The notes beneath the pieces are model-generated. The model saw nothing but the letters and a program-made list of their open reading frames with translations. It did no database searches and was not told the DNA's origin. 34,520 bases of DNA, from NCBI GenBank assembly GCA_038881895.1, contig JAVZOV010000004.1, positions 1-34,520 on the forward strand, read 5' to 3'. Both the position numbers and the translations under genes were made by a program. Origin of the DNA: Thermoprotei archaeon (lineage in GTDB: Archaea > Thermoproteota > Thermoprotei > Gearchaeales > WAQG01). Positions 1 to 34,520 of this stretch are shown here, in pieces (position 1 is the first letter of the stretch; each line of letters opens with the position of its first letter).

Positions 1-139
1 TAGGAAGTCATGCTTCCAGAGCAGAGGGGACACTAAAACGTATGAGCAAACCATATTTAAACCTATCTGCTCTGAAAATACTGACAAAGGCAGCTAAACG
101 CTGCCTCTTTGAGAGTGTAAAGCTTCTTCATCAAGAAGA
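1..139 (+). repeat. Dispersed noncoding repeat, copy 1 (may extend past the window edge)
   Basis: This segment matches the reverse complement of 25080-25221 in several blocks that keep order and near-constant spacing. Bases 1-28 agree with 25221-25194 at 24 of 28 positions. The block around 64-87 agrees with about 25138-25115 at roughly 19 of 24. The TTTGAGAGT block near 108 and the CTTCTTC block at 123-129 also recur. Copy 1 has hairpins at 3-17 (GGAAG/CTTCC), 88-106 (AGGCAGC/GCTGCCT) and 123-138 (CTTCTT/AAGAAG). The 54-77 block recurs imperfectly at 156-179, exactly 102 bases later. A 61-codon frame (42-227) crosses it, but I do not recognise the product and do not call it a gene. It could be a mobile-element end, a MITE-like derivative, or a small-RNA locus. 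Confidence 0.55.
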
Positions 140-193
140 TATTACGACTTATGCCTATTTAAGTCTATCTATTTTGAAACTGTCTTTTAAGGC

Positions 194-856
194 GTGCTGG
201 GCATCGATGTTAACGAAAGTAGTATAGACCTAGCTGTTGTGAAGCCAAACAAGGTTAAGTTCATCAAGATAGATATAAGCGAGGCGAAATACATTAGAGG
301 CAGATACTTCAGGAAGAGGAGGAGCATCCAGAATAAGACTTCAGGGGAAACGAAAGCTGAGCTGCTAGCGAAGTATTCTGGGAGGGAAAAGCGGAGGATA
401 AACGACATACTCCATAGAGCAACGAAGATTATAGCTGGCGTAATCGCCGAAGAAAACGTTAAACCGGTAATGGAGAAGCTGAAAGGCATTAGGGAAAGAA
501 TACGGTATGGTAGGAAGATGAATAGGAGGCTTCACGCCATGCCGTTCAGAAAAATTCAGTCTTACATTTCCTATAAGTCGATGGAGCTAGGCTTTAATCC
601 TGAAATGGTTAATGCTAAGAGCACTTCCAGAACATGCCCGATGTGTGGCGAATTGAGTAAGCCGAATGGGCATGCATTCAAGTGTAGAAAATGCGGCTTC
701 CAAGCGGATAGACATTTAGTTGCAGCTTGGAACATCGCCATGAGACTCTCCATGTGCCGTCCTTTACCGTTGGCGGCGAAGGCCCTCAATGAACCCCTAG
801 AAATAGAGGTGAGGGGGAAGGGACGAAAGTCCATGAATCCCACAACGGTTCTCTAA
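194..856 (+). CDS. tnpB: N-terminally truncated IS200/IS605-family TnpB (RNA-guided nuclease family), probably a remnant
   Basis: TnpB proteins are RuvC-like, RNA-guided endonucleases of IS200/IS605 elements. This 220-residue frame begins (GTG) directly at the RuvC-I motif LGIDVNESSIDLAVV, with Asp5. It continues with the RuvC-II glutamate in PVMEKLKG (Glu94). It ends with a four-cysteine zinc finger (Cys148, Cys151, Cys164, Cys167) and the RuvC-III region GFQADRHLVAAWNIA (Asp172). All three catalytic acidic residues are therefore kept. Full-length family members are around 400 residues, so the N-terminal wedge and recognition part is absent, and an in-frame TAA at 188-190 blocks extension. 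No TnpA is visible. The sequence is richer in AGG and GCG codons than its neighbours, which suits transfer. It is probably inactive, although an active truncated protein cannot be excluded. Confidence 0.85.
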   Translation: MLGIDVNESSIDLAVVKPNKVKFIKIDISEAKYIRGRYFRKRRSIQNKTSGETKAELLAKYSGREKRRINDILHRATKIIAGVIAEENVKPVMEKLKGIRERIRYGRKMNRRLHAMPFRKIQSYISYKSMELGFNPEMVNAKSTSRTCPMCGELSKPNGHAFKCRKCGFQADRHLVAAWNIAMRLSMCRPLPLAAKALNEPLEIEVRGKGRKSMNPTTVL

Positions 857-862
857 TCTTAA

Positions 863-884
863 GGCAGAATAAAGCTTTTATGCC
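863..884. terminator. Inverted repeat after the tnpB frame, possible terminator
   Basis: GGCA (863-866) and TGCC (881-884) enclose the palindrome-like TAAAGCTTT core, giving an interrupted hairpin just after the tnpB stop. No T-run follows, so a termination role is weakly supported. It could instead belong to the right end of the element. Confidence 0.25.
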
Positions 885-1032
885 TAATGTTTCTAATGCT
901 AAAGTGATTATGAGAATCTCGTTATCCCTGAGAACCAAGACTGATAATCGTATTGAAGCACATAATAGTAGTGATTATGAAAGGAGTACAACCTTCGAGA
1001 TCTCAAGAAAACCTTGCTTATCAGTGTGGAGA

Positions 1033-1038
1033 GGAGGT
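1033..1038 (+). promoter_or_regulatory. Ribosome binding site that sets the pheS start
   Basis: GGAGGT lies 7 bases before the TTG at 1046. It is one of the strongest Shine-Dalgarno matches in the window and supports TTG 1046 over the upstream in-frame TTG 953 and ATG 977. Confidence 0.75.
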
Positions 1039-1045
1039 CATCAAA

Positions 1046-2566
1046 TTGGATAGAATAACAGTTAGTGATACTGAATACTCAATTTTATACGTATTAAGGA
1101 GATCAACCGAACCTGTAGATTCCCAATTATTAGCAAAAGAAACAGGGTCATCGATTAGCACATTAATGTCTACACTGGAATCATTAAAAGAAAAAAACCT
1201 AATAAAAATTGATATTGAAGAGCTTCATGTATACAGATTAACTCAGGAAGGATTATTATATGCAGAAAAAGGACTTCCAGAAAGGCAAGTCTATAATACT
1301 ATTGTAAAATTAGGTTCAGCACGTACAGAACAACTATTTGACATTATTAAGCTACCAAAAAGCTTAATAGAACTTGGCATTGGACATGCACGCAAAATGG
1401 GATGGATTACAATAGAACAAAAATCAGGAAGAAATTTAATGAAGGCATCATCAGTTGCACCTGAAAGTAACATAGAACAACTCTTACAGAAATTGTCAAA
1501 AGGACCATTTACAGTAAAGCCTAATGAAAACGAGGTTTTTCAAGAATTAGTAAGGAGAAAACTAGCCGAACGCAAAATAATAAAGATTTATAAAATATCA
1601 TTGACTGAAGTTGGCAGGCTACTGCTTGATCAAGGATTGATTACATTAAGTAATGAAAAAAGCACACTAACATCTGATGACATACTTTACGGAAAATGGT
1701 CAACAATATCGTTAAAGCCATACAATGTATCCGCACTACCGCCAGTAATTTATCCAGGACGAAAACATCCATACGTTTCTTTTCTTGAGGAAGTAAGAGA
1801 GATATTACTAGAGATGGGTTTCACTGAAGCTGAGGGTTTCTTCGTAGAACAAGAATTCTGGAATTTTGATGTACTATTTCAGGCGCAAGACCATCCAGCG
1901 AGAGAAATACATGATAGTTACAGAGTAAAACAACCGGCACTAGGAGTTCTTGAAGATCCAGACCTTGTAGAGAAGGTTCGTCAGGTTCATGAAACAGGTT
2001 GGAATACAGGATCGCGTGGATGGCGATATCAATGGAGCGCAGATATAGCAAGAAGACTCATACTAAGAACACAAACAACATCGGTATCTGTTCGATACCT
2101 TCACAAGCATAAAGAACCACCAATCAAGATGTTTGCACTTTCAAGAGTATTTCGTCCAGATGTGCTCGATCCAACACACTCAATGGAATTCAACCAATGC
2201 GAAGGAATAGTAATGGATAAAAATCTTACATTCAGAGACCTCCTTGGTTTCTTAAAGGAATTCAGTAACAGATTAGGCATCACTAAGATTAAATTTAAAC
2301 CATCTTATTTTCCCTTCACAGAACCTAGCGTAGAAGGTTATATTTATCATGAAAAATTAGGCTGGATAGAAGCATTACCTGGAGGAATGTTTAGACCGGA
2401 AGTTTTAGCACCATTGGGCATAAAATACCCAGTACTGGCATGGGGTATAGGAATTGATAGATTAGCAATGGCAGTTCTTGGAATAAATGATATAAGAGAA
2501 TTATTCACCAAAGATCTTTCATATTTACGTGAATTCCCGTGGTTGAGAAGCCATGCCAACTATTAG
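1046..2566 (+). CDS. pheS: Phenylalanine--tRNA ligase alpha subunit
   Basis: This is the catalytic subunit of the cytosolic alpha2beta2 PheRS, which charges tRNA-Phe. The N-terminal part contains a winged-helix region (TEYSILYVLRRSTEPVDS onward), as in archaeal and eukaryotic PheS. The class II catalytic core follows, with motif 2 at ALSRVFRPDVLDPTHSMEF and motif 3 at YPVLAWGIGIDRLAM. The substrate region around EFWNFDVLFQAQDHPAREIHD is typical. I start at TTG 1046 because of GGAGGT 7 bases upstream, giving 506 residues, a normal archaeal length. The frame stays open to TTG 953, but that extra 31-residue stretch has no family resemblance that I recognise. The 3' end overlaps pheT by 14 bases, so translation is probably coupled. 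Confidence 0.97.
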   Translation: MDRITVSDTEYSILYVLRRSTEPVDSQLLAKETGSSISTLMSTLESLKEKNLIKIDIEELHVYRLTQEGLLYAEKGLPERQVYNTIVKLGSARTEQLFDIIKLPKSLIELGIGHARKMGWITIEQKSGRNLMKASSVAPESNIEQLLQKLSKGPFTVKPNENEVFQELVRRKLAERKIIKIYKISLTEVGRLLLDQGLITLSNEKSTLTSDDILYGKWSTISLKPYNVSALPPVIYPGRKHPYVSFLEEVREILLEMGFTEAEGFFVEQEFWNFDVLFQAQDHPAREIHDSYRVKQPALGVLEDPDLVEKVRQVHETGWNTGSRGWRYQWSADIARRLILRTQTTSVSVRYLHKHKEPPIKMFALSRVFRPDVLDPTHSMEFNQCEGIVMDKNLTFRDLLGFLKEFSNRLGITKIKFKPSYFPFTEPSVEGYIYHEKLGWIEALPGGMFRPEVLAPLGIKYPVLAWGIGIDRLAMAVLGINDIRELFTKDLSYLREFPWLRSHANY

Positions 2567-4229
2567 CATTGATATAGTAGACCTATTTAATCTGCTAGGA
2601 ACCAGAATTAACGAAGAACAACTAAAAGAACTATTGGAGTATACAAAATGCGAAATCAAAGAAATAGAAGGAACAACTATGACACTAGAAGTAAACGCCG
2701 ATAGACCTGATCTCTTCTCAACAGAAGGTCTAGCAAGAGCATTAAGACCTTTCATAGGAAAGAAAAACAAACCGATAAATGTGGGTCAAAGCGACTATAA
2801 AATCCATGTAGAACCACAAGTATTAAGAGTAAGGCCAGCAATCTCAGCATTTATAGTCAGAAACGTTAAACTCAATGAAACAGCATTATCACAAATATTC
2901 CAATTCCAAGAAAAAATTCACGAGACTGTTTGCAGAAATAGAAAAAAGGGTTCAATAGGACTCTACGATATATCACGCATTAGTAAAACAATTAAATATA
3001 CAGCATTACCCCTTAAAGAGATCAAATTCAGACCATTAGATTATCAAACTGTTATGAATGGTGAAGAAATACTGAAAACTACGGAAAAAGGAATAAAATA
3101 TGGATCTTTAATCACAGAAATTGCACCATTATTAGTCGATGAAAAAGGTACAGTATTGTCAATGCCACCAATAATAAATAGTGAAGATACACGAGTGACT
3201 ACAAACACAAAAGATGTACTCATCGACGTTACTGGATTTGATAAGGAATTCACGACAATAGTGGCACGCATTATAGCCTATAACTTAGCAGAACGCAACG
3301 CCTCCCACATAGAAAGCATAAAAATAGAATATCCAGACATAGTGTACATACCATCATTAGAATATCAACAAGTCAGAATAACTAAAGACCTAATAAACCA
3401 CGCATTAGGATTACGCTTACGCATCACAAGCATAGCAAAGTTACTCAGAAAAATGAACCATATAGTCACAGTTGAAAAAGACGAAATGATAGTAAAGGTA
3501 CCACCATACAGGATCGATGTACTGCATCCAATAGATTTAGTCGAAGATGTAGCAATAACTTACGGTTACATGAAATTAAACCCCACATATCCTCTCATTA
3601 ACACTAAAGGTCAAGAACTACCAATACGAAAACTAGAAAAGGATATTCGCGAAATCATGATAGGGTTTGGATATCAAGAAATATCAACATACATGATGAC
3701 ATCTCCCAAAATACAAATAGAAAACATGCTCCTCCCAATCACAGAAACAAAAAACATGATTGAGGTTGAAAACCCAGTAAGTGACGAATACACAGCACTC
3801 AGAATATGGTTAATACCAAACTTACTCAACCTTCTCTCGTTCAACATCGATACTCAATATCCTCAAAAAATATTCGAGATTGGTTACACAGTCCAACGCA
3901 ATCCACAATCACCAAATCTAACTATACAAGAAATGAAAATAGCAGCAGCACACACGGAATACTCAGTAAGTTACGAGCAAATCCAAGCAATAGCATACTC
4001 ACTCATTAAAACGTTCAAACTAAACCCACAATTCCAACCACTACAACATCCAAGCTTTTTAAACGGACGAGCAGCAACAATAAAAATTAATAATACAGAA
4101 ATAGGAATAATTGGCGAAATACACCCAAACGTCCTGCTTAATTTTCGATTAAGAATGCCAACAGTAGCATTTGAGATCAACATAACAAAACTCGCAAAAA
4201 TCATCAAAATCCCCACAGACACATTATAA
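2553..4229 (+). CDS. pheT: Phenylalanine--tRNA ligase beta subunit
   Basis: This is the partner of PheS in the cytosolic heterotetramer and carries the editing site that hydrolyses mischarged Tyr-tRNA-Phe. The N-terminal motif VNADRPDLFSTEGLARAL is the archaeal/eukaryotic signature. A B3/B4-type editing domain occupies roughly residues 80-260. The B5 domain spans about 270-350 (ITKDLINHALGLRLR to VPPYRIDVLHPIDLVEDVAI), and the catalytic-like core lies at the C-terminus. At 558 residues it has the short archaeal form, without the bacterial EMAP-like tRNA-binding and C-terminal anticodon-binding domains. It starts with ATG inside the pheS end. Codons are strongly A-rich at third positions. Confidence 0.97.
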   Translation: MPTISIDIVDLFNLLGTRINEEQLKELLEYTKCEIKEIEGTTMTLEVNADRPDLFSTEGLARALRPFIGKKNKPINVGQSDYKIHVEPQVLRVRPAISAFIVRNVKLNETALSQIFQFQEKIHETVCRNRKKGSIGLYDISRISKTIKYTALPLKEIKFRPLDYQTVMNGEEILKTTEKGIKYGSLITEIAPLLVDEKGTVLSMPPIINSEDTRVTTNTKDVLIDVTGFDKEFTTIVARIIAYNLAERNASHIESIKIEYPDIVYIPSLEYQQVRITKDLINHALGLRLRITSIAKLLRKMNHIVTVEKDEMIVKVPPYRIDVLHPIDLVEDVAITYGYMKLNPTYPLINTKGQELPIRKLEKDIREIMIGFGYQEISTYMMTSPKIQIENMLLPITETKNMIEVENPVSDEYTALRIWLIPNLLNLLSFNIDTQYPQKIFEIGYTVQRNPQSPNLTIQEMKIAAAHTEYSVSYEQIQAIAYSLIKTFKLNPQFQPLQHPSFLNGRAATIKINNTEIGIIGEIHPNVLLNFRLRMPTVAFEINITKLAKIIKIPTDTL

Positions 4230-4234
4230 GATTG

Positions 4235-4486
4235 GTGCCCAGAAAACCTAGAGCTTTGTTGGGATGAATGGACAAAGTTTAAGTATGATGTTAGCCCACT
4301 AAATTTTGAATGTTCTCGATGAAATGGAATAACATCTGAATTGGAGTGAAAACATAGCTTATAGGATAATGAGATCTATGGGATGGAGAAGTTGTGAGCC
4401 CCTCTGAACCAACAGATAAGGGAATGAACATAAAGCTCATCCTAAATGCTGAAAACTCACCGACTTCAGCCGTGGAGAGGTTCATA
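4235..4486 (+). pseudogene. Decayed TnpB 3' end with IS605-type right-end sequence, copy A
   Basis: One frame at 4351-4383 reads NIAYRIMRSMG, which resembles the post-RuvC-III tail of TnpB (compare NIAMRLSM in the 194-856 gene). Further upstream, other frames give fragments resembling the zinc-finger part (ECS then SELE), broken by stops and shifts. The segment ends in GACTTCAGCCGTGGAGAGG, a sequence style I associate from memory with IS200/IS605 right ends and the 3' part of omegaRNA. It aligns with 6015-6262 along nearly its whole length, with small indels. It fills the gap between pheT and the 3' end of the minus-strand GH1 gene, and its right end almost touches the GH1 stop codon. Confidence 0.65.
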
Positions 4487-4487
4487 G

Positions 4488-5945
4488 TCATTTCTCATCT
4501 TCCACAATAAATTTATCGGTTTCTCCGTACTTTATCAAGTCTCTGAAAATTAGAGCACTTGGTCTGAAATACCTCTTTTTTGTTTCATAATCAACATGAA
4601 TCAACCCAAACCTCATTTTAAATCCTTTGGCCCATTCATAATTGTCTGTAAGTGCCCAATGAAAATAACCTCTCAAGTCTATACCACTATTTATAGCTTT
4701 TTTAAGTTGTAGTATGTGCGATATTAGAAATTTTGGTCTAAATTTATCTTCTGCATCCGCTATGCCGTTTTCGGTGACAATTAATGGTCTCTTGTATCTT
4801 CTCCAAAAATCTATGAGAACATTATAAAGACCTTCTGGATAAATCTCCCAACCACTATCACTACAAGGCCTCCCATCTCTTGAAACGCTATTTGGAGAAC
4901 AATAGAGACCATAATCATCAACTACCTCAAAACCCAATCCGTATTTCGCCGGCTTAACAACAACCCTACTATAATAATTAACACCAATCCAATCAAGGTG
5001 ATCACCTAAATCTTTTCGTTCACCTATAAAAAGAGATACTCCTGATGTGATCAAATCTAAGAAATCGTAAATTTCTACTTTTTTAGCTCGTTCAGCAGCA
5101 TCGACGTAATCATTGCCAGATTTGAAAGGTTCTACAGCAAATACTGCATGTATCATTCCCACAGGTTTTTTAGATATCTCTTTCAATACGTCATAAGCTC
5201 TAGCATGCGCTTCTGCAAGATGTTTAGCCGCATTTATGGCAGAATCAATACTTAAATATCCCGGTGGAAAACCTGATTTAATATCAACATAACCTGAACC
5301 ATAAACAACGTTAGGTTCGGTCATAGTACTCCACATGTCTGGGAGATCCTCTAACTTCCAAGCTATATATGCAACAAATTTCGTGAATTCCACAACAGAT
5401 TTTTCATCTAACCAACCAGATGGAGCTCTGTCAGGCCCAAATTTTCTAACCATTATAGGTTCATGAAGCCAGAGAGGTAAAGGCCAATGATAAAGATTAA
5501 CTATCAACATATTATTTCCACTTTTCCAATCATTAAAAATTTCTTTATAATGATTTAGCGCCTCTTTATTTGCCATTTTATCAAGTGCGTCAAGAGCTTT
5601 TTCATTGACATCAACTCTTAATATATTTCCTTTGCTATCCTTTTCAACATCCACCCTCACATCGAATGTTGGTTTAGGAAATATTCTACTCCACTCAATA
5701 CCCAATCGTGCAGCATTCATTCCCAAATTTTGTGCTATCTTATGATCTTGTTCATAAAAATGCCAATAAGCAGGTCCATTCTCAGGAAAATCCCCACTTA
5801 CAATTTTTGAAAAAATGTTTTCTTCGTTATGAACCCATACCCACCAATCACTGTTTGGATTCTCAGAGCCTGGAATGCCCATCTCAAACTGAAACCCTGA
5901 CTCTGAAAAACCAAAAAGAAAATTATTCGGAAAATGATGTTTCAT
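4488..5945 (-). CDS. Beta-glycosidase, glycoside hydrolase family 1 (LacS-like)
   Basis: This is a retaining glycosidase cleaving terminal beta-linked glucose, galactose or related sugars. It is probably cytoplasmic, as no signal peptide is visible. The acid/base glutamate is in TMTEPNVVYGSGY (Glu210) and the nucleophile is in LIVTENGIAD (Glu392), so the catalytic pair is intact. The N-terminal FPNNFLFGFSESGFQFEMG and the insertion-rich 90-120 region are typical of the archaeal LacS branch. Its 485 residues compare with about 489 for Sulfolobus LacS. The gene is monocistronic, with its own TATA box upstream, and is flanked on both sides by decayed TnpB ends in the same orientation. The exact substrate cannot be read from sequence. 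The PIG-L deacetylase and GH31 neighbours suggest oligosaccharide catabolism. Confidence 0.95.
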   Translation of the reverse strand: MKHHFPNNFLFGFSESGFQFEMGIPGSENPNSDWWVWVHNEENIFSKIVSGDFPENGPAYWHFYEQDHKIAQNLGMNAARLGIEWSRIFPKPTFDVRVDVEKDSKGNILRVDVNEKALDALDKMANKEALNHYKEIFNDWKSGNNMLIVNLYHWPLPLWLHEPIMVRKFGPDRAPSGWLDEKSVVEFTKFVAYIAWKLEDLPDMWSTMTEPNVVYGSGYVDIKSGFPPGYLSIDSAINAAKHLAEAHARAYDVLKEISKKPVGMIHAVFAVEPFKSGNDYVDAAERAKKVEIYDFLDLITSGVSLFIGERKDLGDHLDWIGVNYYSRVVVKPAKYGLGFEVVDDYGLYCSPNSVSRDGRPCSDSGWEIYPEGLYNVLIDFWRRYKRPLIVTENGIADAEDKFRPKFLISHILQLKKAINSGIDLRGYFHWALTDNYEWAKGFKMRFGLIHVDYETKKRYFRPSALIFRDLIKYGETDKFIVEDEK

Positions 5946-5973
5946 AAAAATATTAAGTCTTTCCAGCTTAAAA

Positions 5974-5989
5974 ATTTATTTATAAAATA
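5974..5989 (-). promoter_or_regulatory. TATA-box promoter of the GH1 gene
   Basis: On the minus strand the segment reads TATTTTATAAATAAAT, a good archaeal TATA element. It is centred about 36 bases before the ATG at 5945, which predicts a short leader of roughly 10 bases. Confidence 0.5.
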
Positions 5990-6014
5990 CTTCATCACAT
6001 AATAGATTATAAAA

Positions 6015-6262
6015 GTAAGTGCTCAAAAACCTAGATTAGTTTGTGATAAACGACAGAATTTAAGCATGTCAAACCTTAAGAAAACAGAATGTTCCCTTAG
6101 GAGAGGATGAAACTTGAATGCATATGTACATAGTCTACAGAGTAATGAGAGTTATGAAATGAGAGCTAGTGAACTCCCTACTAAGCAGATGAAGGATGAG
6201 TGAAAAATCTACTCCAAATACTGGAAACATCCAACTTCAGCTACGGAGCAGCAAGAGATCTG
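6015..6262 (+). pseudogene. Decayed TnpB 3' end with IS605-type right-end sequence, copy B
   Basis: This is a direct repeat of the 4235-4486 segment. Shared blocks in order include AAAACCTAGA, TTTAAG.ATG, GAATGTTC, ACATAG followed by TAATGAGA, and ACTTCAGC.. followed by GGAG at the end. One frame reads YIVYRVMRVMK where copy A reads NIAYRIMRSMG, so both descend from a TnpB C-terminus. The reading frame is destroyed by stops and shifts. It lies in the 345-base gap between the divergent side of GH1 and the end of the PIG-L gene. Apart from the GH1 promoter at its left, I see nothing else in that gap. Confidence 0.62.
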
Positions 6263-6290
6263 ATCTTTCTTGATTAAAGGTATAAAATAA

Positions 6291-7121
6291 TTAAACATGC
6301 TCTGCTACTGTTGCTACATGAAGCAAATCTTTTGGTATTACTTTAAATGCCTCCGCATATTTTGTGTTAATCATTTTTCCATAGAGCATGTTGAGAGTTC
6401 TTATGAATAATTCTACACTATCCCAGTTGTTTAGGAATTGGCTCTTATGTTGTTTTAAAGCTTTTAATTTGATCTCAATCACGTCATCTATATTATAATA
6501 TAAGTTTGGTCTATGTGTATTGTAAAAAACCATGTATTCTATGTTATGTGGTTTACTGTCCTCATCATAAGGTAGCTTCGCATAATGAACTAGACCAGCA
6601 AAAATGGCTGCCTCAATACTAAGCATTCCTGCTACTCTGTGATCTGGGTGTCCTTCATAAGGAAGCCATGGATCTGGCGCTAAAATAATGCTTGGTCTTT
6701 CTTTCCTAATTATATTAACGAGAAGTTTTCTAATATTTGATGAATAGGGTAGTTCAGTATCTCTATAATTTAGCCATATAAATTTCTTCACACCAATAAT
6801 TCCTGCAGCATCTTCTTGTTCTTTTTTCCTTATTATGGACAGTTCTTCTGGAAGTATTTTGGGATCAATAGTTCCCATTAACCCATCAGTTAATGTTAAG
6901 TATATAGCTTCTGCACCATTTTTAATAGATTTGATTAACGTGCCCCCTGCACTGAGATCACAATCATCAGGATGAGGTTGAACGCATAAAATCTTTCTAG
7001 GTTGATTAAAAATTTTCTCTATATCAGGAGCAAGCAGTGTCCGAACAAGCATTTTCACAGCATCCTCATAAGTATGTTTTTCAATAATATCTTTAAGATC
7101 GTTAAAAATTGTCATGTCCAT
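6291..7121 (-). CDS. PIG-L/LmbE-family N-acetyl-sugar deacetylase
   Basis: This is a zinc-dependent amidohydrolase family that removes acetyl groups from N-acetylglucosamine-containing compounds. The metal and catalytic motif VQPHPDDCDLSAGGT lies near residues 48-62. The second metal motif YEGHPDHRVAG lies near 155-165, and LTLTDGLMGT and YRDTELPY are characteristic of the family. At 276 residues it is close to the diacetylchitobiose deacetylases of Thermococcales, which it also resembles in motif style, but I cannot prove that substrate. No signal peptide is seen. It sits between the GH1 gene and a divergent GH31 gene, so a role in oligosaccharide breakdown is plausible. A detoxification or thiol-cofactor role (as in bacillithiol-type BshB) is the alternative. 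Confidence 0.9.
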   Translation of the reverse strand: MDMTIFNDLKDIIEKHTYEDAVKMLVRTLLAPDIEKIFNQPRKILCVQPHPDDCDLSAGGTLIKSIKNGAEAIYLTLTDGLMGTIDPKILPEELSIIRKKEQEDAAGIIGVKKFIWLNYRDTELPYSSNIRKLLVNIIRKERPSIILAPDPWLPYEGHPDHRVAGMLSIEAAIFAGLVHYAKLPYDEDSKPHNIEYMVFYNTHRPNLYYNIDDVIEIKLKALKQHKSQFLNNWDSVELFIRTLNMLYGKMINTKYAEAFKVIPKDLLHVATVAEHV

Positions 7122-7151
7122 TTATTAACCCCTACAATTATTTTGAACTAT

Positions 7152-7162
7152 GTACTATATAG
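7152..7162 (-). promoter_or_regulatory. TATA-box promoter of the deacetylase gene
   Basis: CACTATATAGT on the minus strand lies about 36 bases before the ATG at 7121. It is one half of a divergent promoter region shared with the GH31 gene. Confidence 0.4.
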
Positions 7163-7211
7163 TGTTTTTGTTTTTGAAACACAACGATGAAATATTAACT
7201 ATTATAGGTAA

Positions 7212-7222
7212 CGTTTTATAGA
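7212..7222 (+). promoter_or_regulatory. TATA-box promoter of the GH31 gene
   Basis: CGTTTTATAGA places a predicted start of transcription near 7242. Translation could then begin leaderless at ATG 7248 or, with a leader, at ATG 7278. Confidence 0.4.
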
Positions 7223-7265
7223 TATTAAACAAAACATTTATATTTTAATGACCAGAATGATTAAA

Positions 7266-7270
7266 GGGAG
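7266..7270 (+). promoter_or_regulatory. Ribosome binding site supporting GH31 start at 7278
   Basis: GGGAG lies 7 bases before ATG 7278. This favours the 767-residue form over the in-frame ATG at 7248. Confidence 0.5.
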
Positions 7271-7277
7271 AAATATT

Positions 7278-9581
7278 ATGAAAACTTCGGCTCAGATTTC
7301 TTTTAAGCCTTTAAGTACTTACATTGCAAAAATAATAATAAACGGTGATAGAGGATTTAAAAAGAGTTTTGGTGTGGTTCAAGAACCTTTGAGTGAGGAA
7401 GCTATAGGAATATGGAATTATCAAGTAAAAGATAATGAAATTACTGTTATATGGAAGAATACTTTCATATTAAGGTTTAAAATTCTTAATTCTGATGAAA
7501 CTCACGTTGAGCTTCTCCAATATATTGATCAGAATGATAGAATTTATGGATTAGGAGAAAAGTATGCTAGGCTTAATAGAAGATTCAAGAGATTCCACAT
7601 ATGGAATATTGATCAACCTGTTCATCTTCCTTTAGGCGATCCAATGTATGTGTCTATCCCCTTTTATATTGCTACCAATCCTAAGCGGTCTGCTGGAGTT
7701 TTTATAGATTATCCTGGATATATTTATATTGATACTGGTGTTAAATATTCCGATGGAATTTTCTTGAACATCAAATCAAATTCATTTAGAATGTACTTAA
7801 TAGTAGGTAATAATATTTATGATATTTTAAGAAATTATTCAGAACTTACTGGGAAACCTTTCATGCCACCTAAATGGGCTATCGGTTATCACCAAAGCAG
7901 ATATAGTTATATGTCTCAAGATGAAGTTTTAGATGTTGCCAATGAATTTAGAAAAAGAGGAATACCATGCGATGCAATATACTTAGATATACACCATATG
8001 GATGGATTTAAAATATTTACATGGAATCCGAAAAACTTTCCATTACCAGAGAAAATGATTGATAGACTCCATTCAATCAACATGAGACTCGTAACTATAA
8101 TAGATGTTGGTGTCAAAGCTCTGGATGGTTATGAAGTTTTTGATGATTTCAATAAGATTGATGGTTTTCTGAAAACACCAAACAAAGAACTCTTTTTAGG
8201 AGTTGTATGGCCTGGTTTATGCACATTCCCAGACTTTCTCAGATCAGAAGTAAGAAATTTATGGTCATCATACATAGCTAAATGGGTTAAACAAGGTGTT
8301 GATGGAATCTGGCTTGATATGAATGAACCCTCAATATTTCTAATGTTAGACCCATTAAAAGATGTGATCGAACAATTACCAAGTATCATTAGTAGCAATG
8401 AAAACATGGGTTTAAATGTTATTTCGCAAATTTCAAAAATATCAACAGCTATGGTTAATAAAAGTGTTGGATACGCAAAAATAGATGCCATACATAGAGA
8501 TGATGAGGGGAATGAGGTTCATCACGATGAAATACATAATGCATATCCACTTTTAGAAAACTTAGCTACATATGAAGGGTTTAAAAAAGCATATGAAGAT
8601 AAAAGAGCATTCATCCTTTCTAGGTCAGGGTTTGCAGGCATTCAAAGATTTGCAGCAATCTGGACAGGAGACAATCAAGCAGATTGGGGACACATGGAGA
8701 TTAGTATTCCTCAACTTCTCAACTTAAGCCTTTCGGGCATACCTTTTGTGGGAGCTGATGTTGGAGGATACAGCGATGACACTGAACCAGAGCTTCTAGT
8801 CAGATGGCATCAACTAGGAACTTTTTATCCTTTTTATCGAAATCACAGTGAAATTAACGCTAGAAGACATGAACCATGGGTCTTTGAAGAACCATTTGAG
8901 ACAATAATTAAAAATACTATTAAACTCAGGTATAAGCTCCTTCCTTATATTTACAAACTTTTTGTAGAGTCTCACAGAACAGGACTTCCTATAATGAGAA
9001 CACTTTCAACTGAATTTCCTTCCGATGAAAATTGCTATGATATAGATGACGAGTTCATGCTAGGAGAAGCCCTTCTGATAGCGCCAATACTAGCACCAGG
9101 TGCCAGAGCTAGAGCTGTATATCTGCCAGAAGTTAAATGGTATAATTATTGGAACGGAGAGATACTTAACCCAGGTTGGATTTTAGTTAAAGCTCCCCTT
9201 GAAATAATACCAGTCTTTATTAGAGAAAACACGGCAATACTTACAACTGATCCTAAAGAGAATGCATACGAATCTTGGGATCCAATTAAGATTGAAACAT
9301 TCATTACTAAGAAAGTGAAAACACGAATATACGATGATGACGGTGAAACCTTAAAATATCAAAAAGGAGAGTATTTTGAGACTGAGGTGGAGATCGTTCG
9401 GAACAACAATGAAATCATAGTCAACACTGAAATTTTAAACAGAAACTATAAACACTCCTTTAGGAATATCGAACTACACATTTTAAATGGATCTGGCATA
9501 GAAAACATTACGATAAATGGTGCAAAACAAAGCTTTAAGATGCAGGAGAGAACTGCTATAGCAAAGTTCGCACTAGAATAA
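7278..9581 (+). CDS. malA: Alpha-glucosidase, glycoside hydrolase family 31 (MalA-like)
   Basis: It hydrolyses terminal alpha-glucosidic bonds of malto-oligosaccharides (or possibly alpha-xylosides). It is probably intracellular, since I see no signal peptide. The nucleophile aspartate is in GIWLDMNEPSIF. The acid/base aspartate is in AAIWTGDNQADWGHM. The N-terminal beta-sandwich carries the family stretch DRIYGLGEKYARLNRRF, the (beta/alpha)8 barrel begins near MPPKWAIGYHQSRYSY, and a C-terminal beta domain follows about residue 600. ATG 7278 is chosen for its GGGAG site; ATG 7248 adds ten residues. The length slightly exceeds Sulfolobus MalA (about 690). It is divergent from the deacetylase gene, so the two may be co-regulated. 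Substrate specificity within GH31 is not certain. Confidence 0.93.
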   Translation: MKTSAQISFKPLSTYIAKIIINGDRGFKKSFGVVQEPLSEEAIGIWNYQVKDNEITVIWKNTFILRFKILNSDETHVELLQYIDQNDRIYGLGEKYARLNRRFKRFHIWNIDQPVHLPLGDPMYVSIPFYIATNPKRSAGVFIDYPGYIYIDTGVKYSDGIFLNIKSNSFRMYLIVGNNIYDILRNYSELTGKPFMPPKWAIGYHQSRYSYMSQDEVLDVANEFRKRGIPCDAIYLDIHHMDGFKIFTWNPKNFPLPEKMIDRLHSINMRLVTIIDVGVKALDGYEVFDDFNKIDGFLKTPNKELFLGVVWPGLCTFPDFLRSEVRNLWSSYIAKWVKQGVDGIWLDMNEPSIFLMLDPLKDVIEQLPSIISSNENMGLNVISQISKISTAMVNKSVGYAKIDAIHRDDEGNEVHHDEIHNAYPLLENLATYEGFKKAYEDKRAFILSRSGFAGIQRFAAIWTGDNQADWGHMEISIPQLLNLSLSGIPFVGADVGGYSDDTEPELLVRWHQLGTFYPFYRNHSEINARRHEPWVFEEPFETIIKNTIKLRYKLLPYIYKLFVESHRTGLPIMRTLSTEFPSDENCYDIDDEFMLGEALLIAPILAPGARARAVYLPEVKWYNYWNGEILNPGWILVKAPLEIIPVFIRENTAILTTDPKENAYESWDPIKIETFITKKVKTRIYDDDGETLKYQKGEYFETEVEIVRNNNEIIVNTEILNRNYKHSFRNIELHILNGSGIENITINGAKQSFKMQERTAIAKFALE

Positions 9582-9731
9582 ACAAAATGGCCTTAATCGT
9601 AACTAAAGACTTTATTTCTAAAGACAGAGTAGTATCAAATTCAATCTTTACACAATCTTAGTTAAAACATCATTATAAAGGAGATCTGTTTTTATTTGAG
9701 GTCCATTTCATAAATGTAGGGAGATCATAGC

Positions 9732-10799
9732 ATGGAAAAACACATCCTTGTATTAGGTGCAGGAGGATCTGCTGGAATTAACTTTATAAAATCATTGAGA
9801 ATGGCTACTGAAAAGTTTTACATTGTAGCAACAGATGTTAATAAATATCACTTAGAACTGGTTGATGCTGATAAATCTTACATAATACCAAAAGCAACGG
9901 ACCCAAGATATCTAGACATAGTAAACAAATTAATCCATATGGAGAAAATAGATTTCGTACATGCACAACCTGATATTGAGGTATACATTATATCTAAGAA
10001 CAGGGATAAAATCAATGCGAAAACATTTTTACCAAAACATGAAACAATCGAAATAGCTCAAAATAAGATCAAGACAAACCAAACGCTTAAAAGTAAGAAT
10101 GTGCCAGTGCCAACCTCTTATAAAATTGAGGATGTTGATTCTATAAAAAAATATTACAATGAATTAAAGGATGAAACAGGTAGAGTTTGGGTTAGAGCGC
10201 TAAAAGGAGCGGGGTCGAGAGCTTCACTGCCCGCCTATTCTCCAGAACAGATTATAGAATGGATAAATTATTGGAATAAAAAAGAAGGATTAACATATGA
10301 AGATTTTATGATATCTGAATATCTTCCTGGTGAAGAATTCGCTTTTCAAAGTATTTGGAAAGATGGAGAGTTAATAGTCTCACAAGCAAGAAAAAGAATA
10401 GAATATCTATTTGGAAACATTACGCCAAGCGGGCAAACATCAACACCATCAGTCGCAGTAACAGTTCATAATGAGCTAGTGAATAAAATAGGAACAGAAG
10501 CAATAAAAGCAATTGATGATAAACCTAATGGAGTATTTGGTGTTGATATGAAAGTTAATAAGAACGGCATACCATCAATAACAGAAATAAACGCAGGAAG
10601 ATTCTACACAACAAACAACTTTTATGTACATTTAAGTTGTAATATGCCATGGATTTATGTCAAGTTAGCATTCAATGAAAAAATCCCACAAACTAAAAAA
10701 TACAACGCAGTAGAAGCAGGATATTATTGGATAAGATTGCCAGATGCAGGCCCAGTCCTTGTTAAAGAAAGTAATTTCAAGAGTATAACGTTAATATAG
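9732..10799 (+). CDS. ATP-grasp protein of the carbamoyl-phosphate synthase-like type, substrate unknown
   Basis: ATP-grasp enzymes join a carboxylate to an amine or thiol through an acyl phosphate. The first 100 residues form a Rossmann-like preATP-grasp domain beginning HILVLGAGGSAGINFIKSL. The ATP-grasp fold follows: WVRALKGAGSRAS near 153-165 resembles the phosphate loop, ISEYLPGEEFAF is the hinge strand, and GVDMKVNKNGIPSITEINAG near 270-290 holds the metal-binding Glu and Asn. A GGGAGATCA Shine-Dalgarno stretch lies just before ATG 9732. No nearby gene reveals the substrate. It has only one ATP-grasp unit and no glutaminase partner, so it is not a CarB. A peptide ligase or sugar/amino-acid modifying ligase is possible. 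Confidence 0.85.
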   Translation: MEKHILVLGAGGSAGINFIKSLRMATEKFYIVATDVNKYHLELVDADKSYIIPKATDPRYLDIVNKLIHMEKIDFVHAQPDIEVYIISKNRDKINAKTFLPKHETIEIAQNKIKTNQTLKSKNVPVPTSYKIEDVDSIKKYYNELKDETGRVWVRALKGAGSRASLPAYSPEQIIEWINYWNKKEGLTYEDFMISEYLPGEEFAFQSIWKDGELIVSQARKRIEYLFGNITPSGQTSTPSVAVTVHNELVNKIGTEAIKAIDDKPNGVFGVDMKVNKNGIPSITEINAGRFYTTNNFYVHLSCNMPWIYVKLAFNEKIPQTKKYNAVEAGYYWIRLPDAGPVLVKESNFKSITLI

Positions 10800-10979
10800 G
10801 CTGATGTTCTCCTCGACTTATCTAACACATATTAAGCTTACTAACAATCTAGAACCAATAGGACTTTCTTGTCAAATTTCTCGTGTAAGAATCTGGAAAA
10901 GCTACGAACAAGGGCATAAAACTTTAAGAGCTGAGATCTCTTTTTCAATTTAGAACAAGTTATGCATTTAATTAAGTTA

Positions 10980-10990
10980 GATTTATTTGT
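10980..10990 (+). promoter_or_regulatory. Possible TATA box before the ornithine cyclodeaminase-family gene
   Basis: GATTTATTTGT lies about 36 bases before ATG 11021, which has no Shine-Dalgarno motif, so a short leader is predicted. The rest of the 220-base gap from 10800 shows a small AAGAG/CTCTT hairpin near 10924-10942 and nothing else I recognise. Confidence 0.35.
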
Positions 10991-11020
10991 TTCTAGTTCC
11001 AAAATTATTTTTGATTAAAC

Positions 11021-11980
11021 ATGGTTCTTATAATACCACGTAGTATGGTTGAAGAATTACTTAAACCTACGGACGTTGTAAAAATTGTTGAAAAAGTTTT
11101 CGTGGATCGCGGTTTAGGTAAGGTAACACTTCCTTCCAGAATTTGGGTTGATTCTAAAGTAGGTTCTTTTGGATTAATGCCTTCTTATATGGCGGGTGAG
11201 AACGCTCTTGGTTTTAAGGGTGTATTCTTTAACCCAATCAGAAAACCAACAATTAGAGCGTTTATTGGGCTTATAGATCCAGAAGACGGTAGTTTAATTG
11301 CATTAATGGATGGTGACTATATAACTGCAATGCGTACTGGCGGTATTGGTGCTGTTGCGGCTGATAAACTTTCAAGACAAGATTCTCATGTAGTTGCTGT
11401 TTATGGTTGTGGTGTTCAGGGTAGAGCCCAGGTTATTGTACTCCAAGTAGTTAGGAAAATCGAAACTGTTTACGCTTATGATTCCCACAAACCAAGTTTA
11501 GATAATTATATTAAAGAAATGTCCGAAAGACTTGGTATTGAAGTTAGACCTATGAATAATCCTAATGAACGTGTTACTGATGCTGACATAATTATTACTA
11601 CAACTACTTCACGTGAACCTGTTTTTGATGGAAGGTTAGTAAAGGATGGAACTCACATTAATGGTATTGGTTCATTTTCACCTGAGACTAGGGAAATTGA
11701 TGAAAATGTCGTGATGCGTGCTAGTAAAATATTTGTTGATTTTAAGGATGATGCAATAAAATCTGGTGATCTAAAAATACCTCTTGACAAAGGTCTCATT
11801 AAACTGAGCTCTGTCTATGAATTATCTGATCTTCTAGTCGGCAAAGTACAAGGAAGACAAAGTTCTACAGAGATCACATTTTTTAAATCCGTTGGAGCAG
11901 CAATATTTGATGTGGCTACAGCGATTTGGGTTTATAATGAAGCTAAAAAGAAAGATTTAGGAATAGAAATGGCATTATGA
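11021..11980 (+). CDS. Ornithine cyclodeaminase / alanine dehydrogenase (mu-crystallin) family protein
   Basis: This NAD(P)-dependent family includes ornithine cyclodeaminase (ornithine to proline plus ammonia), archaeal alanine dehydrogenase and related imine reductases. The substrate lysine is in LGFKGVF (about residue 67). The ITAMRTGGIGAVAAD stretch matches the conserved region before the nucleotide site. The Rossmann motif is VYGCGVQGRAQ (about 127-137), and DFKDDA near 242 is also typical. The length of 319 residues is normal. Its 3' end overlaps the convergent tyrA stop by six bases, so the two transcripts run into one another. The nearby arginine genes make an ornithine role conceivable, but alanine dehydrogenase is at least as likely in archaea. 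Confidence 0.88.
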   Translation: MVLIIPRSMVEELLKPTDVVKIVEKVFVDRGLGKVTLPSRIWVDSKVGSFGLMPSYMAGENALGFKGVFFNPIRKPTIRAFIGLIDPEDGSLIALMDGDYITAMRTGGIGAVAADKLSRQDSHVVAVYGCGVQGRAQVIVLQVVRKIETVYAYDSHKPSLDNYIKEMSERLGIEVRPMNNPNERVTDADIIITTTTSREPVFDGRLVKDGTHINGIGSFSPETREIDENVVMRASKIFVDFKDDAIKSGDLKIPLDKGLIKLSSVYELSDLLVGKVQGRQSSTEITFFKSVGAAIFDVATAIWVYNEAKKKDLGIEMAL

Positions 11981-12820
11981 AAGATCTTGAGAATAAATAA
12001 CACTATAAATCTTTTTATATGAGTTGCGGTCAATCTTTAGTTGATTTTTTAAGTTTAAAATAAGATTTTGAAGCTCACCATCCTTTAATCTAAAAATTTC
12101 TTTCATAATGTTTATGTAGTTCACTATAGCTTTCTTCGATGATTCATTCATTATAACTTCTGATATTAGATTCGCATCCTCACTTAACATAGCGTTTACA
12201 TACATGGAGAAGAACTTGAAGGATGTTCCAGAAAGTTTTTTAATTAACTCTTCATGATCTTTTATCATCATAGCAATTGAGAGACCCGTTATGTATGGTA
12301 TTCCTAACACTATTCCCATCATATTATCATGTGTTTCCCAATCTATCATTATTATATTTGCATTAAGCTCTTCAAAAAATCGTTTCACACTGTTAGCATC
12401 ATTTTCTCTACCTGGTACTGGAATGATAGCTATTGGAGTATTTTTGATTGTTTTAGCTCCTGGACCAAAAAGAGGATGTACAGAACATACAGATACAGTT
12501 CTAGGATACTTTAAATACATTGATATAATACTTCTCTTAAAAGATGCGATATCAAATATTATTTTATTATCTAAGGTGAATGATAATAACTCTAAAAGCA
12601 CATCTGAAACTTTACTGAGTGTGACAGCTATTATTATCATGTCATTTTTCTTGACTAGAGATTCTAATTTCTCTTCATAATCTATGTTTAATTGTGCTGC
12701 AACTTTATACATCTGATCTGTATTTATATCATATATTGTAATATGGTACATTTCTTTAAGTTGAGAAGCCAGCCATGAACCCATCCTGCCCGCTCCACCA
12801 ATTATTCCTATATACAACAT
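11975..12820 (-). CDS. tyrA: Prephenate dehydrogenase
   Basis: It oxidises prephenate to 4-hydroxyphenylpyruvate, the tyrosine branch, using NAD(P). The N-terminal Rossmann motif is IGIIGGAGRMGSWLASQL. The TyrA signature SVCSVHPLFGPGAK contains the catalytic histidine, and the C-terminal half is the helical dimerisation domain. I start at ATG 12820, which has GAGGGTG eight bases upstream; the frame is open to 12850, but that would prefix ten residues before the first beta strand. It is the last gene of the aro operon, directly after chorismate mutase, and the two proteins together convert chorismate to the tyrosine precursor. There is no fused mutase and no ACT domain, so feedback control is not visible here. 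Confidence 0.93.
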   Translation of the reverse strand: MLYIGIIGGAGRMGSWLASQLKEMYHITIYDINTDQMYKVAAQLNIDYEEKLESLVKKNDMIIIAVTLSKVSDVLLELLSFTLDNKIIFDIASFKRSIISMYLKYPRTVSVCSVHPLFGPGAKTIKNTPIAIIPVPGRENDANSVKRFFEELNANIIMIDWETHDNMMGIVLGIPYITGLSIAMMIKDHEELIKKLSGTSFKFFSMYVNAMLSEDANLISEVIMNESSKKAIVNYINIMKEIFRLKDGELQNLILNLKNQLKIDRNSYKKIYSVIYSQDLS

Positions 12821-12853
12821 AATTTGAACACCCTCATGAATGTTTAACATTAT

Positions 12854-13090
12854 CTATTTTTCGAAACCCTTACATAAATTTATTATTTCTTTAAAAACTA
12901 ATTTATAAATACCAGCTTTTTGTAGTACTTCAATCTCTCTTTTGCAATCTTCTATCGGCATATTCATTCTCTTTTTTAATTCTCCTATTTCTTTACAAAG
13001 TTGCATTCTTTTATTTAGAAGTCTTATTATTTCATCGTCTATAGTATCTATTTGTTTTCTTATCTTTAAGATGTTATTTTCCCACTCCAT
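12854..13090 (-). CDS. aroQ: Chorismate mutase, AroQ type, monofunctional
   Basis: It converts chorismate to prephenate, feeding both phenylalanine and tyrosine. The product is a small all-helical protein: IRKQIDTIDDEIIRLLNKRM is the characteristic first helix with its active-site arginine. It is followed by CKEIGELKKRM with the conserved lysine, and then by the shorter C-terminal helices. ATG 13090 is preferred because AGGTGG lies five bases upstream; a GTG at 13099 in the same frame would add three residues. The resulting length of about 78 residues is short for AroQ but complete through the third helix. The gene overlaps the end of aroC, so it is probably translationally coupled. Confidence 0.9.
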   Translation of the reverse strand: MEWENNILKIRKQIDTIDDEIIRLLNKRMQLCKEIGELKKRMNMPIEDCKREIEVLQKAGIYKLVFKEIINLCKGFEK

Positions 13091-14139
13091 GACAACCACC
13101 TAAGTAAATGATCAGCAATAACTATTGATGTAACCGATTCAACAACAGGGACAGCACGAATTGCTATACATGGATCATGCCGTCCTTCGACGATTATTTC
13201 GGTTTCTTCCATCTTTGAAAGATCAACAGTTCTCTGCTTTTTTCTTATTGATGATGTAGGCTTAACAACAACTCTAAAAATAATAGGCATACCATTACTA
13301 ATACCCCCATTAATACCACCAGCGTTATTAGTTGACGTGATAATCTTGACATTATTAATGATATAAGGATCATTCGCCTCACTTCCTTTCATCTTAGACA
13401 ACTTAAAACCTGCACCAAACTCTATCCCCTTTATTGCCGGTATTGTAAACATAGCTTTTGCCAAATCTCCATCAAGTGTATCAATAGGAGGCTCACCTAA
13501 ACCAACAGGAACATTTAATACTATAGTTTCTATAACACCACCAACACTATCTCCCTCTTTCATTATTATTTTAATGTAATCCTCCATTTTATTGCTAGTT
13601 TCAATGTGAGGACATCGAACTTGACTTTTGTACACATTTTCTCTGATCTCACTCAATGTTACTACAGGGGATTCTATAGGTCCAATATTTATAATGTAAG
13701 AATACACTTCTATATTATATAAAGAAAGAAGCTTCTTAGCTATAGCACCAGCCATCACTAAACCTGCAGTTATCCTCCCAGAAAAAATACCACCACCTCT
13801 GTAATCATTAAATCCCTTATATTTAATGTAAGAGACGTAATCGGCGTGACCTGGTCTCGGAATATATCGTATCATCTCGTAAGTATTAGAAATAACATCC
13901 TTATTCCAAACTACCATAGTAATTGGAGCTCCTGTAGTATAACCATTAAATACTCCTGAAAGAATCTCAACTTTATCCTCTTCCTTTCTTTGACTAACAT
14001 AAAGACTCAAACCAGGTTTCCTTTTATCCAACTCTTTTTGTATATCATCCTCTGAAATTCTTAAACCTGGTGGACAACCTTCAATTAATACACCTACAAG
14101 TTTACCATGACTCTCACCAAAGAGTGATACCCTGAACAT
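13066..14139 (-). CDS. aroC: Chorismate synthase
   Basis: It makes chorismate from EPSP using reduced FMN. Family signatures are visible: FRVSLFGESHGKLVGVLIEG at the N-terminus, YRGGGIFSGRITAG in the middle, and GRHDPCIAIRAVPVVES near the C-terminus. The ATG-based product of 357 residues lacks the short leading segment usually present before FRV. Upstream in the same frame, codons ATT CTT GGC GTA (14151-14140) would encode ILGV. A Shine-Dalgarno stretch GAGGTGA sits six bases before that ATT, whereas ATG 14139 has none nearby. The real start may therefore be the non-AUG codon ATT at 14151. It follows aroA by 12 bases. Confidence 0.95.
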   Translation of the reverse strand: MFRVSLFGESHGKLVGVLIEGCPPGLRISEDDIQKELDKRKPGLSLYVSQRKEEDKVEILSGVFNGYTTGAPITMVVWNKDVISNTYEMIRYIPRPGHADYVSYIKYKGFNDYRGGGIFSGRITAGLVMAGAIAKKLLSLYNIEVYSYIINIGPIESPVVTLSEIRENVYKSQVRCPHIETSNKMEDYIKIIMKEGDSVGGVIETIVLNVPVGLGEPPIDTLDGDLAKAMFTIPAIKGIEFGAGFKLSKMKGSEANDPYIINNVKIITSTNNAGGINGGISNGMPIIFRVVVKPTSSIRKKQRTVDLSKMEETEIIVEGRHDPCIAIRAVPVVESVTSIVIADHLLRWLSWSGKITS

Positions 14140-14151
14140 TACGCCAAGAAT

Positions 14152-15399
14152 TTACATCACCTCGATATTTCCACCCAATATTTTTATATGATCTAAAAAT
14201 AACGGATATGAATCAACAATACTTTCAACACCTTTAATTATACTACATCCTTCTGCAGCTAGTGCAGCAACAGTAAAAGCCATGGCGATTCTATGATCAC
14301 CAAACGAATTCAACGTTGCTCCTTTCAACTTCTCACGACCTTTAATTTCAATATAATCTACACCATTTGTAACATCAACACCCATTCGCCTAAGATTCTC
14401 ACTAGTTGTTTTTATTCTATCACTCTCCTTAAACCTCAAGTGTGAAATACCTCTAATAATAGTCCTACCTTTAGCATAAGCACCAAGCACTGAAAGAATA
14501 GGTACTATATCAGGCATATCAGAACAATCAACCTCAATACCTTCTAAGACGTTCTTTTCAACATCAACATAGTCTGATCCAATCGTCACTTTAGCCCCCA
14601 TTTCTTTAATTATGTTAATAAATGCTTTATCAGGTTGCACATCATCTGGTTTTAAATTTAAAACACGTACGCGTCCCAAGAGATTACCAATTGCAAACAG
14701 AAAGGCCGCCGATGAATAATCCCCCGGAACAGTAAATGTAATAGGTTTGTACGACTGACGCTCAACATTAAACATCGTTCCATGCTGTTTAACAGTTACA
14801 CCAAAAGATTTCATCGTTCGTATTGTCATGTCTATGTATGGTTTAGAAACCATTTTGCCTACCACATTAATAGTTAATCCTATTTTAGGCGATATTATCA
14901 GTAACCCAGAAATGAACTGAGATGATACTGAGCCATCAATCTCAATATTATCGGAAACGTTTTTTCCACCCATTACTGCTAATGGCGGTCTCCCCTTCCT
15001 TGTTACAACGAGCGCACCTAGCTGTCTTAATGCATTTTCAAGCGATTCCATTGGTCTTTTTCTTAGAGAATTACTACCAGTGAGTATTGTTAACCCATGC
15101 ACTAAAGATGCTACCGATGCAGCAAATCTTATCGTAGTCCCTGAATCTCTGCAATTTATCACATTATCAGGTTCTACAGGTTTCTCTACACCCATAACCA
15201 CTGCATTTTTTATTTTTCCACCAAAAGCTCTTATAGCTCGCATACTGGCATTAGTGTCTGCTGAATTCAGCATATTAAGTATCCTTGTTTCTCCATCAGT
15301 TAAAAGTGCTATAAAAAGTGCTCTATGAGTATAACTTTTTGAAGGTGGAGCAGATATTATGCCTTCTAAATACTTTGCAGGATATACTTTAATTCTCAT
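14152..15399 (-). CDS. aroA: 3-phosphoshikimate 1-carboxyvinyltransferase (EPSP synthase)
   Basis: It transfers enolpyruvate from PEP to shikimate-3-phosphate. The active-site lysine and arginine motif PPSKSYTHRA is near the N-terminus. The PEP-site loop is DSGTTIRF, and LRKRPMESL carries the conserved arginine of the hinge region. RFKESDRIKTT and FGDHRIAMAF are C-terminal family signatures. The two-lobed fold occupies the usual length of about 415 residues. ATG 15399 has GGTGG five bases upstream and is preferred to the GTG at 15408, which adds three residues. It lies 21 bases after aroK and 12 bases before aroC in the operon. Confidence 0.96.
   Translation of the reverse strand: MRIKVYPAKYLEGIISAPPSKSYTHRALFIALLTDGETRILNMLNSADTNASMRAIRAFGGKIKNAVVMGVEKPVEPDNVINCRDSGTTIRFAASVASLVHGLTILTGSNSLRKRPMESLENALRQLGALVVTRKGRPPLAVMGGKNVSDNIEIDGSVSSQFISGLLIISPKIGLTINVVGKMVSKPYIDMTIRTMKSFGVTVKQHGTMFNVERQSYKPITFTVPGDYSSAAFLFAIGNLLGRVRVLNLKPDDVQPDKAFINIIKEMGAKVTIGSDYVDVEKNVLEGIEVDCSDMPDIVPILSVLGAYAKGRTIIRGISHLRFKESDRIKTTSENLRRMGVDVTNGVDYIEIKGREKLKGATLNSFGDHRIAMAFTVAALAAEGCSIIKGVESIVDSYPLFLDHIKILGGNIEVM
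14157..14163 (-). promoter_or_regulatory. Ribosome binding site placed for an ATT start of aroC
   Basis: GAGGTGA on the minus strand lies inside the last codons of aroA, closely before ATT 14151 and about 17 bases before ATG 14139. The spacing suits the ATT codon much better. Confidence 0.45.
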
Positions 15400-15420
15400 T
15401 TCAACCACCAGACAGATTCT

Positions 15421-16278
15421 TTACAATACATCATCATACTCTAGCCTCCTTGTCTCTGTTACTATTATCCTTCTTTCATATTTCTTCCAAACATCTATAA
15501 TCAATTCTGGTTCATCAGTCACTGCTACTATTCCAGGTCCTGTACCAGTTACTCCCGCAGCTTTAGCACCTGATTTTAGAGCATCCCATACTGGTGCTAA
15601 ATCTATCTTTAAAGGTAAGGAAACTAAAAGACCATTAAATGTTAGAGCATTCAACCACTGTTTTTTTAATGCAAGATCAATAGGTATTTGCATTAAATTT
15701 CCTATTCTTCTAAAGGCATCTTTATCTACTAGAGATTTAGTCGTATGGTAAGGCGGAACTAATATCACAACTTTCATCTCTTCTATATCATATGAAGACA
15801 AGATCTCGAATGATCTATTATCAGTTACATGAATGCCCCCAAACATCGAGGCACATGCATCATCAAATGCTCCTGTGATCGTGACACCCGCGTTCATAGC
15901 AGTCTTTATGCCAAGTTTTATAATATCGTGTTTTCTCAAATTAATACCCAGTGCTTTAAGAGATGCATCTATAATGGCATTGGCAACAGCGCTACTGCTT
16001 TTAAGTCCTCTTGAAATAGGTATCTCAGAATTTATATCTAAATATAACCCACTTTGAATTTTGAATTCTTGTTTAAGTAAATTAAATAATGCATTAACTA
16101 GTTTATTATCAACAACAATGTTCTCATCATTTACTTTTACAGACGATTTTAATGAATCTTCATCAATAATCTCTGCTTTAACGTGAACTCTTAATTTTAC
16201 ACCTGCTGAAGCTCCTATTCCAGTTGGTAGAGCATTTACCACACTTATTGCACCATATGCTATACTTTCACCTCTCAT
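15421..16278 (-). CDS. aroK: Shikimate kinase, archaeal GHMP type
   Basis: It phosphorylates shikimate at the 3-hydroxyl. Archaea use a GHMP-superfamily enzyme unrelated to bacterial AroK. GHMP motif 2 is seen as PISRGLKSSSAVANAIIDAS (the ATP loop), and a glycine-rich C-terminal motif as GVTGTGPGIVAV. AYGAISVVNALPTGIGASAG at the N-terminus is typical of the archaeal enzyme. ATG 16278 has GGGGAT four bases upstream and matches the usual family N-terminus; ATG 16305 is in frame but adds nine residues that deepen the overlap with aroE. The gene overlaps the end of aroE by about 11 bases. Confidence 0.94.
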   Translation of the reverse strand: MRGESIAYGAISVVNALPTGIGASAGVKLRVHVKAEIIDEDSLKSSVKVNDENIVVDNKLVNALFNLLKQEFKIQSGLYLDINSEIPISRGLKSSSAVANAIIDASLKALGINLRKHDIIKLGIKTAMNAGVTITGAFDDACASMFGGIHVTDNRSFEILSSYDIEEMKVVILVPPYHTTKSLVDKDAFRRIGNLMQIPIDLALKKQWLNALTFNGLLVSLPLKIDLAPVWDALKSGAKAAGVTGTGPGIVAVTDEPELIIDVWKKYERRIIVTETRRLEYDDVL

Positions 16279-17149
16279 GGTAATCCCCAGTGAGATATCG
16301 CTCACCTATAACTCTAACTAGAATTTCAGATGGTTTAAAACCAAACCACAAGTTCAAATTTTCAATCACTTGGTAGACTAACATCCATAGTCCATCAATA
16401 ACTTTGCAATTCTTTTCTAATGCAGTCCTAATAAGTTTAGTCACCAATGGATTATAAACCATATCCATCACTATCATCCCTTCTTTTAAAAATTCTGGTG
16501 GAATAGGTATTTCATTCTGATTTAGCATTCCAACAGGTGATGCATTTACAATCAAATCTACACTAGGTAAAATTTCTGAATAACATTTCGTATTTGCCTT
16601 ATGTCCTATTACATTAAAACCTATTCTTCTAAAATAATTTGCAGTGTTTATTGCAGAGTCTCCGCTCAAACTAAATACATGTATCTCATCAGAGTACTTT
16701 GATAATTCATAAATGGCCGCTCTCGCTGCACCACCAGCACCTATTATAGCACTTTTAGAAAATGATAAACTTACATGATGCTTTAATGCATTGAGAAATC
16801 CAATTGCATCAGTATTAAAACCAATAAGTTTTCCATTCTTATTAATTACAGTATTTACAGCACCAATCAGTTCTGCATCGTAAGTAATTTCATGCAAAAA
16901 ATCCATGATAGCCACTTTATGAGGTATTGTAACATTAAATCCCTTTGCATTCTGACTTTTTAATAGTACTATCTTTGTTGATAATTCATCAGGTTTTACT
17001 GATAACGCGCTGTACTTTGCATTAATATTCCAAATTTTAAATATCTTATTGTAGACTTTTGGGCTGATCGAGTGGTTTATTGGATATCCTATTATATAAT
17101 AATTCAATGGTTTTTCTTCATTAACTAAATGAGCTTCATCAGTCTCCAT
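16268..17149 (-). CDS. aroE: Shikimate dehydrogenase
   Basis: It reduces 3-dehydroshikimate to shikimate with NADPH. The shikimate-binding N-terminal domain shows YPINHSISPKVYN, the catalytic lysine in NVTIPHK, and NTDAIGFLNAL. The NADP domain carries AIIGAGGAARAA, and the late motif DMVYNPLVTKLI is the conserved closing element. The length of 293 residues is slightly above the usual 270-280, due to a short N-terminal extension (METDEAHLVNEEK). GGTGAGAG precedes ATG 17149. It overlaps aroD by about 25 bases and aroK by a few, so translation is probably coupled. Confidence 0.95.
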   Translation of the reverse strand: METDEAHLVNEEKPLNYYIIGYPINHSISPKVYNKIFKIWNINAKYSALSVKPDELSTKIVLLKSQNAKGFNVTIPHKVAIMDFLHEITYDAELIGAVNTVINKNGKLIGFNTDAIGFLNALKHHVSLSFSKSAIIGAGGAARAAIYELSKYSDEIHVFSLSGDSAINTANYFRRIGFNVIGHKANTKCYSEILPSVDLIVNASPVGMLNQNEIPIPPEFLKEGMIVMDMVYNPLVTKLIRTALEKNCKVIDGLWMLVYQVIENLNLWFGFKPSEILVRVIGERYLTGDYHER

Positions 17150-17808
17150 ATTTCTCTCACCGTAGATATGTTAATCTGTCCTGGCGCTATTGTTTCTTCA
17201 CCAAATGATACATAAGTGAACGGTGCTCCAAAGAACGGTGCGAGAACACGCGAAGGTATGCCTAGCTCTCCCATGCAAAACCCTATAACTCTGCCTGGAG
17301 TTTCTGACACAAGCCTTAACATAGTAATATTATCATGATAACTACGTGCCATTGTAACAATTTTTACCAATGAGGAGTTAAATCTGAGTCCTCGTTCTGC
17401 AATCAAACGCAGCTCTTTAAGGTTCGGAGTTTCCAAGAAGTTGTGATATGACAAAATAACATTAACATCATTCTCCTTAGCTAGTTTTATAACATCTTTA
17501 GCTATAGGTGAACGCAGTTCTATATCAACGTATTTTGGTTTTGCTCTAATAAGTTCAGAAATAATGCGTAAACGCGCTTTCTCACCATTTGAGAAAGATC
17601 CTCCCTCAATACTACTTCTCACGGTAACTATTAAATCATGTTTAAATGAGAATTCATGTACCAGTTTAACAGCCTCATCTATAATCTCATGTAAATTCTG
17701 TATTTTATCCAATCGTACTTCAATCAATTGGGCATTTAGTTTTACAAGCTTTTCAGCTATTTCATTTATATTATTGCCATTTATTGATAAACACATTTTT
17801 CTAGACAT
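17125..17808 (-). CDS. aroD: 3-dehydroquinate dehydratase, type I
   Basis: It dehydrates 3-dehydroquinate through a lysine Schiff base. The catalytic lysine is in SSLVKIVTMARS and the base histidine in VILSYHNFLETPN. The substrate arginines lie in LIEVRLDKI and LIVTVRSSIEGG, and the last strand is FGEETIAPGQI. Its 227 residues match the family. Type I, rather than the dodecameric type II, is usual in archaea. GGGGTGATTAAAGA precedes ATG 17808, inside the last codons of aroB. It overlaps both aroB (28 bases) and aroE (25 bases). Confidence 0.95.
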   Translation of the reverse strand: MSRKMCLSINGNNINEIAEKLVKLNAQLIEVRLDKIQNLHEIIDEAVKLVHEFSFKHDLIVTVRSSIEGGSFSNGEKARLRIISELIRAKPKYVDIELRSPIAKDVIKLAKENDVNVILSYHNFLETPNLKELRLIAERGLRFNSSLVKIVTMARSYHDNITMLRLVSETPGRVIGFCMGELGIPSRVLAPFFGAPFTYVSFGEETIAPGQINISTVREIWRLMKLI

Positions 17809-18854
17809 TCTTTAATCACCCCATAATCAACATTAACAAGTTCGGCATGACCAATACTTTTAGGTAAAGCCATCAAAGGTTTATTATACCAGAACTTTTT
17901 ATCTAACTCCATGTTTTTTATCAGCATTTCGGGATTTGATGGAATCTTTGTCGGTAACCCTAAGAAACTCAATAAACTAATAATACGAAACACATCATTT
18001 TCTGCAAATCCTAATATCCTAGTTGCAATGAAAGCCTCCACAACCATACCTATTGATATGGCATAACCATGTCTGATCCTAAACTTTAAACTTTTCTCCA
18101 ATGCATGGCCTATAGTGTGACCATAATTTAATATCATACGAAGATTATTTTCTTTATAATCAGATTCAACAACTTTAACCTTTAACTGAATACTTTTAGC
18201 TATAACGTGTGCAAGTAAGCTTGAGCTAGAATCCTTTAAATTGTTCACATTTACCTCTAATTCATTAAAGAATTCACTATCCATTATTACTGCACTTTTT
18301 ACTATTTCTGCTAAGCCGCTTCGAAAGTCTCTCCTATCTAATGTAGCGAGGACGTTTGGATCAACAACTATCCTTAGCGGATGATAAAATGTACCTATCA
18401 TATTTTTTCCTATGAAATCTATGCCATTTTTACCACCTATTGCAGCATCAACCTGAGCTAATAACGTCGTAGGTATCAAGATTAATGGCACTCCTCTCAT
18501 ATAAGTTGAAGCAACAAAACCGGAGAGATCACAAACTGATCCCCCGCCAAACCCTATGATTAAAGATTTTCTGGTAAAACCAAAATTGATAAGCTCCCTT
18601 AATATTCTTCTATAGGTACCGAAAGTTTTTGCTCTTTCTCCTCTCTGAACCATTATTATTTTTGAGACAATCCCTAGTTTATTTAATGCAATTTTTACGA
18701 CTGGAAGCCAGAGTTCTGCAATAAGTGGATCAGTAATTATTGCAACCTTATGAGGCCTTAAATCTTCTATTAGATTATCCAATTGATTGAGCAAGTTACG
18801 ATCTATTATTATTTTTGTGTTTATACCATCTGAAATTCTCATATAAATTTCCAT
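17781..18854 (-). CDS. aroB: 3-dehydroquinate synthase
   Basis: It cyclises DAHP to 3-dehydroquinate using NAD and a divalent metal. The NAD/metal domain signature is [20 protein letters not shown], followed by [20 protein letters not shown]. Metal ligands are expected in AEIVKSAVI (Glu) and [12 protein letters not shown] (His). The length of 357 residues is typical. This is the classical AroB route, which together with the DAHP synthase gene shows that the organism does not depend on the alternative AroA'/AroB' route of methanogens. ATG 18854 overlaps the end of aroF by 16 bases, and a GGAGG site lies about 10 bases upstream inside aroF. Confidence 0.96.
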
Positions 18855-19633
18855 CTTTTCAACTCCTCCATCATGTCTTTAAAACCATCTAACGTGAGAC
18901 TCTGTTGACCATCTGAAAGAGCACGATCTGGATCTTGATGAACCTCCACTATTATACCATCAGCACCAGCCGCTAGCGCTGCTTTTGCTAAAGAAGGGAC
19001 CAATGATCTTCTACCAGCTGCATGACTAGGATCGACAATTATTGGCAGATGCGTTAATTCTTTAAGGACTGGAACAGCTGCAATATCTAACGTGAACCTT
19101 GTTGAGGTTTCAAAAGTTCTTATACCTCTCTCACACAATACTACATTCATGTTACCCTCTTTCATAATATACTCTGCTGCTGAAAGCAATTCTTCTATTG
19201 TAGCACCAAAACCTCTCTTAAGAAGAATAGGTTTGAAAGACCTCCCTACTTCTTTGAGTAATGGAAAATTTTGCATATTGCGAGCTCCAATCTGTAACAC
19301 ATCAGCATATTTTTCCACTAACTTCACATCCCTAGGATCAAGAACTTCAGTAACAACAGGTAATCCAGTAATTTCAGATACCTTTTTTAAGTATACCAAG
19401 CCTTTTTCACCAAGTCCCTGAAAACTGTACGGAGACGTTCTCGGCTTAAATGCTCCTCCACGCAACATTGAAGCACCATGCTCTTTTACAAATTTAGCAA
19501 TCTGTATAACTTGCTCTTCAGATTCTACAGAACATGGACCTGCTATTACAATAGGTTTTTCACCAATCTTTACACCATGTATATCAATAACAGTCTTATC
19601 TTTAAAATCTTTAGTTACGAACTTAAGTTTCAT
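18839..19633 (-). CDS. aroF: 3-deoxy-7-phosphoheptulonate (DAHP) synthase, type I-beta
   Basis: It condenses PEP with erythrose-4-phosphate, the first committed step of the pathway. The substrate-binding motif is [19 protein letters not shown], the lysine site is [14 protein letters not shown], and [10 protein letters not shown] carries metal and PEP contacts. The C-terminal [17 protein letters not shown] is the usual signature of the beta subfamily. At 264 residues it is the bare barrel, without the N-terminal ferredoxin-like or fused chorismate mutase regulatory domain. Allosteric feedback is therefore not expected, as in Pyrococcus. Its start overlaps the tktC stop in the form ATGA. Confidence 0.95.
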
Positions 19634-20580
19634 TGATTAATAAACACCTCCAGATTCCTTACAATATGTTCTGGAACCAGACCAAAATACTCTAAAAGTT
19701 CTTCATAACTTCTTCCAGCAGTTCCAAAAACATCCATTACGCCAATCCTCTTTATCATTACAGGTTTATACTCGCTCAGTTCTTCACTAACAGCACTACC
19801 CAAACCACCAATGATATTGTGCTCCTCTATAGTAACAACCCTGCCGGTTTTTGAAGCACTACGTATAAGTATATTCGTATCAAGAGGTTTTACAGTATGC
19901 ATATCAATAACATCAGCGCTTACGTTTTTCTCTTTTAGTAATGTAGCCACCTCTAAAGCTATTGCAACCATAGTTCCATTTGCTACAATAGTTATATCAG
20001 ATCCTTCTCTAACTAGCTCTGCACGTCCTATTTTAAGCTCTGTATCATTATTATATATACGGTAAGCATTATCACGCCCTAATCGCATATAAAGAGGCCC
20101 CTTATGCTCTACTACTGATTGAAAGAGCAATTGTTTGGTGGCTATATCGTCAGCAGGGACTAGAACTGTCATTCCCGGAATAACACGCATTACTGCGATA
20201 TCTTCTAAACATTGGTGTGATGCACCATCTAAATAGTCTGAAAGTCCTCCATGTGTTGCTATGAATTTTACGTTTAGATGATCTCTAGCTATAGTATTTC
20301 TTATTTGTTCCCATCCGCGCATCATAAACATTGCATAGGTTGATGCAATAGGTATTTTTCCTCCAAGCGCTAAACCAGCTACCACACCCACCAAATCTTG
20401 TTCGCTTATCCCTACAGTAATGAAACGTTCACTAAACTTCTCTGCAAAATATTGTGTTCGAGTAGACTTAAAAACATCAGCATCAACTACCACTAGATTG
20501 GGGACATGTTCTCCCAATTCTAGAAGAGTCTGCCCAAAAGCTTCCCTAAAACTAAACATACTCTGGCCTGATAATATCAT
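19630..20580 (-). CDS. Transketolase, C-terminal subunit
   Basis: This is the second half of a split, thiamine-diphosphate-dependent transketolase, probably a heterotetramer with the upstream gene product. It contains the pyrimidine-binding domain, with the TPP-activating glutamate in [17 protein letters not shown] and the conserved [15 protein letters not shown] stretch. The C-terminal transketolase domain begins near residue 190 ([19 protein letters not shown]). The length of 316 residues is usual for archaeal TktC. Placement just before aroF fits the supply of erythrose-4-phosphate for aromatic synthesis. ATG 20580 is preceded by GGAAAGGGG. Confidence 0.94.
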
Positions 20581-20600
20581 CAGGAAAAACCCCTTTCCTT

Positions 20601-21398
20601 TTAATACCTAAACAATTCTTTATTGTGCGATTTAACGATGATAACTTTTGGTTTTCCTTTAACTTCTGAAACTTTCATCAGTGCATCGGTTATTGCGTCT
20701 TTATTACTACCATCAACTTTCAAAACATACCATCCAAAAGCTTCCCATTTCATGTCTAAAGGCTCTTTATTCTTTATACTCTCAGTATCACCACTTAACT
20801 GTTTATGGTTTCTATCTATTAAAACAATAATATTATCGAGCTTATTTGACGAAATTGTTGCGGCAGCCTCCCAGACTTGTCCTTCATCAAGCTCACCATC
20901 ACCGATTACTACAGCAATCTCAACACTGTGTCTATCAATTCTTGCCGAAAATGCTAAGCCTGCAGCTATCGAAAGACCTTGACCTAATGAACCAGTTGAA
21001 ACTAAGATTCCTGGCAAACTTTTACCTTCCGGATGTGGCTGTAACTTGGACCCAGGTTGCCCAAATGTTTTTATATCAACCTCATCAATTATTCCTATTT
21101 CAAGGTATATTGTATAAAGTGCTAGTGATGCGTGACCTTTACTCAGTATTATGAATCTGTTTTCGTTTATCCAATCACTGTATAATGATATGAGTATGTT
21201 AAGTGATGAGCGCGCAGACTCTACATGCCAGTTGTTTAATTTTTTAGTGATTTCAAGGAACCGTGAATGAACATTTTCACTATTAAGTTTGCTGTTTATA
21301 CTTTTCGGTAAGAGAAGGTCATCTAATGAAGTTAGTGGGTGCTTAACCATTGGAGCGTGATTCGCTCCTCCAGATATTGGCGGCTCATAACACCCCAC
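20601..21398 (-). CDS. Transketolase, N-terminal subunit, divergent
   Basis: This is the first half of the split transketolase and binds the diphosphate of TPP. The TPP motif is GDGELDEGQVWEAAA ending in VLIDRN. Other family parts are ILSKGHASLALYTI and STGSLGQGLSIAAGLAFS. Two points are unusual. The common GHPGGSLS-type loop is replaced by NWHVESARSSLN. The protein also stops after KSHNKELFRY, without the usual KGKG..FME and histidine-containing tail. The longest frame starts at GTG 21398, close to the predicted transcription start. ATG 21350 is an alternative, preceded by GGAGG overlapping a hairpin. It is the first gene of the aro operon. Confidence 0.88.
   Translation of the reverse strand: MGCYEPPISGGANHAPMVKHPLTSLDDLLLPKSINSKLNSENVHSRFLEITKKLNNWHVESARSSLNILISLYSDWINENRFIILSKGHASLALYTIYLEIGIIDEVDIKTFGQPGSKLQPHPEGKSLPGILVSTGSLGQGLSIAAGLAFSARIDRHSVEIAVVIGDGELDEGQVWEAAATISSNKLDNIIVLIDRNHKQLSGDTESIKNKEPLDMKWEAFGWYVLKVDGSNKDAITDALMKVSEVKGKPKVIIVKSHNKELFRY
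21352..21371 (-). promoter_or_regulatory. Hairpin and Shine-Dalgarno motif before ATG 21350 of tktN
   Basis: GGAGCG and CGCTCC form a perfect 6-bp stem with a 5-base loop (21352-21368). A GGAGG motif (21367-21371 on the minus strand) overlaps its 5' arm. If translation starts at ATG 21350, the hairpin sits between the binding site and the start codon. Confidence 0.35.
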
Positions 21399-21421
21399 TT
21401 GACATACTTTTAGTAATTACA

Positions 21422-21432
21422 TTTATATAAGC
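21422..21432 (-). promoter_or_regulatory. TATA-box promoter of the aro operon
   Basis: GCTTATATAAA on the minus strand is a strong archaeal TATA element. It predicts a transcription start near 21400, essentially at the GTG 21398 codon. The rest of the 21399-21484 gap is featureless to me. Confidence 0.6.
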
Positions 21433-21484
21433 ATGTTGCTAGTCATATCAGAGAAACGTTTATATTTAGGTTATTAAAAGAATG

Positions 21485-22975
21485 TCAGGATAATGTCATT
21501 ATTTTTTTAATATCCTCCATTAACATTTTTAGTGATTCATTGATTCGCATGATCTCGCTGTTTAATTTATCTCTCTCCTTTATTATTGTTTTTTTAAGTC
21601 TGTTTAGCATTTTCATGTTTTCACTAGGACTAGTACTTCCTCTACTGATTTTCATGTTTATACTCATTTTTGGATCTAGTTTTAACCCAGGTAACTCATA
21701 AATCTTAATACCCAGTTCCTCATTTAATGATGAAATTACATGTTCGATAGTGAGACCTTTGTCTTGAGAACGTTTAACAGCTGAAGCTACAACTTGATGG
21801 GCTTCTCTAAATGATATCCCCAATTTTTTTACTAGTATATCGGCTATATCAGTAGCAAGGGTATACGTCATTGAAGGAGAATTTATGAATACATCACTGT
21901 TAATTCTCATAGTTTCTATCATACCAACGATAGATTGTAAGCTTAATTTTGTTATCTCAAAACTTTCTTCTAAAACTCCCTTAAGCTCCTGCATATCTTT
22001 ATTATATCCAGTTGGTAATCCTTTCATTACTGTTAATGCCTTAACTAAGTTTCCATAGAGTTCTGATGATTTAGCTCTTACGATCTCTGCTGCTTCAGGA
22101 TTCTTCTTTTGAGGCATGATACTGCTAATACCTGCATAAGAGTCATCTAGTTCTATTAACCTACTCTCTTGAGATGCCCAAAATATAATATCTTCTGCAA
22201 TCCTACTAAGTTGAGTAGATAATATTGCTAAATCAGATAATATTTCTGCTTCAATCTCACCTCTAGATGTTATTGCATCCAATGAGTTTTCGATAATGCC
22301 AGAAAAACCTAAATATTGAGCAGCCATTTCTCTATCTACAGACCAATTAACTCCCGCTAATGCTCCAGACCCCAGAGGTGAAAGATTAACTCTCTTGTAC
22401 GCTTCGCGCAATCTTTGATATGTGCGCATAAGTTGATTTACATGTGCTATTAAATAATGGCTCAGTGTTATTGGTTGAGCTTGTTGCATGTGGGTGTATC
22501 CTGGTATGATGGTCATTATATTAGATTCAGCAATATCAAGCAGCTTTTTCATAGCATTTAATAATTCTTGCGAGAATTGATTTATAGCATCCCTAAGGTA
22601 TAATCTGATATCTGTGGCTATTAAGTCATTACGGCTTCTTCCTGTATGAAGCTTACCACCAGTGCGTATTCCTAATTTATTTATTAAGTATGATTCAACA
22701 TGAAAATGTATGTCTTCGAGTTCAGTATTAAACTGCATGTTACCACTTATCCACTCATCATAAAGTTTCTCGAGAGTTTTGAGTATTGCTGATGCCTCGC
22801 TTTTTTCTAAAATTCCAACTCTGTAAAGCATTATCGTATGAGCTTCGTTAACAAGTATTTCATAAGGTATTAAAGTTTTATCATTTTTTAGATCATTTTC
22901 AGCTTCTTTAATAAGTATTAAAGCTTTCTTTCTATTACTTAACCTCGACTCCCACGGGTTTTTGTGCATTTTCAT
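21485..22975 (-). CDS. argH: Argininosuccinate lyase
   Basis: It cleaves argininosuccinate to arginine and fumarate, the last step of arginine synthesis. The fumarase/aspartase superfamily signature is SSIMPQKKNPEAAEIVRAKS. LHTGRSRNDLIATDIRLYLRD is the early substrate motif, and IPGYTHMQQAQPITLSH holds the catalytic histidine region. At 496 residues it is slightly longer than typical (about 460) because of a lysine-rich C-terminal helix region. The ATG at 22975 lies inside argG, overlapping by 41 bases, so the two are co-transcribed and likely translationally coupled. Confidence 0.96.
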   Translation of the reverse strand: MKMHKNPWESRLSNRKKALILIKEAENDLKNDKTLIPYEILVNEAHTIMLYRVGILEKSEASAILKTLEKLYDEWISGNMQFNTELEDIHFHVESYLINKLGIRTGGKLHTGRSRNDLIATDIRLYLRDAINQFSQELLNAMKKLLDIAESNIMTIIPGYTHMQQAQPITLSHYLIAHVNQLMRTYQRLREAYKRVNLSPLGSGALAGVNWSVDREMAAQYLGFSGIIENSLDAITSRGEIEAEILSDLAILSTQLSRIAEDIIFWASQESRLIELDDSYAGISSIMPQKKNPEAAEIVRAKSSELYGNLVKALTVMKGLPTGYNKDMQELKGVLEESFEITKLSLQSIVGMIETMRINSDVFINSPSMTYTLATDIADILVKKLGISFREAHQVVASAVKRSQDKGLTIEHVISSLNEELGIKIYELPGLKLDPKMSINMKISRGSTSPSENMKMLNRLKKTIIKERDKLNSEIMRINESLKMLMEDIKKIMTLS

Positions 22976-24170
22976 TAACCATCCTTAATATTCTGTGAGC
23001 AGTAACAGTTTGAAGACCCCAGAGTTCTATAAATCCGGCAGCAAACTCTTGATTAAATGTTGATGAAGTGTCGTATGTTGATAATTTTAAATCATATAAT
23101 GCATAATCGCTCTTCCTACTAACTACATACATACCGCCCTTAAACAATTTGAGTGTAACCTGTCCACTAACTCTAGGTATTTGTGTCGAATCTATAAAAG
23201 CCTGAAGATCAAGTCTTAATGGTTCCATCCATAATCCATTATATACAAGCTGGATCCATGTTTGATCTATTAACTCTTTTAAATTATTCTCGTGCCGCGT
23301 GAGAACGAATTTCTCTAAATCCTTATGCGCCTCAATAATAGCCAAAGCCGCCGGGCACTCATAAACTTCTCTTGACTTTATACCGATTAGTCTATCTTCC
23401 ATGTGATCAATTCTTCCCACACCATGCATACCTACAATACGATTAAGTTCAGAGATCAAAGTGACCTCATTGATTTCTTCACCATTTAGACTTACTGGCA
23501 CACCATTCCGGAAACCAATGGTTACATAACCTGGAGTATTGGGTGCTTCTATAGGATCCACAGTCCATTCAAATACATCTGATGGTGGTTCCTTTTCAGG
23601 ATACTCTAAAACACCACCTTCAATTGACCTACCCCATAAGTTCTGATCAATGCTGTATGGGCTTTTCTTAGTAGCCTTTACAGGAATTCCATGTTTCTTC
23701 GCGTACTCTATTTCCTCTTCTCTATTCAAATTCCACTCCCTCACGGGTGCTATGACTTTTAAATTAGGATTCAATGCTTTAATTGTTACTTCAAATCTAA
23801 CTTGATCATTACCCTTGCCAGTAGAACCATGAGCAACAGCATCAGCATTCTCCCTTTCCGCAATCTCAACTAAATATTTTGATATCAAAGGTCTAGACAA
23901 AGCACTACTTAATGGATATTTACCCTGATAGAGAGCATTAGATTTTATTGCTGGATTAATGTAATCTTTCACAAATTCATCCAATGCATTTATAGTATAA
24001 TGTTTAACAGCTCCTATTTCATAAGCTTTCCTTTCTATTTCCTTAAAGTCTTCACCCTGACCAACATCTAGTGCGACAGTAACAACATCGTATCCATATT
24101 TTTCTTGCAACCATTTTATCGATACTGAAGTATCTAATCCCCCTGAATATGCCAGTACTACTTTTTTCAT
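22935..24170 (-). CDS. argG: Argininosuccinate synthase
   Basis: It ligates citrulline and aspartate with ATP. The N-terminal PP-loop motif is KVVLAYSGGLDTSVSIKWL. HGSTGKGNDQVRFE and SPYSIDQNLWGRSIE are family signatures for citrulline and aspartate binding. The length of 411 residues is normal. It is the first gene of an argG-argH unit with its own TATA box. ATG 24170 has no Shine-Dalgarno motif, which fits a leaderless transcript. Confidence 0.97.
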   Translation of the reverse strand: MKKVVLAYSGGLDTSVSIKWLQEKYGYDVVTVALDVGQGEDFKEIERKAYEIGAVKHYTINALDEFVKDYINPAIKSNALYQGKYPLSSALSRPLISKYLVEIAERENADAVAHGSTGKGNDQVRFEVTIKALNPNLKVIAPVREWNLNREEEIEYAKKHGIPVKATKKSPYSIDQNLWGRSIEGGVLEYPEKEPPSDVFEWTVDPIEAPNTPGYVTIGFRNGVPVSLNGEEINEVTLISELNRIVGMHGVGRIDHMEDRLIGIKSREVYECPAALAIIEAHKDLEKFVLTRHENNLKELIDQTWIQLVYNGLWMEPLRLDLQAFIDSTQIPRVSGQVTLKLFKGGMYVVSRKSDYALYDLKLSTYDTSSTFNQEFAAGFIELWGLQTVTAHRILRMVNENAQKPVGVEVK

Positions 24171-24190
24171 AAATTACTTTATCTAATAGT

Positions 24191-24204
24191 ATTAAATATA
24201 AATT
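24191..24204 (-). promoter_or_regulatory. TATA-box promoter of argG-argH
   Basis: AATTTATATTTAAT on the minus strand is centred about 27 bases before ATG 24170. This predicts transcription starting at or next to the start codon. Confidence 0.5.
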
Positions 24205-24234
24205 ACGTGATGAAAATAACAATTAAAAAACGAT

Positions 24235-24254
24235 CATGTTTCAATTAGAACATG
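24235..24254. promoter_or_regulatory. Inverted repeat between the ACT gene and argG
   Basis: CATGTT and AACATG form a perfect 6-bp inverted repeat around TCAATTAG. It lies about 30-60 bases upstream of the argG TATA box and just after the ACT gene stop. It may be an operator for argG or a transcript-end hairpin; the sequence does not decide. Confidence 0.35.
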
Positions 24255-24269
24255 TTTATCTCGTTAAAA

Positions 24270-24986
24270 CTATCTATCTATAAATCGCCTTATATGATTT
24301 ATTGAATCCTCAAGTACTTTATACGCTTTTAAAGCCTGCTCCTGGCTTACTATAAAAATTGTGTCTAGATGACATGAAATGATCTGAGTTATATTGATTC
24401 CCTCTTTAGAAAGAAGCCATGTGATATAAGCTATGACTCCAGGTGTTGATATTATTTCTTCAGGACTCAAAAGTATTATTGCACTTTGATTTCTGATAAT
24501 ATTATTCACATTGTGTTCACCAATAATAGATACCAGATCCCTTTCTATCTTTTTTTCAATAACAATAGTAAACGTAGTAATGCCCTGCGTAATCTGGAAA
24601 AATCTAGAATCCCCTGATACACGAATTATTTCATCTAGCTTCCCCGTAACATTTCCCCACTTAGTTGTAATCACAACAACATCATTACGCATTTGAAGCG
24701 TACTTTCAGCTAAGACCTTCCTAATATTATTTTCAATACGCTCTAGATCCTCTTTAAGTTCCTCACCATAACGTATTAACGCCATCTTAATAGCATCAAT
24801 CTCAACATCAGTACCCATTAATTTTGAAACTTCACTTCTCAACATTTTAGAAGTCGCAGTATAATTTAAAGATCCATTCCTAAGACAATCTATTAACGAA
24901 GGATGTGTATCAACCACACTACGCACAATTCTCGCAATACTCAACTTGTTTTTCACTGAGCCCTCACAACATATCACGCAATGCAC
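24270..24986 (-). CDS. Conserved archaeal ACT-domain protein, probable amino-acid sensing or regulatory role
   Basis: The 238-residue product resembles the uncharacterised archaeal ACT-domain family related to aspartate-kinase regulatory regions (COG1707-like, from memory). The first 80 residues are helical and contain HPSLIDCLRNGSLNYTATSK, a conserved region that I cannot assign. From about residue 105, two ACT-like beta-alpha-beta units appear: RNDVVVITTKWGNVTGK with FFQITQGITTFTIVIEK, then SAIILLSPEEIISTPGVIAY with INITQIISCHLDTIFIVS. No DNA-binding or catalytic motif is evident. It lies just upstream of argG with the same orientation, separated by a promoter, so sensing of an amino acid is an inference. 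GGAAAAAG precedes ATG 24986. Confidence 0.8.
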   Translation of the reverse strand: MHCVICCEGSVKNKLSIARIVRSVVDTHPSLIDCLRNGSLNYTATSKMLRSEVSKLMGTDVEIDAIKMALIRYGEELKEDLERIENNIRKVLAESTLQMRNDVVVITTKWGNVTGKLDEIIRVSGDSRFFQITQGITTFTIVIEKKIERDLVSIIGEHNVNNIIRNQSAIILLSPEEIISTPGVIAYITWLLSKEGINITQIISCHLDTIFIVSQEQALKAYKVLEDSINHIRRFIDR

Positions 24987-25079
24987 ATATTAACTTTTTC
25001 CTTTCATCACATAATCTTTCTCTGTCTTATTTATGGTGAAGGTGTTGAAAAACATGAGAAGAATTAAGAAGTGAAAAAC

Positions 25080-25221
25080 GAAGAAGACACATATATTCTA
25101 ACTCTCATTATCTTTAGAGCTGTTGTCAGTGGTTTCAAAATAGATATATTTATAGGTTGATTGCATATATTTTGTATAATGCTTGAAATCTATCTCTCTG
25201 CTCTGGAGGCTTAACTTCCTA
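25080..25221 (-). repeat. Dispersed noncoding repeat, copy 2 (inverted relative to copy 1)
   Basis: Read on the minus strand from 25221, this segment follows window positions 1-139 block by block, with one insertion of about 12 bases near 25175. It carries a TATA-like CTATAAATATATC around 25143-25155, then TTTTGAAACCACTGACAA, then TGAGAGT and a T-rich stretch. It lies in the 404-base gap between the ACT gene and lysK. A short transcript or an additional promoter for the ACT gene, whose start is about 95 bases downstream of the repeat, are both possible. Confidence 0.5.
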
Positions 25222-25330
25222 TAGGGATAGGTTAGTGGAATGTGGTTTAATTTTGAACTTTCAAATATGTGGATTCATGGATTCACTAGAAAGCCCTCTA
25301 TGAAACGTTTAACGCAGAGAGGAAAGGACT

Positions 25331-25359
25331 AAGTATGTATTCTACACATACCCATACTT
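25331..25359. terminator. Hairpin downstream of lysK
   Basis: AAGTATG (25331-25337) pairs with CATACTT (25353-25359), and a nested GTATGT/ACATAC pairing is an alternative fold. It lies about 30-60 bases past the lysK stop, so it may mark the 3' end of the lysW operon transcript. The remaining sequence from 25222 to 25330 is unassigned, apart from a GCAGAGAG at 25314 that mirrors the CTCTCTGC at 25194. Confidence 0.3.
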
Positions 25360-25390
25360 AATTCAGAACCCTTGTCTAGTAGGATCACTT

Positions 25391-26497
25391 CTATCTTAAT
25401 TTACTTACATAACTGTTTATTACCCAGAGTGCTTGTTTTACAATCCTAATTGCCAATTCATAATCGTGCAAAAGAATGTACTCATTGTCTGTGTGAGATA
25501 TTTTTGGGTCTCCAGGTCCGTATGTTATGATTGGAATATTGCACTTTTGAGCAAAAATATTCATCTCACCAGTTCCACTTTTTCTTATAAGCTTTGCATT
25601 AGCGTTGGCTATTTGCAATATAGCTTCACGAAATGCAGCAATTAAAGGAGTTGAAATGTTCAATTCATAGGGTTCAGTAAAATCCTCGACAATACATTCG
25701 TTTTTCAAATTAGTAGTAGATTTAACTATGTTAATTATGTCTGATAGGAATTCGTTTGTTGATCTTGTCGGTGGGACTCTTATATCCAATATTACTTCGC
25801 ATTCGCGAGGTGTTACGTTTATTGCGTGACCACCAGTTATAATCGTGGGTGTTATTGTTATGGAAGTAAAATTACTGAATGTTTTAAATTTTCTTTCATA
25901 ATTTTTTAGAGCACTGAGCACTATCGCCATATCTTCTATTGCATTTGGTATATTTGGTAATGATGCGTGATAACTTTCAGCAAATAGTTTTATACGCAGT
26001 TGTATTCTTCCTCTGTATCCTATTGTTATAACATTAGCACCTCCCGGTTCACCAAAAATTGCGTATGAGGGTTTAACATTTAATTTTTGTAGAGTGTTAG
26101 GCAACTCTTTTATTCCTTTACTTCCTCCTTCTTCATCAACCGTGCCAACTACCATTATTTTTAATGGATAATTTTCTACTCTTTTTAGTAAGTATGATGA
26201 ATAGAGGAAAGTTGCCAAAGGTCCTTTTGCATCGGATGCTCCTCTTCCATAAATCTTCTCTTCATCAATTCTTACAGCAATTTCACCAGGTACTGTATCC
26301 ATGTGACTTGAAAGTAAAATTGTGGGCTCTGTACCATTATAGATTCCGATTATGTTCCCAGCTTTATCGATATATATTTTATCAGCTTTGAACTCCTCAC
26401 TAAGTAATTTGTTTATATATATTCTAATATTGTCCTCCTTATTGCTTGGCGAATAAATTTTTATCATATTAATAAGCAATTCTATGGGGGTGATCAT
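25391..26497 (-). CDS. lysK: LysW-ornithine/lysine carrier-protein hydrolase (LysK/ArgE-type, M20 family)
   Basis: It releases the finished amino acid (ornithine or lysine) from the LysW carrier by metal-dependent peptidase chemistry. M20 metal motifs are visible: LLSSHMDTVPG, YGRGASDAKGPLATF (His and Asp ligands), GTVDEEGGSKGI (Glu base and ligand) and FGEPGGANVI. The final histidine is in DPKISHTDNEYI. The position directly downstream of lysW-argX favours LysK over a free N-acetylornithine deacetylase. The frame is open to TTG 26512. ATG 26497, with GGTG nine bases upstream, is my choice, though ATG 26503 is also possible. Confidence 0.92.
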   Translation of the reverse strand: MITPIELLINMIKIYSPSNKEDNIRIYINKLLSEEFKADKIYIDKAGNIIGIYNGTEPTILLSSHMDTVPGEIAVRIDEEKIYGRGASDAKGPLATFLYSSYLLKRVENYPLKIMVVGTVDEEGGSKGIKELPNTLQKLNVKPSYAIFGEPGGANVITIGYRGRIQLRIKLFAESYHASLPNIPNAIEDMAIVLSALKNYERKFKTFSNFTSITITPTIITGGHAINVTPRECEVILDIRVPPTRSTNEFLSDIINIVKSTTNLKNECIVEDFTEPYELNISTPLIAAFREAILQIANANAKLIRKSGTGEMNIFAQKCNIPIITYGPGDPKISHTDNEYILLHDYELAIRIVKQALWVINSYVSKLR

Positions 26498-26547
26498 TAC
26501 CATATACACCAAGACAGAAATATTTGCATCTCATATATCTTGTCTTT

Positions 26548-27405
26548 TTACTTCTTAGCTATCTTTATGGCATACTCAGCTATTGATCTGGGTATTATAT
26601 TTCCCCATACTGATGCAGCACCTCTAAACTCTACTGTTCCATTAATTTCGTGAACTAGGATGCCTTTATTGCTTTCCATAGCGTCAATACCAAGAATGCC
26701 TCCGCCAACTGCCATAGCTGCTCGAAGAATAATTTCACGTTCATCTTTAGAAAGATATGCTTTTTCAACAGTTCCTCCTCTTGCAACATTTGTTCTCCAA
26801 TCATTTTCAGGTTGATACCTATAAGTTACTGCAACAATCTCATCACCAACCACTATGCTCCTTATATCTCTTGAAGGCCTTTTTATATATTCTTGAAGAT
26901 AGTAAACTTGATACAAAGGATCAGGTAATAACTCTCTTGCTTCAAGAAGTGACGAAAGTTCATCCTGATCTCTCGCTTTATTTACTAATCTTCCCCAACT
27001 ACCTAAAATTGGTTTTATAACAACAGGATATCCTATATCACTTGCAATTCTTAAAGCTGCATCGTATGAGAAAGCCACACCAGTCCTGGGTGTAGGTACA
27101 TTATTCTTAATTAACTTTAATGTTGTAAAAAGTTTATTGCTTGTAATCATCGTAGTAAAAAAGCTATTAATAACATTAACACTATGTTCTTCAAGTATTG
27201 CAGTATAATAAATTCCACGTGTGTGACTTATACATCTTTGTAGAACAATACCATCAAATTTCTCTTTAATAATATTGGATGTGATTTCTAATGGTAATGA
27301 CCTAACATCTATCATAGTTACTGCAGCACCTAGAGCCTTAGCTTCCTCTGCTATTTGCTTTTCTTCCCATCTAACTCTGTCGTACAATATTATTAAACGT
27401 GCCAA
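26548..27405 (-). CDS. argX: Glutamate (or alpha-aminoadipate)--LysW ligase, ATP-grasp, ArgX more likely than LysX
   Basis: It attaches the amino group of glutamate or alpha-aminoadipate to the C-terminal glutamate of LysW using ATP. The ILYDRVRWEEKQIAEEA start and PVVIKPILGSWGRLVNK match the LysX/ArgX branch of RimK-like ATP-grasp enzymes. The metal and substrate region reads HEINGTVEFRGAASVWG. As I recall, Thermus LysX has NEVNHTMEFKN there, so the change to GTVEFRG argues for the glutamate-specific ArgX. The arginine gene context agrees. It starts at TTG 27405 with GGGAG in front, 15 bases after lysW. Confidence 0.88.
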   Translation of the reverse strand: MARLIILYDRVRWEEKQIAEEAKALGAAVTMIDVRSLPLEITSNIIKEKFDGIVLQRCISHTRGIYYTAILEEHSVNVINSFFTTMITSNKLFTTLKLIKNNVPTPRTGVAFSYDAALRIASDIGYPVVIKPILGSWGRLVNKARDQDELSSLLEARELLPDPLYQVYYLQEYIKRPSRDIRSIVVGDEIVAVTYRYQPENDWRTNVARGGTVEKAYLSKDEREIILRAAMAVGGGILGIDAMESNKGILVHEINGTVEFRGAASVWGNIIPRSIAEYAIKIAKK

Positions 27406-27420
27406 CTAGTATATCGCTCC

Positions 27421-27600
27421 CTATTCTCCCCAATCTTCTCCTATATCCTCTGCTATTTTTAATTGAATACTGCCATTATTAATTTGACTAACCTCATAAT
27501 CAATTCCACAATCTGGGCACGATACAATCTCTCCTATTATTACATCGTCAGGTACTTCAATTACTCCTCCACACTCCTGGCATGTTGTTTTTAGCGCCAC
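27421..27600 (-). CDS. lysW: Amino-group carrier protein LysW
   Basis: This small acidic protein holds biosynthetic intermediates on the carboxylate of its last residue. Two CxxC pairs, CQECGG and CPDCG, form a zinc site. The tail AEDIGEDWGE ends in the diagnostic EDWGE, whose terminal glutamate is the attachment point. Start GTG 27600 is supported by AGGTGA five bases upstream and gives about 59 residues beginning (M)ALKTTCQECGG, like other LysW proteins. A GTG at 27609 would add three residues. It is the first gene of the lysW-argX-lysK unit, divergent from carAB. Confidence 0.95.
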   Translation of the reverse strand: MALKTTCQECGGVIEVPDDVIIGEIVSCPDCGIDYEVSQINNGSIQLKIAEDIGEDWGE

Positions 27601-27605
27601 GTCAT

Positions 27606-27611
27606 TCACCT
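27606..27611 (-). promoter_or_regulatory. Ribosome binding site that sets the lysW start
   Basis: AGGTGA lies five bases before GTG 27600 and overlaps the alternative GTG at 27609, so it favours the inner start. Confidence 0.55.
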
Positions 27612-27640
27612 ATGTATTTGTATATGAAATATTGTCAAAT

Positions 27641-27652
27641 ATAATTTTTATG
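27641..27652 (-). promoter_or_regulatory. TATA-box promoter of lysW-argX-lysK
   Basis: AAATTATATTTG on the minus strand predicts a transcription start near 27620, leaving a short leader with the lysW binding site. The stretch 27660-27770, between this promoter and carA, shows no gene or strong repeat. Confidence 0.4.
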
Positions 27653-27774
27653 ATACATTCGTTAAACTTTTCGTAAAAAACGTTATAATTAGAACAGAAT
27701 TTTCACGATTCTCATTTTGTCCAGTTTTATTGTGTTCAGCAGCAATGTTATTCTTGTTTCGAAAAGTTATTAAA

Positions 27775-27786
27775 ATATTCGAATAT
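27775..27786. promoter_or_regulatory. Perfect palindrome upstream of the carA TATA box
   Basis: ATATTCGAATAT is a perfect 12-base palindrome directly before the TATA-like TTTAAATAAAATATA (27788-27802). It is suitable for a dimeric regulator or as a factor-B-recognition-proximal operator. Confidence 0.4.
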
Positions 27787-27787
27787 G

Positions 27788-27802
27788 TTTAAATAAAATA
27801 TA
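27788..27802 (+). promoter_or_regulatory. TATA-box promoter of carAB
   Basis: TTTAAATAAAATATA, centred near 27794, places the transcription start about 26 bases downstream, near 27820. That is immediately before ATG 27824, so the transcript is nearly leaderless. Confidence 0.55.
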
Positions 27803-27815
27803 TCCTTTAAAGGAT
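27802..27815. promoter_or_regulatory. Perfect palindrome between the carA TATA box and start
   Basis: ATCCTTTAAAGGAT is a perfect 14-base palindrome occupying the space between TATA and transcription start. A protein bound here would block RNA polymerase recruitment, so it is a good repressor-site candidate. Confidence 0.5.
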
Positions 27816-27823
27816 AGAGATTA

Positions 27824-28969
27824 ATGGCAGAATCACTAAATGCTGTACTAGTACTTGAAGATGGTAGTATATGGATAGGTAAAGGTTTCGGATATCCAAA
27901 ACGTGTTATCGGTGAAGTAGTATTCAATACAGGAATGACTGGATATACAGAAGCATTAACTGATCCATCATACCGTGGACAGATACTCGTTATGACTTAT
28001 CCTTTAATAGGTAATTATGGTGTTCCTATTTATAATATAAAAGATTCGTGGGGTTTACCGTTACATTTCGAGTCAGAAAAGATTCAAGTTAATGGACTAG
28101 CTGTTTATGAAGCGTGCAACACTCCAAGTCATGTTTTATCTGAGAAATCACTTCATGAATGGTTGTATGAAGAGAAAGTGCCAGGTATACAAGGTATTGA
28201 TACAAGAGAATTAACAAAAAGATTAAGATCTAAAGGGGTTATGATGGGAATATTAGAGGTTTCACAAGACGACATATCGATTGATAGTTTAATTAATGAA
28301 TTGAAGAATACAAAGCGTTATGATGAGATAAATTTTGCTCATGAAGTCTCAACTAAGAAACCAATCATTTATGGCAATGGAAATGAAAACATCGTACTTA
28401 TTGATTGCGGAATCAAAGCCAGTATAATAAGAAATTTAATAGAAAAGGGATTTCGTATAATCAGATTACCTTACAACGCCAGCGTTGATGAAGTTTTCGC
28501 TTATAACCCAAGAGGTATAGTTTTGAGCAATGGTCCGGGTAATCCTAAAAACTTTACTGAAACCATAGAACTAACTCGTCAACTTATAGATGCAAATGTC
28601 CCCATCATAGGTATATGCCTTGGTAACCAAATACTCGCATTGGGAATGGGCGCTAATACCTTTAAATTAAAGTATGGTCACAGAGGTCAAAACAAACCTT
28701 CAATAGACCTCTCAACTAGAAAAAGCTATGTTACTAGTCAGAATCATGGTTTTGCAGTCGATCCCGATTCATTAAAAAATACTGACTTAGAAGTTTGGTG
28801 GATAAACGCTGATGATAAGACAGTTGAGGGCATAAAACATAAAAATAAACCAATTCTAGCAGTCCAATTCCATCCGGAGGCATCACCAGGGCCGTATGAT
28901 ACACTCTTTGTCTTTGATATTTTCAGAGAAAAAATACGTAAACATAACATGGTGAGAATGTATGCCTAA
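27824..28969 (+). CDS. carA: Carbamoyl-phosphate synthase small (glutaminase) subunit
   Basis: It releases ammonia from glutamine for CarB. The N-terminal CPSase domain shows VVFNTGMTGYTEALTDPSYR. The class I glutamine amidotransferase domain covers about residues 185-370, with nucleophile Cys in PIIGICLGNQILALGMGA and the catalytic His and Glu in VQFHPEASPG. Length is 381 residues, as usual. The ATG at 27824 is almost at the predicted transcription start. The end overlaps carB by eight bases. Carbamoyl phosphate feeds both citrulline (argG/argH are nearby) and pyrimidine synthesis. Confidence 0.97.
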   Translation: MAESLNAVLVLEDGSIWIGKGFGYPKRVIGEVVFNTGMTGYTEALTDPSYRGQILVMTYPLIGNYGVPIYNIKDSWGLPLHFESEKIQVNGLAVYEACNTPSHVLSEKSLHEWLYEEKVPGIQGIDTRELTKRLRSKGVMMGILEVSQDDISIDSLINELKNTKRYDEINFAHEVSTKKPIIYGNGNENIVLIDCGIKASIIRNLIEKGFRIIRLPYNASVDEVFAYNPRGIVLSNGPGNPKNFTETIELTRQLIDANVPIIGICLGNQILALGMGANTFKLKYGHRGQNKPSIDLSTRKSYVTSQNHGFAVDPDSLKNTDLEVWWINADDKTVEGIKHKNKPILAVQFHPEASPGPYDTLFVFDIFREKIRKHNMVRMYA

Positions 28970-31900
28970 AAAAACAAACATAAGAAAAGTATTAGTACTC
29001 GGAAGTGGAGCAATTAAAATCGGTGAAGCAGGAGAATTTGATTATTCTGGTAGTCAATGTCTCAAAGCATTAAGAGAGGAAGGTATAAAGACAATACTAG
29101 TAAATCCAAACATAGCAACCATACAAACTGATGAAAACATGGCCGACAAGATCTATTTCCTACCAGTAACACCAGAATATGTAGAAGAAGCCATTAAAAA
29201 AGAACGTCCAGACAGTATAATTTTAACGTTTGGTGGTCAAACAGCTTTAAATTGTGGTATTAAACTCGCTAAAATGGGCATTTTAGATAATTACAATGTA
29301 AAAGTACTTGGCACCTCCATAGAAACTATTGAGAATGCTAGTGATAGAGAACGTTTTAAGAAAGTTATGATAGAAGCAGGATTACCAGTACCAAGAAGTA
29401 AAAGTGCTCACTCACTAGAGGAGGCAAAAATTGCTGCAAAAGAAATTGGTTATCCTGTGATAATAAGAGTTGCCTTCACGCTCGGAGGAAAAGGTGGTGG
29501 TGTTGCCAAAAATGAAGAAGAGCTCATAAACATTGTTGAAAAAGGATTAGCTCATAGTTTAATAAAAGAAGTTCTAATAGAAGAATATTTAGGGGGACTT
29601 AAACAAATAGAATACGAAGTGATGAGGGATTATGAAGATAACTGTATAGTAGTTTGTAACATGGAAAATGTATTAGGAATGCGCGTTCACACAGGTGATA
29701 ACATAGTTGTAGCTCCATCACAAACATTAAACAATAGAGAATATCATATTTTGCGTAGCGCAGCTATTAAAGCGGCCAGAGCACTAAATGTTGTTGGAGA
29801 ATGTAATGTACAATTTGCCTTAGACCCTAACACTAACAAATATTATGTGATCGAAGTTAACCCAAGAATGTCCAGATCATCAGCATTAGCATCTAAAGCT
29901 ACTGGATATCCTTTAGCATACATAGCAGCAAAACTAGCCTTAGGTTATACACTACCGGAATTAATAAACAATGTAACTGGAATTACAACAGCAGCTTTTG
30001 AACCAGCACTTGACTATATTGTCATAAAAATTCCTAGATGGGATTTTAAGAAATTTCCGAGAGTTGATAGAAAATTGAGAACACAAATGAAATCAGTAGG
30101 TGAGGTAATGGCTATCGGAAGAAGGTTCGAAGAAGCGCTACAAAAAGCTGTAAGAATGCTCGATATAGGATTAGATGGATTAGTGGCAAACTATAATGAT
30201 GACGAAGCATCATTGGAAAGAATTAAAGAAATGCTTACTAACCCTACAGATGAAATACTCCTTTACATTGTCAGAGCACTTAAAAAAGGGTTAAGTATAG
30301 AGGAAATCTCTAAGCTATCTGAAATTGATCCATGGTTTATTAATAAAATAAAAAACATAGTAGACATGGAAAAAGAACTTCTTTCTTTAAAAGAAAAAAT
30401 AAACAACGTAGATGAAAAAACACTGTACCACATAATTAAAAAAGCAAAACAATTAGGTTTTTCTGATAAACAAATTGCAAAATGCCTAGGTTCAAGCGAA
30501 GAAAGTATCAGAAATCTTAGGAAAAAACTTAATATCAATCCTGTCGTAAAACAGATTGATACTCTAGCTGCAGAATGGCCAGCAAAAACAAATTACTTAT
30601 ACATCACATATAATGGAGACTTTGATGATACTGACTTTATTTCAAGCAAACGCAAAGTCATAGTTCTTGGTGCAGGACCCTATAGAATAGGGAGTTCTGT
30701 AGAATTTGATTGGTGTACAATGAACATGGTATGGGCATTAAAAGCTGAAGGATTTGATGAAACTATAGTCATAAATTGCAATCCTGAAACAGTATCAACC
30801 GATTATGATATGAGTGACAAACTTTATTTTGAAGAACTAACGTTAGAAAGAGTCTTCGACATCTACGAAAAAGAAAAACCAGATGGAATTGTGGTAAATG
30901 TTGGAGGACAAACAGCTAACAATTTAGCACCAAAACTAGCAAAATGGGGAGCAAGAATCCTCGGAACAGATAGTAACAATATTGATAAAGCTGAGGATAG
31001 AGCAAAATTTAGCCAACTATTAGACGTACTAAATATTAAACAACCACCATGGAAAGAATTTACAACTCTAGAAGAAGCACAATATTTCGCACAGAAAGTA
31101 GGTTATCCAATACTCGTAAGACCATCTTACGTACTTAGCGGAGCTGCAATGAAAGTTGTATGGACACCAACACAACTCAAACAGTACATACTAGAAGCAA
31201 CAAAAATAAGTCATGAACATCCAGTAATTATCAGCAAATTCTTTACAAATTCAATGGAAATTGAAGTCGACGGAGTATCTGACGGAGAGAACATAGTGAT
31301 AGGATCAATAATAGAACACGTTGAACCAGCCGGTGTACATTCAGGAGATGCAATAATGGTCATACCACCAATAAGAATTACACAAAAAATAAGAGAGAAA
31401 ATCATCGAATACACAATAAAAATAGCTAAAGCTTTAAATATAAAAGGGCCATTCAACATTCAATATCTTGCCAAAAACGATGACGTATACGTTATAGAAT
31501 GCAACCTAAGAGCCTCGCGCTCAATGCCGTTCGTATCAAAAACCACTGATATTAATCTCATGAAGCTGGCAGCACATGTATTAGTTGAGAAAAAATTGCC
31601 CAACAGCATCAATATGAAAACAAAGACAAGATTTAGCGTGAAAGTTCCACAATTCTCGTTTATGCAGCTAGATGGCACTGATCCTATTCTTAGTGTAGAA
31701 ATGCAATCCACAGGAGAAGTCGCATGTTTCGGAGATGATTTCCACGAAGCGCTGACTAAAGCATTAATAGCAGCAGAATATAAGATGCCAAAACTCGGAG
31801 GAAACATATTTGTATCTGTAGGTGATAAAGAATTAAAAGAAAAAATCCTTAAAATAGCTCTTGAATTAAAGAAAATGGGTTATAACATTATTGCAACAGA

Positions 31901-32213
31901 ACACACTGCAGAATACCTTATGGAGCATGGAATAGATAACATAAAAATTGTTTACAAATTTCACGAAAAAGCGAGACACCCTAACATCAGCGAATACCTC
32001 AAAGAGAGATTAATAGATTTAGTAATCAATATACCAAGCTCATTATCACTTGAGAAATACTCAGTAATGCTAGAAGATGAACACATAATAAGAAGACGCG
32101 CAATCGAACTGGGAATACCTGTCATAACGAACATTGCTACAGCAGAGGCATTTATAGAAGGTCTCAAATGGCTAGCATCAAAAAACCAACTAACAAATTT
32201 AATTAAGAATTAA
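28962..32213 (+). CDS. carB: Carbamoyl-phosphate synthase large subunit
   Basis: It makes carbamoyl phosphate from bicarbonate, ammonia and two ATP. Two homologous halves are present. The first starts VLVLGSGAIKIGEAGEFDYS with the ATP-grasp signature YPVIIRVAFTLGGKGGG. The second starts near residue 565 (KVIVLGAGPYRIGSSVEFDW) with YPILVRPSYVLSGAAMKVVW. VIEVNPRMSRSSALASK and VIECNLRASRSMPFVSK are the paired metal loops. The oligomerisation region lies between the halves, and an MGS-like allosteric domain forms the last 150 residues. Length is 1083, as for full-size CarB. The gene is co-translated with carA and convergent to the sRNA downstream. Confidence 0.98.
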   Translation: MPKKTNIRKVLVLGSGAIKIGEAGEFDYSGSQCLKALREEGIKTILVNPNIATIQTDENMADKIYFLPVTPEYVEEAIKKERPDSIILTFGGQTALNCGIKLAKMGILDNYNVKVLGTSIETIENASDRERFKKVMIEAGLPVPRSKSAHSLEEAKIAAKEIGYPVIIRVAFTLGGKGGGVAKNEEELINIVEKGLAHSLIKEVLIEEYLGGLKQIEYEVMRDYEDNCIVVCNMENVLGMRVHTGDNIVVAPSQTLNNREYHILRSAAIKAARALNVVGECNVQFALDPNTNKYYVIEVNPRMSRSSALASKATGYPLAYIAAKLALGYTLPELINNVTGITTAAFEPALDYIVIKIPRWDFKKFPRVDRKLRTQMKSVGEVMAIGRRFEEALQKAVRMLDIGLDGLVANYNDDEASLERIKEMLTNPTDEILLYIVRALKKGLSIEEISKLSEIDPWFINKIKNIVDMEKELLSLKEKINNVDEKTLYHIIKKAKQLGFSDKQIAKCLGSSEESIRNLRKKLNINPVVKQIDTLAAEWPAKTNYLYITYNGDFDDTDFISSKRKVIVLGAGPYRIGSSVEFDWCTMNMVWALKAEGFDETIVINCNPETVSTDYDMSDKLYFEELTLERVFDIYEKEKPDGIVVNVGGQTANNLAPKLAKWGARILGTDSNNIDKAEDRAKFSQLLDVLNIKQPPWKEFTTLEEAQYFAQKVGYPILVRPSYVLSGAAMKVVWTPTQLKQYILEATKISHEHPVIISKFFTNSMEIEVDGVSDGENIVIGSIIEHVEPAGVHSGDAIMVIPPIRITQKIREKIIEYTIKIAKALNIKGPFNIQYLAKNDDVYVIECNLRASRSMPFVSKTTDINLMKLAAHVLVEKKLPNSINMKTKTRFSVKVPQFSFMQLDGTDPILSVEMQSTGEVACFGDDFHEALTKALIAAEYKMPKLGGNIFVSVGDKELKEKILKIALELKKMGYNIIATEHTAEYLMEHGIDNIKIVYKFHEKARHPNISEYLKERLIDLVINIPSSLSLEKYSVMLEDEHIIRRRAIELGIPVITNIATAEAFIEGLKWLASKNQLTNLIKN

Positions 32214-32221
32214 TAAAAAAG

Positions 32222-32290
32222 ACAGCACCTTCAGCTCTCCCAGGAAACGTCATCAACTCAGACACGTGAGACAGGCTCATCATCAGGCAA
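32222..32290 (-). ncRNA. C/D box small RNA with two guides (predicted 2'-O-methylation guide)
   Basis: Read on the minus strand: box C ATGATGA (32283-32277), a 15-base guide, box D' CTGA (32261-32258), two bases, box C' TGATGA (32255-32250), a 15-base guide, and box D CTGA (32234-32231). The C and D boxes are exact and the two guide lengths are equal. Flanking GCC and GGT can pair weakly to close the terminal stem. A run of six T follows (32220-32215), and an AT-rich, TATA-like stretch precedes it. Guide one, between C and D', contains GCCTGTCTCACG, complementary to the conserved CGUGAGACAG of the 23S peptidyl-transferase region as I remember it. I could not assign the second guide. The D'-C' spacing is unusually short. 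Confidence 0.78.
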
Positions 32291-32438
32291 TACTAAAAAT
32301 TAAAATAAACATAAATAAATTTATTGGACAAGAAGAGCAGAGTGTGTCATAAAGCCCTTCAAGCAATGAGAAAGGTACACTGACCAGTGAAAATGCTTAA
32401 AGAGAACCAGTTCTTTAGAGTAAAGGAGGACAGAAAAT

Positions 32439-32450
32439 AAATATTTAAAC
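32439..32450 (+). promoter_or_regulatory. TATA-box promoter of the nucleotidyltransferase gene
   Basis: AAATATTTAAAC is centred about 27 bases before ATG 32472, predicting a leaderless transcript. In the gap from 32291, a GAAC/GTTC hairpin around 32397-32417 is the only other structure I see. Confidence 0.5.
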
Positions 32451-32471
32451 TTTTAATTACAATTTATATAT

Positions 32472-34520
32472 ATGACTAAAGCTGTAATAATGGCTGGTGG
32501 TGAGGGTACCAGGCTTAGGCCATTGACAATTAATAGGCCTAAACCTATGGTACCATTCTTTAATAAGCCTTTAATGGAATATACTATTGAGCGTTTATAT
32601 GAATCCAATTTGAGGGACATTTATGTTACTTTACATTATCTTCCTGTTGTTGTTACTGGATATTTTGATGATGGTTCTAGGTGGAATGTACGTTTAAAAT
32701 ATTCGATTGAAGATAGACCTTTGGGTACGGCTGGTGGTGTGAGGGTTATATTTGATGAATTAGATGACACGTTAATAGTGGTTAGTGGTGATCTGCTTTC
32801 CGATATTGATTTGAGCAGCATGCTTAATTTTCATAGAAGTAAGGGTTCAGTTTTTACGATGGCTTTGATTACTGTCGAGAATCCATTAGAATTTGGTGTG
32901 GCATTGCTTGATCATGAAGGGAGGTTAAAAAAATTTGTTGAGAAACCAGGATGGGGTGAAGTATTCTCTAATACTGTAAATGCAGGTGTATATATAATAG
33001 AGCCAGAAATATTAGAGCTAATTCCCAAAGGATCGGAGTTTGATTTCAGTCGTGATTTGATACCTCTTTTGCTTAAAAGAGATTATCCAGTGTATGGTTA
33101 CATTCATAATGGATACTGGAAGGATATTGGAAACACTGAGCAATATAGAAAAGCTCATGAAGAATTGTTAGATAATTTAAAAGGAATTAGAGTAGTATCT
33201 AAGCCTTTTGATGATAAGATATACATTGGAAGTGAATGTTCGATAGATTCAACAGCAACAATAATAGGACCTGTTCTAATAGGATCTAACGTAACGATTA
33301 AAGAAAACACAGTTATAGGACCATACGTGGTAATTGGTGATGACGTGATCATAGAAAGAAGTACAAAGATAGAGCACAGTATTATATGGAATGGGAGTTT
33401 TATTGGTTCACGTTCTCAATTGAACGGATCAATAGTTGGAGAGCGTGTCACTATGAAGTCAGGTGTATATGCCTATGAAGGATCCGTAATTGGTGATGAG
33501 TGTGTAATAGGTAATGATGTAATAATAAAGTCTAGTGTTAAAATTTGGCCAAAGAAGAATGTCGAATCAGGCCTTGTTATTAGTTCGGATATAACTGCGG
33601 GCATTAAAAGTGTTAAAAAGTTGTTCGGTATGTATGGTATTAATGGTGTGGCTAACATAGAAATGACACCCGAGCTTGCATCAAAAATAGGTGCCGCATT
33701 AGCTACTATAGTAAAACCAGGTTCTGTGGTCACGACAAGCAGGGACATGATGAAAGCATCAAGAATGCTTAAAAGAGCTTTTATTGCAGGTCTGCTATCC
33801 GCAGGCATTAATGTATATAATTTAAGAGCTGTGCCATCCCCGATTACTAGACTTTTCGTTGTACAGTCTTCATCAGAATATGGTGTTCATATTAGGATGC
33901 ATAACACATTACCAGATATCATGCGCATTGAGATCTATGATTCAAATGGACTTAATATTAATCCAACTGTGGAAAGAAAGATAGAGAATCTGGTTTACAG
34001 AGAAGATTACAGAAGAGTAGATTACAATATGGTTGGTGATATATATTATCCATCTCGAGTTTATGAACCTTATGAAGATTATATTTATAAATCTATCGAT
34101 ACTTCATCCTTGCGTAAATGGCATGAAAAAGTAGTTATTGATTTGGGCCAAGGCACAGCTTCCCTTATCCTACCGCAGCTTCTTAGCAAATCGGGTATAG
34201 ATACAATTTTAATAAACTTAGCACCTGAAATCAGTTATAGAATTAGTGAGAAGAGAAGTGAACTAAGTTCTTTTATGCATAAAGTTGTGCAATCAACGGA
34301 AGCCAAGGCTGGATTTATAATTGATCAAAGCGGTGAAAGGTTATTGATTGTCGATGAAAAAGGAAGAACCTTAAGCGGGTTACAGAGTCTTATGTTAATG
34401 ATAATGATTGCCCCCGACTTTAATATAACTAAATTTGCCATTCCAATGAGTGTATCTAGCGGTATCGATGAGTTTGCAGACAAATACAATATTTCTTTAA
34501 TAAGAACTGATACTTCATCT
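32472..34520 (+). CDS. Sugar-phosphate nucleotidyltransferase fused to a phosphomannomutase-like domain (partial at window end)
   Basis: It probably makes or regulates GDP-mannose or a similar nucleotide sugar. The N-terminal 235 residues are a nucleotidyltransferase with AVIMAGGEGTRLRPLTINRP and KPMVPF, followed by GTAGGVRVI and VVSGDLLSD. Residues about 245-365 are hexapeptide repeats of a left-handed beta helix (IGPVLIGSNVTIKENTVIGP). From about 380 onward comes an alpha-D-phosphohexomutase-like region (VVTTSRDMMKASRML). Its phosphoserine loop is degenerate: near residues 472-482 the usual TASHNP reads IRMHNTLPD, with no serine. Similar fusions annotated as mannose-1-phosphate guanylyltransferase with an inactive mutase domain are known in bacteria. 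The frame is still open at 34520 after 683 codons. Confidence 0.9.
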   Translation, partial: MTKAVIMAGGEGTRLRPLTINRPKPMVPFFNKPLMEYTIERLYESNLRDIYVTLHYLPVVVTGYFDDGSRWNVRLKYSIEDRPLGTAGGVRVIFDELDDTLIVVSGDLLSDIDLSSMLNFHRSKGSVFTMALITVENPLEFGVALLDHEGRLKKFVEKPGWGEVFSNTVNAGVYIIEPEILELIPKGSEFDFSRDLIPLLLKRDYPVYGYIHNGYWKDIGNTEQYRKAHEELLDNLKGIRVVSKPFDDKIYIGSECSIDSTATIIGPVLIGSNVTIKENTVIGPYVVIGDDVIIERSTKIEHSIIWNGSFIGSRSQLNGSIVGERVTMKSGVYAYEGSVIGDECVIGNDVIIKSSVKIWPKKNVESGLVISSDITAGIKSVKKLFGMYGINGVANIEMTPELASKIGAALATIVKPGSVVTTSRDMMKASRMLKRAFIAGLLSAGINVYNLRAVPSPITRLFVVQSSSEYGVHIRMHNTLPDIMRIEIYDSNGLNINPTVERKIENLVYREDYRRVDYNMVGDIYYPSRVYEPYEDYIYKSIDTSSLRKWHEKVVIDLGQGTASLILPQLLSKSGIDTILINLAPEISYRISEKRSELSSFMHKVVQSTEAKAGFIIDQSGERLLIVDEKGRTLSGLQSLMLMIMIAPDFNITKFAIPMSVSSGIDEFADKYNISLIRTDTSS

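What the first reader, a model, noticed from the sequence alone, without database searches (positions are those of the whole stretch)
32222..32290. Well-formed C/D box sRNA tail-to-tail with carB, one guide aimed at the ribosome catalytic centre
All four boxes are readable in order on the minus strand: C ATGATGA, D' CTGA, C' TGATGA, D CTGA. Both guides are 15 bases, and a T6 run lies at the 3' end. The D' guide pairs over at least 10 bases with CGUGAGACAG of 23S rRNA, recalled from memory, just before the A2602 region (E. coli numbering). The box-plus-five rule would point to the G in the CG step preceding UGAGACAG. The second guide has no target I can name. The two-base D'-C' gap is shorter than usual.
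Basis: partly seen in the sequence, partly recalled or inferred. Interest (0 to 1): 0.62.

Follow-up and report, generated by a model that had tools for sequence, protein, structure and literature searches.

The report
Archaeal C/D guide RNA aimed at 23S
Between two genes of a little-studied heat-loving archaeon lies what is very probably an ordinary small guide RNA of the C/D box class, which should direct a methyl group onto one nucleotide of a hairpin at the protein-making centre of the ribosome; it is a well-formed new example of a known kind, with slightly unusual proportions.

Summary
On the minus strand, 32283-32231 reads C ATGATGA, 15-nt guide, D' CTGA, C' (T)TGATGA, 15-nt guide, D CTGA. 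A short terminal stem flanks it and a T6 run follows. The strict four-box layout did not occur in 12 simulated genomes. Many Rfam archaeal C/D models align to exactly this stretch, all below their cut-offs. Adjacent fibrillarin and Nop5 genes are present.

Against the organism's own 23S rRNA, the D' guide makes 11 contiguous Watson-Crick pairs plus one G-U. The box-plus-five rule selects E. coli G2595, first base of the GUGA loop of helix 93 in the peptidyl transferase centre. The D guide has no rRNA or tRNA target.

No orthologue was found in the order or class. However, two separate C/D RNA families in the same class aim at the same hairpin, predicting A2598 and U2596. This supports the target.

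Caveats: both guides are 15 nt (usual 10-12), the D'-C' gap is short, the three box-proximal guide bases do not pair, and no transcript or methylation data were available. Verdict: a new member of a known kind; modest interest.

The parts
32284..32289 (-). 5' flank TGCCTG, containing the 5' half of the terminal stem (UGCCU pairs with AGGUG)
   Evidence: GCCU/AGGU also paired in the free fold
32277..32283 (-). box C, ATGATGA (matches RUGAUGA)
   Evidence: Rfam C/D models align over 32228-32287
32262..32276 (-). D' guide GCCTGTCTCACGTGT, 15 nt; positions 4-14 upstream of D' pair Watson-Crick with 23S CGTGAGACAGG, position 15 G-U
32258..32261 (-). box D', CTGA
32250..32256 (-). box C', TTGATGA (hexamer TGATGA perfect; first base U instead of purine)
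32235..32249 (-). D guide CGTTTCCTGGGAGAG, 15 nt, no rRNA or tRNA target found
32231..32234 (-). box D, CTGA
32225..32230 (-). 3' flank AGGTGC, 3' half of the terminal stem
32215..32220 (-). T6 run, likely U-tract terminator directly after carB's end on the other strand
   Evidence: role inferred from general knowledge of archaeal termination
32311..32322 (-). A/T-rich TATA-like stretch AAATTTATTTAT about 21-31 nt before the presumed RNA start
   Evidence: inferred, no archaeal promoter model was run

Best explanation
This is a gene for an archaeal C/D box sRNA of about 65-75 nt. Its C/D k-turn and C'/D' k-loop bind L7Ae, Nop5 and fibrillarin. The D' guide pairs with the 3' half and loop of helix 93 of 23S rRNA (E. 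coli 2594-2605) during ribosome assembly, and fibrillarin 2'-O-methylates the nucleotide paired with the fifth guide base from box D', G2595, the first base of the GUGA tetraloop. The D guide is an orphan. Shown: boxes, terminal stem, complementarity to the organism's own rRNA, presence of fibrillarin and Nop5 genes. Inferred: transcription, RNP assembly, methylation, and any effect on folding or stability of the peptidyl transferase centre.
For: Four near-perfect boxes in order in intergenic DNA. 0 such layouts in 12 simulated genomes. A dozen archaeal C/D Rfam families align over 32228-32287, minus strand, best E 0.012; accepted-looking C/D RNAs of related genomes also score below the Rfam cut-offs. 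11 Watson-Crick + 1 G-U pairs with own 23S across the +5 position, above the 9-pair criterion of PMC4644070. Only candidate of 47 to reach 9. The target folds as a hairpin with a GUGA loop. Fibrillarin (PF01269, 324 bits) next to Nop5 (PF01798, 246 bits). Two separate C/D RNA families in the same class guide to the same loop, with predicted sites A2598 and U2596. Helices 90-93 are a known archaeal methylation hotspot (PMC4644070).
Against: No orthologue in 81 class genomes by pattern or BLAST. Guides of 15 nt against a stated usual 10-12 (PMC7994747), and a D'-C' heptamer gap of 1 nt where clear C/D RNAs of relatives have 3-4. The three guide bases next to D' do not pair, so only one pair lies between the target base and the box-side end of the duplex. 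The free fold of the RNA is no better than shuffles, which is usual for this class. No expression or methylation data.
Confidence: 0.7

Rival explanations
1. It is a real C/D box sRNA that binds helix 93 but does not methylate efficiently from the D' site. The 3-nt unpaired stretch next to D', the long guide and the tight k-loop leave it as a folding chaperone or a guide in decay, while the D guide's target is unknown.
For: Positions 1-3 of the guide are mismatched. Guide length 15 and a gap of 1 nt fall outside the values of nearby C/D RNAs. PMC4644070 describes chaperone-type and non-productive pairings, and PMC7089733 cites best activity with an 8-10 bp duplex.
Against: The pairing meets the published criterion of at least 9 Watson-Crick pairs spanning +5, with a Watson-Crick pair at +5 itself.
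Confidence: 0.2
2. Chance: C/D-like letters in AT-rich intergenic DNA with a fortuitous 11-base match to a conserved rRNA segment.
For: Partial C-D'-C' patterns occur by chance about once per genome and did so twice here. 11-base rRNA matches upstream of CTGA occur at about 0.7% of sites. No orthologue was found.
Against: The full four-box layout has expectation near 0 (0 in 12 simulated genomes) and coincides with the rRNA match, terminal stem, T-run and intergenic position. Other families guide to the same loop.
Confidence: 0.05
3. The D' guide acts on the neighbouring 23S site 21 nt upstream (own 2776-2790, GAACGTGAGATGGGT), pointing at the base equivalent to E. coli G2574, instead of or as well as G2595.
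For: A 13-base run of pairing there, of which 3 are G-U.
Against: Fewer Watson-Crick pairs (10 of 13) and more than the two G-U pairs allowed by the published criterion.
Confidence: 0.05

Closest known systems
Archaeal C/D box sRNAs (sR families; Rfam snoPyro_CD RF00095, sR12 RF01147)
   Same: Box order, box sequences, terminal stem, two guides, rRNA target by the +5 rule; models align end to end
   Different: Guides 15/15 instead of 10-12; D'-C' heptamer gap 1 nt; scores below Rfam gathering cut-offs; guide sequences unrelated to those families
Helix-93 guide sRNAs of PMC4644070 (Pca sR30, Tte sR152, Sac sR13, Mka sR3, Neq sR10, Iho sR6)
   Same: Target the same helix at the peptidyl transferase centre
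   Different: Those aim at the base of the helix (E. coli C2606; Pca sR30 also alignment position C2864, about C2590). This one aims at the loop base G2595, which the main text does not list; its supplements could not be read
C/D sRNA of same-class genomes with D guide GCCTTGTCTCACG (L228, L229, L230, L231, L235-L237)
   Same: RTGAKGA-GCC(T)TGTCTCACG guide unit against the same 12 rRNA bases
   Different: The guide is the D guide and abuts the D box directly, so the +5 base is A2598; the window's RNA has three extra bases (TGT) before D', moving the site to G2595

Membership tests
archaeal C/D box guide sRNA | Box C RUGAUGA and box D CUGA near the ends | tested here: met
   ATGATGA 32283-32277; CTGA 32234-32231
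archaeal C/D box guide sRNA | Internal D' CUGA and C' RUGAUGA | tested here: met
   CTGA perfect; C' TTGATGA, 6 of 7
archaeal C/D box guide sRNA | Terminal stem next to C and D that closes the k-turn | tested here: met
   UGCCU/AGGUG, short, with G-U pairs
archaeal C/D box guide sRNA | Guide with at least 9 contiguous Watson-Crick pairs to rRNA spanning the +5 nucleotide | tested here: met
   D' guide: 11 pairs, 23S G2595; D guide: none; one functional guide is sufficient
archaeal C/D box guide sRNA | Usual spacing (guides 10-12 nt; D'-C' gap about 3-4 nt); descriptive rather than defining | tested here: inconclusive
   15/15 nt and gap 1 nt; relatives show 11-16 nt guides and gaps of 3-4
archaeal C/D box guide sRNA | Rfam gathering score of a C/D family | tested here: inconclusive
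   Best 22.8 bits against a cut-off of 45; C/D RNAs of relatives also fall below their cut-offs, so the families are too guide-specific to decide
archaeal C/D box guide sRNA | Protein partners encoded (fibrillarin, Nop5, L7Ae) | tested here: met
   Fibrillarin and Nop5 adjacent at G000:C1:432080; L7Ae not searched
archaeal C/D box guide sRNA | Stable transcript bound by L7Ae/Nop5/fibrillarin; methylation of the target | not testable with these tools
   No RNA or methylation data available

The most novel reading that the evidence does not exclude
A guide has slid by three bases. A 3-nt insertion (TGT) between a conserved helix-93 guide core and its D' box moved the predicted methylation from A2598 (as in related genomes) to G2595, the first base of the GNRA-type loop of helix 93, giving this lineage a ribosome modification not found in the papers read here.
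Probability: 0.25. Interest if true: 0.4.

Novelty: new member of a known kind. Interest (0 to 1): 0.25.

Why it matters
If correct, it adds a predicted 2'-O-methylation at a loop base of helix 93, beside A2602 in the peptidyl transferase centre. It also shows several unrelated guides in one archaeal class converging on one hairpin at different bases (2595, 2596, 2598). That fits the published view that archaea conserve methylated regions rather than single sites. It changes no existing picture of how C/D RNAs work.

Tried and rejected
Orthologue search: the guide-plus-C-box pattern in order and class and BLAST with 81 bases in 81 class genomes found only the window. The best partial BLAST hits were protein-coding stretches, e.g. 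an ABC-transporter Walker B motif in G004. The frequent phylum match TGTCTCACGACGGTCTGA is the antisense of 23S itself, not a guide. The carB neighbourhoods looked at in related genomes showed no such RNA. A target for the D guide was sought in 16S, 23S, spacers and 40 tRNAs; the best Watson-Crick runs were 7. Coding potential: only 26-28 aa ORFs. A hairpin terminator was not found.

Full report
What is there. On the minus strand, between carB (CDS ends at 32213 on +, Pfam CPSase large chain) and a sugar-nucleotidyltransferase/phosphomutase gene (starts at 32472 on +), the sequence reads TGCCTG-ATGATGA-GCCTGTCTCACGTGT-CTGA-G-TTGATGA-CGTTTCCTGGGAGAG-CTGA-AGGTGC, followed two bases later by TCTTTTTT. 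The outer flanks can form a 5-pair terminal stem (UGCCU/AGGUG), and four of its pairs appear even in the free fold. Only ORFs of 26-28 codons overlap it.

More than chance. In order-5 Markov genomes of the same size, the strict four-box layout occurred 0 times in 12 genomes, and the looser C-D'-C' pattern 1.25 times per genome. In the real genome the looser pattern occurs three times; the two others have no rRNA complementarity. Rfam finds no match at its gathering cut-offs in the window. In a permissive search of the 331-base stretch, about a dozen archaeal C/D families (snoPyro_CD, sR12, sR48, sR18, sR21, sR41 and others) align to the same 60 bases on the same strand, best E 0.012. C/D RNAs found in related genomes also fall below the cut-offs, so the cut-offs reflect guide-specific models.

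Target. The organism's own 23S and 16S genes were found. The D' guide pairs with 23S CGTGAGACAGGT by 11 contiguous Watson-Crick pairs and one G-U. Numbered against E. coli rrlA, this is 2594-2605, and the fifth base from D' is G2595. The local sequence GACCGUC-GUGA-GACAGGUC folds as helix 93 with a GUGA loop and the A2602 bulge. So the predicted site is the first base of that loop, and the guide covers the loop and the 3' strand including A2602. The match exceeds the published criterion of 9 Watson-Crick pairs spanning +5 (PMC4644070). By itself an 11-base match is not extraordinary: 0.2% of random genomic 15-mers, 1% of shuffled guides, 0.7% of CTGA-adjacent 15-mers. Jointly with the boxes it is. 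The D guide has no Watson-Crick run above 7 in rRNA, spacers or 40 tRNAs. Orphan guides are common: 28% of guides in Pyrobaculum, as cited in PMC7994747.

Machinery. A fibrillarin gene (324 bits) lies directly next to Nop5 (246 bits) in this genome. L7Ae was not searched.

Relatives. Neither a C-box-plus-guide pattern in 81 class genomes nor BLAST with 81 bases found an orthologue. However, a phylum scan for the guide core beside CTGA led to two other C/D RNA families in the same class. One reads GTGATGA-TGCGTGGCAGCAA-CTGA-GTA-GTGAGGA-GCCTTGTCTCACG-CTGA (L228, L229, L236, with variants L230, L231, L235, L237). The other reads GTGATGA-CTGTCTCACGAC-CTGA-GACC-ATGATGA-...-CTGA (L232, L234). By the same rule they point to A2598 and U2596 in the same GUGA loop. 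L238 (GCCTGTCTCACA-CTGA) also points to A2598. The helix-93 loop is therefore a repeated target, which supports the window's RNA. The literature already describes helices 90-93 as a hotspot, with sites at the base of helix 93 (PMC4644070); G2595 is not mentioned in the main texts read here.

What is unusual. Both guides are 15 nt, against 10-12 stated as usual (PMC7994747) and mostly 11-13 in nearby C/D RNAs. The gap from D' to the C' heptamer is 1 nt, where relatives have 3-4. The three bases next to D' (TGT) do not pair. Removing them would give a 12-nt guide of the relatives' type aimed at A2598 (compare), so a 3-base insertion that slid the site is possible. But the shared letters are all dictated by the rRNA, so common descent is not shown. 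The tight loop and unpaired box-proximal bases could weaken methylation, hence the chaperone or decay rival.

How it most likely works. [quoted passage not shown] all steps after the sequence evidence are inferred). The gene probably has its own promoter, because it lies between two genes on the opposite strand: an A/T-rich stretch precedes it and a U-tract follows. Neither was tested beyond inspection.

Verdict. This is a new member of a known kind, with mild structural oddities and a plausible but unproven site at the peptidyl transferase centre.

Noticed in passing
L228, L229, L230, L231, L235, L236, L237 (same-class genomes): Conserved C/D sRNA family with D guide to 23S A2598. The D' guide probably faces the A-loop near U2552, clearest in L231 (GGGCAGCC), weak in the others.
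   Followed up: partly
L232, L234 (same-class genomes): Second C/D sRNA family whose 12-nt D' guide pairs 10-12 bases with helix 93 and points to U2596.
   Followed up: partly
L251, L255, L263 (same-order genomes G002, G001, G003): Conserved canonical 12-nt-guide C/D sRNA whose D' guide points to U2552 in the A-loop.
   Followed up: partly
L265 (same-family genome G004, contig 128, 3210-3241, minus strand): Double-guide C/D sRNA with two 11-pair matches to 23S sites 29 bases apart and a GGGGC/GCCCC terminal stem.
   Followed up: partly
L272 (own genome, contig 5, 58262-58290, minus strand): Probable second C/D sRNA of this organism: terminal stem GCAGC/GCTGC, slightly degenerate C box, D' guide with 8 pairs to 16S around 1382-1389.
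   Followed up: partly
L001 (own 23S), A-loop GGGCTGCTCGCCC: C at E. coli position 2554 with U at 2555, the CU variant that PMC9976906 reports as typical of Nitrososphaeria rather than Thermoprotei.
   Followed up: no
L243 about 2860-2930 (G003 contig 3): A stretch with 23S-like letters CCCTATCTGCCGTGAG and an inverted repeat CGTGAGA/TCTCACG next to CTGA; not a C/D RNA, nature unclear.
   Followed up: no
L239, L240 (same-phylum genomes, family f17): Two loci share TTTGTCTCACGA[GT]CTGAG with imperfect C-like boxes upstream; the +5 base would be U2596. Status as a C/D RNA uncertain.
   Followed up: no
window 1024, minus strand: TTGATGA-13 nt-CTGA with a 10-base match to 16S, but inside the ORF at 953-2566 and without a C' box; probably chance.
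   Followed up: partly
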